A DNA stretch of 64,000 nt from Actinomycetota bacterium (GTDB taxonomy: Bacteria > Actinomycetota > Acidimicrobiia > Acidimicrobiales > Iamiaceae): positions 310,001 to 374,000 of the forward strand of contig JAHBSO010000001.1 in the NCBI GenBank assembly GCA_019639075.1. The letters are read 5' to 3'. The notes under the pieces were generated by a model. It did no database searches, had not been told where the DNA came from, and saw nothing but the letters and a program-made list of their open reading frames with translations. Below are positions 1 through 64,000 of the stretch, piece by piece; positions within the stretch are counted from its first letter, which is position 1, and every line of letters begins with the position of its first letter. The translations under genes were made by a program, and so were the position numbers.

Positions 1-324
1 ATCGGCCTCGTCGCGGCCGCCCTCGTGCTCGTCGTCGGCGCCGTCGTCGTCGCCGGGTCGCCGTGGCGGAGCGTCCGCGCCCAGCAGGCCGAGGCGGCCG
101 CGGCCGACGCCGAGCTCGCGGCGTTGAAGGCCGAGCAGGCCGAGGTCGAGCGCGAGTACCAGCTGGCCACCACCGACGCGGAGATCGAGCGCCAGGCCCG
201 CGAGGCCGGCATGGTCAAGCCCGGCGAGGAGGCGTTCTCCACGGTGCCGGTGCCCGTCGACCCGGCCGGGCTGCCGCCGGTGTGGCCGTTCACGGGCGTC
301 GAGCAGGCGCTCGGCGCGGGTTGA
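1..324 (+). CDS. FtsB/DivIC-type septum formation initiator, 5' end cut by window
   Basis: The frame is open from base 1, so the N-terminus lies outside the window. The visible part begins inside a hydrophobic membrane segment (about 18 residues rich in V, A and L). It continues into an Ala/Glu/Leu/Lys-rich coiled coil and then the motif REAGMVKPGEEAF, which resembles the R-x-x-x-x-M/L-V-x-P-G-E of FtsB/DivIC proteins. In that family the single-pass protein joins FtsL and FtsQ at the division site. The tail is rich in Pro and Val. Its position before DUF501 and Ppx/GppA fits the usual actinobacterial order. The assignment rests on topology and motif, so a neighbouring coiled-coil family is possible but less likely. 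Confidence 0.85.
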   Translation: MGLVAAALVLVVGAVVVAGSPWRSVRAQQAEAAAADAELAALKAEQAEVEREYQLATTDAEIERQAREAGMVKPGEEAFSTVPVPVDPAGLPPVWPFTGVEQALGAG

Positions 325-866
325 CGACGTCTCCCGACGAGCGCCCGTCGTCGGTGCGCACCGTCGACGACGAGCCCTCCGACGACGACCGGGCCGCGGT
401 CGAGGAGCTGCTCGGTCGCACGCCCACCGGTCGGTACCGGATCGTCGTGCGCCACGTCGCCGACGGGTCGCCCGTGGTGATCCGCAATCACCCGCTGCTC
501 GACGACGGCCGTCCCATGCCGACCCGCTACTGGCTGCTCGGCGAGCCCGAGCGGACCATGGTGAGCCGGCTCGAGAGCCGGGGCGGGGTCCACCGCGTCG
601 AGGACGAGATCGGCCTCGACGTGATCGCCGCGGCCCATGACCGCTACGCCGCCGAGCGTGACGCCGATCTGCCCGCCGACTGGACCGGCCCCCGGCCCAC
701 CGCGGGGGTCGGGGGCACCCGGGTCGGCGTGAAGTGCCTGCACGCCCACTACGCCTGGTGGCTGGCCGGGGGCGACGACCCGGTCGGTCGGTGGGTCGCC
801 GAGCGCCTCGCCGAGGGCGCGGGCGACCGCGACGACCGGGCGGTCGGGCCCCGGCACGACCGGTAA
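321..866 (+). CDS. DUF501 family protein
   Basis: This is a DUF501 protein of about 181 residues. Family features visible include an early L-G-R-x-P-x-G stretch, PVVIRNHPLLDDGRPMPTRYWL in the middle, SRLESRGG, a Y-x-x-x-R segment, and a late VKCLHAHYAWWLAGGDDPVG block. DUF501 has no established biochemical role. It is recognised by its constant place between a division initiator gene and Ppx/GppA in actinobacteria. The start is uncertain: TTG at 321 overlaps the upstream stop (TTGA) and would couple translation, while GTG at 354 is the alternative. Neither has a good ribosome binding site. Confidence 0.85.
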   Translation: MTTSPDERPSSVRTVDDEPSDDDRAAVEELLGRTPTGRYRIVVRHVADGSPVVIRNHPLLDDGRPMPTRYWLLGEPERTMVSRLESRGGVHRVEDEIGLDVIAAAHDRYAAERDADLPADWTGPRPTAGVGGTRVGVKCLHAHYAWWLAGGDDPVGRWVAERLAEGAGDRDDRAVGPRHDR

Positions 867-867
867 A

Positions 868-883
868 CGGAGCGTATACTCCG
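868..883 (+). promoter_or_regulatory. -10 like box inside a short palindrome
   Basis: CGGAG and CTCCG arms enclose CGTATA. TATACT at 875-880 is close to a consensus -10 and would place the start of transcription near 887, upstream of the strong GGGGGAGG ribosome binding site at 896-903 of the next gene. No convincing -35 is seen. The hairpin followed by CTTTT could instead be a weak terminator for DUF501. Confidence 0.4.
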
Positions 884-909
884 CTTTTCGTCGAAGGGGG
901 AGGCCGACA

Positions 910-2337
910 ATGGGGATCGGAGCGCACGTGGCGAGCAGGACCATCCGGAGGCTGTCGGTCCTCGCGGTCGCACTCGTCGGGGTCGCCGGCGTCACGGCGT
1001 GCGAACCGCTGCCCCCGCCCGAACCGGGCTCGGTGCTGGTCGGCTGCGGCCAGGCCGGGAGCCGGGTCACGCTCACCGCGTCGTCGCACCTCGACCCGGC
1101 CTGCGTCTACGCCGGCTTCGACATCCGCACCTCCGGCGTCACGCTCGACTGCCAGGGTGCGGTCGTCCGCAGCGCGCCGGGCGCCGGGGGCCGGGGGATC
1201 CTGGTCGAGAGCCCGGCGGGCGTGATGCTCACCGACGTCACGATCCGCAACTGCAAGGTCGAGGGCTTCCTCAACAGCATCAAGTTCACCCGTGACGGCT
1301 TCCGCACCCTGGCCCAGGGCGAGGAGTACGAGCACACGACGCAGCGGATGCTCGTGGAGAAGACCACCGTCTCCGGTTCGCGGGGCGTCGGCATCTACGT
1401 CGACGGCTACGTGTCGGACACGACGATCCAGGACACGACCATCAAGAACGCCGGCGGATCCGGCATCTACCTCGAGACCGGGTCCCGCCGGTCGAACGTG
1501 CTGCGCAACAACTTCCTCGACAACGGCTTCATCGAGAACGGGCCGAACGGGCAGGCGTACACCTTCAACGGCCTCTCCCTGTGGTTCTGGGGCATCGGTC
1601 GTGAGGGGCTGTCGATCGACGGCTCCTACGAGAACGTCGTCGAGGACAACGTCTTCCTCGGCAACTCCGCCGGCGGCATCTTCATGTACAAGAACTGCGG
1701 CGAGTACCCCGATCGTGACCGCTACTTCGAGCGCCGGTACCCGTCGAACGACAACCGCATCGCCCGCAACACGTTCATCGGCGGCACCAACGGCGTCTGG
1801 GTCGGCTCGCGCATGGGGGAGAACACCCTCCCGATGGAGTGCACCGACCCGGCCTACGTCGACGAGCCCGGCAAGCGCGTCGTGCTCGACTACGCGGCCG
1901 ACAACGAGATCGTCGACAACACGTTCCACGAGGTGACCCACGGCATCCGGGTCGAGGACGACGGCAACCGCATCGAGCGCAACCACTTCGTCGGCACCGG
2001 CCCGACCCACCACGCCATCATCGTCGGCACCCCGTACCGCTCGACGATCCTCGACCACCCGGTCACCGGCACGGTCGTCGCCGACAACGTCTCGGACATC
2101 ACCGGCAACCCCTACCCGTACCGGTGGGTGACCGAGGAGGCCGACACGACCTTCACCGGCAACACCGCGCTCGGACAGCCCGTGGGGTGGTGCCAGGCAC
2201 CGGAGCCCCCGCGGTCCATCTTCGTGATGGCCATCGCGATCGCCGTCGCCGGCCCCGGGGGCACCCCGCCGGCGACGACGCCCGACCTCACCCAGCCGGC
2301 CCAGCCGGCGCTCCCGGACTGCCCGGCGGGCACCTGA
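910..2337 (+). CDS. Secreted right-handed parallel beta-helix lipoprotein
   Basis: This is a 475-residue protein with an N-terminal signal peptide ending in a lipobox-like V-T-A-C at about residues 28-31, so it is probably exported and lipid anchored. The body has repeated turns with N-x-I/V, D-N-x-F and G-I-x-V patterns (for example SGIYLETGSRRSNVLRNNF and DDGNRIERNHF) typical of right-handed parallel beta-helix folds of the NosD/pectate-lyase type. No substrate can be read from the sequence; such proteins often bind or cleave polysaccharides. The start is supported by a strong GGGGGAGG site 7 nt upstream. The tail is rich in Pro, Thr and Ala. It lies alone between DUF501 and Ppx/GppA. Confidence 0.8.
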   Translation: MGIGAHVASRTIRRLSVLAVALVGVAGVTACEPLPPPEPGSVLVGCGQAGSRVTLTASSHLDPACVYAGFDIRTSGVTLDCQGAVVRSAPGAGGRGILVESPAGVMLTDVTIRNCKVEGFLNSIKFTRDGFRTLAQGEEYEHTTQRMLVEKTTVSGSRGVGIYVDGYVSDTTIQDTTIKNAGGSGIYLETGSRRSNVLRNNFLDNGFIENGPNGQAYTFNGLSLWFWGIGREGLSIDGSYENVVEDNVFLGNSAGGIFMYKNCGEYPDRDRYFERRYPSNDNRIARNTFIGGTNGVWVGSRMGENTLPMECTDPAYVDEPGKRVVLDYAADNEIVDNTFHEVTHGIRVEDDGNRIERNHFVGTGPTHHAIIVGTPYRSTILDHPVTGTVVADNVSDITGNPYPYRWVTEEADTTFTGNTALGQPVGWCQAPEPPRSIFVMAIAIAVAGPGGTPPATTPDLTQPAQPALPDCPAGT

Positions 2338-2393
2338 CCCGGGTCCGCGCCGGCCGGGTTGGGGCGATCCGCGCCCGCGCGGGAGGATGCGGC

Positions 2394-3344
2394 ATGGCCG
2401 AGCGCGTCGCCTCCATCGACATCGGGACCAACTCGACCCGGCTCCTCGTGGCCGAGGCCGACGAGACCGGTGGTCTCCGAACCGTCGAGCGGCTCATGCG
2501 CATCACCCGCCTCGGCCAGGGCGTCGACGGCGACCGCCGCCTCGCGGCCGATGCCGTCGAGCGGACCGTCGCCGTGCTCCGCGAGTACCGGGAGGTCATG
2601 GACGGCCTCGACGTGCCGGCCGGCCGTGTCCGCACGACCGCCACCTCGGCCGCCCGTGACGCCGCGAACCGCGACGAGTTCTTCGACGCGGCCGAGGACG
2701 CGGTGGGGGTGCGGCCCGAGCTGCTCAGCGGCGACGAGGAGGCCCGCCTGTCGTTCCTCGGCGCCACCGCCGACCTCGACCCGGCCGACGGACCGTTCCT
2801 CGTGTTCGATCTGGGCGGCGGGTCGACCGAGTTCGTCTACGGCACGACCGGCCCCGACGGCGAGGTGGTCTCGGCGCTCTCGCTCGACGTCGGCTGCGTG
2901 CGGGTGACCGAGCGGTTCTTCTCGACCGACCCGCCGGCGCCGGAGGACCTCAGCGCGGCGATCAGCTACGCCGACGCCTGGCTCGACGACGTCCTGCGGG
3001 AGATGCCCGAGCACGCCGACGCGAAGACCGTGGTCGGGCTGGCCGGGACGGTGTCGACGGTCGCCGCGGTCGAGCTCGGCCTCGCGACCTACGACCGCGA
3101 CGCGATCCACCACTTCGTGCTCACCAAGGAGGCGGCCGAGGACGTGTTCCGCACGCTCGCCACCGAGGCCCGGGCCGACCGGATCCACAACCCCGGGCTG
3201 GAGGAGGCCCGCGCCGACGTCATCGTCGGCGGCTGCTGCGTGCTCGTCGCCGTCTACCGGCGGCTGGCCCTGGACGAGATCCTGGTCAGCGAGGCCGACA
3301 TCCTCGACGGCCTGGCGCGGTCGATCCTCGACCGCCACGCGTAA
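2394..3344 (+). CDS. Ppx/GppA family exopolyphosphatase or pppGpp phosphatase
   Basis: This is a 316-residue member of the ASKHA superfamily. The N-terminus ASIDIGTNSTRLLV is the phosphate-1 motif. A second nucleotide-binding loop, FLVFDLGGGSTEFVY, lies near residue 145, with RTTATSAARDAAN and ELLSGDEEARLSFLG between them. The family hydrolyses terminal phosphates of polyphosphate or pppGpp in the cytoplasm. The protein has only the two N-terminal ASKHA domains and no C-terminal HD domain, as in the short actinobacterial forms. GGGAGGA at 2381-2387 sets the ATG start. Whether polyphosphate or pppGpp is the substrate cannot be decided here. Confidence 0.93.
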   Translation: MAERVASIDIGTNSTRLLVAEADETGGLRTVERLMRITRLGQGVDGDRRLAADAVERTVAVLREYREVMDGLDVPAGRVRTTATSAARDAANRDEFFDAAEDAVGVRPELLSGDEEARLSFLGATADLDPADGPFLVFDLGGGSTEFVYGTTGPDGEVVSALSLDVGCVRVTERFFSTDPPAPEDLSAAISYADAWLDDVLREMPEHADAKTVVGLAGTVSTVAAVELGLATYDRDAIHHFVLTKEAAEDVFRTLATEARADRIHNPGLEEARADVIVGGCCVLVAVYRRLALDEILVSEADILDGLARSILDRHA

Positions 3345-3354
3345 GGTGCCGGCG

Positions 3355-5277
3355 ATGACCGCGCCGATCTGGGAACCCGACCCCGCGACGGCGGCTGGGA
3401 CCAACGTGGGGCGGTTCCAGTCGCAGCACGGGCTGGCGAGCTTCGACGACCTCCTGGCCCGGTCGATCGACGACCCGGCGTGGTTCTGGGGTGCGGTGGT
3501 CGACTTCCTCGGCCTCCCGTTCACCGAGCCCTACGACCAGGTGCTCGACACCAGCGACGGGATCCCGTGGGCCCGTTGGTTCACGGGCGGGCGGACCAAC
3601 CTGGCCACCATGTGCGTCGACCGGTGGGTCGATGCGACGCCCGACGCCGAGGCGGTGCGCTGGGAGGGCGAGGACGGCGAGGTCCGGGTGCTGACCTACG
3701 CGGACCTCGGTCGCCACGTCGACGCGCTCGCCACGCTCCTGCGGGAGCGGGGGATCGGGGAGGGCGACGCGGTCGGGATCTTCCTGCCGATGCTCCCCGA
3801 GACCGTGGTGGCCGCGATGGCGGTGGCGAAGCTCGGCGCGGTCTTCCTGCCCATCTTCTCCGGGTACGGCGCCGACGCGATCTCGGTCCGGCTGGAGGAC
3901 GCCGGCGCCCGTGCGCTGATCTGCGCGGACGGCTTCCTGCGGCGGGGCAAGCCGGTGCCGATGCTGGCCACGGCGCTCGAGGCCGTCGCCGAGGTGCCGA
4001 GCGTCGAGACGCTGGTGGTCGTGCCCCGCCTCGGCCCGGTGGCCGAGACCGAAGCGATCGTGGCCTTCCCGGGCCCGCGCGACCCGGCCGAACCTCCGGT
4101 CCCCACGGTCGCGGTCGACAGCGAGCACCCGCTGTTCATCGCCTACACCTCCGGCACCACCGGCAGGCCGAAGGGCTCGGTCCACGTCCACGGCGGGTTC
4201 ACGGTGAAGATCGCCGAGGAGGTCGCCTTCCAGTTCGACGTCGGTCCCGGCGACCGCCTGTTCTGGTTCGCCGACTTCGGCTGGATCATGGGCCCGTGGG
4301 AGATCGTCGGCGCCCTCGCCAACGGGGCCACGGTCTGCCTCTACGAGGGCGCGCCCGACTTCCCCGAGGTCGATCGCCTGTGGGCCTACCTGGAGCGGCA
4401 CGGGGTCACCGTGCTCGGCATCAGCCCCACCCTGATCCGTTCGATGCTGACCCACGGCGACGAGCCGGTCCGGCGCCACGACCTCTCCGCGCTGCGCATC
4501 CTCGGGTCGACCGGCGAGCCCTGGAACGAGACGCCGTACCGGTGGTTCTCCGAGGTGGTCGGCGGTGGCCGCTGCCCGATCATCAACATCTCCGGGGGCA
4601 CCGAGGTGGGCGCCTGCTTCCTGTCGCCCCACCCCGTGCAACCGCTCGCGCCGATGACCCTCGGCGGGCCGGCGCTCGGCATGGCCGTCGACGTGTTCGA
4701 CGACGACGGGAAGCCGGTACGGGGCGAGGTCGGCGAACTGGTGTGCACCAAGCCGTGGCCGGGCATGACCCGCGGGCTGTGGCAGGCGTCCGACCGCTAC
4801 CTCGACACGTACTGGAGCCGCTGGCCCGACGTGTGGGTGCACGGCGACTGGGCGCTGGTCGACGACGGCCAGTGGTACCTGCGGGGTCGCAGCGACGACA
4901 CCATCAAGGTCGCCGGCAAGCGCCTGGGCCCGGCGGAGGTCGAGTCGGCCCTCGTCACCCATCCGGCGGTGGCCGAGGCGGCGGCGATCGGTGTGCCCCA
5001 CGAGGTCAAGGGCGAGGCGCTGTGGTGCTACGTCGTGCTGGCCCCCGGCACCGCCGAGTCCGAGGAGCTCCGGGCCGAGCTGGTCGACGTGGTCACGAGC
5101 GCGCTGGGCAAGTCGTTCCGTCCGAGCGGGCTGCGGTTCGTCGACGCCCTGCCGAAGACCCGGTCGGCCAAGGTCGTGCGGCGCGCGATCCGCGCCATCG
5201 CCACCGACCGCGACGCCGGTGACCTCTCGTCGCTGGAGGACCCGGCCGCGCTCGACGCGGTCCGGGCGGCGCGGTGA
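3355..5277 (+). CDS. Acyl-CoA synthetase, acetyl-CoA synthetase-like (AMP-forming)
   Basis: This is a 640-residue adenylating enzyme that would activate a carboxylic acid with ATP and CoA. The P-loop-like motif YTSGTTGRPKGSVH lies near residue 265, SGGTEVG near residue 412, and GDWALVDDGQWYLRGRSDDT followed by KVAGKRLGPAEVES marks the hinge. The C-terminal lysine lies in PKTRSAKVVRR. An N-terminal extension with W-F-T-G-G-R-T-N-L resembles acetyl-, propionyl- or acetoacetyl-CoA synthetases rather than long-chain ligases. ATG at 3355 is preferred to GTG at 3346 because of its spacing from AAGG. It overlaps the following acetyltransferase by four bases (GTGA), so the two are co-transcribed. Confidence 0.9.
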   Translation: MTAPIWEPDPATAAGTNVGRFQSQHGLASFDDLLARSIDDPAWFWGAVVDFLGLPFTEPYDQVLDTSDGIPWARWFTGGRTNLATMCVDRWVDATPDAEAVRWEGEDGEVRVLTYADLGRHVDALATLLRERGIGEGDAVGIFLPMLPETVVAAMAVAKLGAVFLPIFSGYGADAISVRLEDAGARALICADGFLRRGKPVPMLATALEAVAEVPSVETLVVVPRLGPVAETEAIVAFPGPRDPAEPPVPTVAVDSEHPLFIAYTSGTTGRPKGSVHVHGGFTVKIAEEVAFQFDVGPGDRLFWFADFGWIMGPWEIVGALANGATVCLYEGAPDFPEVDRLWAYLERHGVTVLGISPTLIRSMLTHGDEPVRRHDLSALRILGSTGEPWNETPYRWFSEVVGGGRCPIINISGGTEVGACFLSPHPVQPLAPMTLGGPALGMAVDVFDDDGKPVRGEVGELVCTKPWPGMTRGLWQASDRYLDTYWSRWPDVWVHGDWALVDDGQWYLRGRSDDTIKVAGKRLGPAEVESALVTHPAVAEAAAIGVPHEVKGEALWCYVVLAPGTAESEELRAELVDVVTSALGKSFRPSGLRFVDALPKTRSAKVVRRAIRAIATDRDAGDLSSLEDPAALDAVRAAR

Positions 5278-5906
5278 TCCGGCGCGACCGCGACGTCGAG
5301 GCCGACCGCAGCCAGACCCTCTTCGGCGGCCGGCTCATGCTGCGTCCGCTGGCGCTGGCCGACTTCCCGGCCTGGCGCGAGGTCCGCACCCGGTGCGAGG
5401 AGTGGCTCACGAAGTGGGAGCCGGCCCGTCTGCCCAACCAGCCCGACGTCACCCGCGACCGCGACGCCTTCGCCGTGCGGTGCAGCGCCCGCCAGCGCGA
5501 CCGTCGTCTGGGCACCGGCTACGGCTACGGGATCTTCGTCGACGGTGACCTGCGCGGCGAGATCAACCTGTCGTCGATCCAGCGGGGCCCGTTCCAGAAC
5601 GGCTACGTCGGCTACTGGATCGACGAGGCGGTGGCCGGCCGCGGCTACATGCCGGAGGCGGTGGTGGTCCTGGCCCGGTTCGCCTTCGAGGAGCTGCACC
5701 TCCATCGCATCCAGATCTCGATCATCCCCCGCAACCGGGCCAGTCGTCGCGTCGTCGAGAAGCTCGGCATCCGGGAGGAGGGCACCGCGCTGCGGTACCT
5801 GGAGATCAACGGCGTGTGGGAGGACCACGTCCGCTACGCCATGACCTACGAGGACTGGGTCGAGCGGCGCGACGAGCTCGAGCGGGAGTGGCTCACCCCC
5901 CGCTGA
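5274..5906 (+). CDS. GNAT family N-acetyltransferase, RimJ/RimL-like
   Basis: This is a 210-residue protein with the GNAT fold. The R-P-L-A-L-A-D start, YVGYWIDEAVAGRGYMPEAV (acetyl-CoA binding loop) and HRIQISIIPRNRASRRVVEKLGI motifs match RimJ/RimL-type enzymes that acetylate N-terminal alpha-amino groups, often of ribosomal proteins. The last 20 residues are strongly acidic and basic, probably a helix. It overlaps the upstream CoA synthetase, suggesting coupled expression and perhaps a shared acetyl-CoA theme, though no functional link is proven. The substrate is unknown. Confidence 0.9.
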   Translation: MIRRDRDVEADRSQTLFGGRLMLRPLALADFPAWREVRTRCEEWLTKWEPARLPNQPDVTRDRDAFAVRCSARQRDRRLGTGYGYGIFVDGDLRGEINLSSIQRGPFQNGYVGYWIDEAVAGRGYMPEAVVVLARFAFEELHLHRIQISIIPRNRASRRVVEKLGIREEGTALRYLEINGVWEDHVRYAMTYEDWVERRDELEREWLTPR

Positions 5907-5920
5907 CCAGGCGTTTCTCG

Positions 5921-5976
5921 GATCTGCACCACCTCTGCGCCTGCTCCCAGGGTGTTCACAGGTCCGATCTGCACCA
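5921..5976 (+). repeat. Direct repeat upstream of the DUF5666/MacAB operon
   Basis: GATCTGCACCA occurs at 5921-5931 and again at 5966-5976, 45 bp apart (about four helical turns), in the only non-coding stretch upstream of the five-gene operon. The spacing suits a dimeric regulator binding one face of the DNA. No regulator gene lies next to it. Confidence 0.45.
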
Positions 5977-6032
5977 TTCGATCCAACGAGGTCCGCCACC
6001 CGGTGGGCCCATGTGTCGAAGGAGCACACGAG

Positions 6033-7022
6033 ATGTCCGACGAACCCCTGATCGACGAACCCCCGGTCGAAGAGCACAAGGGGACCGGCTGGAAGGGTTG
6101 GGTCGCCGCCGGCGTGGTGACCGCCCTCGTGGTCGGCGGCGGAGTCGCGGCCTTCGGCCGTGACTCCGGCTCCTCCGGCACGACCACCACCGCGGCCGCG
6201 GCGTCGACCGACGCCTCCACCAACGGCTCCACCAACGGTTCGACCAACGGTTCGACCAACGGCTCCACCAACGGTGACAGCGGCCCGGGCGGCGCCGGCA
6301 TGCCGATGGGCGGCCGGGGCACGTCCGGCACGATCGCCTCGATCGACGGCTCGACCCTCACCGTCACCTCCTCCCAGGACGACAGCACGGTCACCGTGGA
6401 GACCACCGACGACACCGTCGTCACCGAGCAGGTCGAGGGTTCGCTCGACGACCTCGCCGTCGGCGACACCGTCTCGGTGATGGGCCAGACCGCCGACGAC
6501 GGCTCGGTCACCGCCACCTCGGTGGTCTCCGGTGACGACGTCACCAGCTTCGGCGGCCCCGGTGGCGGGGGTCAGCCCCCGTCCGGTTCCGACGACGGCT
6601 CGATGCCGACGCCCCCCGACGGCTCCGACGGCCAGATGCAGGCGCCGCCGGACGGCGGTGGGTTCGGTGGCCGCACCACCGGCACGATCTCGTCGATCTC
6701 CGACGGCACGATCGTGGTGACCACCGACGACGGCGAGGTGACCGTGACCGTCTCCGACGACACCACCGTGTCGATCGTGAAGACCCTGACCGTCGCCGAC
6801 CTCGAGAAGGGCGACACCGTCCGGGTCATGGGCGACACCGACGACTCGGGCACCGTGACCGCCGACCGGATCCAGGTCGGTGACCTCACCGCCGGCATGG
6901 GCGGCCCCGGCGGGATGGGCGGCCCGCCCGACGGCATGACGCCCCCCGACGGCATGACGCCTCCCGACGGCTCGGGTTCGTCGGGCACCGGTTCGACGGC
7001 CACCACCACCGGACAAGCCTGA
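6033..7022 (+). CDS. DUF5666-repeat protein with N-terminal membrane anchor
   Basis: This is a 329-residue protein. A short cytoplasmic head of acidic residues is followed by a membrane segment (GWVAAGVVTALVVGGGVAAFG, about residues 21-41), so the rest should be outside the membrane. A low-complexity linker with the tetrapeptide S-T-N-G repeated five times follows. Two DUF5666-like OB-fold domains come next (about residues 95-165 and 210-290), each with a G-x-I-x-S-I-D/S-x-x-x-I/L-x-V and a V-x-G/D-T-V-x-V-M-G pattern. The tail is rich in Gly, Pro and Met. AAGGAG at 6019-6024 sets the start. Its stop overlaps the next ATG, so it is the first gene of the exporter operon. Its role in export is unknown. 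Confidence 0.85.
   Translation: MSDEPLIDEPPVEEHKGTGWKGWVAAGVVTALVVGGGVAAFGRDSGSSGTTTTAAAASTDASTNGSTNGSTNGSTNGSTNGDSGPGGAGMPMGGRGTSGTIASIDGSTLTVTSSQDDSTVTVETTDDTVVTEQVEGSLDDLAVGDTVSVMGQTADDGSVTATSVVSGDDVTSFGGPGGGGQPPSGSDDGSMPTPPDGSDGQMQAPPDGGGFGGRTTGTISSISDGTIVVTTDDGEVTVTVSDDTTVSIVKTLTVADLEKGDTVRVMGDTDDSGTVTADRIQVGDLTAGMGGPGGMGGPPDGMTPPDGMTPPDGSGSSGTGSTATTTGQA
6216..6275 (+). repeat. 12-bp tandem repeat coding S-T-N-G
   Basis: Five units of a 12-base motif (TCCACCAACGGC with third-position variants such as TCGACCAACGGT) encode S-T-N-G in the linker of the DUF5666 protein. Synonymous variation between units argues that the peptide repeat is kept by selection rather than being a very recent expansion. 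Confidence 0.8.
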
Positions 7023-8424
7023 TGCGAGGGGCCCTCGGGCGGCTCCGGGGCATCGCCACCAAACCATGGGTGGCGATGCCCGTGGTGGCCGTCGTCCTCC
7101 TGGCCGCCTTCGCCGTGCTCCGCCACGACGGGACGTCCTCGGCGGCGCAGACCGCGTCGACCGACACCTCCCAGACCCGGCTGGTCACCGTCTCCATGGG
7201 CAGTCAGGCCCAGACGGTGACGGCCACGGGCACGGTGGAGGCGGCCGACACCGCCGACCTGAGCTTCGGTTCGGCCGGCACGGTGACGGCGGTCAACGTC
7301 GAGGCCGGTGACACGGTGAAGGCCGGCGACGTGCTGGCCACGATCGACCCGGTCGACCTCGACGCCACCGTGGCCGAGGCCGAGGCGTCCCTCGCCGAGG
7401 CCCAGGCCCAACTCGACGACGACACCGACAGCGGGGCGTCCGACGCCCAGATCGCCGCCGACGACGCCAACGTGACCTCGGCCGAGGACCAACTGGCGGC
7501 GGCGCAGGAGGCCCGCGACGGCGCATCGCTCGTGGCCGACTTCGACGGCACCGTCGCCTCGGTCGACCTGACCGTCGGCGAGGAGCTGGGCTCCTCGGGC
7601 ACCGGGGGCACCTCGCGCACCGGCACCGGCAGCGGGTCGGGCATGTCGAGCAGCACGATGAGCTCGTCGTCGGACTCGATGGGCGGCGCGTCCACCACCG
7701 GCCAGTCGACGACCTCGACCGCACAGATCCAGCTCGTGAGCGCCGGCCACTACACGGTCCAGCTCGGCTTCGACGCCACCGACGTCGACCTCCTCGCGAC
7801 CGGGCAGTCGGCGTCGGTCTCGCTCACCACCGCGACCAGCAGCTCGACGAGCGGCTTCCCCGGTGGGGGCGGCTTCCCCGGCGGCGGTGGCTTCCCCGGC
7901 CAGACCCAGGGAGGCACCCAGGGCGGCACCCAGAGCAGCACCCAGGGCGACGCGTCGTCCTCGGACACCCAGTCGAGCGACGACACCTCCGCGCCCGTCA
8001 CCATCGGTGACGCGGTGACCGGTGAGGTCACCGAGGTCGGCAAGGTCGCCTCGGCGTCCGACGGCGTCGCCACCTACCCGGTCACGATCACCTTCGACGA
8101 CGATTCGGGCGACATCAACGTCGGCTCGACCGTCGCGGTCACGATCACCTACGCCGATGGCGACGAGGCCCTCCTCGTGCCGTCGATGGCGGTCACCACG
8201 ACCGACGACGTCTCGACCGTGCAGCTCAGCGTCGACGACCAGCTCGAGACCCGCGAGGTCACCGTCGGCGAGACCGTCGACGGCATGACCGCCATCACCT
8301 CGGGGCTGGAGGAGGGCGACCAGGTGGCCCTCACCTTCGGAGGCCCCGGCGGTCAGGGCGGACAGATGCCGAGCCCGCCCGACCAGGCGGCCTCCAGCGG
8401 CAGCGCCACGGGGAGTGCGGGCGG

Positions 8425-8428
<4 letters not shown>
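7022..8428 (+). CDS. MacA-like membrane fusion (HlyD family) adaptor 1
   Basis: This is a 468-residue periplasmic-adaptor-type protein. It has an N-terminal membrane anchor (about residues 15-36) and a biotinyl-lipoyl-like half-motif VTAVNVEAGDTVKAGDVLATIDPVDLDA near residue 97. An alpha-hairpin region rich in Ala, Glu and Gln follows, then the second lipoyl half (SLVADFDGTVASVDLTVGEE) near residue 175, beta-barrel segments and a membrane-proximal domain. Two low-complexity insertions (Ser/Thr-rich near residue 200; G-G-F-P and Q-G-G-T repeats near residue 285) interrupt the fold. The tail is rich in Gly, Pro and Gln. ATG overlaps the upstream stop and the end overlaps the ATPase gene (ATGA). 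Confidence 0.9.
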
Positions 8429-9113
<685 letters not shown>

Positions 9114-9117
<4 letters not shown>

Positions 9118-10346
9118 ACGCACGCGACCTGTTGCGCACCGCCGTCGAGGCGGTGCGCACCCACAAGCTCCGCTCCGCCCTGACGGTGCTCGGCATCACG
9201 ATCGGCATCACCGCGGTGATCCTCACCGTCGGCCTCGGCCAGGGCGCCAAGGCCGACGTCCAGGCCCAGATCGACGAGCTGGGCACCAACGTCCTGGTCG
9301 TCTCGCCCGGCAGCTCCACCGACAGCAGCGGCGTCCGGGGCGGGTTCGGATCGGCGTCGACCCTGACGTCGACCGATGCGCAGGCGCTCTCGTCCACGAC
9401 CGTGGCGCCCGACGTGCAGGCGGTCGCCGGCGTGGCCACCAGCTCGGTGTCGCTCCAGGTCGACGACACGAACTGGACCACGACCCTGACCGGCACGACC
9501 CCCTCGTGGGCCGAGGTGCGGTCCCGGGGCGTGAGCGACGGTCGGTTCCTGACCGACGAGGACGTCGACGACGCGGCGATGGTCGTGGTCCTCGGCCCCG
9601 ACACCGCCACCGAGCTCTTCGGCAGCACCGACGTCGTGGGCCAGACCCTCACGCTCGACGGCTCGACCCTGAAGGTGGTCGGGGTGCTCGACGCCCTCAC
9701 CTCGTCGGAGGACACGACCAACAACGACGTCGCCCTGGTGCCCTCGACCACCTACGCCGAGCGGCTGGTGGGCGGGACCGACCGTGACTCGGTCAGCGCG
9801 ATCTACCTGAAGGCCACGACGGAGTCCACGGTGAGCGCCGCGTACCAGGAGGCGAACGCCACCCTGGCCAACCTGCACGGCATCACCTCGACCGACGACG
9901 CCGACTACGCGATCGCCACCCAGCAGTCGATCCTCGAGGCGTCGACCTCGGTGGACCGGACGATGACGGTGATGCTGGGTGGGATCGCCGTGATCTCGCT
10001 CCTCGTGGGCGGCATCGGCGTGATGAACATCATGCTGGTGTCGGTCTCCGAGCGCATCCGTGAGATCGGCCTCCGCAAGGCCATCGGTGCCCGTCCCCGC
10101 CACATCCGCCGGCAGTTCCTCGTCGAGGCCGCCGTCCTCGGCTGCATCGGTGGCCTGCTCGGCGTGGCCATCGCCGCCGTCGGCTCGATGGTCCTGCCCC
10201 GGGTGGCGGACGCCCGGGTGATCCTGTCGGTCGGCACCTCGCTCCTGGCCATCGCCGTGGCGGTCGGCATCGGCGTGGTGTTCGGCGTCTACCCGGCGTC
10301 CCGAGCCGCTCGCCTGGCCCCGATCGACGCCCTCCGCAACGAGTGA
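9114..10346 (+). CDS. MacB-type ABC transporter permease
   Basis: This is a 410-residue permease with the MacB_PCD plus FtsX layout. The first membrane helix lies at about residues 20-42 ([20 protein letters not shown]). A large extracytoplasmic domain covers about residues 45-285, and three C-terminal helices begin at [26 protein letters not shown], with the family motif [16 protein letters not shown] on the cytoplasmic side and [20 protein letters not shown] at the end. GTG at 9114 overlaps the ATPase stop. With the adaptors it should export a substrate from the membrane or cell exterior; MacB relatives handle macrolides, lipopeptides or peptides. Confidence 0.95.
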
Positions 10347-12184
10347 TGGAAGCAGCAGAACCGGTGAACGACCTCTCGATGTCCACCTCCTTCATCCCGG
10401 CCGGGAACACCCGGCGTCGTCGCCTCCGGCGCGGCGCGGCCGTGGTCGCCGTCGTCGTGATCGGCGCGGCCGCCACCCTGTCGGTCCGCGCCGCGGCCGG
10501 CACCGGCGACCGCGGCTACCGCACCGCCGTGGTCGGCCAGCACGACGTGTCGGCCACCCTGACCAGCGTCGGCACCATCGAGCCGGTGTCGCAGGCGTCG
10601 GTCTCGTTCCCCGTGGCGGGCACCGTCGACACGGTGACGGTGGCGGCCGGCGACACGGTCCAGCTCGGCCAGACCCTCGCCACGCTCGACGCCACCGAGC
10701 TCGAGCGGTCGTTGCACACCGCGCAGGCCGAACTGGCCGACGCCGAGCTGACGCTCGAGAAGGCCCTGGCCGGCGAGGACGTCGGCTCCTCCGGTCCGCA
10801 GTCGAGCGGCGGTTCGACCGTGTCGGCGACCGGCGTGGCGACCTCGACCGGCAGCGACTCGACCGGCACCGTGGTGTTCGTGTCGGCGTCGGCGTCGACG
10901 TCGACATCGACGCAGGCGCAGGCCGGTGAGGACACCGAGCTGCGGGCCGCGCAGCAGGCGGTGCTCGACGCGCAGCAGCAGGTCGACGCCGACCTGACCG
11001 CCGCCCAGGCCGCGCTCGACCACGCCACGACGATCTGCACGGCGATCGGCGACGACGAGGACCTGGCGACAGCCGGAACGTCGACGAACGAGGACACCTC
11101 GGGTGCCACGGCGGACGACAGCAGCTCGTCGGACGTGGCCGCGTGCCGCGACGCGCTGCAGGCGGTGCTCGACGCCCAGACGACCGTGTCGGCCTCGCAG
11201 GCCGAGGTCGAGAAGGCCGCCTCCGCCCTGACCACCCTCCTCGAGGATCGGGCCGCGACGTCCACCGACGGTTCGACCCAGAGCACCCCGAGCACCCAGA
11301 GCACCCCGAGCACCCCGAGCACCTCGGGCTCGCCCAGCACGTCCGGCTCCACTGGCTCGTCTGGCTCGGCGCCGACCGGGTCGGGTTCGTCGGGGTCGTC
11401 GAGCTCCTCGCCGACCGCCTCGGACCTGATCGCCTACCAGAAGAAGGTCGACGCGGCGGCCGCCCAGGTGACGGTGGCCCAGCAGGCCGTCGACCAGGGG
11501 ACCATCGTGAGCCCCATCGCCGGCACCGTCGTGTCCGTCGGCCTCGCGGCCGGCGACGCGGTGACCGCCGGATCGTCCACGGCGACGATCCTGGTCGACG
11601 GCGAGGGCGGCTTCGAGGTGACCACGACCGTCTCGGTCACCGACCTCCCCGACGTCGACGTGGGGGCCTCGGCCACCGTCCTGCCCGACGGGTCGAGCAC
11701 GGCGATCACCGGCGAGGTGGTCGCGATCGGCGTCGGCGCCAGCACCGATGGGGCGACCACGAGCTACCCGGTGACCATCGGGCTCACCGGCGACACGTCC
11801 GACGTCTCGCTCGGCAACGGCGCGACCGCCACGGTCGACATCGTGACGTCGGCGACCACCGACGCCCTCGCCGTGCCCACCTCCGCGGTGACCACCGACG
11901 GGGACCGGAGCACCGTGCAGGTCGTGCAGGGCGGCGGGGCGACCACCGTCGAGGTCCAGGTCGGGGCGGTCGGCACGGAGTGGACCCAGATCACCGACGG
12001 GCTGAGCGCCGGCGACGTGGTCGCCCTCGCCGACCTCGACGAGCCCCTGCCGGGCTCGGCCACCGACGGCTCGTCGTCGGCCACGAACAACGGTGGCGGC
12101 AGCGGCGGTCCGAGCATGGGTGGTGGCTTCCCCGGCGGCGGAGGCACGCCCCCGTCCGGCGGCCCGCCCGGCATGGGGGGCTGA
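10346..12184 (+). CDS. MacA-like membrane fusion adaptor 2, with long low-complexity inserts
   Basis: This is a 612-residue second HlyD/MacA-type adaptor following the permease. It has a cytoplasmic head, a membrane anchor (about residues 32-52), and a lipoyl half-motif [27 protein letters not shown] near residue 95. A long helical hairpin region is split by Ser/Thr-rich inserts, including a run of T-Q-S-T-P-S units near residue 315. The second lipoyl half ([21 protein letters not shown]) lies near residue 390, followed by barrel domains. The tail is Gly/Pro/Met-rich. Two adaptors around one ATPase and permease pair is unusual. ATG at 10346 overlaps the permease stop; GTG at 10343 is equally possible. 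Confidence 0.88.
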
Positions 12185-12190
12185 CCCGGT

Positions 12191-13762
12191 TCAGGGCCAG
12201 GGCTTCTCCGCGTACTGCTCCCGGAGCTTGAACTTGAGCACCTTGTGCAGGGTCTCGTTACGGGGCAGGCGGTCGACGACCTCGAGCTGCTCGGGGATCT
12301 TCTGGCGCATGAGCTGGGCCGCCTCCAGCGCGTCCACCATCTCGGCGAAGGTGAGGTCGTCCTGGCCCTCGGCCTTCTCGACGACGGCGCACACCCGCTC
12401 GCCCCGCTCCTTGTCCGGTAGGCCGATCACCGCGACGTCGCCGACCTTCGGGTGCGCGTAGAGCACGTCCTCGATCTCCTTGGCCGAGATGTTCTCGCCC
12501 TTGCGGATGATCACGTCCTTCAGGCGGCCGGTCAGCACCACGTGGCCGTCGGGCCGGATGTGGCCGAGGTCGCCGGTGCGGAACCAGCCGTCGTCGTCGA
12601 AGGCCGCCGCGGTGGCGTCGGGGTCGGTGTAGCCCTGGAAGACCATCGGGCCCTTCAGCCGCACCTCGCCGTCGTCGCCCGCCGCCGCCTCGTTGCCGTC
12701 CTCGTCGACGATGCGCATCTGGAGCCCGACGACCGGCTTGCCGATCGTGTTGGCCAGCTGCTCGTCGGTGTCGTGGGGCGAGCCCTCGCAGATCATCGGG
12801 CACTCGGTCATGCCGTAGCCGTGGCAGACCTTGACGCCGAACTCCCGCTTGACCTCCTCGTACTGCTCCGGTGCCATCGGGGCGCCGCCGCCGGACATCT
12901 TGCGCAGCGTGGGGATGATCGGCGTGTCGGGGGTCTTGCGCTGCTCGGCCAGGTACATGGAGTAGAACGCGGGACCGCCGCCGACCATGGTGACGCCCTC
13001 GGCGGCCAGGACCGGGATGGCGTCGGCGGGCACGAACGCCTCGAACAGCACCGCCGGGAAGCCGGCGATGAGCATCGTCCCGAAGTAGTCGGGGCCGGCG
13101 ATGTGGCTGAACGGGAAGGCGATGGAGCCGACGTCGTCGGGGCTCATGTCGAGCGCCACGGCCAGGCCGTTCGCACCGGTGATGAGGGTGCGGTCGGTGT
13201 GGCGGACGCCCTTCGGGTCCGACGTGGTCCCGGAGGTGAAGTACACCCAGCGGACCTCGTCGCCGCTCGTCGGGGCGGGATGGGACTCGTCGAGCCCGGC
13301 CGGGTCGGCGTCGGGCAGGTCGGCGAACACGTCGATGATCTGCGGCGGGTTGGCCGCATCGGCGGTCAGCTCGGCGACCATGGCGGCGAAGTCGAAGCCG
13401 TTCCACTCGCCGGGCACCAGCGCGAACTCGGCCTCGGTGGCCTTCAGCGCGAACCCGACCTCCTTGTGCCGGTAGAAGTGCAGGATCGGGTTCTGGATCG
13501 CGCCGAGGCGGGCCAGGGCGAAGCTGGCGATGATCGTCTCGAACCGGTTGGGCAGCTCCCAGGTGACCCGGGTGCCGGCCTCGACGCCCCGCGCTGCGAA
13601 CCCGGCGGCCGCACGCTCGGCGGCGTCGCGGAACTCCTTGCAGGTCAGCCGGCGACCGTTCGAGTCGATCAGCAGCGGCGCGTCCGGGGTGGCCGCGGCC
13701 CGGCGTTCGACCAGGTCCCAGAGCGTGGTGGCGTCGGCGAGCGAGTCGGCTGGTCCGGTCAT
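12191..13762 (-). CDS. AMP-dependent acyl-CoA ligase (FadD-like)
   Basis: This is a 523-residue member of the adenylate-forming family. The P-loop motif WVYFTSGTTSDPKGVRHT lies near residue 175, GYGMTECP near residue 307 and the hinge region GWFRTGDLGHIRPDGHVVLTGRLKD near residue 405. The C-terminal catalytic lysine lies in PRNETLHKVLKFKLREQY. It would turn a medium- or long-chain or cyclic carboxylic acid into its CoA ester in the cytoplasm. AGGGGAC about 10 nt before the ATG is the ribosome binding site. The promoter region holds a palindrome at 13785-13799 that probably binds a repressor. It is divergent from the nitroreductase gene. Confidence 0.93.
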   Translation of the reverse strand: MTGPADSLADATTLWDLVERRAAATPDAPLLIDSNGRRLTCKEFRDAAERAAAGFAARGVEAGTRVTWELPNRFETIIASFALARLGAIQNPILHFYRHKEVGFALKATEAEFALVPGEWNGFDFAAMVAELTADAANPPQIIDVFADLPDADPAGLDESHPAPTSGDEVRWVYFTSGTTSDPKGVRHTDRTLITGANGLAVALDMSPDDVGSIAFPFSHIAGPDYFGTMLIAGFPAVLFEAFVPADAIPVLAAEGVTMVGGGPAFYSMYLAEQRKTPDTPIIPTLRKMSGGGAPMAPEQYEEVKREFGVKVCHGYGMTECPMICEGSPHDTDEQLANTIGKPVVGLQMRIVDEDGNEAAAGDDGEVRLKGPMVFQGYTDPDATAAAFDDDGWFRTGDLGHIRPDGHVVLTGRLKDVIIRKGENISAKEIEDVLYAHPKVGDVAVIGLPDKERGERVCAVVEKAEGQDDLTFAEMVDALEAAQLMRQKIPEQLEVVDRLPRNETLHKVLKFKLREQYAEKPWP

Positions 13763-13784
13763 GGTGCGGGTCCCCTGGAGATCT

Positions 13785-13807
13785 CTGATGGTCCGTCAGG
13801 AAACCTA
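13785..13807 (-). promoter_or_regulatory. Promoter and palindromic operator of the acyl-CoA ligase gene
   Basis: On the minus strand, TAGGTT (13802-13807) is a plausible -10. CTGATGGTCCGTCAG at 13785-13799 is an imperfect 15-bp palindrome (six of seven base pairs symmetric in type around the centre, with two mismatches) placed just downstream, where a bound repressor would block the start of transcription. This is typical of TetR-family control of fatty acid genes, but the regulator is not identified. Confidence 0.5.
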
Positions 13808-13816
13808 GCGGGCCGG

Positions 13817-13822
13817 TACGGT
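13817..13822 (+). promoter_or_regulatory. -10 box of a leaderless start (nitroreductase)
   Basis: TACGGT ends 8 nt before the GTG at 13831, with no Shine-Dalgarno sequence between. Confidence 0.55.
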
Positions 13823-13830
13823 GCGGGTCC

Positions 13831-14493
13831 GTGGAGCTCGACGACGTGATGCGGACCACCGCCGCGGTCCGCGAGTTCACCGGCGACCCGGTCCCCGACG
13901 AGGTGCTGTTCCGCATCCTCGACCGGGCCCGCTTCGCCCCCAGCGGCGGCAACCAGCAGGGCTGGCACGTCACCGTGCTGCGCGATCGGGAGCGGCGCCG
14001 TCACCTCGCCGACCTCTGCAGCGCGACCTGGACCCGCTACGTCGCCGAGCAGGTCGCCGGCCACCGGGCCTACGGCGTCATCGACCCGGCGCCGCCCGAC
14101 GTCGAGGTGCCCGACGAGCCGACCCCCAACCCGTTCCTCGACCACATCGAGGACGTGCCGGTGGTGCTGGTCGTCACCGTCGACCTGGCCACGCTCGCCG
14201 TCCTCGACCGGGACCTCGACCGGTGGTCGATCGTCGGCGGGGCGTCGATCTACCCGTTCGTGCACAACCTCCTGCTCGCCGCCCGCGACGAGGGGCTCGG
14301 CGGGGTGATGACGACGTTCCTCGCCGCGTCGGAGCCCGAGGTGGCGCCGGTGCTCGGCCTGCCCGACGGCCATGCGATCGCGGCGATGGTCGGCATCGGG
14401 CGGCCGGTGCACCAGGCGACGACGCTGCGGCGCAACCCCGTGGCGTCCTTCACCACGATCGACACCGTGGACGGCGACCCCTTCACCGGCTGA
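13831..14493 (+). CDS. Nitroreductase family protein (FMN-dependent)
   Basis: This is a 220-residue single-domain flavin oxidoreductase. The N-terminal TTAAVREFTGDPVPDEVLFRIL and ARFAPSGGNQQGWH motifs are the FMN-phosphate and ring-binding segments of the nitroreductase family. VGGASIYPFVHNLLLAARDEGLGGVMTTF and the late IGRPVHQATTLRRNPV complete it. Such proteins usually act as homodimers that reduce nitro groups, quinones or enones with NAD(P)H. The substrate is unknown. The gene is divergent from a CoA ligase and convergent with an enoyl-CoA hydratase, so it may serve the same catabolic set. Confidence 0.9.
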   Translation: MELDDVMRTTAAVREFTGDPVPDEVLFRILDRARFAPSGGNQQGWHVTVLRDRERRRHLADLCSATWTRYVAEQVAGHRAYGVIDPAPPDVEVPDEPTPNPFLDHIEDVPVVLVVTVDLATLAVLDRDLDRWSIVGGASIYPFVHNLLLAARDEGLGGVMTTFLAASEPEVAPVLGLPDGHAIAAMVGIGRPVHQATTLRRNPVASFTTIDTVDGDPFTG

Positions 14494-14500
14494 ACGGAGG

Positions 14501-15301
14501 TCAGTCGGGGAAGTCGGCGGGTCGCTTCGCGAGGAACGCGCCGATGGCCTCGCGCACGACGTCGGGGTCCGACGCCATGATCTGCTGGCGGTCCTCGTAC
14601 TCGACCGCGGCCCGCTGCGGCATCTCGAGCGAGCTCCACATGCCCTGCTTGGTCAGCCGCACCCCCCACGGCGACAGCGCGGCGATCTGCTCGGCGACGT
14701 CCACCGCGTGCTCGACGACACCCCCGGCGTCGCTCACCGATGCGACCAGGCCGATGCGCTCGGCCTCCTCGGCGCCGACCTTGCGCATCGTCAGCATCAT
14801 CTCGTGGGCCTTCGACGCACCGACCAGGCGGGGGAGGAGCCAGCTCGTGCTCATGTCGCAGTTGGACAGGCCCATGTTCATGAACGCCGCCCGGAACACC
14901 GCCGACGGATCGGCGTAGCGCAGGTCGCTGGCCAGCGAGAGCGCCAGGCCCATGCCCGCGGCCGGGCCGTTGACCGCGGCGATCACCGGCTGCGGCGTGT
15001 CCCGCAGCTTGAGGATCATGCGCGACAGCCACGTCTGCACGGCCATGCCCGTGCGACGCTCGCTCAGGCCCTCGCTGTGCGGCGGCTCCCCGAACCCGGT
15101 GAGGTCGAGTCCGGCGCAGAACGCCCGGCCGGCGCCGGTGAGCACGATCGCCCGGCACGAGCGGTCGACGGCCAGCTCGTCGAAGGTGGCGTGCAGGTCG
15201 CCGACCAGTTCGACGTTCACGGCGTTGAGCTGATCGGGCCGGTTGAGGGTGACCAGCGCGACCTTCTCGGAGGGTCGGCTGACGAGGACGGTGTCGGTCA
15301 T
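14501..15301 (-). CDS. Enoyl-CoA hydratase/isomerase family protein
   Basis: This is a 266-residue crotonase-fold enzyme. NRPDQLNAV near residue 20, the oxyanion-hole segment GAGRAFCAGLDLTGFGE near residue 57 and NGPAAGMGLALSLASDLRYA near residue 108 match the family. The later residues replace the usual catalytic glutamate pair with F-M-N-M-G-L-S-N-C-D, so a standard hydratase reaction is not assured. It lies 35 nt downstream of the second hydratase gene and in the same direction, behind the TetR at 16113, which suggests a three-gene unit TetR, hydratase, hydratase. The substrate is probably a CoA-bound unsaturated acid. Confidence 0.9.
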   Translation of the reverse strand: MTDTVLVSRPSEKVALVTLNRPDQLNAVNVELVGDLHATFDELAVDRSCRAIVLTGAGRAFCAGLDLTGFGEPPHSEGLSERRTGMAVQTWLSRMILKLRDTPQPVIAAVNGPAAGMGLALSLASDLRYADPSAVFRAAFMNMGLSNCDMSTSWLLPRLVGASKAHEMMLTMRKVGAEEAERIGLVASVSDAGGVVEHAVDVAEQIAALSPWGVRLTKQGMWSSLEMPQRAAVEYEDRQQIMASDPDVVREAIGAFLAKRPADFPD

Positions 15302-15336
15302 CCCGTCACCCTGCCACCCCGGGGCGGCAGCCCGCG

Positions 15337-16116
15337 TCAGCGACCTGAGATCCGCCGCCGCATCGCGGTGAGGCGTTCCCGGAAGGCCGGCTGGTCGGCG
15401 GACCAGGCCTGGTCGACGAGCTCTCGGCGCACCGCCGTGTCGTGGTCGTCGATGGAGGCGACGTCGGCGATCGTGGCCTTCGTGCGTCGCACCAGCTCCC
15501 GGGGCGCGGCGGCGGCCCGGCGCCCGAGCGCGACCGCCGTGTCGATCAGCGCGTCGTCGTCGACGCAGCGCCAGGCCAGCCCCACGCGCTCGGCCTCGGC
15601 CCCGTCGAGGATCTCGCCGAACAGCACCGTCGCCGCGGCGGTCTGCGGCCCGGCGATGCGCTGGAGCATCCAGGTGTGGCCACCGCCGGGGTGGATGCCC
15701 AGGTTGAGGAACCGAGCGTCGAACCGGGCCGACCGCCCGGCCAGGCGCAGGTCGCACGCCAGCGCCAGGTTGAGGCCGGCGCCGACCGCCGGGCCGTTGA
15801 CCGCGGCGATCGTCGGCAGCGGTGAGCGGGCGATCCGGAGGAAGCCCTCGTAGATGGCGTGCAGGCCGTCCTCGGTCGAGCGGCCGTGGTCGCCGCCGAG
15901 GTGCGAGAGGTCGGCGCCGGCGCAGAACGCGGAGCCTGCGCCGGTGACCACGATCGCGCCGACCGACTCGTCGGCCTCGAGCGCGTCGCAGACCGCCGCG
16001 ACCTCGTCGCACATCGGCAGCGTCATGGCGTTGCGTCGATCGGGGGCGTCGAGGGTGAGCACGGCCACCCCGTCGACGACCTCGCTGCGGACCTCTCGGG
16101 CGGTCGTTCCGGTCAT
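15337..16116 (-). CDS. Enoyl-CoA hydratase/isomerase family protein
   Basis: This is a 259-residue crotonase-fold protein. DAPDRRNAM, GAGSAFCAGADLSHLGG (oxyanion loop, about residue 60) and [21 protein letters not shown] (about residue 105) are clear. The segment FLNLGIHPGGGHTWMLQRIAG carries the region where hydratases have a catalytic Glu, here His and Pro, so the reaction may be isomerisation or hydrolysis. ATG overlaps the stop of the TetR gene by four bases (ATGA), a strong sign that the repressor and the enzyme share one mRNA. Confidence 0.9.
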   Translation of the reverse strand: MTGTTAREVRSEVVDGVAVLTLDAPDRRNAMTLPMCDEVAAVCDALEADESVGAIVVTGAGSAFCAGADLSHLGGDHGRSTEDGLHAIYEGFLRIARSPLPTIAAVNGPAVGAGLNLALACDLRLAGRSARFDARFLNLGIHPGGGHTWMLQRIAGPQTAAATVLFGEILDGAEAERVGLAWRCVDDDALIDTAVALGRRAAAAPRELVRRTKATIADVASIDDHDTAVRRELVDQAWSADQPAFRERLTAMRRRISGR

Positions 16117-16733
16117 GGCGCCGAGTCTGTCAGGGCCTGGAGCGCGTCGAGGAGGAGGGCGAGCGCGTCGAGATCTGCGTGGCGAGCGACGGTGGGGTCG
16201 TACTGGTGGCGCACGTTGATGCCGTCGACGACGGACTGCGCGATGAGCGCAAGGAGGTCCAGGTCGGCGGGTGGCGCCGCGCCGTGGAGGAGCTGCTCGA
16301 TGGCGACCCGGTAGGCGGCTCGCTGTCGGCGGTCGAAGTCGGCCAGGCGCGCACGGGCGACCGGGCTGCGCATGGCGTGCGCCCGCAGCTCGGCGAGAAG
16401 CAGCGTGCTCGTGAGGGGCGCACCCTCGGTGTCGCGGGCTCGGAGGCGGTCGACCAGCGTGGGCGGGTCCGGATGGTCCTCGAACAGGGGCACCACGCCC
16501 GCGACCTCCTGCTCCTCCAGGTTGTCGAGGACGGCGAGGAACAGGTCCTCCCGGTTCTCGAAGTTGGAGTAGAAGGCCCCGCGGGTGAAACCGGCGCGGG
16601 CGCAGATGTCCTCGACGGACGCACCGCCGACTCCGTGTTCGGCGAAGGCCTCCGCGGCGGCCTCGATGAGCGTGGACCGGGTTCGGGCCTGCTGCTCGAT
16701 CCGGCTGAGGCGGACCGGTGGCTCACGGGTCAC
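16113..16733 (-). CDS. TetR family transcriptional regulator
   Basis: This is a 206-residue repressor. The N-terminal TetR DNA-binding domain is clear (ARTRSTLIEAAAEAFAEHGV, then VEDICARAGFTRGAFYSNFENREDLF). The C-terminal ligand domain is alpha-helical and Leu/Ala rich. GTG at 16733 is chosen because AGGAGCAGGAG lies just upstream; an in-frame extension to 16886 would read through the promoter of the P450 gene. It heads a unit with one or two enoyl-CoA hydratases and is divergent from the P450. A palindrome at 16764-16789 is its likely binding site, controlling both directions. Confidence 0.92.
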   Translation of the reverse strand: MTREPPVRLSRIEQQARTRSTLIEAAAEAFAEHGVGGASVEDICARAGFTRGAFYSNFENREDLFLAVLDNLEEQEVAGVVPLFEDHPDPPTLVDRLRARDTEGAPLTSTLLLAELRAHAMRSPVARARLADFDRRQRAAYRVAIEQLLHGAAPPADLDLLALIAQSVVDGINVRHQYDPTVARHADLDALALLLDALQALTDSAP

Positions 16734-16763
16734 GTGCTCCTGCTCCTGGGCGTTGACGAACAG

Positions 16764-16789
16764 ATTCGAATACGCGATCGTATCCGAAT
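16764..16789. promoter_or_regulatory. TetR operator between TetR and P450 genes
   Basis: Arms ATTCGAATACG (16764-16774) and CGTATCCGAAT (16779-16789) form an 11-bp inverted repeat with one mismatch around the spacer CGAT. The right arm touches the P450 ATG at 16790, and the left arm lies 31 nt before the TetR start. A single bound dimer would cover the P450 start of transcription and translation. Confidence 0.8.
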
Positions 16790-18100
16790 ATGACGACGCA
16801 TCTCGACCGCGAGGCTCCGTCGATCGCCCCCGGCCCGCGGGCCCGGTCCTGGTCCCGTTGGGCGGTGACCCCGCCGTTGGTGGCATTCCTCGCGTCGGCG
16901 CGCCTGCGGGACCGTCCGGACCGACTGCTGTCGCTGCTGCGGGACCACGACCCGATCCACCGCAGCCCGTTCGGATTCTGGGTGCTGTCCACCCATGCTG
17001 AGGTCGAGGCGACCCTGCGGGACCACCGGTTCGGCTCCGACGAGGTCAACCTCGACCTGGACCTCCTCCGCCTCGGGCCGCTGCACCGGATGATGGGCCA
17101 CGGCGACGTCACCTACGAGGGCGAGTTCATGGACGTCAGCCACGACCTGATGCTGTTCCGGGACCCGCCCGACCATACGCGCCTTCGGGGCCTGGTCGCC
17201 CGAGCGTTCACGCCCCGTCGGCTGGCGAAGATCGAGGACCGGGTGGAGGCCGTCGCCGACGAGCTGCTCGCCGACCTTGCCCGTCGACCGGGGTTCGACC
17301 TGATGTCCGAGCTCGCCTACCCGTTCCCGGCCCGGGTCATCTGCGAGCTGCTCGGCCTCCCGCAGAGCGACCACGAGCTGATCTCGATCCACGGTCGGTC
17401 GCTCGCGGTCGGACTCGATCCGCTGCCGTCGAAGGAGCAGCTGCGGGAGGCCGACGGCGCGGTGGTTGCACTCCGCCGGCACCTCGAGCCGGTGTTCGCC
17501 GCCCGTCGGAGCGCTCCCCGTGACGACCTGCTGAGCGATCTCGTCGGTGCTGCCGACGACGGCGACTCGCTCACCGCGGACGAGCTGCTCGCCACGGTGG
17601 TCCTCCTGCTCATCGCCGGGCACGAGACGACCGCGAACCTGATCGGCAACGGCACGGTCCTCCTCGACGCCAACCCCGAGGAGCGAGAGCGCCTCCGAGC
17701 GGGGACGGTGGATCCCGGTCGGGCGATCGACGAGCTGCTCCGCCGCGATCCGCCCGTGCAGATGACCCAGCGGATCGCGTTGGACGACGCCGAGCTCGGC
17801 GGTCGTGCCGTCCCGAAGGGATCGATCGTCGCCCTGCTGTTCATGGCGGCCAACCACGATCCCGCGGTGTTCGAGGACCCGACGCGGCTCGACCTCGACC
17901 GGCCGAACGCCAACCGCCACCTCACCTTCGGCGGCGGTGCCCACTACTGCCTGGGCGCCTCGCTCGCCCGGATGGAGGGGCGCATCATGCTCCCGAAGCT
18001 GCTCCGGACGTTTCCCGGCCTCCAGGTGGCCTCACCTGCGCCCCGACACCGGCCGAGCTTCACGATCCGAGGCTACGAGCGGGTCGACCTGACCGTGTGA
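16790..18100 (+). CDS. Cytochrome P450
   Basis: This is a 436-residue soluble bacterial P450. The I-helix AGHETT lies at about residues 276-281, the K-helix E-L-L-R at 315-318 and the haem-binding loop FGGGAHYCLGASLAR with its axial Cys at about residue 387. It would hydroxylate or otherwise oxidise a small hydrophobic substrate using a separate ferredoxin and reductase, neither of which is nearby. The ATG directly follows the palindromic operator, so the message is probably leaderless or nearly so; no Shine-Dalgarno is seen. Induction through release of the divergent TetR is the simplest model. The substrate is unknown. Confidence 0.95.
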   Translation: MTTHLDREAPSIAPGPRARSWSRWAVTPPLVAFLASARLRDRPDRLLSLLRDHDPIHRSPFGFWVLSTHAEVEATLRDHRFGSDEVNLDLDLLRLGPLHRMMGHGDVTYEGEFMDVSHDLMLFRDPPDHTRLRGLVARAFTPRRLAKIEDRVEAVADELLADLARRPGFDLMSELAYPFPARVICELLGLPQSDHELISIHGRSLAVGLDPLPSKEQLREADGAVVALRRHLEPVFAARRSAPRDDLLSDLVGAADDGDSLTADELLATVVLLLIAGHETTANLIGNGTVLLDANPEERERLRAGTVDPGRAIDELLRRDPPVQMTQRIALDDAELGGRAVPKGSIVALLFMAANHDPAVFEDPTRLDLDRPNANRHLTFGGGAHYCLGASLARMEGRIMLPKLLRTFPGLQVASPAPRHRPSFTIRGYERVDLTV

Positions 18101-18105
18101 ACGCG

Positions 18106-19155
18106 TCACGCGTCCTCGGCCTGGTCGCGCTGCACGGCGGGGGAGTGCCGGAAGAACTGCTCGACGTCGTCCTCGTACTGGTACTCGGGGCGCCGCCCGA
18201 CCGTGGCCCGGAGCCTGAGCGACTGCACGAACGCCTCCACCGCGCCGGCCGTCGTGTACGAGTACTCGAACCCGGCGTCCTTGAACTTCCGGTTGTCGAT
18301 CCCGCGCCCGTAGGTGAGGAGGGTGACGATCTCCGGCGGCAGGTCCACGAGCCCGAGGCGGCGCAGCGGCCAGGTGGCGGCCTCGACGCCGAACGGGGGC
18401 ATCGGGATGCCGCGCTTGCCGGCCAGGGCGGTGATCTCGCTCCACGGGAGCTGGCCGTCGCCGGCGATGTTGTAGACGCCCTGGAGCTCATGACGGAGGG
18501 CGAACATGAAGGCCCGGACCACGTCGCGCTCGTGGACGAGCTGGAAGCGCGGGTCGTAGCCGGCGACCTTGGGCACGAGCGGGAGGCGCAGCGCCTTCGA
18601 CAGCGGCGTCTCCAGGTCGGGACCGAGGACGTTGCACTGCCGCAGCAGGCTGAGTCGGACGTGCGGGTTGTCCCGGGCGAAGTCCCGCACGTAGCTCTCG
18701 ACCTCGAGCAGGTTCTTCTCGACCCGGGACCTCGGCGGGCTGACGCGGCTGTCGGACTCGCGGAACCAGTACGGATCGTTCGGCGACGACCCGTAGACCA
18801 GCGCCGTGGACTTCACCGCCACGGTGCGCACCGTGCTCCCCGCGGCCGACGCCGCGGCGAGCAGGTTCATGGTGCCGATCACGTTGATCTCGTGCATCAG
18901 GCGCGACGACATCTGCGTCGAGTCGACCACCAGGAACATGTGGGCGATGGTGTCGACGCCGGTGGCCCGCACGATGCGGCTGAGGATCGAGTAGTTCTCG
19001 TCGGACCGCACGTACTCGGTGCGCTCCAGCTTCACCCGGGGCTGGCGGGTGTCGAGCCCGATGATCACGTCGACGTCGGGGTCGGCCTCCATCGCCTGGG
19101 CGAGGCGGCCGCCCCAGAACGTGCCGAGGCCGGTGATGAGGACGCGGCGGCCCAT
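18106..19155 (-). CDS. NAD-dependent epimerase/dehydratase (extended SDR)
   Basis: This is a 349-residue Rossmann-fold protein. The N-terminal VLITGLGTFWGGRLAQAM is a G-x-x-G-x-x-G NAD(P) motif in slightly altered form. STALVYGSSPNDPYWFRE holds the Y of the active-site region, but the usual Y-x-x-x-K is not evident: after the Ser, the sequence continues R-S-R-V-E-K-N-L-L-E-V-E, with Lys but without the standard Tyr. An atypical or non-catalytic SDR is therefore possible. It overlaps the acyltransferase gene (TGATG), so the pair is co-expressed; such pairs are common in mycolic-acid-lacking actinobacteria and may act on lipids. Confidence 0.88.
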   Translation of the reverse strand: MGRRVLITGLGTFWGGRLAQAMEADPDVDVIIGLDTRQPRVKLERTEYVRSDENYSILSRIVRATGVDTIAHMFLVVDSTQMSSRLMHEINVIGTMNLLAAASAAGSTVRTVAVKSTALVYGSSPNDPYWFRESDSRVSPPRSRVEKNLLEVESYVRDFARDNPHVRLSLLRQCNVLGPDLETPLSKALRLPLVPKVAGYDPRFQLVHERDVVRAFMFALRHELQGVYNIAGDGQLPWSEITALAGKRGIPMPPFGVEAATWPLRRLGLVDLPPEIVTLLTYGRGIDNRKFKDAGFEYSYTTAGAVEAFVQSLRLRATVGRRPEYQYEDDVEQFFRHSPAVQRDQAEDA

Positions 19156-20048
19156 CAGCCGAACCAGACCGATCGCCGCTGCCGGAGCATGTCGAACAGT
19201 GCTTCCTGGATCTCCTGCCGGATGCGCTCGGACTCGTCCATGATCAGGCTGCGGGAGTACCGCGGCTGGTCGGGTGGGACGTCGAAGGTGATCGGGTCGA
19301 GCACCCGCAGCTTGAACTTCGCCGGGAACGGCAGGAGCGCGAGGGGACCGAAGGCCATGTTGGCGGTGATCGGGAAGTACGGCAGCCCGACCGCCTTGGC
19401 CACCGACGGCAGCTTGAACAGCACCGGCATGGCCTCCTCGTTGCCGACCACCGCGATCGGGATGATCGGGACGCCGGCCCGCATGGCGATCTCGACGAAC
19501 CCGCCGCGGCCGAACCGCCGGAGCCGGTAGCGCTCGTTGTAGGTCTTGCTGGTGCCTTTCGTGCCCTCGGGGAACACGAGCGCAAGCTCCTTGCGCTCGC
19601 GCAGCACCCGGTAGGCGTTGTCGGGGTGGCCGACGACCCCGCCGCCCCGGGCCCACAGCGTGCCGAGGAACGGGGCACCCTTGAAGAACTGGTCGGCCAG
19701 GCCGTAGACGGGGCGATCGAGCTCGGTCTCGATGCCGTGCATGATCACCGGCGCGTCGGACGGGATCGCCCCGGCGTGGTTGGCCACGAGCAGGGCGCCG
19801 CCGGAGGTGGGGATCTTGTCGAGGCCGTCCCACTCGGCCCGGAACCAGTTCCGGTACAGCGGGTCGTAGGCCTTCCGGGCGACCTCCCGCACGCGCTCGG
19901 AGCGACCGAACTCGTCGACGTCGCCGAGCCGCGGGTCGTGCACCGGCTCGGGTTCCTCGGCGACCGGCGGCAGACGCAGCGGCACGATCTCGGCGGTGCG
20001 GGTGCCGGGCGTCGTGTCGTCGCTCCCCGTCGTCGGATCGTCGGCCAT
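19155..20048 (-). CDS. 1-acyl-glycerol-phosphate type acyltransferase (PlsC family)
   Basis: This is a 297-residue membrane-associated acyltransferase. The catalytic block reads LVANHAGAIPSDAP, an H-x6-D spacing seen in a distinct actinobacterial-type subgroup in place of the common H-x4-D. The glycerophosphate-binding block is ALVFPEGTKGTSK. The N-terminal 60 residues are acidic and Pro-rich and look disordered. The C-terminus has a helical segment. The family transfers acyl chains to lysophospholipids or related acceptors at the inner face of the membrane. It is translated together with the downstream epimerase. The acceptor is unknown. Confidence 0.9.
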   Translation of the reverse strand: MADDPTTGSDDTTPGTRTAEIVPLRLPPVAEEPEPVHDPRLGDVDEFGRSERVREVARKAYDPLYRNWFRAEWDGLDKIPTSGGALLVANHAGAIPSDAPVIMHGIETELDRPVYGLADQFFKGAPFLGTLWARGGGVVGHPDNAYRVLRERKELALVFPEGTKGTSKTYNERYRLRRFGRGGFVEIAMRAGVPIIPIAVVGNEEAMPVLFKLPSVAKAVGLPYFPITANMAFGPLALLPFPAKFKLRVLDPITFDVPPDQPRYSRSLIMDESERIRQEIQEALFDMLRQRRSVWFG

Positions 20049-20100
20049 GGGCGTGGAGCGTAGTTCCGTGCGGTCGCGGGACGTCAGGCCGGGACGGGTG

Positions 20101-21066
20101 TCACGTGAGATCGGCGTCGTCGGCGTCCTCGTCGGCGAGGAAGGTGCGGCCCACCTCGCATTCCGGGAGCGCCGGGCACCAGCGGCACGACCAGCTGGGG
20201 CGGTGGACGGGCTCCACGGTGCCGGTGCGCAGGGCGGCCAGGCGGCGGGCCGCGTCGACGGTGCGGGCGACCGTGGTGTCGAGCAGGTCCTCGGTGACCG
20301 ACTCGACCCGCGCCTCGCCCATGTCCAGGTAGAACGACGCGACGAGGCGGGGCGGAACCCCGATGCGGATCGTGTCGAGCAGGGCGTAGAAGCGCAGGTC
20401 GTCGCGGTGCGCCGGGTTGGGGCCACCGGTCTTGAGGTCGATCACGACCTTGCCGGCCTGGTTGCCGCGGGCCACCCCGAGCGTGAGGTCGACCTTGCCC
20501 TTCAGCTGCACCCGCCCGTCGGCGAGGTCGACCCGCTGGCTGCTCTCGGTCACCGGTCGCCACTTGGGCTGCAGCGGCGGGAAGCACTCGAAGAACTTCG
20601 CCACCCGGTCACCGGCGCTGCTGCGCAGCTCGGCCCGGTCGGCCTCCGAACAGGTCTGGAGGAAGTCGCTCAGCCACGACTCGTTGGCGGTCAGCCCGGC
20701 GATGGCCTCGTCGACCAGCGCGAGCGGGTGGGGCTCGACCGGCCAATGGATGCCGAGCTCGACCGCCTTGTGGGCGACCGTGCCGCGGGCGATGGGGACC
20801 GTCACGGTGAACGGTTCGTCCGCCGCCTCCTCGGCCAGGAACTTCACCTCGCAGCCGTGGACCCGCTGGAGCAGGTGCTTGGACAGGTACAGGTCCTCGT
20901 CGGGGGCGAGGTCGTCGAGCACGGGCCGGAGCCCGACCTCCAGGTCGTGGCGCAGCCGGGGTCCGACGTCGCCGGGGAAGAGCGGACGTTCGACTCCGGA
21001 CGCGCCGAGCACCTCGAGCGTCCGCAGTTGGACGGGGGTGTGCTCCTCGGGGACGGCGGTCGGCAT
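20101..21066 (-). CDS. PD-(D/E)XK nuclease family protein (RecB/Cas4-like)
   Basis: This is a 321-residue protein. GKVDLTLGVARGNQAGKVVIDLKTG near residue 195 has the Asp, the D-x-K pair and the surrounding strands of a PD-(D/E)XK nuclease core. A late cluster, CRWCPALPEC near residue 297, may hold Cys ligands for an iron-sulphur cluster, as in RecB/Cas4-type nucleases; the first Cys would be the one in HGCEVKFL near residue 73. No helicase or CRISPR genes are near. ATG at 21066 is supported by TACCCT 7 nt upstream (leaderless). The biological role is unknown; DNA repair is the most likely guess. Confidence 0.85.
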   Translation of the reverse strand: MPTAVPEEHTPVQLRTLEVLGASGVERPLFPGDVGPRLRHDLEVGLRPVLDDLAPDEDLYLSKHLLQRVHGCEVKFLAEEAADEPFTVTVPIARGTVAHKAVELGIHWPVEPHPLALVDEAIAGLTANESWLSDFLQTCSEADRAELRSSAGDRVAKFFECFPPLQPKWRPVTESSQRVDLADGRVQLKGKVDLTLGVARGNQAGKVVIDLKTGGPNPAHRDDLRFYALLDTIRIGVPPRLVASFYLDMGEARVESVTEDLLDTTVARTVDAARRLAALRTGTVEPVHRPSWSCRWCPALPECEVGRTFLADEDADDADLT

Positions 21067-21073
21067 CACCGGA

Positions 21074-21079
21074 AGGGTA
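21074..21079 (-). promoter_or_regulatory. -10 box of a leaderless start (PD-(D/E)XK gene)
   Basis: Read on the minus strand, TACCCT ends 7 nt before the ATG at 21066. Confidence 0.55.
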
Positions 21080-21137
21080 CGGCGGGGGTGTGACGAGCCA
21101 CGAGATTGTCGTACCCCCCGGGGACCATGTGGGGCGT

Positions 21138-21455
21138 ATGGAATCCACGTCGCTGCACTTCGCCTCCACGGTCCGAACGCTCGCCTCGGCGGCGCGGGCC
21201 CGCGGCCTCACGGTGCCGGGGTTCCGCAGTCCGCCGAAGCTGGCGGGGGCCGACCGCACGATCCGCCGGTACGTCGACGGGTCGTCGACCACCGCCGTCG
21301 TGTCGGTCGTGGTGAAGGGCCGCCCCTTCCAAGCGGTCATCGCCGACCTCATCGAGGGCGTGGTCATCGCCAACGACCTGACCGGTGGCGAGGCCACGCG
21401 CGTCCGCACCCAGCTCTGGGAGGCCGTCGTCTCGGCCCAGGCCGCGGCGGCGTAG
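21138..21455 (+). CDS. Small conserved-looking hypothetical protein
   Basis: This is a protein of about 105 residues with no recognised domain. The readable core is STVRTLASAARARGLTVPGF, then a basic stretch and a pattern of hydrophobic strands (AVVSVVVKG, AVIADLIEGVVIAND). The codon bias is like that of the neighbours, so it is likely a real gene. GTG at 21090 would add 16 residues and lies 6 nt after TACGGC, so the start is open. It is divergent from the nuclease gene and 20 nt before tRNA-Leu. I cannot assign a function. Confidence 0.65.
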   Translation: MESTSLHFASTVRTLASAARARGLTVPGFRSPPKLAGADRTIRRYVDGSSTTAVVSVVVKGRPFQAVIADLIEGVVIANDLTGGEATRVRTQLWEAVVSAQAAAA

Positions 21456-21475
21456 CGTGCGACCATCACCACCCG

Positions 21476-21560
21476 GCCCGGGTGGCGGAACTGGTAGACG
21501 CAGAGGGCTTAAACCCCTCGGCTCCTCGTGAGCGTGCGGGTTCGACCCCCGCCCCGGGCA
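21476..21560 (+). tRNA. tRNA-Leu (anticodon UAA)
   Basis: The 85-nt gene folds as a class II tRNA. The acceptor stem GCCCGGG pairs with CCCGGGC, the anticodon loop CTTAAAC lies at 21508-21514 with anticodon TAA at 21510-21512, a long variable arm CGGCTCCTCGTGAGCG follows, and the T loop contains GGTTCGA. The discriminator is A at 21560 and the CCA end is not encoded. No integrase or attachment repeat is seen nearby. Confidence 0.97.
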
Positions 21561-21604
21561 CGGACCGCACGGCGCCATCCTCCAGGGCCCGGCCTCCCCG
21601 ACGC

Positions 21605-22183
21605 TCAGAGGGTTCGCCTCACGACGACGCGGTCGTGGCCGTCGACCTTGGAGCCGGTGCTGCCGACCACCGAGAACCCGGCTCGCGCGAACATCGACAA
21701 CGTGCCGGCCGAGGCTTGCGTGCGGTCGATGCGATCGCTGCCGGCGTCGACGGGGTAGGCCTCGACCGACGTGGCGCCGGCCGATGCGGCGTAGTCGACC
21801 GCGCCCTGCAGGAGCGCATGGGCCACCCCCTTCTTGCCGTGACCTGCCCGCACCCGAAAGCAGTGCAGGATCCACGGATCGTGGTCCGGGTAGACCGGGA
21901 AGCGCTTCGGCGAGAACCCGTCGAGCTCGCCCCTCGGGGCGATCCCCGCCCACCCGACCGGGTCGTCGCCGTCGTAGGCGACCACGCCCGGCGCGTGCTC
22001 GCGGGCGGACAGGACCTCGAGGGCGCGCCGACGGGCCTCGGCGCCGACCAGCTGCTCGTTCTCCCGTGGCGAGAGGCGGTACGAGAGGCACCAGCACCCC
22101 TGGGCCCCGGCGCGCTTGGGCGCGAGGATCACCGCCACGTCGTCGAAGCGCTGTTCCGTCGCCGGACGGACATCGAAGCTCAT
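21605..22183 (-). CDS. GNAT family N-acetyltransferase
   Basis: This is a 192-residue GNAT-fold protein. ILHCFRVRAGHGKKGVAHALLQGAVDYAASAGATSVEAYPVD is the acetyl-CoA binding strand-loop-helix, with H-G-K-K-G in place of the classic Q-x-x-G-x-G/A. An early GCWCLSYRLSPREN stretch and APGVVAYDGDDPVGWAGIAPRGE are typical of a large actinobacterial subgroup of unknown substrate. ATG at 22183 is chosen; an in-frame GTG at 22192 lies 9 nt after TAGCGT and could be a leaderless start. It is convergent with tRNA-Leu and divergent from the SDR gene. Confidence 0.85.
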   Translation of the reverse strand: MSFDVRPATEQRFDDVAVILAPKRAGAQGCWCLSYRLSPRENEQLVGAEARRRALEVLSAREHAPGVVAYDGDDPVGWAGIAPRGELDGFSPKRFPVYPDHDPWILHCFRVRAGHGKKGVAHALLQGAVDYAASAGATSVEAYPVDAGSDRIDRTQASAGTLSMFARAGFSVVGSTGSKVDGHDRVVVRRTL

Positions 22184-22288
22184 CGCCACCACCTGGGCTC
22201 GACGCTACCGGCTGCGCGCGGCCTCGGGCGCTGTCGGCCCGCCCGATCTGCCAGCATGACGGCCGGTCAACGACCCAGGGGGACCACC

Positions 22289-23122
22289 ATGACCACCCAG
22301 GACCAGCTCGACGGGGCGACGTGCGTCGTCACCGGAGGCGCGAGCGGGATCGGCTTCGCCATGGCGGAGCGGTTCGCGCTCGCCGGGATGAACGTCGTGC
22401 TCGGCGACATCGACGAGGCGTCGCTCGGCGCGTCCGTCGAGCGCCTGGGCGGCGACCGGGCGCTGGGGGTCGCGTGCGACGTCCGGTCGATGGACGACGT
22501 GCAGGCGCTCCACGACGCGGCGATCGAGCGGTTCGGTGGGATCGAGGTCGTGTGCCTCAACGCCGGTGTCGCCGCCGCCGGACTGCTGGCCGACACCGAC
22601 ATGGCGGTGTGGGACTGGACGCTGGGCGTCAACCTGATGGGCGTGGTGCACGGCGTCCACGTGTTCGCGCCGACGCTCACCGCCCAGGGCCACGGCCACG
22701 TCGTCATCACCGCCAGTGCCGCCGGGCTGTCGTCCACGCCGACGATGGGCCCGTACGGCGCCAGCAAGGCCGCCGCGGTCGGGCTGGCCTCGGCGCTGCG
22801 CCACGAGGTGGCCGACGCCGGCGTCGGGGTGTCGGCGCTGTGCCCCGGCCTCATCGACACCCGGATCTTCCACGGCGACCGCACCGCGGTGACGGGGATG
22901 CCCACGTCGGGGTTCGACCCCGAGGCCCTGGCCGGGTACCGCGAGGTCGTGGCCGAGGTCGGCGCCCCGCCGGAACTGGTGGGCGAGGTCGTCTACCGGG
23001 CGGTCCTCGACGACCAGTTCTTCGTGTTCCCGACCAGTGACTTCGATCCGGCGATCGAAGGGCAGATCCTGAACATCGAGCAGGGCCTGGCCTGGCGGGA
23101 CTCCCTCGGCCTGTCGTCGTGA
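22289..23122 (+). CDS. Short-chain dehydrogenase/reductase
   Basis: This is a 277-residue classical SDR. The cofactor loop CVVTGGASGIGFAMA lies near residue 12, and a D-I-D at the end of beta-2 favours NAD(H). CLNAGVAA stands for the usual N-N-A-G, the catalytic Ser lies in VVITASAAGLSS and the Y-x-x-x-K is in YGASKAAAVG near residue 156. AGGGGGA 6 nt before the ATG is a strong ribosome binding site. It would oxidise or reduce a secondary alcohol or ketone. The downstream esterase follows on the same strand but has its own promoter-like box. Confidence 0.93.
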   Translation: MTTQDQLDGATCVVTGGASGIGFAMAERFALAGMNVVLGDIDEASLGASVERLGGDRALGVACDVRSMDDVQALHDAAIERFGGIEVVCLNAGVAAAGLLADTDMAVWDWTLGVNLMGVVHGVHVFAPTLTAQGHGHVVITASAAGLSSTPTMGPYGASKAAAVGLASALRHEVADAGVGVSALCPGLIDTRIFHGDRTAVTGMPTSGFDPEALAGYREVVAEVGAPPELVGEVVYRAVLDDQFFVFPTSDFDPAIEGQILNIEQGLAWRDSLGLSS

Positions 23123-23129
23123 GCTTGGG

Positions 23130-23135
23130 TACGGT
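23130..23135 (+). promoter_or_regulatory. -10 box of a leaderless start (esterase)
   Basis: TACGGT lies 6 nt before the GTG at 23142, inside the 19-nt gap after the SDR stop. Confidence 0.5.
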
Positions 23136-23141
23136 CTCGCT

Positions 23142-24155
23142 GTGACCAGCGTGACGACCAAGGTGAAGCGGTTGGCGGTGGCGGCCGTCGCCGTCGGTGT
23201 GGCCCGGTTGGTGGTGAAGCGGCGACCGTTGGTGCAGGCGGTCGATCCCGACCTGCGGTCGCCGCTGCTCTACGTGCCGACCCCGTTGACCTCCGATCGG
23301 ACGGTCCTCAGGATCCGCAAGCTGTCCGACCGGCCGACGAAGGTGGCCGACGGCGTCTCGATGCGGACCTTCGACGTGCCCGGTCTCGGCGCCGCACCGT
23401 CGGTGCGCCTGTTCGTCTACGAGCCCGACGGCCGGGAACGACCGTCCGGCGCGATGGTGTGGATCCACGGCGGTGGGTTCGTCATCGGGTCGCCGGAGTA
23501 CGCCCACGACTGGTGCAGCCACGTCGCGAAGGAGCTCGGGATCCTCGTGGTGAGCGTGCGGTACCGCCTGGCTCCCGAGCACCCCTTTCCGGCCGGTCTC
23601 GACGACAGCACCGTGGCGCTGCGCTGGGTCCACGACGAGGCCGAGGAGCTGGGGGTCGATCCGGATCGCATCGCGGTGGGTGGCGACTCGGCCGGTGGCG
23701 GCATGGCCGCGTCCCTCGCACAGCGGGCCCGGGACGAGGAGCTGCCGGTCGCGTTCCAGCTGCTGGTGTACCCGATGCTCGACGACCGCACCGTCGAACG
23801 GGCCTGGATGGACGGACGCAACGCGCTGGTGTGGCCCCGGGAGTCGAACCGGTACGCCTGGAACGCCTACCTGGGCGGCCGGACCGCCGAATCGGTGCCG
23901 CCTCCCTACGCAGCGCCCGCCCGCACCGAGGAGCTCACCGGCCTGCCGCCGGCCTGGATCGGGGTCGGCGACATCGACCTGTTCCACGACGAGGACGTCG
24001 AGTACGCCGAACGGCTGCTGCTGGCCGGCGTGACCTGCAAGCTGCGGGTCGAGCCGGGGATGTTCCACGGCGCCGACGCCATCTTCGCCAAGAATCCGAC
24101 GATGCGGGCCTTCCGGGCGGACGCGATCGACACCCTCGCTCAGTTCCTCGACTGA
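23142..24155 (+). CDS. Alpha/beta hydrolase, HSL-family esterase/lipase
   Basis: This is a 337-residue hydrolase of the hormone-sensitive-lipase family. The oxyanion motif H-G-G-G lies in MVWIHGGGFVIGS near residue 108 and the nucleophile elbow is GDSAGGG near residue 186. The acid is probably the Asp in GDIDLFHDED, and the His is in GMFHGAD near residue 312. The N-terminal stretch of about 25 residues is hydrophobic (LAVAAVAVGVARLVV) and could be a membrane anchor or signal. It should hydrolyse short or medium acyl esters. The 3' end overlaps the oppositely oriented DUF222 gene by 16 nt. Confidence 0.92.
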   Translation: MTSVTTKVKRLAVAAVAVGVARLVVKRRPLVQAVDPDLRSPLLYVPTPLTSDRTVLRIRKLSDRPTKVADGVSMRTFDVPGLGAAPSVRLFVYEPDGRERPSGAMVWIHGGGFVIGSPEYAHDWCSHVAKELGILVVSVRYRLAPEHPFPAGLDDSTVALRWVHDEAEELGVDPDRIAVGGDSAGGGMAASLAQRARDEELPVAFQLLVYPMLDDRTVERAWMDGRNALVWPRESNRYAWNAYLGGRTAESVPPPYAAPARTEELTGLPPAWIGVGDIDLFHDEDVEYAERLLLAGVTCKLRVEPGMFHGADAIFAKNPTMRAFRADAIDTLAQFLD

Positions 24156-25529
24156 GGCGGTGGTCGCCGGGGGCCGGCGAGGGTGGGCCAGCGGATCGGC
24201 CGCTGGCGCCCGGCCGGTGGATCGGGGTCGTGCTCGACCTTGTGGCCCGGCGGTGCGTCCGGCACCAGCGATCCGTCGGGCCTCGTGACCTGCACCTGCC
24301 CGTCGCGGTCGCTGGTGAAGGTGAAGCCCCGGTCGCCGTGCACGACGGACCGGTGGTGGAACCGGCACAGCAGCACGAGGCGGGGCACCGACGTCTCGTG
24401 CGTGGCCTTCCAGCCGTCGACGTGGTGGGCGTCGGTCCACTCGCCGCGCTGCTCACAGCCCGGGAACGAGCAGGTCTGATCGCGCAGGCCGAGCATCCGA
24501 CGCTGCCGAGCGCTGGCACTGCGGCTCGTGGCGACCTCGCCGACCGGGTGGAACGCGCCGGTGGTGGCGAACCGGCCGAGGACGACGTTGACCGTCGCGC
24601 TCTCCATCTGCTCGAGGACCCGGTCGAGGTCGATCGGCGTGCCATCGGCGAGCTCGCAACGCCGCCCCAGTAGCCCCGGTGTGGCGTCCACGGGGAGGCC
24701 GAGCAGGGTGGGTGCGTCGACCACGATCGTGATCGATGGGCGCAGGGTCCCGCGTTCGGTCGTGTGCTCGCTGCCCCGACGGACGAGCGCCCGCAGCGCG
24801 ATGGCGAAGCGCCGACCGGCGCTCATTCCGTCGTCGGCCCGGAACTCGCCCGACGCGAACAGGCGGTCGACCTCCGCCGCCACCAGGTTCTCCAGCTCGG
24901 CGCCGGCGATCGGGTCCAGCGACCCGGTGACGACGCGGCGACCCTCGAAACCTGGGGAGACGGTGACGGAGTTGTCGGCTTCGGGGTCGGGTGGCGGGTC
25001 GTCGGGTGAGGAGTCGAGGCGGGCCAGGGCGAGCTCGCGCCACCGGCGCAGCACGACGTGGGCCTGCCGGACGGTGAGCGGTGCGATGACCTCCACGAGG
25101 TCGGCCTCGTCCTCGGCGAACTGGTCCTCGAGATCCTCCCGGACCTTGGCCATCGCCTCGACCTTGGCCGTACCCAGGACGCCGGCCCGGTAGGCGGCGG
25201 TGCGCGTGGCCCCGGCGGGCGAGGGCGCGAGCGGCGCCGAAGGACAGCTCGGTGCGGGCGGCGACCCAGGTGGCGGGGGAGCGGGCGGCGTCGCCGGCAT
25301 GGTCGTCGTGGCGGGCGAACGACTCGACGGCGCGGCACAGCGCGGCCTCGACCTGGCCCACCACCGAGGCCAGGCCCCGGACCAGGTCGCCCCGTTCACC
25401 ACAGGTGAGCTCGTCCGGGTCGGCCTCGAGCATCGACACGAGCTCGGGCAACGCCTCGACCAGCCCCGACACCGAGGGCTCGGGTGCGTGGTCGTCGTCT
25501 CGGTTGGGATGGTTCGGGCCCGCCGGCAT
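24140..25529 (-). pseudogene. DUF222/HNH endonuclease gene (13E12-like) with a frameshift
   Basis: Two frames together make a normal DUF222-HNH protein of about 462 residues. The first (start 25529) reads through EALPELVSMLEADPDELTCG and ELSFGAARALARRG. The second, entered near 25210, continues AAYRAGVLGTAKVEAMAKV to the C-terminal CSFPGCEQRGEWTDAHHVDGW and LLCRFHHRSVVH. Deleting one base of the CCCC run at 25210-25213 joins them. The usual D-N-L before V-L-L-C reads V-P-R-L, so the conserved HNH Asn is also lost. Upstream is a LexA-type box at 25543-25558. It may be a decayed gene, a sequencing slip in a homopolymer, or a gene using frameshifting; the degraded motif favours decay. Confidence 0.8.
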
Positions 25530-25542
25530 GCATCCGGTGTAC

Positions 25543-25558
25543 CCGAACACATGTTCGA
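25543..25558 (-). promoter_or_regulatory. LexA/SOS-type box
   Basis: CCGAACACATGTTCGA differs from the actinobacterial SOS consensus TCGAAC-N4-GTTCGA at one position. It ends 14 nt before the start of the DUF222 gene. DNA-damage control of 13E12/DUF222 genes is known from mycobacteria, so the match is biologically sensible. Confidence 0.8.
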
Positions 25559-25598
25559 TCCAAACCCCGGATCCCGAGAAATCCGGCCGTGGCCCGGA

Positions 25599-26087
25599 TC
25601 AGGCGGCGAGCAGCTCGTCGATCTGGTCGATGGCCAGCGTGCTGCCCTCGACGACGCCCATCTCCAGCACCTTCTCCAGGGCCTCGGCCGAGTCGTAGGT
25701 GCCGGTGAAGGTGGCACGGGTGCCGCGGTCGGTCGCCTCGAAGGCGTAGGTGTTCTTCGAGATCGGCATGTCCGTCAGCGGCTCGAACGAGTCGTCGGCG
25801 GCGAAGCCGTCCTCGAAGGTGAAGCTGTTCGGCTCGTCGACGGTGAGCACCTTCCACCAGCCGTAGTACTTCTCACCCTCGGGCGAGGTCATGAAGTAGT
25901 GCGCCTTCCCGCCGGGCAGGAGCTCGTGCTCCACGAACGTGGCCGGGTGGGTCGGCGGGCCGAAGACCCGCTCGAGCTGGCGGGGGTCGGCGTAGACCTG
26001 CCACACCCGCTCGATCGGGGCGGCGAACTCGGCCGTGATGACGAGCGTGCGGGTGTCGATGTCGTGGGTGACGTTCGTGACGGGCAT
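25599..26087 (-). CDS. SRPBCC domain protein, AHSA1/activator of Hsp90-like
   Basis: This is a 162-residue START-like fold protein. TLVITAEFAAPIERVWQVYADPRQLERVFGP and the later FTFEDGF, GTRATFTGTYDSAEALEKVLEMG and C-terminal helix match the AHSA1 group that binds hydrophobic ligands in a cavity. It lies 4 nt after the stop of the ArsR gene and is surely co-transcribed with it. ArsR/AHSA1 pairs are common in actinobacteria; the ligand is unknown and the link to metal sensing is weak. Confidence 0.93.
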   Translation of the reverse strand: MPVTNVTHDIDTRTLVITAEFAAPIERVWQVYADPRQLERVFGPPTHPATFVEHELLPGGKAHYFMTSPEGEKYYGWWKVLTVDEPNSFTFEDGFAADDSFEPLTDMPISKNTYAFEATDRGTRATFTGTYDSAEALEKVLEMGVVEGSTLAIDQIDELLAA

Positions 26088-26091
26088 CGGA

Positions 26092-26445
26092 TTACTCCTC
26101 GGGTGGTTCGGTCGGTCGGTCCTCGGCCAGCAGCTCGTCGATGCGGGCGATGCGGCCTCGCCACACGTCCTCCAGCTCGGTGAGCATCGATGCGACGGAT
26201 CGCACCACGTCTACCTCGCCGTGGGCCAGCTGCTCGCGACCGTTGCGTCGCTTGGTGAGCAGGCCGGCCCGTTCGAGGACGGCGACGTGCTTCTGCACCG
26301 CGGCGAACGACATGTCGTAGGACGCGGCGAGGGCGGACACCGAGTGCTCCCCGACCAGGACCCGCCGCATGATGTCGCGGCGGGTGCGGTCGGCGAGCGC
26401 GTGGAACAGGGCATCGGCCCGGTCCTCCTGCTCGTCGTCTGCCAT
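26092..26445 (-). CDS. ArsR family transcriptional regulator
   Basis: This is a 117-residue winged-helix regulator. DALFHALADRTRRDIMRRVLVGEHSVSALAASYDMSFAAVQKHVAVLERAGLLTKRRNGREQLAH is the full ArsR DNA-binding fold. No metal-binding Cys is present, so the signal is probably not a metal. ATG at 26445 sits 6 nt after TATGTT, with TTGACA 16 nt further upstream, so the mRNA is probably leaderless. The promoter is covered by a perfect 9-bp inverted repeat (26453-26476), the likely autoregulatory site. It forms an operon with the AHSA1-like gene. Confidence 0.95.
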   Translation of the reverse strand: MADDEQEDRADALFHALADRTRRDIMRRVLVGEHSVSALAASYDMSFAAVQKHVAVLERAGLLTKRRNGREQLAHGEVDVVRSVASMLTELEDVWRGRIARIDELLAEDRPTEPPEE

Positions 26446-26452
26446 ACCGACA

Positions 26453-26476
26453 ACATACAACCAAACAGTTGTATGT
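26453..26476 (-). promoter_or_regulatory. ArsR promoter with perfect palindromic operator
   Basis: Arms ACATACAAC (26453-26461) and GTTGTATGT (26468-26476) match perfectly across a 6-nt spacer. On the minus strand the repeat spans from inside the -35 TTGACA to the -10 TATGTT, so binding would shut the promoter. The distal arm also overlaps the stop codon of the GDPD gene. Confidence 0.85.
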
Positions 26477-27453
26477 CAACCCCCGTCGTCGGAGCAGGGG
26501 AGCGACCAGGCGATGCCGTCCGTGGCCGACACCAGGCGGGACGGCCGGTTCGTGATGATCCCGTCGACCCCGAGCGCCAGCAGGTCCGCCATCTCGGCCT
26601 CATCGTCGACGGTGTACGGGACGACGGTCAGGCACCGCTCGTGGGCCGCAGCGACGAGCGTGGCGTCGATCGAGCTCGCATCCGGGCTGATCCCGTCCGC
26701 GTACGACGCCACCTCGTCCAACGCCGCCGCGTCGATCGTCTCGCCGGCGAACTGCAGCTTCACCAACCGGAGGTCCGGCCGCAGCCCGGCCACCGTGCGC
26801 AGGCTGTCCGCGTCGAAGGACTGGATCACGACCTGCTCCGACTCGGGCGCCTCCGCCGTGAACCCCGCCGCCTCCAGGTCGGCGACCATCGCCTCCTCCA
26901 TGCCCTCGCCGGCGAGGAGCTTCTTGGTCTCGACGTAGTACCGGACCTCGGTGCCGTACCGAGCCAGCACCGCGGCGAACGTCGGCACCCGCTGCGACGC
27001 GAACGCCGGGTCGGCCAGCTCCGGGTGCGCCTCGTCGAACCAGGTGCCGGCGTCGCACGACGTCACCTCGGCGGCGGTGCGCTCGTCGACGCGCCCCGTG
27101 CACGATTCGGTGGGGCCCCGCAACGTCCGGTCGAGCACCGGGTCGTGCAGCACGACGAGGACGCCGTCGGCGGTGAGCTGGAGGTCGAGCTCGATGAAGT
27201 CGGCGCCCTGCTCCACGGCCAGGTCGTACGACGCGAACGTGTGCTCGGGCGCCGACGCCGACGCGCCGCGGTGGCCCACCACCCACGGTCGCGACGGCAG
27301 CTCGGCCAGGGGAGGGGTGGTCGTGGTGGTGGTCGTCGCCTCGGTCGTCGTGGGTCGGGTGGTGGAACCGGAACCGCTGCATCCGGCGAGGGTCCCCGTG
27401 ACGGCCAGGGCGACGACGAGCGCGACGGTGCGACGGTGCGGGGTGCGGACCAT
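26476..27453 (-). CDS. Glycerophosphodiester phosphodiesterase lipoprotein
   Basis: This is a 325-residue protein. A signal peptide ends in the lipobox L-A-G-C at about residues 21-24 and a Thr-rich linker follows. The catalytic domain begins with WVVGHRGASASAPEHTFASYDLAVEQGADFIELDLQLTADGVLVVLHDPVLDRT, carrying the two catalytic His and the acidic metal ligands of GDPD enzymes. DGIITNRPS closes it. It would hydrolyse glycerophosphodiesters from lipid turnover outside the membrane. ATG at 27453 lies 6 nt after TACCTT, suggesting a leaderless start. An in-frame extension upstream would lack a signal peptide at the right place. Confidence 0.93.
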   Translation of the reverse strand: MVRTPHRRTVALVVALAVTGTLAGCSGSGSTTRPTTTEATTTTTTTPPLAELPSRPWVVGHRGASASAPEHTFASYDLAVEQGADFIELDLQLTADGVLVVLHDPVLDRTLRGPTESCTGRVDERTAAEVTSCDAGTWFDEAHPELADPAFASQRVPTFAAVLARYGTEVRYYVETKKLLAGEGMEEAMVADLEAAGFTAEAPESEQVVIQSFDADSLRTVAGLRPDLRLVKLQFAGETIDAAALDEVASYADGISPDASSIDATLVAAAHERCLTVVPYTVDDEAEMADLLALGVDGIITNRPSRLVSATDGIAWSLPCSDDGG

Positions 27454-27459
27454 GGGCGG

Positions 27460-27465
27460 AAGGTA
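27460..27465 (-). promoter_or_regulatory. -10 box of a leaderless start (GDPD gene)
   Basis: Read on the minus strand, TACCTT ends 6 nt before the ATG at 27453. Confidence 0.5.
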
Positions 27466-27502
27466 GTTCCGACATTCGACGATTGGTCGACCGATCGATG
27501 GG

Positions 27503-27508
27503 TACGTT
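27503..27508 (+). promoter_or_regulatory. -10 box of a leaderless start (lipoprotein gene)
   Basis: TACGTT lies 7 nt before the ATG at 27516 and decides between that ATG and the in-frame ATG at 27498. Confidence 0.5.
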
Positions 27509-27515
27509 CGCCGCC

Positions 27516-28091
27516 ATGGACCACGCAGCACGGGGTCCGTCGGCGGTCGTTCGAGTTGCGTTGCTGGTGGCGACGGCGTGCCTGGTCACAGGCGCGGCAT
27601 CGTGCACCCGCGACGACGACCCGACGCCTGGGCCGACGGCGACCCTCACCACCTCACCCGCCAGATCGACGACCACGACCACCATCGAGGACGTCGAAGC
27701 CGCGTACCTGGCAGCGTTCGAGGCCTATTACGACGCCGTCGAGCATCCCGAGAAGCCGAACGATCTTGCGTCAACACATGCGGGCCGGAGCCTGGAACGT
27801 GCGGAGTCGTACGTGGCCGAACTCGCTTCCAAGGACCAGCGAGCGACGTTCCCTGATGGCAGGCCCAGCGCCAAGGTCCTGGCAGTTTCGGTAGATGAAG
27901 ACTCCGCCGTTGTCGAAGCTTGCGAGAAGGACTCAGCTGTCCTCGTCGAAGTGCCAGGCGACCAGATCATTGACGACGATGCTCTTTCGTCGAGGACCCG
28001 CGCGGCATTGCGGCTGGACGACAGCGGATGGCGGCTCGTCGACCTCAACGTCAACCGAACCTGGAACGACGCTCTGGGGTGCAGGGGATGA
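27516..28091 (+). CDS. Putative lipoprotein of unknown function
   Basis: This is a 191-residue exported protein. A signal peptide ends in A-A-S-C near residue 30 and a Pro/Thr-rich linker follows. The fold is compact, with a run of helix (VEAAYLAAFEAYYDAVEHPEKPND), then strands and a C-terminal W-R-L-V-D-L-N-V segment. The helix-then-strand order recalls small NTF2-like lipoproteins, but no family can be claimed. Base composition is less GC-rich than that of the neighbours. It overlaps the next gene by four bases (ATGA), so the two exported proteins are made together. Confidence 0.75.
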   Translation: MDHAARGPSAVVRVALLVATACLVTGAASCTRDDDPTPGPTATLTTSPARSTTTTTIEDVEAAYLAAFEAYYDAVEHPEKPNDLASTHAGRSLERAESYVAELASKDQRATFPDGRPSAKVLAVSVDEDSAVVEACEKDSAVLVEVPGDQIIDDDALSSRTRAALRLDDSGWRLVDLNVNRTWNDALGCRG

Positions 28092-28963
28092 TCGGGCCAT
28101 CGCGCGCAGCTGTTCTCTCAGCCCTCATCGGCCTTCTCGTCCTCGCCATGGATGCCCCTTCGGCAGCGGATGCTCGAGACGGCCATGCCTCTTCGACATC
28201 AGAGGGTGCTCGTGCCGAAGTCTCGGCCACGGGGAACGGGGCTGGTCGCCTGAATCCTGGCTCGCCATCGTCCGGCGTGAGTCCGTACACGGACTGCTTC
28301 AGCGGCACCATCGCGGAGCTGACTGACACGACCGTCGACTGGCAGTTCGCCATGGGGCCATGGGGTGGTGCGCCGCAGCGACTCGTCGAACGGACCACCG
28401 AGGAGCAGCGGGCCGGGGCTTCGGGGTTCGTTTCTTGTCTGCGGCGCGACGGGAGCGGGGCACAGGCTTGGTTGGTGGGTGGGGGGTCGCCTGCTGATGT
28501 GGTGCCGGGGCTGACGGCTTCGGCGGAGCAGGCGTTGGTGGTGCCGGTGCCGGAGATCGGGTCGTCGCCGCCGCAGGGCGCGCTGATGCCGGTCGGGCTG
28601 CCGGTGTGGTTCTGGGTGGACAACGGGGCCGCGCTGACCGAGTCGGCGGCAGTGCCGGGGGTGTCGGTCACGGTGCGGGCGACGGTGGCATCGACGGCGG
28701 TCGTGGTCGACGGGCCCGACGGCACCGTGCGGATCGACTGCGAGGGCACCGGCGAGCGGTTCGACCCGGCGGTGCACGGGGCGTGGGACCGTTCCGGTTG
28801 CTCGCACGTGTTCGACCGGGCCGGGTCGGTGGAGGTGACCGTGTCGGTCACCTGGGACCTGTCGTGGTCGGCCACGACCGGCGCGTCGGGCGTGCTCGAC
28901 CCGGTGACCCGGTCGACCACCGTCACCGTGCAACCGGTCGAGCTGGAGGCGGTCGTGGACTGA
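28088..28963 (+). CDS. Secreted protein with PKD-like C-terminal region
   Basis: This is a 291-residue protein with a signal peptide (about residues 1-29). The C-terminal half has VGLPVWFWVDNGAALTESAAVPGVSVTVRATVASTAV, GTVRIDCEGTGERFDP, and CSHVFDRAGSVEVTVSVTWDLSW, the pattern of an extracellular beta-sandwich (PKD-like) seen in many uncharacterised actinobacterial secreted proteins. Base composition changes inside the gene near 28440: the first third is poorer in GC than the rest. It is coupled to the upstream lipoprotein and convergent with the hydroxylase gene. No activity can be inferred. Confidence 0.75.
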   Translation: MIGPSRAAVLSALIGLLVLAMDAPSAADARDGHASSTSEGARAEVSATGNGAGRLNPGSPSSGVSPYTDCFSGTIAELTDTTVDWQFAMGPWGGAPQRLVERTTEEQRAGASGFVSCLRRDGSGAQAWLVGGGSPADVVPGLTASAEQALVVPVPEIGSSPPQGALMPVGLPVWFWVDNGAALTESAAVPGVSVTVRATVASTAVVVDGPDGTVRIDCEGTGERFDPAVHGAWDRSGCSHVFDRAGSVEVTVSVTWDLSWSATTGASGVLDPVTRSTTVTVQPVELEAVVD

Positions 28964-28979
28964 CCGGCCGGGACGTCGC

Positions 28980-29618
28980 TCAGTCGCTCGGCGCCACCGA
29001 GGCGAAGGCGGCGACGCGGTCCTCCTCGTTCGACTCCGGCGTCGAACGACGGGTGCCGACGAGCACGTAGTCGGCCCGGTGCTCGGGGAGGAGCTCGCCG
29101 TCCTCGTCGAGCATCCACGGTTGGGCCATGCGCCGCGGCACCCGCACCTGCTCGGGCGACTCCAGGGTGCCGAACACCCGGTCCCAGAACCGGATCGTCA
29201 CGCCGTGGTTGGCCATGGGGTGACCGAAGTGGTGGTGGAAGTGGTGCTTGCGCAGCCGCCGCTGGTACCGGTTGCGAGGGGCGCTGAGGTGGGCCTGGGC
29301 GTGGACCCACTCGTAGAAGAAGTAGCCGAACGACCACCCGACCGCGAGGCTGGCGCCGAACGCGGGGTTCACCGTGATCCAGCCGAGGGGGAACCACGCC
29401 AGCCAGCCGACGAGCAGCATCCCGGCCCACGACAGCAGGTGCGTGGTCGAGAAGGTCCACCCGGCGGCCACGTGGTGCAGCAGGTGTTCGCGGCTCATGA
29501 TCCCCTTGCCGTGCAGGTGGTGCATGGCGAACCGGTGCAACAGGTACTCGAAGAGGAACCACACCTGGGCTCCGAGCGCGAAACCGGCGACGACGATCAG
29601 CACGGTCGAGAGGTTCAT
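28980..29618 (-). CDS. Sterol desaturase / fatty acid hydroxylase family protein
   Basis: This is a 212-residue integral membrane di-iron enzyme. Three or more hydrophobic spans surround the His clusters HRFAMHHLHG (near residue 28), REHLLHH (near residue 43), HAQAHLSAPRN (near residue 105) and RKHHFHHHF (near residue 123). The family uses O2 to hydroxylate or desaturate lipid chains or rings. ATG overlaps the stop of the TetR gene (ATGA), so the enzyme is in the same message as its probable repressor. The substrate is likely a fatty acyl or terpenoid lipid. Confidence 0.93.
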   Translation of the reverse strand: MNLSTVLIVVAGFALGAQVWFLFEYLLHRFAMHHLHGKGIMSREHLLHHVAAGWTFSTTHLLSWAGMLLVGWLAWFPLGWITVNPAFGASLAVGWSFGYFFYEWVHAQAHLSAPRNRYQRRLRKHHFHHHFGHPMANHGVTIRFWDRVFGTLESPEQVRVPRRMAQPWMLDEDGELLPEHRADYVLVGTRRSTPESNEEDRVAAFASVAPSD

Positions 29619-30403
29619 CGGTCCTCCTGGGCGTCGACCGCGACCGTCCAGGTCGCGGCGAGGGATCGGGCCCCGGCCAGCGCGTCGGGCGACGCGCCCC
29701 AGCCGAGGAGCAGGGTGTCGGTCAGGTGCTCGCCCAGGGCGCGGCCGGTGGTCGGCAGCCCGGTGACCAGCGCGTCGGTGAGCAGGGCGCCGTTGAGCGC
29801 CACGACCCACGAGAGCGTGCGGACGAGCGGGGCGTCGACGGCCTCGCCCAGCGGGTCGGTCACCGTCGGCCCGGCCGACAGCGCACCGACCTCGGCGGCG
29901 TCGGCCAGCAGGTCGCGGGGGACGGCGAGCACGGCGAAGGCCGCGGGGACGACCCGCCCCGCGTCGGCCACGTCCTCGACGTCGGGCGTGACGAGGAGCT
30001 GCTGCTGGAGGCGGAACTCCCGCGGGTGGTGGTCGGGCGCGGTCAGGAACAGCGCGGAGAAGGCGCACAGCCGGGCCAGCGCGGCCACGTCGCCGTCGGG
30101 GGGCGTCGAGGCATCGGCCAGGGCGGCGTCCCAGCGGGCCCGCTGCTCGGTGGCGAACGTGCCGAGGACCTCGAGCGCCCGGTGCTGGAGGTCGGCGAGC
30201 AGGGCGCTCCGGGACGGGAAGTACGTGTACAGCGAGGCGGGGGCGTAGTCGGCGGCCTCGGCCAGCGCCGCCATCGTGACGCCCTCGACGCCGTCGCGGT
30301 CGACGAGGTCGGCGGCGAGGTCGAGCAGCCGGAGGCGTCGGGCCTCGCGCTTGCGGGCCCGGCGGTCGCCCGATTCCGGTGGGGCTACGTTTTCCGAAGG
30401 CAC
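29615..30403 (-). CDS. TetR family transcriptional regulator
   Basis: This is a 262-residue protein. The N-terminal domain reads RLRLLDLAADLVDRDGVEGVTMAALAEAADYAPASLYTYFPSRSALLADLQ, a standard TetR helix-turn-helix. The C-terminal effector domain is larger than usual. The GTG start lies 7 nt after TACGTT and inside the loop of a perfect 14-bp inverted repeat, so the repressor should block its own transcription. It is coupled to the sterol-desaturase family gene, whose product or substrate is a likely effector. Confidence 0.92.
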   Translation of the reverse strand: MPSENVAPPESGDRRARKREARRLRLLDLAADLVDRDGVEGVTMAALAEAADYAPASLYTYFPSRSALLADLQHRALEVLGTFATEQRARWDAALADASTPPDGDVAALARLCAFSALFLTAPDHHPREFRLQQQLLVTPDVEDVADAGRVVPAAFAVLAVPRDLLADAAEVGALSAGPTVTDPLGEAVDAPLVRTLSWVVALNGALLTDALVTGLPTTGRALGEHLTDTLLLGWGASPDALAGARSLAATWTVAVDAQEDR

Positions 30404-30418
30404 GTCGGAAAACGTAGC
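30384..30418 (-). promoter_or_regulatory. Perfect 14-bp inverted repeat across the TetR start codon
   Basis: GCTACGTTTTCCGA (30384-30397) and its exact complement (30405-30418) are separated by 7 nt. The GTG start (30401-30403) lies in the spacer and the -10 TACGTT lies in the upstream arm. The left arm is therefore inside the coding sequence. Confidence 0.85.
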
Positions 30419-30436
30419 AGCATCGATCCGATCTGG

Positions 30437-31693
30437 CTAGGGGGCGGTCGCGCCGGGGCGGCGGGACCGCTTGTCCTGGTACATCGCCTCGTCGGCGCGG
30501 TGCAGGACGTCGCGGGCGGCATCGCCCTCCATCGTCATGGCCACGCCGACGCTGCACAGCACCGGTTCACCGTCGGCCCCCCGGCAGTCGTGCACGATGT
30601 CGGCCACCTCCCGGGCGAGGTCGACGCCGCGGGCGGCGTCGGCGACCACCACGAACTCGTCCCCACCGATGCGGGCGAGCGTCGCGTCGTCGCCGAGCGA
30701 CATCATCAGCTCGCGACCGACCGAGACGAGCAGGTGGTCACCGGCGGCGTGGCCGCCGGCGTCGTTGACCGCCTTGAAGCCGTCGAGGTCGATGTAGGCC
30801 ACGACGGTCGGGATGCCGTGCTCGATACGCTCCCGCAGCACCTCCAGGATCGAGGCCCGGTTCCGCAGCCCGGTGAGCGCGTCGTGGTTCGCCCGGTACT
30901 CGAGCTCCTCCTCGGCTTCCCGCCGCACGGTCACGTCGACGAGGGTCACGATCAGGCCGTTGACGGTGCGGTCGCCGAAGGAGGTGAAGGTGATCTCCAC
31001 GACGCGACCGTCGGCCATCGCCGCAGTGCGGACGTCGTGGCCCGGCTCGGCGAGGCGGTCGGCCACCGCGGCGGCGAAGCACGCCTTCGACGCCTTCGGC
31101 ATCATCACCGCCAGACCGGACCGCTTGGCCTCGGCCGGGTCGCAGCGGAGGATGTTGCACGCCGCCTGGTTCAGGTACACGGGGTGGCCCTGCGCGTCGA
31201 GCACCGCGACGCCGGTGGGCAGGAACTCGGCCAGGTCGGCGGCCAGCCCCACCTCCAGGCCCGGGATGCTCGGCGCCGAGTCGGCGATCACCTCGCGGGT
31301 GCGCACGACCATGCCGCGGACCACCGGGTCGTCCATGCGGTTGGTGGCGGTGATCTCGTAGCGGCCGTAGGTCCCGTCGCCGCGCTGCATGCGCACGACC
31401 ATCGACCCCTCCCAGCCCGGCTCGGTGTCGAACGCCTTGGTGCCCATGTCCAGCATGAGCAGGGCGTCGTCGGGGTGCATCTCCTCGAGCGTGTTGCGCC
31501 CGAGCCCGAGCCCACGGCCGATGAGCCCGCCGGGGCGGGCGAGGTTGACCCGCACCGTCCAGTCCGCGTCGAGGACCATGATCGATTCGCCGAAGTGCGG
31601 CATCAGCGCTTCGAGCAGGTCGGCGTCGACACCGGTGCCCCCGATGCCGGGACCCGTGACACGGTTCGAGCCTGTGGTGGCGGTGGTGGTCAT
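30437..31693 (-). CDS. PAS-PAS-GGDEF diguanylate cyclase
   Basis: This is a 418-residue soluble signalling protein. Two PAS-like sensor domains (about residues 25-135 and 150-255) precede a GGDEF domain (about residues 265-410). RANHDALTGLRNRA, YIDLDGFKAVND, RIGGDEFVVVADA and the late YQDKRSRR show an intact active site that would make cyclic di-GMP from two GTP. The RxxD inhibitory I-site is absent (the positions hold Gly and Ala), so product inhibition is not expected. No membrane segment is seen. ATG at 31693 is chosen; ATG 12 nt upstream is equally possible, as neither has a clear ribosome site. Confidence 0.93.
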   Translation of the reverse strand: MTTTATTGSNRVTGPGIGGTGVDADLLEALMPHFGESIMVLDADWTVRVNLARPGGLIGRGLGLGRNTLEEMHPDDALLMLDMGTKAFDTEPGWEGSMVVRMQRGDGTYGRYEITATNRMDDPVVRGMVVRTREVIADSAPSIPGLEVGLAADLAEFLPTGVAVLDAQGHPVYLNQAACNILRCDPAEAKRSGLAVMMPKASKACFAAAVADRLAEPGHDVRTAAMADGRVVEITFTSFGDRTVNGLIVTLVDVTVRREAEEELEYRANHDALTGLRNRASILEVLRERIEHGIPTVVAYIDLDGFKAVNDAGGHAAGDHLLVSVGRELMMSLGDDATLARIGGDEFVVVADAARGVDLAREVADIVHDCRGADGEPVLCSVGVAMTMEGDAARDVLHRADEAMYQDKRSRRPGATAP

Positions 31694-31797
31694 CGCAGGG
31701 AACATCGGCCTCGCGGTCGGCCCTGTTGAGCACCATTCCGAAGATGAACCGTGCGGCCCAGTCCGATTTGTGGGACTCGGTCCGACGCCTCGCGGAC

Positions 31798-34104
31798 TCA
31801 GCCGGTGACGGTGCGTCGGACCAGGTCGGGATCGGCCTCGATCTGCTCCTCGGTGAAGCAGACGTCGCGCCACTCCTTGGCCGAGAACGCCTCGGCCTGC
31901 GCAGCGGCGTCGGCCCGGTCGGGGTCGCTCGACTGGCCGTAGGTGAGCAGGCCCTTCGCCCGGGGACCGTCGTCGGTCATCTCGACGGCGAGGACGATGC
32001 TCGCCCCGTAGACGCAGGGGTAGCCGCCGGTGGCCAGACCGGTCCGGAGCGTCCGCTCGGGCAACCGCTCGGCCGGTTCGACGGGGGGCTGGAGCGTCGT
32101 CGGTGTGAGCGCGGTGACGCCGGTCATGATGTTCGCCACGCCGTCGGGTTCGGAGCCGCCGTGGATCGGCACCCGCTCGCTGCCGCGGGCGACCCACTGC
32201 ACGTCGCCCAGACGGGCATCGGGCGCGACGCCGGCCCGTTCCAGCAGCGCCAGCGCCTCGGTCGCCGCGGTCACGATCGGGTCGGGGCCCGACGCCGGAG
32301 CGGGAGCCAACCCGGCCGGGGTGTGCAACGGGTCCTCGGGGTCGAACGGGGTGGCCCAGAGCGGCCCACCGTCGACCAGCTGGCCGATCGGGAAGGCGGC
32401 CATCAGCTCGCGCCAGAGCACCGCGCCGCGCGACTCGAGCTCGTAGCGACCGTCCCAGCCGTCGATCGCGGCGGCCGCGGCGTCGAGCCCGGCGGCCCGC
32501 AGCCGTTCGGCGACGGCGGGGGCCAGCGCCGCGGTGACGCTCACGTTGTCGAACATCGCCGCCAGCGCTCCGTCGATCGTGGCCCCCTCCGCGGCGACGG
32601 CCCGCGCCGCCAGGTGGTTCTGGCGGGTGCGCAGGGAGATCGGCGTCCGCTCGATGCCGTGGAGCACGTGGAACCCGGTCAGCGGCTCGTCGACGTTGGT
32701 CGACCACGCCGAGTCGTTGGCGTTGACGAGGACGTCGGCCCGTTCGAGCTGCGGCTGGCGCGCGTAGGGGACGAGTCCGGGGGAGCGGGCCCCGTCGGCG
32801 TCGACCCACTCGTCGTCGGGATCGCTGCCGTCGACGAGCGCCACCCGGTTCTCGAACAGGAGGGCGGCGACGGGATCGGCGGTCAGGCGTTCGACGAAGC
32901 GGGCCTGGGCCGCCTCGCCGATGTTCGGGGTGGCGGAACCGTCGATGTAGAAGGCCCGACCGGTCCGGTCGACGGCGAGCGTGTTGACCCACGGGATGCC
33001 CTGGTGCGCGGCGAACGCGTCGCGGACGTCGTCGATCGAACGGGCCCGCATCAGGTCGAGCCAGGTCGGGAACGCGGCCCGGTTGTCGATGTTGCCGTCC
33101 CGGTAGGTGAAGGCGATCTCGTTCCCCCAGCCGAGCAGCGGCAGGTTCAGCACCGGGCCGAGGTGGCTGTGCCAGGACGTGCGGGTGACCGTGCCCTCGT
33201 CTCGCACGTCGACCTCGTGGCTGGCCGAGGTCATCGCCCGCTCCTCGTCGCCGAAGCGGTACGAGGTCGGGGTGCCGGGGACGAGCGAGAGCTTCGCCAT
33301 CGTGAACCGGTGGCCCTTCGACACCGTGTGGGTCCAGGCCACGTCCCGGTTGAAGCCGACCTGGATGCCGGGCATGCCGACCAGGCCGGTGCCGTACATG
33401 TCGAGCGTCCGCTCGCCGTCGGCCTCGAGGATCAGGTGCGACTCCCAGAACCGGGCCTCGCCGTTCCACGGGAAGTGGGGGTTGGCCACGAGCAGGCCGC
33501 CGCCCGACGCGGTGGCGGCGGACCCGAACGCCCACGCGTTGCTGCCGGCGTTCTCCGGGTTGCCGCCGAGCGCGTGCAGGGGCGAGGCCGGGGCGGGGCC
33601 GTCGGGGCCGGGCGGCTCGGCCCGGCCGATGACGCCCACGAGGTTCCGGCCGCTGGCCAGGACCATGATGTCGACCATGACCTGGTAGTACTCGTCGACC
33701 GTGATCGGTCGGAGCCAGGATGCGCCCCGGCACCAGCGGGGGACCGTGCCCTCGGCGAGCGCCTCGGCGAGGTAGGCGTTGTGCCCGGCGACGTAGGCCT
33801 CGATGAGGGCATCGACCACGGGGTCCTGGTCCCTGCGGAGCGCCTCGACGGCCGTGGGCAGGTCGAGCGCCCGGTAGCCGACGTCGCTGGCCAGGTGGTG
33901 GTCGTCGACGCCGCGGCCGTGGTGCTTCGCCCGCTCGCCGAGCACCTTGGTCACCTGGTCGGCGAGGAGTCCGAGGTGGTCGTGGGCGCAGGCCCAGCCC
34001 TGGCCGAAGCCCAGGCCACCCCACTCGCCGGCGGTCACGTGGGCGACGCCGTGCGTGGTCCAGCGGATCTCGGCCGTGTAGCGGCCGTTCGTCGTCTCGG
34101 TCAC
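31798..34104 (-). CDS. Penicillin acylase family N-terminal nucleophile hydrolase
   Basis: This is a 768-residue protein. The alpha-chain region GVAHVTAGEWGGLGFGQGWACAHDHL is typical. The autoprocessing site ENAGSNAWAFGS near residue 188 would expose Ser188 as the new N-terminal nucleophile of the beta chain, and later blocks such as NANDSAWSTN carry the catalytic Asn. The family cleaves amide-linked acyl groups (penicillins, acyl homoserine lactones, lipopeptides). No signal peptide is present, unlike most members, so it is probably cytoplasmic. GTG at 34104 is chosen because AAAGGG lies 9 nt upstream; TTG at 34113 is weaker. The substrate is unknown. Confidence 0.92.
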   Translation of the reverse strand: MTETTNGRYTAEIRWTTHGVAHVTAGEWGGLGFGQGWACAHDHLGLLADQVTKVLGERAKHHGRGVDDHHLASDVGYRALDLPTAVEALRRDQDPVVDALIEAYVAGHNAYLAEALAEGTVPRWCRGASWLRPITVDEYYQVMVDIMVLASGRNLVGVIGRAEPPGPDGPAPASPLHALGGNPENAGSNAWAFGSAATASGGGLLVANPHFPWNGEARFWESHLILEADGERTLDMYGTGLVGMPGIQVGFNRDVAWTHTVSKGHRFTMAKLSLVPGTPTSYRFGDEERAMTSASHEVDVRDEGTVTRTSWHSHLGPVLNLPLLGWGNEIAFTYRDGNIDNRAAFPTWLDLMRARSIDDVRDAFAAHQGIPWVNTLAVDRTGRAFYIDGSATPNIGEAAQARFVERLTADPVAALLFENRVALVDGSDPDDEWVDADGARSPGLVPYARQPQLERADVLVNANDSAWSTNVDEPLTGFHVLHGIERTPISLRTRQNHLAARAVAAEGATIDGALAAMFDNVSVTAALAPAVAERLRAAGLDAAAAAIDGWDGRYELESRGAVLWRELMAAFPIGQLVDGGPLWATPFDPEDPLHTPAGLAPAPASGPDPIVTAATEALALLERAGVAPDARLGDVQWVARGSERVPIHGGSEPDGVANIMTGVTALTPTTLQPPVEPAERLPERTLRTGLATGGYPCVYGASIVLAVEMTDDGPRAKGLLTYGQSSDPDRADAAAQAEAFSAKEWRDVCFTEEQIEADPDLVRRTVTG

Positions 34105-34118
34105 GGCGGGCAACCCTT

Positions 34119-35141
34119 TCAGATCGTGCGTTCGCCTGCCCGGCCGGCCCGGCCGGCCCGGCCGGCCCGGCCCGCCCGGCCGAGCAGTTCGACGGTGCGC
34201 CGGCGGTCCGGGGCGGTCGTGGACGGGAGGGCCACCATCAGCTCGTCGGCGTCGGCATGGACCGCGAACTCGTCGAGTCCGCGGTCGACCGCCTCGGGGG
34301 TGCCGGCGATGGTGTGGGTCATCATCGTGCGGAGGTGGTGGCCCTGCGGCGAGGCGAGGACGGCGTCGGCCTGCTCGTCGGTGTAGGTGCGGCCCCGGCC
34401 GAGGATGATGCCGACCCGGGCGCGCCGGGCGGCCAGGAGCTGGGCGGCGGCATCGTCGTCGGTCTCGGCCGCGATGGCGTTGACGCCCGCGATGACGTAC
34501 GGCTCGGCCAGCTGCGCCGACGGCGTGAACCGCTCCCGGTAGGTGGCGACGGCCTGCGTCAGGTGCTCGGGGGCGAAGTGCGAGGCGAAGCCGTAGGGGA
34601 GCCCGAGCGCCGCGGCGAGGGTCGCGCCGAACAGCGACGAGCCGAGGATGTAGAGCGGCACGTGCGTGCCCCGGCCCGGGACGGCCCGCACCCCCGGCAC
34701 GAGGCTCTCGTCGGCCAGGTACCCCTGGAGCTCGACGACGTCCTGCGGGAAGGTGTCGGCGGAGGTGTGGTCGCGCCGCAGCGCCCGCATCGTGACCTGG
34801 TCGGTGCCGGGGGCCCGGCCGAGGCCGAGGTCGATCCGGCCGGGGTGCAGCTCGGCGAGGGTGCCGAACTGCTCGGCGATCACGAGCGGGGCGTGGTTCG
34901 GCAGCATGACGCCGCCGGAGCCGAGGCGGATGGTGGTGGTGTGGGCGGCGACGTGGGCGATGAGCACGCTGGTGGCCGACGAGGCGATCCGGCCCATGTT
35001 GTGGTGCTCGGCGTACCAGACCCGCGTGAAGCCGCCGGCCTCGGCGGCGCGGGCCAGATCGACGCTGGCAGCCAGGCTGTCGCCCACCGTCTCTCCCGAG
35101 CCGACGGTGGCGAGGTCGAGGATCGAGCGGGGGACCGACAT
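34119..35141 (-). CDS. LLM class flavin-dependent oxidoreductase (luciferase-like)
   Basis: This is a 340-residue TIM-barrel flavoprotein. [66 protein letters not shown] and [13 protein letters not shown] match the MsnO8-type group that uses FMN or F420. The C-terminus ends in five G-R-A units encoded by a 9-bp GC repeat. The next gene on the strand starts 14 nt after its stop. It overlaps the upstream ABC subunit (TGATG), so it may be the last gene of that operon. The substrate is unknown. Confidence 0.92.
34139..34185 (-). repeat. 9-bp GC-rich tandem repeat in the LLM gene
   Basis: Units of CGGCCGGCC repeat about four to five times and encode G-R-A repeats at the C-terminus. A length change by slippage would add or remove three residues and stay in frame. 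Confidence 0.8.
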
Positions 35142-37033
35142 CAGGTCAGCTCGGAGGAGGGGGCCTCGAACTGGGCGTTGTAGAGGTCGGCGTAGGCGCC
35201 GCCGCGGCGCAGCAGCTCGACGTGGTCGCCCTGCTCGACGATCTGGCCGTCCTGCATCACGAGGATCGTGTCGGCGTCGCGGATCGTGGACAGGCGGTGG
35301 GCGATCACGAAGCTCGTGCGCTGGGACCGCAGCGCGGCCATGGCGTGCTGGATCAGCACCTCGGTGCGGGTGTCGACCGAGCTGGTGGCCTCGTCGAGGA
35401 TGAGGATCGCCGGGTCGGCCAGGAAGGCCCGGGCGATGGTGAGGAGCTGCTTCTCGCCGGCGCTGACCGAGCCGCCCTCGTCGTCGACGATCGTGTCGTA
35501 GCCGTCGGGCAGCGAGTGCACGAAGCGGTCGACGTAGGTGGCGCGGGCGGCCTCCAGGATCTCGTCCTCGGTCGCGGTCGGGCGGCCGAAGGCGATGTTG
35601 TCCCGGATGGTCCCCTCGAACAGCCACGTGTCCTGGAGGACCATGCCGATCTGGGAGCGCAGCTCGTGGCGGCTCATCGCGGCGATGTCCCGTCCGTCGA
35701 GGGTGATCCGTCCCTCGTCGAGCTCGTAGAACCGCATGATGAGGTTCACGAGCGTGGTCTTGCCCGCGCCGGTGGGGCCGACGATGGCGACGGTCTCGCC
35801 CGGCTCGGCGAGCAGCGACAGATCGGTGATCAGCGGCCGATCGGGGAGGTAGGAGAACGACACGTGCTCGAACTCGACGCGGCCGCGGGTGGGGGGCGCG
35901 TCGACCGTCGCCTCGGGCTCGGGCGACTCCTCCTCGACGTCGAGGAGCTCGAACACCCGCTCGGCCGACGCGATGCCCGACTGCAGCACGTTGGCCATCG
36001 AGGCCACCTGGGTGAGCGGCTGGGTGAACTGGCGCGAGTACTGGATGAAGGCCTGGATGTCGCCGATCGACATCTGGCCCGACGACACCCGGAGACCGCC
36101 GACCACCGCGATGGCGACGTAGTTCAGGTTGCCGAGGAACATCATCGCCGGGGGGATGATCCCGGCGATGAACTGGGCGCCGAAGCTGGCCCGGAAGAGC
36201 TTCTCGTTCTCCTCGTCGAACCGGCGCTCCACGGCCTCGGTCTGGCCGAAGACCTTCACGAGGTTGTGGCCGGTGAAGGCCTCCTCGACCTGCGCGTTGA
36301 GGAGCCCGGTGTGGGTCCACTGCGCGATGAACCGCTTCTTCGAACGGGCGGCGATGAACTTGGTGACGAACACCGATGCCGGGATCATCAGCGCGGCCAC
36401 CAGTGCGAGCTCGACCGAGATCGTGAACATCATGATCAGGACGCCGAGCAGCGTGAGCGTCGAGGTCAGGAGCTGGCTGAGGGTCTGCTGGAGGCTCTGG
36501 GCCAGGTTGTCGATGTCGTTGGTGACCCGGCTCAGCAGGTCGCCGCGCGGGGTGGTGTCGATGTAGCGGAGCGGCAGGCGGTTGAGCTTGGCCTCGACGT
36601 CGTTGCGCAGGCGCTCCATGCTGCGCTGCACCACGCCGGCCAGCACCCAGCTCTGCGTGAACGAGAAGGCCGCGGACAGGACGTACAGCACGGCCGCGAT
36701 GCCCAGGTAGTACCGGAGCCTGCCGAAGTCGACGCCCTGGCCGGAGATCACGCCGCTCACGACGGTGTCGGTGGCCTTGCCGAGCAGGCGCGGTCCCAGC
36801 ACCGACAGACCGACGCCGGCGACGGTGAGCACGAGCACGGCGATGCCGCCCCGCCGTTCGGCCCCCATCGTCCGGAGCAGCCGCCGCATCGAGCCGCGCG
36901 CGTCGTGGGCCTTCTCCGCCGGCATCCCGGCGGAGAACCGTCCGCCCATGGCGCGGGCCTGCGATGCCGGCGTGGGCCGACCGTCGTCGTGGTGCTCCTG
37001 CGCGGGCATCCGGTCTGGGGGACGATCGCTCAC
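35141..37033 (-). CDS. ABC exporter half-transporter (second subunit)
   Basis: This is a 630-residue protein with an N-terminal six-helix exporter domain (about residues 65-360) and a C-terminal ATPase. Walker A is GPTGAGKTT, Walker B is [12 protein letters not shown] with the catalytic Glu, and the switch His is in FVIAHRLST. The signature is altered: [15 protein letters not shown] in place of L-S-G-G-Q. The first 45 residues are a polar extension. GTG at 37033 overlaps the stop of the partner subunit. With the partner it should form a heterodimeric exporter of a lipid or drug-like compound. Confidence 0.95.
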
Positions 37034-38766
37034 GCCGCGTCACCCCGCTCCTGCACCTGCGAGGCCACGATCTCGGCGTAGGTCGGACAGGTGGCCAGCA
37101 GCTCGTCGTGGGTGCCGAGGCCCATCGTGCGGCCGTCCTCGACGACGAGGATCTGGTCGGCGTTGGCGATCGTCGACACCCGTTGGGCGACGATCACCAC
37201 CGCCGCCTCCCGGGTGTACGGGCCCAGCGCGGCCCGGAGGCGGGCGTCGGTGGCGAGGTCGAGCGCCGAGAAGGTGTCGTCGAACAGGTAGACCTCGGGT
37301 CGGCGCACGAGGGCCCGGGCGATGGCCAGCCGTTGGCGTTGGCCGCCGGACACGTTGGTGCCACCCTGGGTGATCGGGGAGTCGAGGCCGTCGGGCATGG
37401 CCCGGACGAAGTCGGCGGCCTGGGCCACGGTGAGCGCGGCCCACAGGTCGTCGTCGGTGGCGGCCTCGTCGGCGAACACGAGGTTCGAACGGACGGTCCC
37501 GGAGAAGAGGAACGGCTTCTGCGGCACGAGCCCGATGTGGCGCCAGAGCTCCTCGGTGGCGAGCTCGCGCACGTCGACGCCGTCGAGCAGCACCTGGCCG
37601 GCGGTGACGTCGTAGAGGCGGGGCACCACGTTGAGCAGCGTCGTCTTGCCCGCGCCGGTGCTGCCGATGATCGCCGTCGTCGTGCCCGGTCGGGCCACGA
37701 ACGAGATGCCGTCGAGCACCGGCTGCTCCGCGCCGGGGTAGTGGAAGCCGACGTCGCGCAGCTCGAGGCCGATGCCGGCGTCGCCGGGCGCGGCGGCCTC
37801 GACGGGGTCGTGCACGGAGGTCTCGGTGTCGAGCACCTCCTGGATCCGCTCGGCCGACACCGCGGCGCGGGGCGCCATGACCGCCATGAACGTCGCCATC
37901 ATCACGGCCATGAGGATCTGGACCAGGTAGCTGATGAACGCGATCAGGGCACCGATCTGCATGTCGCCGCTGTCGATGCGGGCACCGCCGAACCAGATGG
38001 CGCCGATGCTCGAGAAGTTGAGCACCAGCATGACGATCGGGAACATGAACGCGAGGAGGCGGCCGGCGGTGAGCGAGGCATCGGTGAGGCCGGTGTTGAC
38101 CTCCTCGAACCGGCGCGTCTCGTCGGGCTCGCGGACGAACGCCCGCACCACGCGGATGCCGGTGATCTGCTCGCGCAGCACCTGGTTGACCCGGTCGATG
38201 CGCTCCTGGACGATCCGGAACTGCGGGATCATCTTCGACACGACGATGCCGATCGGGATCACGAGGGCCGGGATGCTCACCACGAGCAGCAGCGACAGCG
38301 GGGCGTCCTCCCGCAGCGCCATCGCCACGCCGCCGATCGCGGTGATCGGCGCGGCCACGAAGAGCGTGCAGCCCATGACGACGAGCATCTGCACCTGCTG
38401 CACGTCGTTGGTGATGCGGGTGATGAGCGACGGCGCCCCGAGCTCGTTCACCTCCTTGGCCGAGAACGACGTGACCCGGTGGAAGAGCGCACGCCGCACG
38501 TCGCGACCGAAGGCCATGGCCGCCCGGGCGCCGGCGGAGACCGCGGCGATCGAGAACACGACCTGCACGAAGGTGACGCCGAGCATCAACCCGCCGCGGC
38601 GCCAGATGTAGTCGGTGTCGCCGGGGATGACGCCCTTGTCGATGATGTCGGCGTTGAGGCTCGGCAGGTACAGGGTCGCCGCCGTCTGCACGAACTGCAG
38701 GAGCACGACCACCGTGAGCAGACCCGCATAGGGCCGCAGGCGATCGCGGAGCAGTCGGATCAGCAC
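37030..38766 (-). CDS. ABC exporter half-transporter (first subunit)
   Basis: This is a 578-residue protein with six helices (about residues 10-300) and an ATPase domain. Walker A is GSTGAGKTT and the signature [16 protein letters not shown] is standard. Walker B reads [12 protein letters not shown], with Asp in place of the catalytic Glu, the mark of a degenerate ATP site. GTG at 38766 is chosen because GGAGGG lies 10 nt upstream; the frame is open to 38832 but that start would intrude on the divergent hydratase promoter. It is translated together with the other half-transporter. Confidence 0.95.
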
Positions 38767-38854
38767 GGGCGCGGTTCCCTCCGGTCGGCCGAGGACGGGG
38801 GTCGATCCTGCCACGGTGGTGTGGCGCGGCACCGCATCGGGACAGAATCGACCG

Positions 38855-39670
38855 ATGACCGCTTCCTACGACGAGTTCGACGAGCTGACCTTCGACCGGC
38901 CCCGCGCCGGGGTCCTGCGGATCACCCTCGACGGTCCCGGGCTCAACGCCGTCGGCCCGGCGCTGCACCGCCAGATCGCCGACGTCTGGCGGGTCGTCGA
39001 CCGCGACGAGGCCACCGACGTCCTCCTGCTGCGCGGCGCGGGGAAGGGCTTCTCGTCCGGGGGGAGCTTCGAGCTGCTCGACCAGATGATCGACGAGCCC
39101 GACGCCCGGCTGCGGGTCCTGCGCGAGGCGCGGGACCTCGTGTTCAACATCGTCGACTGCTCGAAGCCGATCGTCTCGGCGGTGCACGGACCGGCGGTGG
39201 GAGCCGGACTCGTGGCCGCGCTCCTCGCGGACGTGTCGGTGGTCGGTCGAACCGCGAAGATCATCGACGGCCACACCCGCCTCGGCGTCGCCGCCGGCGA
39301 CCACGCCGCCATCTGCTGGCCGCTCCTGTGCGGCATGGCCAAGGCCAAGTACCTGCTGCTCACGTGCGACCCGCTCTCGGGCGAGGAGGCGGAGCGGATC
39401 GGGCTGGTGTCGCTCTGCGTCGACGACGACGAGGTGCAGGACCGGGCCATGGCGATCGCCGGGCAGCTGGCCGACGGCCCGCCAAACGCGATCCGTTGGA
39501 CCAAGCACACCCTCAACCACTGGTACCGCGCGCAGGCCGCCGCCTTCGACGCGTCGCTCGCCTACGAGTTCCTCGGTTTCGGCGGCGACGAGGTCAAGGA
39601 GGGCCTGGCGTCGCACCGGGAGAAGCGGGTGCCGCGGTTCCGGCCCGATCGCGACGATCCCGCTCGGTAG
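38855..39670 (+). CDS. Enoyl-CoA hydratase/isomerase family protein
   Basis: This is a 271-residue crotonase-fold protein. The oxyanion loop reads [16 protein letters not shown] near residue 63 and [21 protein letters not shown] near residue 108. The segment [31 protein letters not shown] replaces the normal catalytic Glu region with one that has Asp and His, similar to a subgroup of actinobacterial hydratase-like proteins. A weak -10 like CAGAAT lies 6 nt before the ATG. It is divergent from the ABC operon and 10 nt before the PPOX gene. The reaction is unassigned. Confidence 0.9.
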
Positions 39671-39673
39671 GGT
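39668..39673 (+). promoter_or_regulatory. -10 box of a leaderless start (PPOX gene)
   Basis: TAGGGT lies 7 nt before the ATG at 39681 and overlaps the stop of the upstream hydratase gene. Confidence 0.55.
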
Positions 39674-39680
39674 CCGGCCC

Positions 39681-40181
39681 ATGGGGACCAACGAACGCTC
39701 GACCATCACGATGTCGGACCAGGAGATCGAGGACTACCTGCGGGCGAGCCGCACGATGACCCTCGCCACCCTCGGGCCGGACGGCACGCCCCACCTGGTG
39801 GCGATGTGGTTCGCGGTCATCGACGGCGAGATCTGGTTCGAGACGAAGGCGAAGTCGCAGAAGGCGGTCAACCTGGGCCGCGACCCGCGCGTGACCTGCC
39901 TCGTCGAGGACGGTCGCACCTACGACCAGCTCCGCGGCGTCGCCGTCGAGGGCCGGGCGGAGGTCGTCGACGACCCCGACGCGCTCTGGGCGGTCGGGGT
40001 CGACATCTGGGAGCGCTACAACGGCCCCTACACCGAGGACCTGAAGCCGTTCGTCGAGCTGATGCTCAACAAGCGGGTGGCGGTGCGGGTCGTGCCCGAG
40101 CGGGTCCGCTCCTGGGACCACCAGAAGCTGGGCATGGACCCGATCCCGCTCGGGGGCACGACCGCCGAACCGCTGCGCTGA
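39681..40181 (+). CDS. PPOX-class F420/FMN-binding split barrel protein
   Basis: This is a 166-residue small flavin- or F420-binding protein. EIEDYLRASRTMTLATLGPDGTPHLVAMWFAVIDGEIWFETKAKSQKAVNLGRDPRVTCLVEDG is the split-barrel core with the cofactor-binding K-S-Q-K-x-x-N and R-x-T-C-L segment. The family includes F420-dependent biliverdin reductases and many reductases of unknown substrate. Its own promoter-like box suggests separate transcription from the hydratase before it. It is convergent with the secreted gene at 40189. Confidence 0.92.
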   Translation: MGTNERSTITMSDQEIEDYLRASRTMTLATLGPDGTPHLVAMWFAVIDGEIWFETKAKSQKAVNLGRDPRVTCLVEDGRTYDQLRGVAVEGRAEVVDDPDALWAVGVDIWERYNGPYTEDLKPFVELMLNKRVAVRVVPERVRSWDHQKLGMDPIPLGGTTAEPLR

Positions 40182-40188
40182 CCCCAGG

Positions 40189-41034
40189 TCACGCCGGCAC
40201 CCGCTCGAGTGTCAGGTCGAAGGTCACCACGAAGTCCACGTCGAGGTCCGGGGCGATCGTGAGCGTGACCTCCTTCGCCATGGCGCCGCCGAGCGACACC
40301 GGCGCCATCTGTCCGCTCGCCGACCAGTGGGCGACGTTGATCCAGGTGATGCACGCCGAGGCGTCGAACGCGCCGGGCGTCGTCGGCGCCGTCTCGACGT
40401 TGCCGGAGGCGGCGCAGCCGAGTCCCCAGCCCTGGTCGTCGGCCAGGTCCTCGTGGTACGCCGTCACCAGCAACCGGACGTCGACCGGGGTGGACGGGTC
40501 GAGGAGGATCGCACCGGCATCCAGGGTCAGCTTCAGCTTCTCGTCGCGCGTGGTGAACGAGCCGTAGCGGTGGTCGGCGAACCCGTTCGCGTCCTGGGCG
40601 ACGGCCATGGCCTGGTAGGTGGTGTTCGGTTGGAGGTCGTCGAAGTTGGCGGTGAAGGTCGTCTCGTCGCTGCCCACCGTCGACCGCACCCACACGTCGC
40701 TGCCCCGCCAGACGCTGATCCAGATCTTGGCCGGGGTGTTCGTCTCGACCCGCAGCGCAGCGTTGCGTGCCGCCGGGTAGGCCAGGCCGCTCGTGATGCA
40801 CGACAAGGAGCACCCGCCCTGGCCCGCGGTGTAGCCGAAGCCGGACGAGAAGGGCGACGGCGCCGGCATGCCGCCGATCGTGAAGTCGGCGGCGACCCCC
40901 GCCGGGTGGGCATCCGCCTGGATCCCGGTCGGGGTGTCGGCATCGGACCCCGCGCCGACACCGAGCGCCAGGAGCGTGGTCAGCAGGCCGGTGATGAGAA
41001 GGATCGCTGCGATGGTTGCGGGACGGGAGCGCAT
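40189..41034 (-). CDS. Secreted protein with fibronectin-III-like region
   Basis: This is a 281-residue exported protein. The signal peptide covers about residues 1-28. The body has beta-rich segments such as TPAKIWISVWRGSDVWVRSTVGSDETTFTANFDDLQPNTTYQAMAVAQDANG, which has the L-x-P-x-T-x-Y turn of a fibronectin type III domain, and three or four Cys that could form disulfides. The promoter region carries one copy of a GTAAGG-N13-GGGGTCAGGACGG motif, with the mirror copy serving the sigma-factor gene. A role as a target of that sigma factor is inferred. The function is unknown. Confidence 0.8.
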   Translation of the reverse strand: MRSRPATIAAILLITGLLTTLLALGVGAGSDADTPTGIQADAHPAGVAADFTIGGMPAPSPFSSGFGYTAGQGGCSLSCITSGLAYPAARNAALRVETNTPAKIWISVWRGSDVWVRSTVGSDETTFTANFDDLQPNTTYQAMAVAQDANGFADHRYGSFTTRDEKLKLTLDAGAILLDPSTPVDVRLLVTAYHEDLADDQGWGLGCAASGNVETAPTTPGAFDASACITWINVAHWSASGQMAPVSLGGAMAKEVTLTIAPDLDVDFVVTFDLTLERVPA

Positions 41035-41069
41035 GACCGGACCTCCGGGTCGTTGGGGTGGGCTTCCGA

Positions 41070-41142
41070 CCGTCCTGACCCCTCGCCCGCCGTCGCCTTA
41101 CAGCCCGCCGGTAAGGAACTCCGGCGTGGGGGGTCAGGACGG
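41070..41142. promoter_or_regulatory. Two identical outward-facing promoter-like motifs
   Basis: GTAAGG, 13 nt, then GGGGTCAGGACGG occurs once on each strand: 41111-41142 on the plus strand and 41101 down to 41070 on the minus strand. With GTAAGG as -35 and GTCAGG as -10 the spacing is 16 nt, which is right for ECF sigma factors. The boxes sit about 45 and 35 nt before the start codons of the sigma gene and the secreted gene. The two halves form a nested inverted repeat. Confidence 0.75.
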
Positions 41143-41188
41143 ACGTGCGAACGCCACCTACCATCCGAACCAGCGAACGGGGTGTGGG

Positions 41189-42760
41189 ATGTCCATGGAC
41201 CGAGGAGCGACCGACCTGGCGGCGGTGCTGGCAGCGCAAGCCGGTGACGCCGACGCGTTCGGCCGGCTGTACCTGGCGTGGTTCGACCGCGTCCACGACG
41301 TCGTCCGTCGCATCACGCGGGATCCGCACGTCGCCGACGAGGTCACCCAGGACGTCTTCCTCGATGCGTACCGGAAGCTCGACACGCTGCGGTCACCGGA
41401 CGCGTTCGGTGGCTGGCTGCTCCGCTCGGCCCGGAACCGGGCCCTCAACCGGATCCGGCACGAGCAGCGGTCGGTCGCCGTCGACCCCGGGGGAGACGAC
41501 GACGTGAGCGGGCACCCGCTCGACCGCGGGACCGGGTACGCGGTCGACGAACGGTTCGCGGCCGACGAGAACGACGAGCTCGTCCGGGCCGCGGCCGCGG
41601 CGCTCGGCGAGGCCGACGCCGGCATCCTCCACCTGCACCTCCGCCACGGCCTCGACGGGGCCGAGCTGGCCGAGGAGCTGGGGGTCGAGCCCAACGCGGT
41701 CCACCAGCGCCTGTTCCGGCTGCGGAAGCGGCTGGCCGACGCGATCCGGTCCTGGCAGCTGTGGCGCCACGGCCGCCCGCGGTGCCCGGCGCTCCGCGTC
41801 GCCCTGGAGGCGCAGGCCGTGGCCGGGTTCGATGCCGCGACGGCGAAGATCATCGATCGTCACGCCTCGGCCTGCGACGAGTGCGACGACGAGCGCCGGC
41901 GATCGACGGCGCCCGCCGCGCTGTTCGCGGCGGTGCCCGTGCTGTTGGTGCCGGCCGTGGCCAAGGCCGAGGTGGCCCGGGGGCTCGTCGAGGCGGGCGT
42001 CCCGCTCCCACCCGAGTACACCGACCCGGCGTTCGTCGAGGCCGCGTCGACCGTGCCGGACGGGCCGCACCCGGTGTCCGACGGTCGGCGGGGCGCACGG
42101 TCGGCCCGCAGGATCGCGGTCCTCGCCGTGGCTGCCGTCGCGTTGGTGGCGGTGTCCCTCGCGGTCTGGGCGGCGCCGACCGGGCACGACCCCGATCGCT
42201 CGGCATCCGGACCGGAAGGGGAGGCGTTCGCCACCGGCCCGCTCGCCGGTGACCTGGGCCGGTCGGACGGGGCCGGCACCTCCGGGGTCGACGTCGAGGT
42301 CGTCGACCCGTCGGACGCGACGTCGACGACCGCCGTCACGTCGACCGACCGGGTCCCGACCGGCTCCGACGTGGCGCCCGCGGATCCGACGTCCCCCGAT
42401 GTCGCGGTCGAGCAGCCCGATCCGGTCCCGATCCCGGTCGACGACCCGCCGACGACACCGCCGGCCGGTGCGCCGAGCAGCTCGACGACGACGGTGCCAC
42501 CGGCGCCGGAGGTCGTGCGGTTCAGCGCCCGACGCATCGCCGCCACCGGCGACTGCCGTACGCCGTCGAGTCGCATCGTGGTCACGTGGGCGACCTCCGG
42601 GGCGACCTCGGTGACCCTCACGGCACCCGACGGCACGCGCGCGGTCGCGGCCGAGGGCACCACCGTGGTGTGCCACGCCACCGCCGGTCGGTTCGCGCTC
42701 GAGGCGACCGGGCCGGGCGGCACCAGCACCGCGGGTCCGATCGTCGTCAGCGCTGGGTGA
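41189..42760 (+). CDS. ECF sigma factor fused to zinc-binding motif, membrane segment and outer domain
   Basis: This is a 523-residue protein. Sigma-2 (FGRLYLAWFDRVHDVVRRITRDPHVADEVTQDVFLDAYRKL, about residues 24-90) and sigma-4 (LRHGLDGAELAEELGVEPNAVHQRLFRLRKRL, about 150-183) are intact. After them H225-x3-C229-x2-C232 matches the zinc anti-sigma motif. A hydrophobic segment (about 309-328) should cross the membrane. A long Pro/Ser/Thr/Asp linker and an Ig-like C-terminus (RIVVTWATSGATSVTLTAPDGTR) would lie outside. Sigma factor, anti-sigma and sensor appear fused in one chain. The start ATG at 41189 is favoured over ATG at 41195 by its position after GGGGTG. Autoregulation through the motif at 41111-41142 is likely. 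Confidence 0.9.
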   Translation: MSMDRGATDLAAVLAAQAGDADAFGRLYLAWFDRVHDVVRRITRDPHVADEVTQDVFLDAYRKLDTLRSPDAFGGWLLRSARNRALNRIRHEQRSVAVDPGGDDDVSGHPLDRGTGYAVDERFAADENDELVRAAAAALGEADAGILHLHLRHGLDGAELAEELGVEPNAVHQRLFRLRKRLADAIRSWQLWRHGRPRCPALRVALEAQAVAGFDAATAKIIDRHASACDECDDERRRSTAPAALFAAVPVLLVPAVAKAEVARGLVEAGVPLPPEYTDPAFVEAASTVPDGPHPVSDGRRGARSARRIAVLAVAAVALVAVSLAVWAAPTGHDPDRSASGPEGEAFATGPLAGDLGRSDGAGTSGVDVEVVDPSDATSTTAVTSTDRVPTGSDVAPADPTSPDVAVEQPDPVPIPVDDPPTTPPAGAPSSSTTTVPPAPEVVRFSARRIAATGDCRTPSSRIVVTWATSGATSVTLTAPDGTRAVAAEGTTVVCHATAGRFALEATGPGGTSTAGPIVVSAG

Positions 42761-42829
42761 CTCCGCTTCGTCGGTTGAGCGGAGCGGAGCTTGCGGAGCG
42801 AAGTCGAAACCTCGGTCAGCGCTGGGTGA
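42746..42829. repeat. 15-bp direct repeat bracketing a hairpin between convergent genes
   Basis: GTCAGCGCTGGGTGA at 42746-42760 and 42815-42829 flank a 54-bp segment. The first copy holds the stop codon of the sigma gene, the second the stop codon of the metallophosphoesterase gene. Between them, GACTCCGCTTC (42759-42769) and GGAGCGAAGTC (42795-42805) can pair with one mismatch and one G-U, giving a terminator-like hairpin. Confidence 0.75.
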
Positions 42830-43937
42830 TGGGCTCGTCGGCGAGGGTCACGATGGCGACGGCGGGCCGGTTCCCGAAGCGGACCTGTGGCGCGTGGCCC
42901 CGTTCGAGCCCGATGCCGGGTGACACCAGGATCCGGTTGCCGTCGATCTCGCCGACACCGCCCCGGGCCACGTCGCGGGGAACGTCGCTCATCGTGACAA
43001 GGGGTCCGTAGAAGGGCACCACGATCTGCCCACCGTGGGTGTGGCCGGCGACGGTGAGGTCGACGCGGCTGTTCGACGGGAGCATCAGGGCGGTGTCGGG
43101 CCGGTGGCCGAGGAGGATCGTGATCGCACCGTCGTCGGCGGTCGCGAGCAGGCTCTGGCGGACCTCCTCGGCGCCCTTCGACTGGTAGTCGAGTCGCGTG
43201 CCGCCGATGCGGACCGTCCGGTCGCCGATCGAGATCTCCACGACGCGGTCGTCCAGCACGGTGACGCCGGTGCCCGCGACGAGGTCGTGGTAGTCGCCGT
43301 GCTCGGAGTCGCCCTGCACGAAGTAGACGCCGCCCGGCGCGTGCAGTTCCTCGAGGAGCTCCCGCATCGCGGCGGTGTCGGCCGCGGACCGGTCCCCCTG
43401 GAAGAGGTCGCCGGGCAGCAGGACCAGGTCGGGTTCGGCGGCCATCGCCTCGCGGACGGCGCGGTGCTCGTACGACCCGACGTCGGACGTCTGGATGTCG
43501 GCGAGCACGGCGATGGTCAGCGGGTCCTCGCCGGCCCGCTCGGGCGCGATCGCGACGTCGTGGTGGTCGACCCGCAGCCACGTCGGCTCGATGTGGGTGG
43601 CGTACACGCCGAAGGGGATGGGCACGAAGGCCGTCGCCAGGACGGGCGCCACCCACCGCGGCGCGCCCTGCCGGCGCGACCGCACGAGGACGCCGGCCGC
43701 GGTGATCGGGAACGACACCATGAGCGCCAGGTACCCGCCGTGGACCACCGCGAACATGTCCTGGTAGCGGGCGCCGGCGACCGCCGCGGCGGTGGCGGCG
43801 AGCGCACCGGTGACCACCGCGGCGAGCAGCACCGCTCGTCCGCCGACCCGCCGTCCGCCGGTCGTCACGAGCGCGGCCGCGCCGATGCCCGCGGCGCCGG
43901 CCCCGACCGCGGCGACGGTCTGGACCATCGTGCTCAC
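42816..43937 (-). CDS. Membrane-anchored metallophosphoesterase
   Basis: This is a 373-residue protein with four N-terminal hydrophobic segments (about residues 5-28, 35-58, 64-90 and 100-120) followed by a calcineurin-like phosphoesterase. Metal-binding motifs are VLADIQTSD, LLPGDLFQGD, VQGDSEHGD and AGHTHGGQI. The first motif has D-I-Q where many have D-x-H, and the third is GDSEH rather than GNHD, both known variants of the YkuE-like group. The catalytic domain should face outwards or lie beside the membrane. GTG at 43937 is chosen from the TAGGCT box 8 nt upstream; ATG at 43928 is the alternative. Confidence 0.9.
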   Translation of the reverse strand: MSTMVQTVAAVGAGAAGIGAAALVTTGGRRVGGRAVLLAAVVTGALAATAAAVAGARYQDMFAVVHGGYLALMVSFPITAAGVLVRSRRQGAPRWVAPVLATAFVPIPFGVYATHIEPTWLRVDHHDVAIAPERAGEDPLTIAVLADIQTSDVGSYEHRAVREAMAAEPDLVLLPGDLFQGDRSAADTAAMRELLEELHAPGGVYFVQGDSEHGDYHDLVAGTGVTVLDDRVVEISIGDRTVRIGGTRLDYQSKGAEEVRQSLLATADDGAITILLGHRPDTALMLPSNSRVDLTVAGHTHGGQIVVPFYGPLVTMSDVPRDVARGGVGEIDGNRILVSPGIGLERGHAPQVRFGNRPAVAIVTLADEPITQR

Positions 43938-43945
43938 GCCGCAGG

Positions 43946-43951
43946 AGCCTA
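43946..43951 (-). promoter_or_regulatory. -10 box of a leaderless start (metallophosphoesterase)
   Basis: Read on the minus strand, TAGGCT ends 8 nt before the GTG at 43937. Confidence 0.5.
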
Positions 43952-43988
43952 GGGAGCCGGCCACCCCCGGCCCGGTCGGCCCCCGACC

Positions 43989-44927
43989 TCAGGTGCCGGC
44001 CAGGCGGGCCACCACGGGCGCCATGGCCTCCAGGGCATCGAGGCTCAGACCGATCGACGCGATGCCGAACCGGTCGCGCCGTTCGACGAGGTCGTCGACG
44101 ATCTGGTCGACGGTGCCGCACAGCGCGTGGGGGCTGGCGAGGGCCTCCTCGGGCGTGAGCCCGAACCCGGCGGCGAGCGCGTCGGCCATCTCGTCGCGGG
44201 CGTCGGTGACCGCGGCGAGGTGGATGCGGGTGTGGAGCTCGATCTCGTCGAAGCGGTCGCCGGCGGCGTCGCGGATCCAGCCGATCTTGCGGAGCGTCTG
44301 CTCGGCGGTGCCGTCGGGGCCGGCGCTGGCGTCGATGCGCCCGGTGGTCAGCTTGGGGTTGAGCCCGACGATGTGGGCGTGGCGGCCGGCCAGCTCGAGC
44401 ACCTTGCGCCCACCGCCGCCGACCAGCAGGGGGATCGGTGACTGGAGCGGTCGGGGCGAACCGACGAGCCCGTCGATGCGGTAGTGCTCGCCCTCGTGGT
44501 GGACCGGTGCACCGGCGAACAGCGCGGTGACCACCTCGATCGCCTCCTCGAGCCGGGCGATCCGCACGCCGGGGGCGTCCATGGGGATGCCCGCGCGGGC
44601 GTAGTCCTCGACCATCCAGCCGGCCCCGAGGCCCAGCTCGAACCGTCCCTCGGAGAGCACGTCGAGGGTGGCGGCCTCCTTGGCCAGCACCGCGGGGTGG
44701 CGGTAGTCGTTGCAGAACACGAGCGCACCGACCCGCAGGGTCGTGGTGGCATCGGCCGCGGCCATGAGCGCGGCCACCGGCGCGAGCTGGTCGTCGAGGT
44801 GGTCCGACACCGTGAGCCGGTGGTAGCCGAGGTCCTCCACCTTCCGGGCCAGGTCGCGCCAGGCGCCGGCGGTCAGGTCGGGCGGCGTCGAGCACTGGAT
44901 GCCGAAGCGGAACGGGGGCGTCGTCAT
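43989..44927 (-). CDS. F420-dependent LLM class oxidoreductase (TIGR03621-like)
   Basis: This is a 312-residue TIM-barrel protein. FRFGIQCSTPPDLTAGAWRDLARKVEDLGYHRLTVSDHL, LRVGALVFCNDYRHPAVLAKEAATLDVLSEGRFELGLGAGW and PIPLLVGGGGRKVLELAGRHA match the TIGR03621 group, predicted from relatives to use coenzyme F420. An in-frame GTG at 44957 would add 10 residues, but ATG at 44927 is favoured because the family motif begins soon after it. It is divergent from the gene at 44981. The substrate is unknown. Confidence 0.9.
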   Translation of the reverse strand: MTTPPFRFGIQCSTPPDLTAGAWRDLARKVEDLGYHRLTVSDHLDDQLAPVAALMAAADATTTLRVGALVFCNDYRHPAVLAKEAATLDVLSEGRFELGLGAGWMVEDYARAGIPMDAPGVRIARLEEAIEVVTALFAGAPVHHEGEHYRIDGLVGSPRPLQSPIPLLVGGGGRKVLELAGRHAHIVGLNPKLTTGRIDASAGPDGTAEQTLRKIGWIRDAAGDRFDEIELHTRIHLAAVTDARDEMADALAAGFGLTPEEALASPHALCGTVDQIVDDLVERRDRFGIASIGLSLDALEAMAPVVARLAGT

Positions 44928-44967
44928 GGCAGACCCTGCTCGATCCGGCACCGTCACACCCCATCGG

Positions 44968-44973
44968 TAACGT
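44968..44973 (+). promoter_or_regulatory. -10 box of a leaderless start (gene at 44981)
   Basis: TAACGT lies 7 nt before the GTG at 44981, which argues against the in-frame GTG at 44972. Confidence 0.5.
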
Positions 44974-44980
44974 GCGGCCC

Positions 44981-45763
44981 GTGGCCGAGCGCGACCTGTA
45001 CCTCCACGAGCTGATCGACATCGTCGGTCAGGGTCAGTACGACTACATGGCCCACGCCGGCCGCGAGCCCACCAACGCCATGCCGGACATGCTGACCCTG
45101 CAGGGCACGTTCTTCGTGTGCGCCATGGGCGGGGGCAGGTGGCCGCAGGTGGTCAACATCTGGGACGTCGGCGAGCAGGGTTGGGAGGGGTGGGCGGCCA
45201 ACGTCGACCGGCTCAACCTCAAGCGGCGCTCGGCGTTCTACGGGGACTGGTGGGACGAGGCCGCGCAGTGGCGCTCGGGCGGGTTCGACCGGCTCTGCGG
45301 CGGCGTGCCGGGCAACCCGTCCACCGCCGAGATCGCGGCGAGTGGGGTGAAGGGCACGCTGTTCGTGCACCAGCTCCTGTCGGTGCGCCCGGGGAGCGCA
45401 CTCGACTACCTCGCCGCGGTGGTGGCCGAGCAGGTGCCGGTCTGGCGGGACCACGGCCACGAACCGACGGGGATCTACGAGGTGCTCGGCAACCAGCACG
45501 AGGTGGTGGTGGTCTGGGCCACCTCGGTCGGGGCGCAGACCCGTCTGCGGGCCAGCCGCGACGCGGCCCGAGGTCTGGGTGCCACCTCCGGGGTCGACGC
45601 CGACGACCGTCTCGTGGCCTGGGAGCGGACGATGGCCGGGTTCGTCACCGGCGGCGACACGCACCTGATGACGCCCATGCCCGGCACGGTCTACGGCCCG
45701 GCCGACTGGGACGAGGCGTCGTTGGACGACTGGCTCTCGCCGCGATCCGACGAGGGTGCTTGA
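44981..45763 (+). CDS. Conserved hypothetical protein, probable dimeric alpha/beta barrel repeats
   Basis: This is a 260-residue protein with two similar halves. In each, a strand ending in Leu or Phe-Val-His/Leu is followed by a helix and a strand (LYLHELIDIVGQGQYDYMAH in the first, LFVHQLLSVRPGSALDYLAAV in the second). Trp-rich loops and a conserved HGHEPTGIYEVLGNQHEVVVVWA segment follow. The pattern resembles NIPSNAP-type or ferredoxin-like dimeric barrel domains in tandem. No catalytic residue can be named. It may be co-expressed with, or work beside, the divergent LLM enzyme, but this is only a guess. Confidence 0.72.
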   Translation: MAERDLYLHELIDIVGQGQYDYMAHAGREPTNAMPDMLTLQGTFFVCAMGGGRWPQVVNIWDVGEQGWEGWAANVDRLNLKRRSAFYGDWWDEAAQWRSGGFDRLCGGVPGNPSTAEIAASGVKGTLFVHQLLSVRPGSALDYLAAVVAEQVPVWRDHGHEPTGIYEVLGNQHEVVVVWATSVGAQTRLRASRDAARGLGATSGVDADDRLVAWERTMAGFVTGGDTHLMTPMPGTVYGPADWDEASLDDWLSPRSDEGA

Positions 45764-45830
45764 CCCAGGTTTCGTGACATGGCAACGTCCGCTGTCACAT
45801 AACTCTGACTCGGAATCGCAAGGGGACACG

Positions 45831-48233
45831 ATGAGGACGGATGCCGTTCGGGCATGGACGGGCGCGCTGCTGGTGGTCGTGCTGCTGCTGGCGGGGTGCA
45901 CCTCCGACGACGACACCTCCACCGCGCCGACCACGACCGAGGACCTGGGCGGCGGCGAGCTGTCCGACCTCCCGGTCGACGTCGATCCGGCCGAGGACAC
46001 CGCGGAGTCGACCTTCGTCGTGAGCCCGGGCACCGAGACGGTGACGGTGACCGAGGCCGAGCCCGGCGCCCGGCTCTCGCTCGTCGACGCCGAGGGCGAG
46101 CGGCTGATCATCCTGAAGGCCGACGAGTACGGCCAGGCCCACTTCGCCTACGTCCCGAGCAGGCTGCTCGAGTTCCAGACCGGTGAGAACGCCGAGCTCC
46201 CGACCATGGATGGCGGCGTCGTCGAGCCCGGCGCCGGCTACACGATCCGTGGCGAGGACGAGTCGCCGGTCCAGGTGTCGGAGCCGTTCGACGTGCTCGG
46301 CCGCGACGACGCGCCCGACGGTGCGTTCTTCGACGAGCAGGCCGGTGACCTGGTCCCGTCGGGCCGCGAGACCGAGAAGTTCGGTTACATCACGACGCGC
46401 GACGGGGTGGAGCTCAGCGTCATGGTCCGCCTCCCCGGTCCGGCCGACGCCGGGCCGTACCCGACCGTCGTCGAGTACTCGGGGTACGACCCCTCCAACC
46501 CGGCCGACGCCGAGCCCGGTTCGATGATCGCCGGTCTGCTCGGGTACGCCACCGTCGGCGTCAACATGCGGGGCACCGGTTGTTCGGGGGGCGTGTTCGA
46601 CGTGTTCAACACCGCGCAGCAGACCGACGGCTACGACGCCATCGAGGCCATCGCCCGCCAACCCTGGGTGAAGAACCACGAGGTCGGCATGGTCGGCCTG
46701 TCGTACTCGGGCATCACCCAGCTCTACACCGCGGCCACCGACCCGCCGAGCCTGGCCGCCGTCACGTCGCTGTCGGTGATCAAGGACCCGTGGCTGCAGC
46801 AGTGGCCGGGCGGCGTCTACAACGGCGGCTTCACCAAGAACTGGCTCGAGGAGCGCGACCGTCAGTCCTCCGCCGGCGGCTCCTCCTGGGTGCAGGAGCG
46901 GATCGATGCCGGCGACACGGTCTGCGAGGGCCACCAGCAGATCCGCGAGCAGAACGTCGACTTCGAGGCGTTCGGCCGCTCGCTCGTGCACCGGCCGGCC
47001 CAGGCCGACGGGCGCGACCTGTCGAAGCTGGTGTCGAACATCGAGGTGCCCGTGTACCTGTCGGGTGCCTGGCAGGACGAGCAGACCGGCCCGCAGTTCG
47101 CCGACATGCTCGGCAACTTCACCAACGCGCCCGTCACCAAGTTCGTGCTGTTCAACGGCCGCCACCCCGACGGGTACACGCCGTTCATGCTGAGCCGGTG
47201 GCACGAGTTCCTGGAGCTGTACGTCGCCCACGAGGTGCCCGACCTCGACCCCACGGTGCGGAGCCTGGCGCCGGCGGTGTTCGAGGACTTCTTCGGCATC
47301 CCCGACCTGCACTTCGACGACGACCGGTTCGGCGCGTTCACCGCCGACCAGTACGACGAGGCCAAGGCCTGGTACGAGTCGACGCCCGACGTCCACGTGC
47401 TGTTCGACCAGGGCGGCGAGGCGGAGCATCCCGGTACCCCGGAGCCGTCGTTCACCAAGGACTACGAGTCCTGGCCGCCGGCCGGCACCGAGACCCGGGC
47501 GTTCTACCTGGACGCCGACGGCGCCCTGTCCGACGAGCAGCCGAGCGCCGCCGGCATCGACCGCTTCCTCAACGACCCGGACTCGGCGTCCAAGGTGTTC
47601 TTCCCGGAGGACCCCGGCTACGAGCTGACCGCGCCGACGTGGACCTTCGACTGGACCGACTTCGCCGAGGGCAACGCCATCGCCTACGTGTCCGAGCCGT
47701 TCACGAAGGCCACCGTGCTCGGCGGACCGGGCTACGCCGAGCTCTCGATGCGCATCCCCGACGGCGACGCCGACGTGCAGGTGAGCATCTCGCTGATCGA
47801 CTCCTCGGGCACCGAGTGGCACGTCACGAGCGGTGAGCTTCGTCTGAGCGATCGCAAGGTCGACGAGGCCACCACCGACGGTCTCCGGATCGGACGCTCG
47901 TTCTCCGCCGCCGATTCGCGCTCCATGCCGGTGGACGAGTTCGAGACCGTGAAGGTCGCGCTCCCGTCGTTCGCGCAGGCCTTCCGTCCCGGCGACCGGT
48001 TGAAGGTCGCCATCTCCGGTCCCGGCCGCGACTTCGGTGCCTGGTCCTTCGAGGCCATCGGCGAGGAAGGCACGCCCCGTGACGTCGGCTTCGGGCCCGG
48101 CCAGGCCTCCCGGTTGATGCTCGGCGTCCTGCCCGGCATCGACGAGGTCCCGGCCATCGAGGCGCCGTGCCCGTCGTTGCGGGGTCAGGCGTGCCGGACC
48201 TACGAGCCCCGGACCAACACGACCGCGGAGTGA
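45831..48233 (+). CDS. CocE/NonD or X-Pro dipeptidyl-peptidase (S15) family lipoprotein
   Basis: This is an 800-residue secreted hydrolase. The signal peptide ends in the lipobox L-L-A-G-C near residue 22, followed by an acidic linker and an N-terminal beta domain (about residues 55-170). The alpha/beta hydrolase domain begins with GYITTRDGVELSVMVRLPGP. NMRGTGCSGG and the nucleophile elbow GMVGLSYSGITQ (Ser near residue 308) are clear, with HPDGYTP a candidate for the His region. The C-terminal jelly-roll of S15 enzymes is seen after residue 600 (FVSEPFTKATVLGGPGYAELSMRIPDGDADVQVSISLID-like segments). AAGGGGA before the ATG fixes the start. The substrate may be a peptide or ester. Confidence 0.9.
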   Translation: MRTDAVRAWTGALLVVVLLLAGCTSDDDTSTAPTTTEDLGGGELSDLPVDVDPAEDTAESTFVVSPGTETVTVTEAEPGARLSLVDAEGERLIILKADEYGQAHFAYVPSRLLEFQTGENAELPTMDGGVVEPGAGYTIRGEDESPVQVSEPFDVLGRDDAPDGAFFDEQAGDLVPSGRETEKFGYITTRDGVELSVMVRLPGPADAGPYPTVVEYSGYDPSNPADAEPGSMIAGLLGYATVGVNMRGTGCSGGVFDVFNTAQQTDGYDAIEAIARQPWVKNHEVGMVGLSYSGITQLYTAATDPPSLAAVTSLSVIKDPWLQQWPGGVYNGGFTKNWLEERDRQSSAGGSSWVQERIDAGDTVCEGHQQIREQNVDFEAFGRSLVHRPAQADGRDLSKLVSNIEVPVYLSGAWQDEQTGPQFADMLGNFTNAPVTKFVLFNGRHPDGYTPFMLSRWHEFLELYVAHEVPDLDPTVRSLAPAVFEDFFGIPDLHFDDDRFGAFTADQYDEAKAWYESTPDVHVLFDQGGEAEHPGTPEPSFTKDYESWPPAGTETRAFYLDADGALSDEQPSAAGIDRFLNDPDSASKVFFPEDPGYELTAPTWTFDWTDFAEGNAIAYVSEPFTKATVLGGPGYAELSMRIPDGDADVQVSISLIDSSGTEWHVTSGELRLSDRKVDEATTDGLRIGRSFSAADSRSMPVDEFETVKVALPSFAQAFRPGDRLKVAISGPGRDFGAWSFEAIGEEGTPRDVGFGPGQASRLMLGVLPGIDEVPAIEAPCPSLRGQACRTYEPRTNTTAE

Positions 48234-48239
48234 GCTGAC

Positions 48240-48839
48240 GTGGCGGCGGACGGGATCACGGCGGCGCCGGCGACGGGGAACCGTCGCGGTGCCGCCACCC
48301 GGCGCCGCATCCTCGACGCGGCCGACGCGTGCTTCGAGCGCGACGGGCTCGACCTCACGCTCGACCAGGTCGCCCGGGAGGCGGGCACCACCCGCATGAC
48401 GGTCCACCGCCACACCGGCGGTCGCGAGGCCCTCGTCCGCCAGGTCACCCTCCGTGCGTTCGGCGGGGTGGTCGCCGAGGTCGCGGTGGTGCTCGACGGC
48501 GACGGGCCGTTCGCCGAGCGGTTGCCGGCGGCGATGGCCGAGGCCGTCCGTCGGATCCGGTCCACCCCGCACCTGCTGGCCCTGCTCGCCCCGTCCAACA
48601 CGTCGGGCTGGTGGGACGTCGACCCCGACGAGCGGGTCCTCGGCGACGTGCGCACGTTCGTCCGCCCGTACTTCGACCAGGCCGCCGCTCGCGGTGAGCT
48701 GCGGGAGGACGCCGCCCGGTCCGTGGAGTGGGTGATGCACCAGCTCCTCCTGTACCTCGCGCTGCCCCACGTGGCCGACGACGCGTTGGTCGCAGACGAG
48801 CTGCGTCGGTTCGTCGGTCCCGCGCTCGTCGTCGACTGA
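48240..48839 (+). CDS. TetR family transcriptional regulator
   Basis: This is a 199-residue protein. AATRRRILDAADACFERDGLDLTLDQVAREAGTTRMTVHRHTGGREALVRQVTLR is the TetR-type helix-turn-helix, with the unusual V-H-R-H in place of the common Y-x-Y/H-F. The C-terminal domain is helical. GGAG lies about 9 nt before the GTG start. It begins 7 nt after the stop of the S15-like lipoprotein gene and is likely part of the same transcript, so it may report on a product of that enzyme. No clear operator is seen beside it. Confidence 0.9.
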   Translation: MAADGITAAPATGNRRGAATRRRILDAADACFERDGLDLTLDQVAREAGTTRMTVHRHTGGREALVRQVTLRAFGGVVAEVAVVLDGDGPFAERLPAAMAEAVRRIRSTPHLLALLAPSNTSGWWDVDPDERVLGDVRTFVRPYFDQAAARGELREDAARSVEWVMHQLLLYLALPHVADDALVADELRRFVGPALVVD

Positions 48840-48907
48840 CGGGGACCGACCGCGTTCCGCGCCCGGCGGTGTGCGAGACTTTTCGGCCCCCCGTCGTCCG
48901 GAGCGTC

Positions 48908-49756
48908 GTGACCACCCCCACCCGAACCCGAACCGCCGTCCTCGCCGCGCTCGCCGCGGCCGCGCTCGTGACGACGTCGTGCAGCGGGTCGGCCGGTGGG
49001 GCGTCGTCGGACACGACGGTCGCGCCCGACACGGCTCCGGTCACCTCCACCACGGAGGCACCGACGACCACGGCCGCGCCGACCACCACCTCCACCACGT
49101 CGACCACGGTGCCGCCCGACCCGACCCAGCAGACCGAGCCGGACGGCGCCCTGCAGGCCGGGAGCAAGGGCGTGCGCACCCGTGCCGTCCAGCAGGCGCT
49201 GAAGGACCAGCACTACGACCCGGGGGAGGTCGACGGGAAGTTCGGCCGCCAGGTCACCATGGCGGTGTGGGCGTTCCAGGCGCTGCACGGGCTGCCCAAG
49301 GACGGGATCGTCACCCCGGAGCTGGAGACGCTGATCCTGTCGAAGCCGGCCCAGGAGATGCTGCGGCCCGAGCTGGGGCCCACCCACACCGAGGTCGACC
49401 TCACCCGGCAGGTGCTCATCGTCTGGCGCGACGGCGCTCCGACGCTGATCACCCACGTGTCGAGCGGCAGCCAGGTGCCGTACTGCGAGGAGACCGACCA
49501 GGGCCAGAACTGCGGCAACGCGGTCACCCCGCTCGGCGTCTACCACTACCAGCGGCGGATCGAGGGGTGGCGCGAGGCCCCGCTCGGTCGCCTCTACAAC
49601 CCCGTGTACTTCAACGGCGGCATCGCCGTGCACGGGGCGCCGTCGGTGCCAGACCACCCGGCGAGCCACGGCTGCGTCCGCATCCCGATGCACATCGCCG
49701 AGTACTTCCCGAGCCTGGTGGCCAACGGCGAGACCATCGAGGTCTACCGCTCCTAG
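48908..49756 (+). CDS. L,D-transpeptidase (YkuD) with peptidoglycan-binding domain
   Basis: This is a 282-residue exported protein. A signal peptide with a weak lipobox (V-T-T-S-C) is followed by a Thr-rich linker. A peptidoglycan-binding domain comes next (GVRTRAVQQALKDQHYDPGEVDGKFGRQVTMAVWAFQALHGLPKDG), then a YkuD domain whose active site reads HGAPSVPDHPASHGCVRIP with the catalytic Cys. It would make 3-3 cross-links or attach proteins in the cell wall. GTG at 48908 is chosen from the GGAG at 48900; an upstream in-frame GTG at 48869 would weaken the signal peptide. Its stop overlaps the convergent gene at 49753. Confidence 0.93.
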   Translation: MTTPTRTRTAVLAALAAAALVTTSCSGSAGGASSDTTVAPDTAPVTSTTEAPTTTAAPTTTSTTSTTVPPDPTQQTEPDGALQAGSKGVRTRAVQQALKDQHYDPGEVDGKFGRQVTMAVWAFQALHGLPKDGIVTPELETLILSKPAQEMLRPELGPTHTEVDLTRQVLIVWRDGAPTLITHVSSGSQVPYCEETDQGQNCGNAVTPLGVYHYQRRIEGWREAPLGRLYNPVYFNGGIAVHGAPSVPDHPASHGCVRIPMHIAEYFPSLVANGETIEVYRS

Positions 49757-50256
49757 GAAGGTGCTCGGTCGCAGGCGCCCGAAGCGATGGTGCGGTCGGC
49801 CGCTCGGACGCTCGTGAGTTCCGCGGGCGTCGGTCGAGCGTCCGGGACCCCGGTGTCGTCCGAGGTTTCCGGACGGCCGCCGGTCGACTCCATCATGAGG
49901 TCGAACCTTCGGCCGATGGCGAGCGCTCCCGCCTCGTAGGGGCCCATCGCTTGCACGTCTTCTTCGCGGACGTCGACGAACATGCCCAGGACGAGCAGCG
50001 GTGCACGGACGTCGTCGTCGGTCGTCGTGAGCACCTCCTCGAAGGTGAACCCGTCGATGACGTGGAGCGCAGTGGCGAACGCGCAGAGCGCCTCGACGTC
50101 AGGTGCGACGGCGTCGGCGTCGGACGATGTTCCGCCGTCGCTGCTGGAGAACATCCCGCAGGCCGAGGTCGTGACGGCGACAACCGCGACGCAAACCCCG
50201 TAGAGGCAACGGCGTACGGCTGCCGACGAACGGAGCACTCCGTTGCCTGGAGCCAT
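49753..50256 (-). CDS. Putative lipoprotein of unknown function
   Basis: This is a 167-residue exported protein. The signal peptide ends in T-T-S-A-C near residue 33, then a Ser/Asp-rich linker. A single globular segment follows (DVEALCAFATALHVIDGFTFEEVLTTTDDDVRAPLLVLGMFV), mostly helix, ending in an Asp/Glu-rich tail. No domain is recognised. Codons are somewhat poorer in GC than average, and the upstream 300 nt hold no clear gene. It overlaps the L,D-transpeptidase gene tail to tail by four bases. Confidence 0.7.
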   Translation of the reverse strand: MAPGNGVLRSSAAVRRCLYGVCVAVVAVTTSACGMFSSSDGGTSSDADAVAPDVEALCAFATALHVIDGFTFEEVLTTTDDDVRAPLLVLGMFVDVREEDVQAMGPYEAGALAIGRRFDLMMESTGGRPETSDDTGVPDARPTPAELTSVRAADRTIASGACDRAPS

Positions 50257-50556
50257 GAAGGCTCAGGCCTCGGGTTCGCAGTTCGACGCCAGGTACTGGT
50301 CGATGGAGCTGGCTGCGTTCTGAACAGCGCTCACATTGGTGATCTCATCGCGACGTCGGGCATGTACCCGGTGACGGAATTGAAAGATGGGTGTCATCGA
50401 TGCACGCCAATCGTCGGAAATGTGAACATGCCCATTGTCGAATCCCGTCCTTCGCAATGATCGCCGCCCGTCCCGTCGGGAACCTAACGTGAAGGGTTCA
50501 TGACGTCAATGAGGCGGTACCCGAATGGCACGTTGGTTGCCAATGGCGGACCGGCC
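50257..50556. other. 300-bp low-GC stretch without a supported gene
   Basis: This stretch is visibly poorer in GC than its surroundings (many AAT, TTG and CAT triplets around 50300-50540). A 64-residue minus-strand frame (50263-50457) opens only with TTG and has no ribosome site. It ends in a Cys- and Glu-containing tail that could be a gene remnant. No promoter, repeat or RNA structure stands out. I see nothing here that can be called a gene. Confidence 0.5.
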
Positions 50557-51435
50557 TCAGAGGCTGGTGCAGCGGGCGATGACGTCCTCGCCGAAGCGGC
50601 CGTAGGCGTCCTTCGCCGAGTCGACGTCGAAGGCCAACGGCGGGACCACCACCCGCGAGACGCCGATCGACGCCAGCTCCTCGACGGCGCCGACCGGGTC
50701 GTCGCCGCCGATGGGCGCCCCTGCGGTGAGCTCGATGGCGTCGGGGTCGCGGCCCGCCTCCTCGGCGGTCTCGCGCACGATCCCGAAGAGGTGGGCCAGC
50801 TCGGAGGGCGATCCCTTACCCGGGAAGAAGCCGTCGCCGAGCCGGCCGGCGCGACGGGCTGCCACCTCGGTGTGGCCGCCGATCACGATCGGCACGGTGC
50901 CGTTGGTCGGCGTCGGCAGGCTGATCACCTTCTCCCACCGCTGGTACCCGTCGTCGAGCGTGACCTCCTCGCCGGTCCAGAGCGCCCGGATCGCCTTGAT
51001 GGAGGCGTCGAGGCGCCGGCCGCGACCGGCGAAGGGCACGCCGAGGGCGTCGAACTCCTCCTCCAACCAGCCCGAGCCGACGCCGAGGCGGAGCCGCCCG
51101 CCGGAGAGGCGGTCGAGGGTGGCGATCTCCTTGGCCACGACTCCCGGGTTGCGCTGGGGAAGGATCAGGATGCCGGTGCCCAGCACCAGCCGTTCGGTGG
51201 CGGCGGCCACGTAGGCCAGCCAGATCAGCGGGTCGGGGAAGACGATGCGGTCACCGCCCGGCATCTTCCCCGAGCGGCCGTACGGATAGGTCGACTCGTA
51301 CCCGGCGGGCACCAGTACGTGCTCCACCGTCCACGCCGACTCGAAGCCGGCCGCCTCCGCGGCCTGCATGCAGCCGGCGGCAACCGGACCCTCGGCGAGC
51401 GGACCGGTGTTGGCGAAGATGATCCCGAAGCGCAT
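50557..51435 (-). CDS. LLM class F420-dependent oxidoreductase (TIGR03619-like)
   Basis: This is a 292-residue TIM-barrel protein. MRFGIIFANTGPLAEG starts the barrel, and LVLGTGILILPQRNPGVVAKEIATLDRLSGGRLRLGVGSGWLEEEFDALGVPFAGRG is the family signature block. [26 protein letters not shown] follows. F420 is the likely cofactor by relation. ATG lies 7 nt after TACCGT, so the message is probably leaderless. It is downstream of the CoA ligase at 51603 but separated by a 167-nt gap with this promoter. The substrate is unknown. Confidence 0.93.
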   Translation of the reverse strand: MRFGIIFANTGPLAEGPVAAGCMQAAEAAGFESAWTVEHVLVPAGYESTYPYGRSGKMPGGDRIVFPDPLIWLAYVAAATERLVLGTGILILPQRNPGVVAKEIATLDRLSGGRLRLGVGSGWLEEEFDALGVPFAGRGRRLDASIKAIRALWTGEEVTLDDGYQRWEKVISLPTPTNGTVPIVIGGHTEVAARRAGRLGDGFFPGKGSPSELAHLFGIVRETAEEAGRDPDAIELTAGAPIGGDDPVGAVEELASIGVSRVVVPPLAFDVDSAKDAYGRFGEDVIARCTSL

Positions 51436-51442
51436 CGGGCCG

Positions 51443-51448
51443 ACGGTA
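51443..51448 (-). promoter_or_regulatory. -10 box of a leaderless start (LLM gene at 51435)
   Basis: Read on the minus strand, TACCGT ends 7 nt before the ATG. Confidence 0.5.
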
Positions 51449-51602
51449 GCCCCGGCTCCGATTTGGTGACGGATGTCGCTTCCTGCCTACGGTGGCATCG
51501 GTCACGGAGGGTCCCGGATCGTCCGAGCCTGACCCGCCCGACGTGCTGGCAGCCCCCGACAGGGGGAGGGGCGCCGCCGTCGGGCGGTGTCGCGCCGGCC
51601 CG

Positions 51603-53165
51603 TCAGTTCACCTGGCGGTCCTGCCCGGCCCAGTACGTCTCGCGGAGCTTGAACTTCTGGAGCTTGCCGGTGGCGGTGCGGGCCAGCACGTCGCGGAACT
51701 CGATCCGCTTGGGCACCTTGTAGCCGGCCAGCTTCGTGCGGCAGTGGTCGCGCAGGGTCGCCTCGTCGGCCTCCGCGCCCGGGGCGAGCACCACGAGCGC
51801 CAGCACCAGCTCGCCCCACTTCTCGTCGGGCACACCGATCACGGCGACCTCGGCGACCGAAGGGTGCGAGAACAGCGCGTCCTCGACCTCGATCGACGAC
51901 ACGTTCTCGCCGCCCGAGATGATCACGTCCTTCTTGCGGTCCGAGATGGTGACGTAGTGCTCCTCGTCGACGATGCCGCCGTCGCCGGTGTGGAACCAGC
52001 CGTCGACGATGGCCTCGGCGGTGGCCTCGGGCTGCTCCCAGTAGCCCTCGAGCACGTGGTTGCCGCGGGCGATCACCTCGCCCTGGCCGTCGACCGCCAC
52101 CTCGATGCCGAGCGCCGGCGCGCCGGCCCGCCCGAGCTTGGCCGCCCGCTCGCCCGGCGTGAGGCCGTCCCACTCGGCCCGGCCGCGGTTCATGGTCAGC
52201 AGGGGCGCGGTCTCGGTGAGGCCGTAGATCTGGATGAACTCCCACCCGAGCTCGGTCTCGACCCGCTCGATCGTGCGGGTGGGCGGCGGCGCCCCGGCGA
52301 CCACGATGCGGGTGCGGTCGCGGCCCGGGATCGGCCCGTCCCAGTCGGTGGCCGCGTCGAGGATCATGTTGACCACCGCCGGCGCCCCGCACATCGCCGT
52401 GACGCCGTGCTCGTCGACCCGACGGAGGATCTCGGCCCCGTCGATCTTGCGGATCACCACCTGCGTCACGCCCATCCCGGTGGTGGCGTAGGGCATGCCC
52501 CAGCCGTTGCAGTGGAACATCGGCAGCGTGTGGAGGAAGACGTCGCGGTCGCTGATGCTCGACTGCCAGCCGAAGACGGTGGCGTTCAGCCACAGCGACC
52601 GGTGGGTCTGCTGGACGCCCTTGGGTCGGGCGGTCGTGCCGCTCGTGTAGTTGATGACCGCGGTGGCGGACTCGTCGGGCGCCCACGGCTCGGGCTCGGA
52701 GTCGGCGGCGGCGCCGGTCGGTCCGTCGACGAGGCCGAACAGCTCGGCGTCGGCGTCGGCGCCGATCACGAACCGGTGCTCGGCGTCGACGCCGGCCAGG
52801 TCGTCCTCCAGCTCCGGGTCGACGAGCAGCACCCGGGCGCCGCTGTGGCCGACGATGTAGCGCACCTCCTCGGCGGCCAGGCGGAAGTTGACCGGGACCA
52901 GCACCCGGCCCGAACCGCTCACGCCGAAGAACGACGTCAGCAGCCGGGCGGCGTTGTGGGACACGACGGCCACGCGGTCGCCGACGCCGACCCCGAGCCG
53001 GTCGAGCGCCGCGGCCTGGGCCCGGGCCCGCCGGGCCATCTCCCGGTAGGTGATCGAACCCCACGACGGTGCGACCTGGTCGGGCTCGTCGACCGCACCG
53101 ATGCGGTCCGGGTAGACCTGCTCGGCCCTCCGGAGGAAGTCGTTGACCGTCAACGGGACCTGCAC
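51603..53165 (-). CDS. AMP-dependent acyl-CoA ligase
   Basis: This is a 520-residue adenylate-forming enzyme. The P-loop is INYTSGTTARPKGVQQTHRS near residue 170, IYGLTETAPLLTMN near residue 315, the hinge GWFHTGDGGIVDEEHYVTISDRKKD near residue 405, and the C-terminal Lys lies in LARTATGKLQKFKLRE. It resembles medium/long-chain FadD and aromatic ligases. GGAGGAA 5 nt before the GTG supports the start. It follows MpaB and TetR genes on the same strand with a 62-nt gap, so all three may answer to the palindrome at 54951. Confidence 0.93.
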   Translation of the reverse strand: MQVPLTVNDFLRRAEQVYPDRIGAVDEPDQVAPSWGSITYREMARRARAQAAALDRLGVGVGDRVAVVSHNAARLLTSFFGVSGSGRVLVPVNFRLAAEEVRYIVGHSGARVLLVDPELEDDLAGVDAEHRFVIGADADAELFGLVDGPTGAAADSEPEPWAPDESATAVINYTSGTTARPKGVQQTHRSLWLNATVFGWQSSISDRDVFLHTLPMFHCNGWGMPYATTGMGVTQVVIRKIDGAEILRRVDEHGVTAMCGAPAVVNMILDAATDWDGPIPGRDRTRIVVAGAPPPTRTIERVETELGWEFIQIYGLTETAPLLTMNRGRAEWDGLTPGERAAKLGRAGAPALGIEVAVDGQGEVIARGNHVLEGYWEQPEATAEAIVDGWFHTGDGGIVDEEHYVTISDRKKDVIISGGENVSSIEVEDALFSHPSVAEVAVIGVPDEKWGELVLALVVLAPGAEADEATLRDHCRTKLAGYKVPKRIEFRDVLARTATGKLQKFKLRETYWAGQDRQVN

Positions 53166-53227
53166 GTGCGTTCCTCCGGCGTCGGGGCGATGGCACTGGA
53201 TGGGGTGACCGGGGTCACCGTAGCCAG

Positions 53228-53866
53228 TCAGGTCCCCGGCCGGGCACCCGTCGTCGCGGTGGCGTACAGCGCGAGCGCGAGCTCGACGGAGCGGTCGACG
53301 ACCACGTCGAGGTCGTCGCCCAGCCGTCCGTCGGCCCAGGCCTCGGCGAGCGCGCCCATCGACCCGGCGAACATGGTGCCGAACACCGCGAGGCGGTCGG
53401 CGTCGAGGTCCGTGCTGCCGAGGAGTCGGGCGTCGGAGCTGTAGGCCTGGATCTGGGCGAGGAAGCCCTGGCGGCGCCGCTGGCCGAGCGTCGGGTTCCC
53501 GGGCCAGCCCGAGATGAGCACCCGAGCCCGGCGCGGGTCCTCGGTGAGGTGGCGCAGCACCGACTCGATGCCCGCCCGGATCACCTCGGCCGGCTCGGAT
53601 CCCCGCGTGGCCAGGTCGCCCTCCACCCGCACCGCGAGCCCGGCGAGGTGCTGGTCGTAGAGGGCGCCGAGCAGGTCATCGAGGTCGGTGAAGCTCTCGT
53701 AGAAGTAGCGGGGGTTGAGGCCCGCGACCCGCAGCACCGCCCGCACGGTGACGGCGGCGTCGTCCTCGGCGAGCAGCTCGTCGGCGGCGTCGAGGAGCCG
53801 GGCCCGCCGTTCACGGGCGCGCTCCTCGGCCGTGGTGCCGGCCCACGTGCCGGTCTGCGTGCTCAG
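53228..53866 (-). CDS. TetR family regulator with a probable CTG start
   Basis: This is a protein of about 212 residues. ERRARLLDAADELLAEDDAAVTVRAVLRVAGLNPRYFYESFTDLDDLLGAL is a TetR helix-turn-helix, and the C-terminal half is helical. The frame has no ATG, GTG or TTG between the upstream gene's stop region and the helix-turn-helix. CTG at 53864-53866 overlaps the stop of the MpaB gene (CTGA) and has GAGG 7 nt upstream, which fits translational coupling with a rare start codon. It is the probable repressor of the palindrome at 54951-54993. Confidence 0.85.
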   Translation of the reverse strand: MSTQTGTWAGTTAEERARERRARLLDAADELLAEDDAAVTVRAVLRVAGLNPRYFYESFTDLDDLLGALYDQHLAGLAVRVEGDLATRGSEPAEVIRAGIESVLRHLTEDPRRARVLISGWPGNPTLGQRRRQGFLAQIQAYSSDARLLGSTDLDADRLAVFGTMFAGSMGALAEAWADGRLGDDLDVVVDRSVELALALYATATTGARPGT

Positions 53867-54909
53867 GCCATCGCCTCGACGTCGTCGCGGGTGAGGGAGC
53901 GGTCGATCGCGATCGCGCCCGGCCCCTCGGGGTCGACGGGTCGGTTCAGGCCGCCGGCCACCCGGGCCCGGGACTGCTCGACCTCGTCGAGCGTGCCGGT
54001 GATGCGGGTGAGCTGGCGCACCGCGGTGCGCATCGTGGCCCGGCGGAGCTCGGTGCGCACCCGGTCGACCCGGCGGTGCTGCACCATGGCCTGGGCCCAG
54101 GGCGGGAGGAGGTCGCGCACCACCCAGTCGATGCCGATGCCGCCCGGCGCGAAGAACGGCGCGGCGGAGCGGTCGAGCATGTTGTTGGTGGTGATGGCCT
54201 TCTGGTGGGTGACCGCCAGCCGCGGCAGGTACGACTGGAGGCAGTCGAGCGTCTCCTGCTTGGTGGTGGGCAGGTCGGTGCCGCCGAGGCCCTCGCCGAC
54301 CCGGGTGAACTCCCGGTAGTACTCGTCGAGCTCGGCGCCCCGGAGCGGCTCCGGGTGGTAGTGCTCGTGGGCGGTGGCGAGGCCCCAGACGACGGTGGCG
54401 TAGTTCCAGCGCAGCCAGTCCGGGTCCTCGGCGTCGTAGACCGCGCCGTCGGGCCGGACGCCCTTCACCGTGCGGTGCATGCCCCGGACGACCCGGGTGA
54501 GGCGTTCGGCCGACTCGGTCGACGCGAACGCCGTGCCGAGGAAGAACGAGATCGAGTGGCCGAAGCGCACCGCGGCGCCCTCGGCGTCGATGCGGCCGGT
54601 GGGCTTGCCGTCGATGCGTTCGGGGATGCGGGAGTGATCCGCGCCCATCCACATGATGCTGGGGTCGAGCTGCTCGATGTAGGCGGCGGCGAACAGGCCG
54701 AGCGCCATGGTCGGGAAGTGGGCGTGGACGTACCAGACCCGGCTGTCGGGCCCGAACCAGCCCGGGTCGCCCTCCGGTCCGGCGAAGTCGATGCGCTTGA
54801 AGTAGCGGGACCGGACGTTGGCGTCGAAGTTCTTCGCGAACCCCTCGCGCAGCGGGGCGAGCGGGTCGGTCGGGTTCGGCAGCGACGAGAGCGACGGCAG
54901 CGTGGGCAC
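53863..54909 (-). CDS. Oxygenase MpaB / DUF2236 family protein
   Basis: This is a 348-residue haem- or metal-type oxygenase family member. FGPDSRVWYVHAHFPTMALGLFAAAYIEQLDPSIMWMGADHSRIPER, RVVRGMHRTVKGVRPDGAVYDAEDPDWLRWNYATVVWGLATAHEHYH and DEYYREFTRVGEGLGGTDLPTT hold the conserved Arg, His and acidic positions of the DUF2236 group, which includes latex-clearing protein and the mycophenolate farnesyl-cleaving enzyme. The substrate is likely a terpenoid or lipid with C=C bonds, by family analogy. GTG at 54909 is chosen because GGAGG lies 4 nt upstream. Its promoter TAGGGT sits in the centre of the 16-bp palindrome. Confidence 0.87.
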   Translation of the reverse strand: MPTLPSLSSLPNPTDPLAPLREGFAKNFDANVRSRYFKRIDFAGPEGDPGWFGPDSRVWYVHAHFPTMALGLFAAAYIEQLDPSIMWMGADHSRIPERIDGKPTGRIDAEGAAVRFGHSISFFLGTAFASTESAERLTRVVRGMHRTVKGVRPDGAVYDAEDPDWLRWNYATVVWGLATAHEHYHPEPLRGAELDEYYREFTRVGEGLGGTDLPTTKQETLDCLQSYLPRLAVTHQKAITTNNMLDRSAAPFFAPGGIGIDWVVRDLLPPWAQAMVQHRRVDRVRTELRRATMRTAVRQLTRITGTLDEVEQSRARVAGGLNRPVDPEGPGAIAIDRSLTRDDVEAMA

Positions 54910-54950
54910 GGGGCCTCCAGTGGCGGAAGGGTGGCGGATCCGGTTTGGCA

Positions 54951-54993
54951 ACGGCTGTTTCCAACCGGCACCCTACGGGTTGGAAACAGCCGT
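54951..54993. promoter_or_regulatory. Perfect 16-bp inverted repeat with a -10 box in its loop
   Basis: ACGGCTGTTTCCAACC (54951-54966) and its exact complement (54978-54993) are separated by 11 nt. On the minus strand the loop contains TAGGGT (54970-54975), the likely -10 of the MpaB/TetR unit. Its symmetry and place upstream of a TetR gene mark it as that repressor's operator. It also lies 54 nt before the divergent LLM gene. Confidence 0.85.
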
Positions 54994-55032
54994 GTCCAAG
55001 CACCTCCCGCGGACTTCGTCGGAGGTCGCCGG

Positions 55033-55038
55033 TAGGGT
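55033..55038 (+). promoter_or_regulatory. -10 box of a leaderless start (LLM gene at 55047)
   Basis: TAGGGT lies 8 nt before the ATG. Confidence 0.5.
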
Positions 55039-55046
55039 CGCCACCC

Positions 55047-55952
55047 ATGCGCATCGGACTCTTCTTCGGCGACGCCACCCTCGACCAGCTCATCGGTGCG
55101 GCCCGCACCGCCGAGGAGCAGGGCTTCGACTCGATCTGGCTGCCCCAGATCTTCGGCCTCGACGCCCTCGGCGCGCTGACCCTGATCGGCCACGAGGTCC
55201 CCCGGATCGAGCTGGGCACCGCCGTCGTGCCCACCTACCCCCGGCACCCCTCGGCGCTGGCCGGCCAGGCCCTCACAGCCTCGGCGGCCGCCGGTGCGGG
55301 TCGCGTCACCCTCGGCATCGGCCTGTCGCACCAGATCGTCATCGAGCACATGTTCGGGTACTCGTTCGACAAGCCGGTGCGCCACATGCGGGAGTACCTC
55401 ACGGCGCTCGTGCCGCTGCTCGAGGGCGGTGCCGCCGACATCGACGGCGAGACCCTGAGCGCCCACGTCGCCCTCGCCGTGCCCGGGGCGAACCCACCGG
55501 TCCCGGTCGTGGTGGCGGCGCTCGGCCCGAAGATGCTGAAGCTGGCCGCCGAGCGCGCCGCCGGCACGGTCACCTGGATGACCGGCCCGCGCACGCTCGC
55601 CGAGCACACCGTGCCCACGCTGACGGGCGCCGCCGAGGCCGCCGGCACCGGCTCGATGCGGGTCGTGAGCGCGCTGCCCGTCGCGGTGACCGACGACGTC
55701 GCCGGGGCCCGGGCCCGCGCGGCGGAGGTCTTCGCCATCTACGGCGGGCTGCCGTCGTACCGGGCGATGATCGACCGCGAGGGGGCCGCCGGGCCCGAGG
55801 ACGTCGCCCTCGTCGGCACGGCCGCCGAGGTCCGGGCCGGCATCGAGGCCATGCGCGACGCCGGGGTCACCGACTTCGTCGCCGTCGAGTTCTCCACCGA
55901 CGAGCCCACCGCCAGCGCCACCCGCGGGCTGCTGCGCGAGCTGCTCGCGTGA
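55047..55952 (+). CDS. LLM class F420-dependent oxidoreductase (TIGR03564-like)
   Basis: This is a 301-residue TIM-barrel protein. MRIGLFFGDATLDQLIGAARTAEEQGFDSIWLPQIFG, IELGTAVVPTYPRHPSALAGQALTASAAAGAGRVTLGIGLSHQIVIEHMFGYSFDKPVRHMREYL and VPVVVAALGPKMLKLAAERAAGTVTWMTGP match the TIGR03564 F420-dependent group. It is probably leaderless. The downstream hydrolase overlaps it by four bases (GTGA), so both belong to one message. A shared substrate is possible, with the LLM enzyme oxidising or reducing and the hydrolase cleaving it. Confidence 0.93.
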   Translation: MRIGLFFGDATLDQLIGAARTAEEQGFDSIWLPQIFGLDALGALTLIGHEVPRIELGTAVVPTYPRHPSALAGQALTASAAAGAGRVTLGIGLSHQIVIEHMFGYSFDKPVRHMREYLTALVPLLEGGAADIDGETLSAHVALAVPGANPPVPVVVAALGPKMLKLAAERAAGTVTWMTGPRTLAEHTVPTLTGAAEAAGTGSMRVVSALPVAVTDDVAGARARAAEVFAIYGGLPSYRAMIDREGAAGPEDVALVGTAAEVRAGIEAMRDAGVTDFVAVEFSTDEPTASATRGLLRELLA

Positions 55953-56842
55953 GCGCCGGCGACGCGCTCGCCACCGAGTGGGCGGGCGAGGGCCAGCACC
56001 TCGACGTGGGCGGTCACGCCTGGTGGCACCGCCGGGTGCCGGCGGCGACCGACGTGGGCAACGATCCGCTCCTCGTCCTGCACGGGTTCCCGACCTCGTC
56101 GATCGACTGGTACCCCGTGCTCGCCGATCTCTCGGCCGAGCGCGACGTCGTCCTGGTCGACGTGCTCGGGTTCGGGCTCTCCGACAAGCCCGACCTCCGC
56201 TACGGCATCCGGCTGTGGGCCGACGGGGTGGCGGCGGTCGTCGACCACCTCGGCATCCCACGGGTCGATCTGCTGACCCACGACATGGGCGACACGGTCG
56301 GCGGCGAGCTGCTGGCCCGCGATCTCGACGGCGACCTGTCCTTCGCCATCGGCCGGCGGGTGCTCACCAACGGGTCGATCTACATCGGGATGGCCCAGCT
56401 CACCGACGGCCAGCAGCTGCTGCTGTCCCTCCCGGACCAGCCGGAGCCGATGGTCGCCGCGGACGAGGGCGCGTCGTTCCGCCGCGGCGTGCACGCCACC
56501 TTCGCGGCGGGCGCGCCCGACGACGACCCCGTGCTCGACGCGGCCACCGCCCTCGCAGCGCGCGACGGCGGCCTGGCGCTGCTGCCCCGCACCATCCGCT
56601 ACATCGAGGACCGCCGCGCCGAGGAGTCCCGCTTCACCGGGGCCATCGAGTCCCACCCGGCGCCGCTCGGCGTGGTGTGGGGCGAGGAGGATCCCGTCGC
56701 CGTGCACGGCATGGCCCGCCAGCTCACCGAGCGCCGGGTCGCCACCCCGCTCGTCACCCTCGACGGCGTCGGGCACTACCCGATGGTCGAGGCCCCGGCC
56801 CGCTTCGCCGCCTGCGTCCTCGACCTCCTCACCAGCCTCTGA
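55949..56842 (+). CDS. Alpha/beta hydrolase with Asp nucleophile (MEST/haloalkane dehalogenase-like)
   Basis: This is a 297-residue alpha/beta hydrolase. LLVLHGFPTSSIDWYPVLADLSAERDVVLVDVLGFGLSDKP has the oxyanion H-G-F-P and the D-x-x-G-x-G-x-S-D-K-P block. The elbow reads LLTHDMGDTVGGELL, giving Asp in place of the Ser nucleophile, as in epoxide hydrolases, dehalogenases and the MEST group. VVWGEEDPVAVH and GVGHYPMVEAP supply the acid and His. It should attack a C-O or C-halogen bond through an alkyl-enzyme ester. It is coupled to the LLM gene. Confidence 0.9.
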   Translation: MSAGDALATEWAGEGQHLDVGGHAWWHRRVPAATDVGNDPLLVLHGFPTSSIDWYPVLADLSAERDVVLVDVLGFGLSDKPDLRYGIRLWADGVAAVVDHLGIPRVDLLTHDMGDTVGGELLARDLDGDLSFAIGRRVLTNGSIYIGMAQLTDGQQLLLSLPDQPEPMVAADEGASFRRGVHATFAAGAPDDDPVLDAATALAARDGGLALLPRTIRYIEDRRAEESRFTGAIESHPAPLGVVWGEEDPVAVHGMARQLTERRVATPLVTLDGVGHYPMVEAPARFAACVLDLLTSL

Positions 56843-56864
56843 CCCCCGGGTCTGGCCCGCTCGC

Positions 56865-56870
56865 TAGGGT
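56865..56870 (+). promoter_or_regulatory. Probable -10 box upstream of the DUF6777 gene
   Basis: TAGGGT lies 41 nt before the ATG at 56912, which also has a GGAGGG ribosome site, so this message has a leader. Confidence 0.4.
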
Positions 56871-56911
56871 GGCGGGCGCGGACGGGCGATCGACGGGATG
56901 GAGGGCTCCGC

Positions 56912-59251
56912 ATGTCCGGTGCGAACGCCGTTGGCCCGAACACACCGGCGCGGCCGACGAAGGTCACCCGACCGGGTTGGTTCTGGCCGGCGATCGTGGG
57001 CGCCGCCGTCGTCTCGTTCCTCGCGACCTTTCTCGTCGTTCGAGCGGTGGTCGACCGGGGCGCTGAGGGTGCTGCGGCGGAGGATGTCGTCGACATCCGT
57101 CTCCTTCCGGTCGACGAACCGGACGAGGACCCGTTCGTCACGTCGGTGGGCACGGCGGCGGATGGGATCGACACGACCGCGGCACGTGAGGCGGGGATGC
57201 GCCTCGACCTGCCCGCGACCGACCCTTCCGACGACCTCGTGGACGTCCGGACGGTCCGTCCGACAGATGGCTCGGGTCCCCTCTACGCGAAGGCGGACGC
57301 GGCATGCGACGTGGACGCGATCGCCGATGCGCTCGAGGGCGACGACGGTGCCCGTGCCGCGTGGACCTCGCTGATGGACGTGGAGGACGGCGCCGTGCGG
57401 GAGACCCTCGACGGTCTGATCCCGCTCGTCCTCACCCGCGACACCGCGGTGACGAACAGCGTGTACTCCGGTGGCGAGCCGGGCCGGTTCCAGGCAGTGC
57501 TCGAGGCGGGCACCCCGGTCCTGGTCGACGGGAGCGGCGTACCGAAGGTGAAGTGCTCGTGCGCCAACCCGCTCGATGCCCCGGAGGTCGGGGCGAAGGC
57601 GCGCTTCGAAGGCGATCGGTGGGAGGGGTTCGACGAGGACGAGATCGTGTCGGTCTCGCCCGTCGAACCGGGCACGACACGGATCCCCGTGGTGGACCTC
57701 GGGACCGGCGATGACGACGTGGTCGAGCTGGGGGGCGTGGTCCCGACGGCCACGTTGGACGGGATGTTGGTCGACGACAGCACCGGCGTCTACGTGCAGG
57801 CGCACGACGGCACGCGCACGTTGGTGCTCGACGAGCCGGTCGCGAACGTCTTCGACGACGGAGCGGGTGGACTCGTCTTCCAGCCGGCGAGGGACGGGGA
57901 CACGCTGCTCGAACGACGCAACACGTTGTGGGCCCAGCCCGAAGACGCGCGCCGCGCCGGGATCTGGCGCCTCCGTGCCGGGGAGGCAGAGCCCGAGCTC
58001 CTTGTGGCGGGTGATGGTTGGCCCGACCGTTGGTACTCGCTGCAGGACGTCGACGGCCCGGCGGATCGCCGCCGCATGGGCTACCTCGAGGTCGGCGACG
58101 AACGATGTGAAGGCGTCGGCGACGCGGAGGTGTGCTCCTTCGATATCACGAAGGCGCATCTGCTCGACCTCGACACCGGGAAGAGCCGGGTGCTCGACGG
58201 GCTCGAGCGACCGGGCGAACTGCGGATCGGCGAGGACGTTGCGGCCGTCGGGTGGACCACGAACGATCACTGGGGTCTGGTGGCGCAGCGGCTGGACGGA
58301 ACGGTGCGGATGGCCTGCCTCGAATGTGGCTTGGGTCTGGAGGACCTCCTCGACGACGACACCTACCTGAACCTGACCTCGTACCGCGGGTACACCCTCG
58401 ACATCTGTGCGTTCACCGACGCGCTCGTCGAGACGTGCGACCGGAGCTACCTGCTCAGCCACTCGGAGCCCGGGGCCGGGGAGCGAGCGACCGCGGTCGT
58501 CGACGGGACCGATGTCATCGTCTCGGTCCAGAACGCCGACGGATCCGTGGCCGCCGGCTACGTCGTGGACACGACGGTGGCCGACGATTCCGCGATCGAG
58601 GTGGTGGACATCGGTGGTCGGACCCGTCCGCTCAGCGCGCCGCTCGTCCGCCCCGTGAACCCCATGACCGGTGCTGACCCCACCCCGGGCGACGGCGGCG
58701 AGCAGTCGTCGCCGAGCGCGACCTGGGAGCAGGTGGCCTCGGCCGAGATCCCTGCCCTGTGTCGACACGAACCATCGGTCCTGGTCGAAGGGGTCGATCG
58801 AAACATCGACCCCGACATGGGCGACTTCAGGTTGCTCCGCACGCTCCTCGACAGCGGTGCGCCGGCCCTGCTCGCCGACGTGCCCTCCGATGTCGGACCC
58901 CTCACCGCCGTCGTCGCGATGTGCAGCGCGGGCGGCGTCCCCTGGCCGAACCCGGTGCTCTTCTTCGACGCGGACGGGATCTACGTCGCGTCCACGTTCC
59001 TCAACGAGGCCAGCGCGGTCGACGACGAGGCCGATTCGAGCAGTGACTGGTCGGCGGCGTGGGAGCAGGCCGGTCTGCAGTACGTCGGCCGCGACGGCAT
59101 CCGGGCGATGCGCCTCGAGGGAGACGTCGTGGCGTTCGACGTGGTGGCTCTGGTCGATGGTGACGCCGAATGCTGCCCGAGCGCTACCGCGACGGTATCG
59201 GTTCGGGTATCGGGCGGTAGGGTGGAGCTGGTGTCGGTCGAAGCGACCTGA
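56912..59251 (+). CDS. Membrane-anchored DUF6777-like extracellular protein
   Basis: This is a 779-residue protein with a single N-terminal membrane segment (about residues 23-46, GWFWPAIVGAAVVSFLATFLVV) and a large outer part. DTAVTNSVYSGGEPGRFQAVLEAGTPVLVDGSGVPKVKCSCANPLD near residue 170 resembles DUF6777. After it come beta-rich repeats with about 40-residue spacing (AHDGTRTLVLDEPVAN, GDERCEGVGDAEVCSFDI, DGTVRMACLECGLGL) that read like a propeller, then a C-terminal alpha/beta region. Several Cys pairs suggest disulfides. GGAGGG 6 nt before the ATG is a good ribosome site. A binding or sensing role outside the cell is the only inference. Confidence 0.72.
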   Translation: MSGANAVGPNTPARPTKVTRPGWFWPAIVGAAVVSFLATFLVVRAVVDRGAEGAAAEDVVDIRLLPVDEPDEDPFVTSVGTAADGIDTTAAREAGMRLDLPATDPSDDLVDVRTVRPTDGSGPLYAKADAACDVDAIADALEGDDGARAAWTSLMDVEDGAVRETLDGLIPLVLTRDTAVTNSVYSGGEPGRFQAVLEAGTPVLVDGSGVPKVKCSCANPLDAPEVGAKARFEGDRWEGFDEDEIVSVSPVEPGTTRIPVVDLGTGDDDVVELGGVVPTATLDGMLVDDSTGVYVQAHDGTRTLVLDEPVANVFDDGAGGLVFQPARDGDTLLERRNTLWAQPEDARRAGIWRLRAGEAEPELLVAGDGWPDRWYSLQDVDGPADRRRMGYLEVGDERCEGVGDAEVCSFDITKAHLLDLDTGKSRVLDGLERPGELRIGEDVAAVGWTTNDHWGLVAQRLDGTVRMACLECGLGLEDLLDDDTYLNLTSYRGYTLDICAFTDALVETCDRSYLLSHSEPGAGERATAVVDGTDVIVSVQNADGSVAAGYVVDTTVADDSAIEVVDIGGRTRPLSAPLVRPVNPMTGADPTPGDGGEQSSPSATWEQVASAEIPALCRHEPSVLVEGVDRNIDPDMGDFRLLRTLLDSGAPALLADVPSDVGPLTAVVAMCSAGGVPWPNPVLFFDADGIYVASTFLNEASAVDDEADSSSDWSAAWEQAGLQYVGRDGIRAMRLEGDVVAFDVVALVDGDAECCPSATATVSVRVSGGRVELVSVEAT

Positions 59252-59275
59252 CCGTCGACGGTCGATCCCGGTCAG
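59248..59275 (+). terminator. Weak stem-loop after the DUF6777 gene
   Basis: CTGACCG (59248-59254) and CGGTCAG (59269-59275) pair perfectly across a 14-nt loop just at the stop codon. No U-tract follows, so termination is uncertain. Confidence 0.35.
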
Positions 59276-59286
59276 CCTCTGACGGG

Positions 59287-60087
59287 TCAGATGATCGACC
59301 AGCCGCCGTCGACGGTGAGGGTGTGGCCGAGGACGTAGCTGCTGGCATCGGACGCCAGGAACAGCAGCGCGCCGTCGAGCTCGTGCTCGTCGCCCTCGCG
59401 TCCGAGCGGCGCGCCGCGGCGGACGAAGGACTCCGACGCCTCGTCGCCCCACATCTCCTCGGTCATCTCGCTGCGGAACCACCCTGGCGCGATGGCGTTG
59501 ACCCGCACGCCCTTGCGGCCCCACTGGGCGCCGAGCTCGCGGGTCAGGTTCGTCAGCCCGCCCTTCGACGCGCAGTACGACGCCTGCTTGATCGGCGTGC
59601 CGCCGAGCGACCCGAGCATCGAGCTGATGTTGACGATCGAACCGCCGCCCGACGCCCGCATCGGGCCGAACGCCAGCTGGCTGAGACGGAACGCCGCGGT
59701 GAGGTTCACGGCCACCACCTCCTCGAAGGCGTCGAGCGGCTCGGCCTCGGCCGGACCGGTGTGGGACGTGCCGGCGTTGTTCACCAGGACGTCGAGCCGG
59801 TCGGCCTGGGCCACGGCGTGCTCGACCAGGCGCACCCGGTCGACGTCGACCGAGACGTCGGCGGGCACGGGCACCACCCGGTCGCCGAGCTCCGCGGCCA
59901 GGTCGTCCAACCGGTCGGCCCGGCGGGCCGAGGCCACGACGGTCGCGCCGGCGGCGTGCAGCACGCGGACGAAGCGTCGCCCGAGCCCCGACGACGCGCC
60001 GGTCACGATCGCCACCTTCCCGTCGAGGCGGAAGCTCGCGAGGGGATCGAAGGGGTCGGTGGAAGTGTTCGAGGAGGTCGTCGCCAT
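59287..60087 (-). CDS. Short-chain dehydrogenase/reductase (FabG-like)
   Basis: This is a 266-residue classical SDR. VAIVTGASSGLGRRFVRVL is the cofactor loop, VNNAGTS the structural motif, IVNISSMLGSLGG carries the catalytic Ser, and SYCASKGGLTNL the Tyr and Lys. The C-terminus ends in YVLGHTLTVDGGWSII, typical of the fabG-like group. ASARRAD at the end of beta-2 favours NADP(H). ATG lies 8 nt after TACCAT (minus strand), giving a leaderless start. It is divergent from the LLM gene at 60146, whose box lies 32 nt away. Confidence 0.95.
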   Translation of the reverse strand: MATTSSNTSTDPFDPLASFRLDGKVAIVTGASSGLGRRFVRVLHAAGATVVASARRADRLDDLAAELGDRVVPVPADVSVDVDRVRLVEHAVAQADRLDVLVNNAGTSHTGPAEAEPLDAFEEVVAVNLTAAFRLSQLAFGPMRASGGGSIVNISSMLGSLGGTPIKQASYCASKGGLTNLTRELGAQWGRKGVRVNAIAPGWFRSEMTEEMWGDEASESFVRRGAPLGREGDEHELDGALLFLASDASSYVLGHTLTVDGGWSII

Positions 60088-60095
60088 GGTGGCGG

Positions 60096-60101
60096 ATGGT
60101 A
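60096..60101 (-). promoter_or_regulatory. -10 box of a leaderless start (SDR gene)
   Basis: Read on the minus strand, TACCAT ends 8 nt before the ATG at 60087. Confidence 0.5.
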
Positions 60102-60132
60102 GGTGCGGGGGACGGGCCGGCGATCCCGTCGG

Positions 60133-60138
60133 TACCCT
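60133..60138 (+). promoter_or_regulatory. -10 box of a leaderless start (LLM gene at 60146)
   Basis: TACCCT lies 7 nt before the GTG at 60146. Confidence 0.5.
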
Positions 60139-60145
60139 CGGCCCG

Positions 60146-61048
60146 GTGAAGGTACGCATCGGGTTCGGCACCGGCACCCAGACGCTGAGCAACGACGGCG
60201 CACGGTTCGGACACCTGGTCGACGCGCTGGAGGACCTGCGCTTCGACTCGCTGTGGCTGTCGGAGCGGTTGACCGGCTCGGCCCCCGACCCGATGATCGC
60301 CCTCGCGTTCGCGGCCGGTCGGACGACCCGGTTGAAGCTGGGGACGTCGGTGCTGGTCGTGCCGGGCCGCAACCCGGTGGTGCTGGCGAAGGAGGTGGCG
60401 AGCCTCGACCGGCTGTCGGACGGTCGGTTCCTCCCGGCGGTCGGGCTGGGTGCGCCGGTGCCGGCCGAGCACCGGGCGTTCGGCGTCGACCGCCGCCAGC
60501 GCGCTGCGTTGTTCGACGAGGCGCTCGGGCTGATGCGGCGGCTCTGGACCGAGGACGACGTCACCCACGAGGGCGCCCACTTCCACGTCGAGCGGGTGAC
60601 CTTGCGGCCCCGCCCCGTGCAGGACCCGATCGACGTGTGGCTGGGCGGGCGGTCGCCGGCCGAGCTGCGCCGCGTCGGGCGGCTGGGCGACGGGTGGCTG
60701 CCGTCGTTCTGCACCGTCGACGACGTGGCCGAGGGGTGGGCGCGGGTGTGCGCCACCGCGGCCGACCACGGGCGCGCCATGGACCCGGAGCACCTGGGCG
60801 CGCTCGTCACCTACGTGCACGAGTCGGTCGGCATCCCCGACGCGCTGCGCGCCGTGGTCGCGCAGCGCCACCCCGACCGCCCGGCGGAGGACGTCGTGCC
60901 GGTCGGCCTCGACGCCCTCCGGGCCCGGTTGGAGGCGTTCATCGAGGTGGGCGCGTCGAAGTTCGTCGTGGTTCCGGTGCTCGAGCCCGACGACTGGACC
61001 ACCGAGCTGTCGCTGCTCCACCAAGCCCTCCACGACCTCCAGACCTGA
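60146..61048 (+). CDS. LLM class F420-dependent oxidoreductase (TIGR03854-like)
   Basis: This is a 300-residue TIM-barrel protein. VRIGFGTGTQTLSNDGARFGHLVDALEDLRFDSLWLSERL, LKLGTSVLVVPGRNPVVLAKEVASLDRLSDGRFLPAVGLG and IDVWLGGRSPAELRRVGRLGDGWLPSFC are family blocks, predicted to use F420 by relation. It is divergent from the SDR gene. Its 3' end lies about 30 nt before the first hairpin repeat, which might end its transcript. The substrate is unknown. Confidence 0.93.
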   Translation: MKVRIGFGTGTQTLSNDGARFGHLVDALEDLRFDSLWLSERLTGSAPDPMIALAFAAGRTTRLKLGTSVLVVPGRNPVVLAKEVASLDRLSDGRFLPAVGLGAPVPAEHRAFGVDRRQRAALFDEALGLMRRLWTEDDVTHEGAHFHVERVTLRPRPVQDPIDVWLGGRSPAELRRVGRLGDGWLPSFCTVDDVAEGWARVCATAADHGRAMDPEHLGALVTYVHESVGIPDALRAVVAQRHPDRPAEDVVPVGLDALRARLEAFIEVGASKFVVVPVLEPDDWTTELSLLHQALHDLQT

Positions 61049-61079
61049 CCCGCCCGCCCGCGCCACAACCCGCGAATCG

Positions 61080-61128
61080 GTTCTTCGGGGAGATCTTGGG
61101 GCTGACACCGCCGATTCCCCCGAAGAAC
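61080..61128. repeat. 49-bp hairpin repeat, copy A1
   Basis: The left arm GTTCTTCGGGGAGATC and right arm GATTCCCCCGAAGAAC enclose a 17-nt loop. The left arm has a few mismatches. It is separated by 23 nt from copy A2. Confidence 0.85.
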
Positions 61129-61151
61129 CGTCGACAGCTTGGTAGGCCACC

Positions 61152-61200
61152 GTTCTTCGGGGGAATCTTCGGGCACAGCCGGTCGATTCCCCCGAAGAAG
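61152..61200. repeat. 49-bp hairpin repeat, copy A2
   Basis: The arms TTCTTCGGGGGAATC and its complement (61153-61167 and 61185-61199) are perfect over 15 bp and enclose a 17-nt loop. It lies 61 nt before the DUF559-like ATG. Confidence 0.9.
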
Positions 61201-61260
61201 CTGGAGCTGCGCCCGGCAGATCCGACCGAGAGTGTCATACCCCTTCGGTGTACTTGGGTC

Positions 61261-62193
61261 ATGAACGGTGGACATGAACTCTGGAACCTCGCGAGCGGTC
61301 AGCACGGAGTGCTCGGCCGAAGCGACCTCCTCGCCAGCGGCGTCACGCCCGCAGAACGGGAGACGCTCGTGCGTCGGGGCCTGCTGGTACCCGTCGGCCG
61401 GCGCACGTACCTGGTCGGAGGGTCGGCGCGAACGACGGACCAGGACGTGATGGCAGCTTGCGTCGACGGGGCAGGGGTGGCCACCGAGGGAACCGCGTGT
61501 TGGCTCCACGGCATCGGCGGGTTCGGCCCGGGGCGCCCGCCGGCCATCGTGACGTTGGAGGCCGTTCGCGACTATCGGATCGGCGGCGCTGCGGTGCACT
61601 CGGCCACGCGCCTGTCGCGCAGGGACGTCGTGAGGGTTCGAGGGATCCCGACGTTGGGGGTCGCCCGAGCTCTCTTCTCGATCGCTGCCGCCGTGCCGAG
61701 GATCCCGCTGGCGGTGGTCGACAACGCCGTGGACGAGGCCGTCCGCGACGGCAAGGCAACCGATGGCTGGCTTCGTGACACCCTCGAGCGGATCCGGTGT
61801 CGAGGACGCAACGGCGTGTCCGTCTTCGAAGCGATCCTCGATCGGCGTGCACTTGGCCCGACCGAGAGCTGGTTGGAGCGAGAGTTCCTCAGGCTCCTCG
61901 ACGCGGCGGACCTGCTTCGGCCGAAGGTGCAGCACGTCGTGAAGCGGGAGGGGCAGGTCGCCGCTCGGGTGGACTTCCTCTACGAGCGGGAAGGGATCGT
62001 CGTCGAGGTGACTGGCCATGCCGGTCACAGCTTGATCGCGCAGAGAGCCTCCGACGCGCGACGCCGGAACGCTGTCGCCGCGACGGGGTTGCTGGTGCTC
62101 GAGTTCACCCACGAGCAGATCACCCGCGAAGCCGACTACGTGGTCGACGAGGTCCGGGCTCATCTCGCCCTCGGCGCAGCGCGCGCCGGCTGA
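61261..62193 (+). CDS. AbiEi-like / DUF559 (Vsr-type endonuclease fold) protein
   Basis: This is a 310-residue protein. The N-terminal part (GVLGRSDLLASGVTPAERETLVRRGLLVPVGRRTYLVGG) is a winged-helix type domain found in AbiEi-like antitoxin proteins. A middle part with THEGTACWLHGIGGFGP-like and TLEAVRDY segments follows. The C-terminal RVDFLYEREGIVVEVTGHAGH and RRRNAVAATGLLVLEFTHEQI match the DUF559/Vsr-type PD-(D/E)XK core (Asp, then V-E-V). No AbiEii partner is adjacent. Base composition is lower in GC than the neighbours. It is flanked on both sides by pairs of the same hairpin repeat. It may be a solitary antitoxin-like regulator or a nicking-type nuclease. Confidence 0.78.
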   Translation: MNGGHELWNLASGQHGVLGRSDLLASGVTPAERETLVRRGLLVPVGRRTYLVGGSARTTDQDVMAACVDGAGVATEGTACWLHGIGGFGPGRPPAIVTLEAVRDYRIGGAAVHSATRLSRRDVVRVRGIPTLGVARALFSIAAAVPRIPLAVVDNAVDEAVRDGKATDGWLRDTLERIRCRGRNGVSVFEAILDRRALGPTESWLEREFLRLLDAADLLRPKVQHVVKREGQVAARVDFLYEREGIVVEVTGHAGHSLIAQRASDARRRNAVAATGLLVLEFTHEQITREADYVVDEVRAHLALGAARAG

Positions 62194-62235
62194 TGCCGTG
62201 TCTCCGCCACCGCGGCCGGCTCGTACGCCGCTTCA

Positions 62236-62284
62236 CTTCTTCGGCGGGATCTGCCGGCTCAGCCCGCCGATTCCCCCGAAGAAC
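62236..62284. repeat. 49-bp hairpin repeat, copy B1
   Basis: The arms pair at 13 of 16 positions across a 17-nt loop. It lies 43 nt after the DUF559-like stop codon. Confidence 0.85.
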
Positions 62285-62307
62285 CGTCAGGAGCGCGGTC
62301 GTCCGGC

Positions 62308-62356
62308 GTTCTTCGGGGGAATCTGCCGACTCAGCCCGCCGATTCCCCCGAAGAAC
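62308..62356. repeat. 49-bp hairpin repeat, copy B2
   Basis: GTTCTTCGGGGGAATC and its exact complement (62341-62356) form a perfect 16-bp stem with a 17-nt loop. It ends 3 nt before the stop codon of the beta-lactamase-family gene on the other strand. Confidence 0.92.
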
Positions 62357-62358
62357 CG

Positions 62359-63483
62359 TCAACGACGGTGCTCGGGGAAGAGGGCGGCGATCTCGGCGAG
62401 GCGGTCGGTGAGGGGTTCGGCGGCGTCGGGGCCGGAGCGTCCGAGGCGGATGCAGACCACGTCCCGGGTCGGGAAGCACACCACCCTCTGGCCCTCGAAG
62501 CCGTGGGCGGCGAACCGGCCGTCGGGGAGCGCCCAGCTCCACCAGTGGGCCCCGTGGAACTTGCGCTCGTCCTCGGGGGAGCGGGCCAGGCGGGCGTCGT
62601 CCATCCAGCCCTCGGGGACGATCCGCCGACCGTCCCACACCCCGTCGCGCAGGGCGAGCAGCCCGAAGCGGCACCAGTGCTGCAGCGGCAGGTAGGCGTA
62701 CGAGGAGCCGATGAACGTCCCGGCCGGGTCGAAGCGCAGGTCGGCGTCGGTGATCCCACACGGCTCGAGGATCCGCTCCCGCAGGAACCGCTCCATCCCG
62801 GCGGCGTCCAGCCCGAGCACCCTCGCCAGGTTGGCGCACACGATGTTGGTGGTGCCCGACGAGTAGACGTACGACTCGGGAGCGCCCGGCGGCGAGACCA
62901 GCTCCTTGTCCGCCGCAAAGCCTGCGACGTCCGCGGCGCCCTCCCCGAACAGCATGGTCACGACGTCGGGCATCGTGTCGCCGTCGAGCTCGTAGTACTC
63001 CTCGGTCCACGCCAGCCCGGGGCGCATCACGAGCAGGTCCCACCAGGTGATCGCCGCACGCGGATCACCGGGCGCCGTCCAGCGGGGATCGCCGACCGGA
63101 TCGTGGACCGACAGCGCCCCGTCGCCGACCGCGACCCCGACGGCCAGGCTGGTGAGGCTCTTGGCCATCGACCACGACAGCAGCCGGAACCCGGGGTCGA
63201 CGTCCTCCATCGGCGGGTCGGGTTCCAGGGCCCGCAGGTCCTGGACCGGCCGGTGCCCGTAGCGCTCGGCCACGAGGTGCCCGCCGACCACGACCGCGGC
63301 GGCGTAGGTCTGACCGAACACGGGATGGGCGTCGGCCAAGAGGTCGTCCAGCAGCTCGTCGAGCCGCGCCGGGTCGCCGCCGACGTCGGACGCCGCGGCC
63401 CGGGGCCACTCGGTCGTCGGCCACGGCACGCCCTCGGGCTGGGGCGGGAGCGGGACGAGGTCGGCGGGGGACTCGGCGGCCAT
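62359..63483 (-). CDS. Serine beta-lactamase-like hydrolase (class C / PBP4*-type)
   Basis: This is a 374-residue protein of the beta-lactamase/transpeptidase-like fold. The S-x-x-K motif reads SWSMAKS near residue 103. YVYSSGTTN near residue 205 stands in the place of the Y-x-N motif, and the third motif, usually H/K-T-G, is not obvious (HGFEGQRVVC). No signal peptide is seen, so it is likely cytoplasmic, like many esterase-type members. It lies 10 nt after the upstream nuclease-fold gene and is probably co-transcribed with it. It may hydrolyse esters or amides. Confidence 0.9.
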   Translation of the reverse strand: MAAESPADLVPLPPQPEGVPWPTTEWPRAAASDVGGDPARLDELLDDLLADAHPVFGQTYAAAVVVGGHLVAERYGHRPVQDLRALEPDPPMEDVDPGFRLLSWSMAKSLTSLAVGVAVGDGALSVHDPVGDPRWTAPGDPRAAITWWDLLVMRPGLAWTEEYYELDGDTMPDVVTMLFGEGAADVAGFAADKELVSPPGAPESYVYSSGTTNIVCANLARVLGLDAAGMERFLRERILEPCGITDADLRFDPAGTFIGSSYAYLPLQHWCRFGLLALRDGVWDGRRIVPEGWMDDARLARSPEDERKFHGAHWWSWALPDGRFAAHGFEGQRVVCFPTRDVVCIRLGRSGPDAAEPLTDRLAEIAALFPEHRR

Positions 63484-63493
63484 GGGGATCCGT

Positions 63494-64000
63494 TCAGCTG
63501 GGCGAGAGGTGGAGGGTCACGGACAGGGCGAGGTGGTCCGACAGCGAGCCGGCCGGACCTCCCCGCACGCCGCGGCCCGGGAACGCCCACCGCCGGGGCC
63601 GGTCGACGGAGACGGCGAGATCTCCCTCGGTCGGGGGCGAGAACCACAGGTAGTCGATCCGCTCGCCGGCGCCGTCGCCGGACGGGTCGTCGGCCACCTG
63701 GTCGGGCTCGTCGGGGTCGCGCGGCAACTCCTCGGCGGCGGCGAACGTGCACGTCGGCCCCCGCCCGACGCCGTGGTCGGCCCAGACGTCGGTGGCGCCG
63801 AGCGACGCCATGCGGAGCCGGAGGTCGTCGTAGCGGTCGCTCGGGTCGGCGAGCGAGGGGTCGGGGTCGTCGGCGGCGACGTTGAAGTCGCCGACCACCA
63901 GCAGCGGGTTGGTCGGCCGGCGGACGCCGTCGACGAACGCCACGAGCTCGTCGACCTGCCCCATCCGCACGTGGTGGTGGCGGCTGGCGTCGTTGGCGCC
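63494..64000 (-). CDS. Endonuclease/exonuclease/phosphatase family protein, 5' part outside window
   Basis: The frame is open to the last base, so at least the N-terminal half lies beyond the window. The visible 168 residues start with NDASRHHHVRMGQVDELVAFVD and contain the metal-binding LLVVGDFNVAADDPDPSL (near the middle) and SLSDHLALSVTLHL at the end, the two canonical EEP motifs. IDYLWFSP lies between them. The family cleaves phosphodiesters in nucleic acids, sphingomyelin or phosphoinositides; relatives of this short spacing are often sphingomyelinase- or DNase-like. The gap to the next gene is 10 nt. Confidence 0.93.
   Translation of the reverse strand, partial: GANDASRHHHVRMGQVDELVAFVDGVRRPTNPLLVVGDFNVAADDPDPSLADPSDRYDDLRLRMASLGATDVWADHGVGRGPTCTFAAAEELPRDPDEPDQVADDPSGDGAGERIDYLWFSPPTEGDLAVSVDRPRRWAFPGRGVRGGPAGSLSDHLALSVTLHLSPS

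Follow-up and report, generated by a model that had tools for sequence, protein, structure and literature searches.

Between the gene for a fused ECF sigma factor and a divergently oriented gene for an exported protein, one short DNA motif occurs twice in mirror order. This raises the question of whether the gap holds two promoters, which sigma factor would read them and which other genes would respond. We addressed it in the 64 kb window (the whole stretch of DNA analyzed), in the genome from which it comes and in related genomes.

The mirrored motif in the window and in its genome

GTAAGG-N13-GGGGTCAGGACGG had one perfect match on each strand of the window, at 41070-41101 (minus strand) and 41111-41142 (plus strand), placed back to back and pointing outward, with different spacers. 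Dinucleotide shuffles of the window gave 0.04 expected matches when up to three mismatches were allowed, and 0 of 100 shuffles reached two. A sequence-only reading of this DNA had described the motif as exact, mirrored and present once per strand, lying between genes at 40189-41034 (minus strand; exported protein) and 41189-42760 (plus strand; sigma factor); both matches were exact and both sets of gene coordinates correct. The two-box motif that it proposed occurred exactly as described, but the essential functional core was smaller, comprising a -35 box [G/C]TAAG, a spacer N17 and a -10 box GTCAGG.

Genome-wide counts were obtained by pattern searches of the 2.74 Mb genome, which consists of 28 contigs and is 79% complete, so that targets may be missing. 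GTAAGG-N12..14-GGGGTC matched three times, at the window pair and at G000:C28:124048-124072 (minus strand), and GTAAG-N17-GTCAGGA returned the identical three matches; allowing the latter one mismatch gave four places, which looked chance-like. The search of the whole genome that the sequence-only reading had called for thus found only three sites, all at promoter positions, rather than a motif widespread inside genes.

Conservation beside sigma orthologues

Sigma orthologues were gathered by whole-genome search within the order and family and by a scan of genome contigs, the latter contributing Acidimicrobiia MAGs, Aquihabitans sp. G128, Nitriliruptorales, and Haloechinothrix alba and aidingensis. 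Among the 30 loci, a few of which share one genome (L099/L108; L103/L105), the motif lay on the sigma strand, before the sigma gene or the operon that it ends, in 27; the exceptions were L103 and L105, both cut by a contig end, and L116, with only ~140 nt upstream of the module. Orthologue loci and further target loci together held 44 core sites in 254 kb, against 0.33 expected from first-order Markov shuffles (maximum of three in 100) and one match to the reversed pattern. Variants of the core included a spacer of 18 in a few sites and GTCCT in L099. From the end of the GTCAGG box to the ATG there were 40-55 nt in most sites; in L112 and L223 the ATG came only 6-7 nt past the site, which suggests that these messages are leaderless. 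A sigma gene (10 sites) or an exported protein (31 sites) lay behind 41 of the 44. In genomes without a close sigma orthologue the pattern was about as frequent as its reversed control, and none of 27 background sites was followed, 20-70 nt downstream, by a ribosome site with a signal-peptide-like protein after it, a test stricter than the one applied to the 44 sites. That the repeat arose by chance or mutational duplication and is functionless is contradicted by the shuffle controls and by conservation across orders; we found nothing in its favor, and its probability is very small. No site was found in G009 or G022, both of which have sigma homologues. In G022, the two homologues stood in tandem (G022:C71:11742-14000; L226, L228), one match containing an internal TGA.

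A pyrimidine-purine pair was conserved 33/34 nt after the first -35 base, at the distance expected for the transcription start of an ECF promoter, and from it we placed the predicted starts in the window. The putative sigma gene promoter has its -35 box GTAAG, kept before the sigma orthologues, at 41111-41115 (plus strand) and its -10 box GGTCAGGA at 41132-41139, with a predicted start at 41145 and a leader of 44 nt. On the minus strand, the putative promoter of the exported protein has GTAAG at 41097-41101 and GGTCAGGA at 41073-41080, with a predicted start at 41067, a leader of 33 nt and a ribosome binding site, GGAGGT, read from the sequence at 41041-41046. The two predicted starts are separated by 78 nt, and two polymerases may compete there. 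The fixed -35- and -10-like boxes, their usual distance from the start codon and the pyrimidine-purine pair argue for ECF-type promoters, as the sequence-only reading had proposed. It had also noted that ECF factors often drive their own genes and use short -35 and -10 boxes separated by about 16 nt; by comparison of sequences, both motif and position are conserved before the sigma orthologues.

The motif pair can also be viewed as an inverted repeat, with arms at 41067-41082 and 41130-41145 that are 94% complementary, and a long inverted repeat between divergent genes would suit a single dyad operator bound by a dimeric regulator rather than two promoters. In most orthologue loci, however, there is one site or a tandem pair, and where sites again stand back to back (L094, L099, L100, L115, L117 and L223) the distance between the -35 boxes is 32 to 140 nt, compared with 10 nt in the window. 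Such a spread of gaps, 10 to 140 nt, is incompatible with a dyad operator of fixed geometry, which we rejected on this ground and on that of the single sites; the operator reading as a whole is very improbable. It is also possible to suppose that another ECF sigma factor serves both promoters and that the fused sigma is merely one of its targets, since further ECF factors are encoded in the genome and one sigma's targets can include another sigma; yet the motif tracks the fused-sigma orthologues across orders, in their own operon or before the gene, and we consider this arrangement unlikely. In one Aquihabitans-type clade (L101, L102 and L104; G002, G004 and G011) the -35 box reads CTAAG, and there both promoters of the module carry it; in G002 it was also found at three further places, two of them before exported lipoproteins. 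The best explanation for a joint change of the -35 box at both module promoters is that a single sigma factor serves both, and this change and the tracking of the orthologues support the predicted recognition by the adjacent fused sigma. The window therefore very probably holds two separate, back-to-back ECF-type promoters, both predicted to be read by the fused, putatively self-inhibited sigma factor, which would activate itself and a wall regulon. Comparison across genomes establishes the motif, its spacing and position, its association with sigma orthologues and the identity of the genes behind it. Near more distant fused sigma factors at L027 and L031 (G097, G132) we observed GTAAGACT-N-GTCTTAT, which may be the promoter motif belonging to a sister group.

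The exported neighbor offers a case in which promoter and sigma gene are far apart. This 281-aa protein carries a hydrophobic signal at its N-terminus together with a weak Ig/Fn3-like region, for which Pfam gave sub-threshold Ig/Fn3 models only; its single-sequence fold had a mean pLDDT of 44, too poor to use. A homologue (40% identity over 114 residues) is encoded near 1.256 Mb in G015, a genome of another genus whose sigma gene lies near 0.621 Mb, 0.6 Mb away, and the motif precedes both genes. The link between sigma and target is therefore independent of adjacency, and the homologue is the strongest support from comparative sequence for the earlier claim that the fused sigma would drive the exported Fn3-like protein in addition to its own gene.

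Architecture of the fused sigma factor and its known relatives

Domain matches, orthologue alignment and a fold model describe the 523-aa product as a putative one-protein signaling device with ECF52-like architecture. It carries sigma2 (residues 27-94; PF04542, 51.6 bits) and sigma4 (residues 132-182; PF08281, 25.9 bits), both above the Pfam cut-offs and the only sigma regions, as is usual for ECF factors, and its closest solved folds are E. coli sigmaE/RseA (Z 13.1) and B. subtilis SigW/RsiW (Z 12.4). After sigma4 follow C199 and a segment H225-x3-C229-x2-C232, all invariant in the aligned orthologues; HxxxCxxC is the pattern of zinc-binding anti-sigma factors. Pfam returned no named zinc anti-sigma or zinc-finger domain, so the anti-sigma-like assignment depends on the invariant residues. 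A membrane helix at 308-327 was modeled with low confidence, although the hydrophobic stretch is also visible in the sequence, and is followed by a Pro/Thr-rich stretch and, in the model, by an Ig/Fn3-like sandwich at about 437-520. Structure matches of this ectodomain included a CBM56 among the Foldseek matches (E 0.04) and Fn3 domains among the VIA matches. The model as a whole had a pTM of 0.42, from which the packing of the anti-sigma-like segment on the sigma is not readable. The orthologue in G092 (L093:2960-4456, minus strand) has PASTA as its ectodomain instead (E 4e-11). Elsewhere, PASTA domains occur on kinases that sense peptidoglycan and on penicillin-binding proteins.

The studied member of ECF52, a group restricted to Actinobacteria for which autoregulation and release by proteolysis were proposed, is SCO4117 of Streptomyces coelicolor (PMC5826349). 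Our protein shares with it a sigma fused to a (here putative) zinc-finger-like segment, a membrane helix (here modeled at low confidence), a proline-rich extension and an extracellular domain. The ECF52 ectodomain is carbohydrate-binding, and the one described here is Ig/Fn3-like, with carbohydrate binding as a possible role; the predicted regulon here is a small set of exported wall proteins, whereas that of SCO4117 comprises development and antibiotic genes; and the 44 sites follow GTAAG-N17-GTCAGG, not the SCO4117 motif CSGYN-17-SRHA, which is itself a prediction and one of two published ECF52 motifs that disagree (PMC5826349). With sigmaE-RseA of E. coli and SigW-RsiW of B. subtilis it has in common the sigma2/sigma4 fold, GTC in the -10 box, predicted positive autoregulation and predicted envelope targets, but here sigma and the anti-sigma-like segment form one polypeptide and the -35 box is GTAAG, against their GGAAC. 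Activation by proteolysis is expected for the fused ECF48, ECF52 and ECF53 factors, and it has been tested for IutY, an ECF243 factor from Pseudomonas putida (PMC8999054). IutY likewise has its anti-sigma portion fused to the sigma across the membrane and is activated by proteolysis, although it serves iron-siderophore signaling in a Gram-negative bacterium, with other domains and targets.

Predicted targets outside the window and the PxFTG tail

The third site in the genome precedes an operon on contig C28 that encodes a secreted 126-aa protein with a P-x-F-T-G tail (G000:C28:123615-123995, minus strand; L003:1068-1448). The next gene, which follows after 5 nt (C28:122791-123609, minus strand), encodes an L,D-transpeptidase lipoprotein of 272 aa. 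This enzyme matched YkuD (PF03734, E 2.6e-22), and the catalytic residues HG..SHGCxR were invariant. In many relatives, PxFTG and L,D-transpeptidase genes separate the motif from the sigma gene or stand divergently next to it; across the 30 orthologue loci, 21 had a PxFTG protein and about 16 an L,D-transpeptidase. The seven best matches of this enzyme's profile in 198 genomes all fell in genomes with a sigma orthologue. The motif also precedes Ig-domain lipoproteins at L081 (G116) and at L239 and L242 (G002), whose domain resembled the sigma ectodomain in a single hhalign comparison (94.7%, E 6e-8); BLAST of these lipoproteins against the ectodomain gave nothing useful. Further targets in G110 and G015 encode proteins that are Calx-beta-like by eye. 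The "compact self-regulated secretion circuit" of the sequence-only reading is supported by comparison for both of its genes, but with a third site before the PxFTG/L,D-transpeptidase operon it would not be a closed two-gene circuit, and the term cell-envelope response fits it better.

We infer binding by the fused sigma, as well as the signal, the proteolytic release and the effect on the wall, in the following model. The fused sigma would carry its own brake, made up of the cytoplasmic HxxxCxxC segment, the membrane helix and the Ig-like domain outside the cell. That outer domain would sense a change in the wall, upon which the protein would be cut or opened and free sigma released. Free sigma could then transcribe its own gene, giving positive feedback, together with the neighboring gene for the Fn3-like exported protein and, at the third genomic site, the operon for the PxFTG protein and L,D-transpeptidase, leading to remodeling of the wall.

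The small secreted proteins of these loci have Pro/Asp-rich bodies that cannot be aligned, while a C-terminal tail P-x-F-[T/A]-G is common to them (for example RPTFTG, RPDFTG, HPTFTG, DPNFTG, NPNFTG and VPNFAG). We saw this tail at L088, L089, L091-L094, L098, L100-L106, L109-L111, L113, L114 and L116, and at the genome's own C28. As a DNA pattern, P-x-F-T-G followed by a stop was at background (0-2) in most genomes of the order, but reached 34 in G198, 20 in G147, 14 in G027, 13 in G174 and 9-11 in G209, G075, G120 and G116, with reversed controls at 0-1. In the 40 stretches read, nearly all PxFTG genes encoded proteins with a signal peptide, in which a Thr/Pro-rich linker commonly led into the tail. 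Away from the fused-sigma locus, too, PxFTG/LxFTG genes adjoin L,D-transpeptidase genes, at L203 (G036), L204 (G069), L205 (G190), L206 (G027:C1), L208 (G076), L209 (G148) and L211 (G047), where an estimate from hit densities puts the chance expectation of such adjacency at well under one.

Like LPXTG sortase substrates, PxFTG proteins combine a signal peptide, a Thr/Pro-rich linker and a short C-terminal T-G motif; unlike them, they end at the G, with neither the hydrophobic helix nor the positive tail that follows LPXTG. Sortase (PF04203) was considered as a partner and set aside as not discriminating, being present in 173 of 198 genomes. That a YkuD enzyme is encoded together with a small exported protein recalls Braun lipoprotein and other proteins fixed by L,D-transpeptidases, whose known attachment to peptidoglycan runs through a Lys side chain or the protein N-terminus (PMC12729407, PMC12274547). 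The PxFTG tail, by comparison, offers no amine, so attachment would need chemistry other than the known L,D-transpeptidase routes. Our literature search found no description of the tail, and from its sequence distribution it is a candidate new wall-sorting tag, apparently undescribed. We tentatively suggest, while thinking it rather doubtful, that in Actinomycetota P-x-F-T-G-COOH serves as a C-terminal signal for sorting to the wall, on which a partner L,D-transpeptidase acts, and that the twin promoters belong to a stress circuit supplying both. The enzyme might, for example, take the L-Thr-Gly end as a mimic of the stem peptide and join the Thr to peptidoglycan.

With this promoter pair, a familiar type of circuit gains a further example and a motif that is defined here for the first time; what would surprise a specialist is the conserved tail beside an L,D-transpeptidase. 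For sigma factors that are tethered to the membrane and inhibit themselves, a class with disputed targets (PMC5826349), the motif provides a sharp promoter prediction across many genomes and names a small regulon open to immediate testing. The tail is shared by exported proteins that are not related in other respects, and it may represent a novel means by which actinobacteria anchor proteins to their wall.

Follow-up and report, generated by a model that had tools for sequence, protein, structure and literature searches.

The window, i.e. the whole stretch of 64,000 nucleotides that was analysed, has a 43-bp palindrome at 54951-54993, between genes for an MpaB/Lcp-type oxygenase, a TetR-family regulator and an AMP-binding acyl-CoA ligase on the minus strand and a divergent LLM gene on the plus strand (Table 1). 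The identities that an earlier sequence-only reading had given to these genes were upheld for the oxygenase (PF09995), the AMP-binding ligase and the Bac_luciferase gene. The catalytic domain PF09995 in MpaB scores 117 bits against a cut-off of 23. For the regulator the TetR fold is predicted, with a TetR_N match below the cut-off (22.7 bits, E 8.8e-05, cut-off 24). The ligase gene probably shares an operon with MpaB and tetR. Ligase homologues were found in none of 80 loci with a TetR homologue at E 1e-8 and in one of 12 in a further set; by this comparison of loci the ligase falls outside the conserved module.

Table 1. Genes and putative regulatory features around the palindrome
Feature	Position	Strand	Comment
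AMP-binding acyl-CoA ligase gene	51603..53165	-	PF00501 and PF13193; 62 bp behind tetR
TetR-family regulator gene	53228..53866	-	Frame overlaps MpaB stop; probable CTG start at 53866
MpaB/Lcp-type oxygenase gene	53863..54909	-	GTG start, 348 aa; PF09995 MPAB_Lcp_cat, E 1.5e-33
Ribosome-binding site GGAGG of MpaB	54914..54918	-	4 nt before GTG
Operator O-down (predicted)	54945..54964	-	TTGGAAACAGCCGTTGCCAA on minus strand; 0 mismatches to TGGNNACNNNNGTNNCCA; overlaps predicted transcription start
Putative -10 TAGGGT of MpaB operon	54970..54975	-	Gap between operators
Operator O-up (predicted)	54980..54999	-	TTGGACACGGCTGTTTCCAA on minus strand; 0 mismatches to TGGNNACNNNNGTNNCCA; overlaps putative -35 and spacer
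Putative -35 TTGGAC	54994..54999	-	Inside O-up; 18-nt spacer; inferred from sequence
LLM (Bac_luciferase) gene	55047..55952	+	PF00296; divergent from MpaB

No usual start codon (ATG, GTG or TTG) is found near the N-terminus of the regulator, and the CTG at 53866 agrees with the starts of relatives. This CTG (53864-53866), which overlaps the MpaB stop, may either serve as a rare start codon or reflect an error in the assembly. The AlphaFold2 model of the regulator, built on an alignment of 36 sequences, has nine helices (pLDDT 88.2) and displays the all-helical TetR fold with a HTH and a ligand domain. Foldseek rendered 120 PDB matches at E<=0.001, the best being FasR (TM 0.72), followed among the best 50 of the 120 by EthR2, Rv0078, FadR, DesT and others. 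A PDB sequence search with the regulator gave weak matches only (3aqs and 3jsj).

The two arms of the palindrome, at 54951-54966 and 54978-54993, match perfectly over 16 bp and enclose an 11-nt loop at 54967-54977. The loop reads GGCACCCTACG, or CGTAGGGTGCC on the minus strand, with TAGGGT at 54975-54970. Stem, loop and minus-strand TAGGGT are all exactly where the sequence-only reading had placed them. When two mismatches are allowed the arms extend to 54945-54966/54978-54999 (22 nt, 91%). Arms of 16 bp are not a product of chance, because the longest perfect arm was 13 across 15 simulated 64-kb sequences with the dinucleotide content of the window and a loop of up to 20. A second palindrome with 16-bp arms in the window, at 62308-62356, is part of a dispersed repeat. 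A dispersed palindromic repeat built on GATTCCCCCGAAGAA occurs at 61113-61199 and 62269-62355, in three-arm sets where the second arm is inverted and the third is direct at +72. It was found at 21 places in the genome with at most one mismatch, compared with none for the reversed control, and looks like a REP-type element.

Each arm at 54951-54993 belongs to a separate 20-bp dyad (TTGGnnACnGCnGTnnCCAA), and the centres of the two dyads are 35 bp apart. In plus order the dyads are TTGGCAACGGCTGTTTCCAA (54945-54964) and TTGGAAACAGCCGTGTCCAA (54980-54999), each with 8 of 10 pairs matched. Both have no mismatch to the 20-bp pattern TTGGNNACNGCNGTNNCCAA, for which these are the only two perfect matches in the genome assembly (2.74 Mb, 79% complete). 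Because two near-identical palindromes adjoin each other, the long hairpin is a by-product. The putative -10 lies in the gap between the dyads, and an alternative putative -35, TGGACA with a 17-nt spacer, is equally possible. A strict sigma-70 scan found no promoter. The putative start of the MpaB transcript is near 54963, where O-down would lie across it.

The TetR of the window was compared with genome contigs and the best 80 of 204 loci were taken. An MpaB homologue (49-59% identical) is found beside TetR, and divergent from it, in 16 of these 80, distributed among Mycolicibacterium, Gordonia, Williamsia, Actinomadura and Mycobacterium. In two mycobacterial loci MpaB is followed on the same strand by a gene for an ABC1/AarF-type kinase (L011:1466-2824) or by kinase and hydrolase genes (L012:548-2848). 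All 16 relatives have the motif YTGGnYACRnnYGTRnCCAR between the oxygenase and TetR genes. Exact TGGNNACNNNNGTNNCCA is likewise present between the genes in 16/16, whereas the remainder of these loci has one exact match in 109,749 positions. A second site is found 28-32 bp away in 12 of the 16 (with one mismatch in L014), a range that does not include the 35 bp of the window, and four loci (L013, L024, L025 and L030) have a single site. When a scoring matrix made solely from 28 sites of relatives was run over the 64-kb window, O-up ranked first and O-down third. The second rank, at 41945, is within a coding frame and was rejected as an operator.

Outside the window, a close MpaB homologue (72% identical) was found in one genome only (G018, of the same family) among 99 genomes with that of the window included. 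Its locus, L104, has the same gene order, MpaB and then TetR, with a regulator 57% identical to that of the window. Two sites are found there, 31 bp apart with TACTCT between them, and the distance from the upstream operator to the -10 equals that in the window. Both genes are absent at the thresholds used from another 11 genomes belonging to the window's genus, and the module is therefore patchy.

A TANNNT on the MpaB strand is present in the gap in all 14 two-site loci, the window included, compared with a background of 0.0008 per position. Counting from the first base of the upstream operator, the hexamer starts at base 25 in the window, in L104 and in 8 of 16 other loci. A -10 at the expected place is absent in three of the single-site loci (L024, L025 and L030).

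The palindrome might alternatively be functional as one long unit, either as a hairpin formed by RNA or DNA (an attenuator, a terminator or a cruciform) or as an extended operator for a tetramer. The perfect 16-bp arms, which far exceed chance, speak for this. However, in the 13 other two-site loci no more than 12-16 of 20 positions agree when the arms are compared in inverted orientation, although the motif is retained at every site, and the sites of L104 agree at 12/20 positions in inverted but at 18/20 in direct comparison. Moreover, a start between the arms would leave a single arm in the transcript, and a terminator search found none. We consider one long functional palindrome very unlikely, and the hairpin as a unit was rejected because the arm-to-arm match is not conserved. 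The unit conserved across these sequences is each 20-bp site and not the 16-bp match between arms. The suggestion that TetR acts at the MpaB promoter with a -10 in the gap is supported by the conserved sites, the regulator tree and the TANNNT, but the single 43-bp palindrome with a looped-out -10 gives way to two 20-bp operators. The palindrome, proposed as a signal to be sought elsewhere, does recur, as a 20-bp motif in 16/16 MpaB-TetR relatives, but its 16-bp arm-to-arm match is not kept.

The site also follows the regulator. An exact site is found within 340 bp before TetR in 28/92 relatives compared with 5/2,222 other 340-bp tiles. Of these five tile matches one is accounted for by the pair upstream of MpaB in L104 and another two by the second sites of L026 and L106. 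Mapped on a tree built from 93 TetR proteins, the presence of the site needs one change, where 500 shuffles gave a mean of 25.7. The 19-row clade holding the window has the site in 19/19 (support 100/99); support for an origin of the site on a single branch is weak (71/26; found in 77% of bootstrap trees). The site is furthermore present in 11 Acidimicrobiia TetR loci without a recognisable MpaB adjoining, namely L026 and L105-L114, the latter being 10 of the 11 stretches L105-L115. Among the neighbours examined there are an FAD oxidoreductase and an alpha/beta hydrolase (L113), amidohydrolases (L109 and L111) and a ligase (L105). Since loci lacking MpaB carry it too, the site goes with the regulator and not with MpaB. 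A palindromic site near the regulator or target promoter is in this way conserved together with the regulator, and this is the main reason for naming TetR as the probable binder.

In two related Acidimicrobiia loci the operator occurs once more at a distance (TTGGCTACAG..GTTGCCAG, at L026:6236 and L106:7243), which suggests a second target.

Operators can be shared, so a regulator other than the adjacent TetR might bind the sites. This is very unlikely given that the site tracks the TetR clade on the tree even where MpaB is missing, and that the 20-bp pattern is matched perfectly in the genome at these two places only. Exact TGGNNACNNNNGTNNCCA is found at four places in the genome, the two described here and C12:326000 and C28:100058; the latter two are inside open frames. 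With up to one mismatch there are 133 places versus 73 for the reversed-pattern control, and weak extra sites are therefore possible.

The sequence-only reading had also suggested an influence on the divergent LLM/hydrolase pair, with which the operators share the intergenic region. LLM-type matches were found in only 1/16 MpaB-TetR relatives, where the gene is downstream of MpaB and not divergent. The LLM gene has a putative -10 of its own (TAGGGT at 55033-55038) and the sites do not overlap this putative promoter; the upstream operator is about 45-64 bp before the guessed LLM start. Control of the LLM/hydrolase genes by the operator pair is unlikely, and the suggestion was not supported.

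It is highly probable that the -10 lies between two 20-bp operators for the TetR that the operon itself encodes, and that this TetR represses the promoter of MpaB and TetR, probably with the ligase, until a ligand releases it. A TetR dimer on O-up would cover the -35 and the spacer, and another on O-down would cover the start point. Together the two dimers would bar RNA polymerase and keep MpaB, TetR itself and probably the ligase low. Release would follow when TetR meets its ligand, for which a hydrophobic substrate or the acyl-CoA product of that substrate is the likeliest candidate. This ligand, like the lipid or terpenoid put forward in the sequence-only reading, is a guess, for which the hints are several acyl-CoA-binding TetRs among the nearest folds of the modelled regulator and the AMP-binding ligase in the putative operon. 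The site pair itself is real, and because the same pair precedes related genes in many soil bacteria, the mechanism as read from sequence is a fairly ordinary paired-operator repressor switch.

Within the clade of the window an oxygenase is found beside TetR in 18/19 rows. A separate clade of 27 rows has a different gene, similar to that of L033, which is itself a PF09995 gene, divergent to TetR in 24/27. The upstream sites in that clade are related but looser, and are within one mismatch of the motif in 5/27 compared with 2.6% of 1,080 control regions. In Amycolatopsis (L043:2053-2100, and also L051, L052 and L053) a pair of related palindromes, TTGACnACAnCnGTnGTCAA, was seen by eye before TetR. 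These loci are without a similar MpaB and the palindromes are near an LLM gene.

One oxygenase of the MpaB type, Nro1 of Gordonia, is reported to attack nitrile rubber (PMC12724181). Judged by titles and abstracts, no paper on the operator of this TetR clade was found. With the sites described here an uncharacterised TetR lineage gains an exact predicted operator and a link to MpaB-type oxygenases, and the motif might be used to trace the regulons and inducers of such oxygenases.

The layout of the window resembles that of the Tn10 TetR system, where the operators tetO1 and tetO2, palindromes of about 20 bp each and spaced by about 30 bp, cover the promoters of both regulator and target. Tn10 differs in operator sequence, in ligand and in target, which is an efflux pump, and unlike Tn10 the window has MpaB and then tetR on one strand. 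The acyl-CoA-responsive TetRs FasR, FadR and DesT, found among the best 50 of 120 Foldseek matches of the regulator model, have about 14-20% identity to the regulator and are similar in fold only. LcpR-B in Streptomyces coelicolor and LcpR-VH2 in Gordonia belong to the TetR family and regulate the rubber oxygenase Lcp of the MPAB_Lcp superfamily. The palindrome reported for LcpR-B, TATGTTAAT-N2-AAAATCACA (PMC8235351), is unlike the motif of the window.

InbR (Rv0275c) is described as a TetR-type auto-repressor in M. tuberculosis and M. bovis BCG with isoniazid as reported ligand, and its reported DNase I footprint is TGCCGCTAATTATGGAAACACCTGTATCCTGATATTGGCCGG (PMC4564863). This footprint contains TGGAAACACCTGTATCCT, one mismatch from the motif of the window. 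A match as good was found in 81/100,000 shuffles and 36/30,440 random 42-mers. The core of the InbR footprint is accordingly found, at one mismatch, in the operator of the window's clade; the footprint sequence as a whole matched 0/7 and 0/148 genomes searched. InbR is reported to be divergent to its target Rv0276 (PMC6435705), and its footprint covers a single region in which such a site occurs once, compared with two sites in the window. A motif logo for Rv0275c is given in PMC4482099. GplR1 (MAB_1638) in M. abscessus is a TetR-like regulator whose inverted repeat of 23 nt has TCTGG on the outside (PMC12455991), and several relatives in this study have TCTGG...CCAGA. According to the same source GplR1 has a wide regulon (ChIP-seq), arms one nucleotide apart in the 23-nt motif and both activating and repressing roles.

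Such a double role raises the question whether TetR is an activator or a dual regulator at the window as well. Besides GplR1, the S24L change in Rv0275c is reported to accompany lower expression of Rv0276 (PMC6435705). However, the operators of the window overlap the putative -35 and start point, which is the geometry of a repressor, and InbR is described as repressing its own gene. An activating role is improbable, and repression is the reading preferred here. A broader view, which we hold tentatively and think somewhat doubtful, is that control of MpaB/Lcp-type haem oxygenases is the old and main task of a wide actinobacterial TetR lineage that includes regulators of the InbR and GplR1 type. 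The natural inducers might then be substrates of the oxygenases or their CoA-activated products, and isoniazid would be incidental. In this way the operator link between the window and the mycobacterial regulators offers a metabolic reading of InbR.
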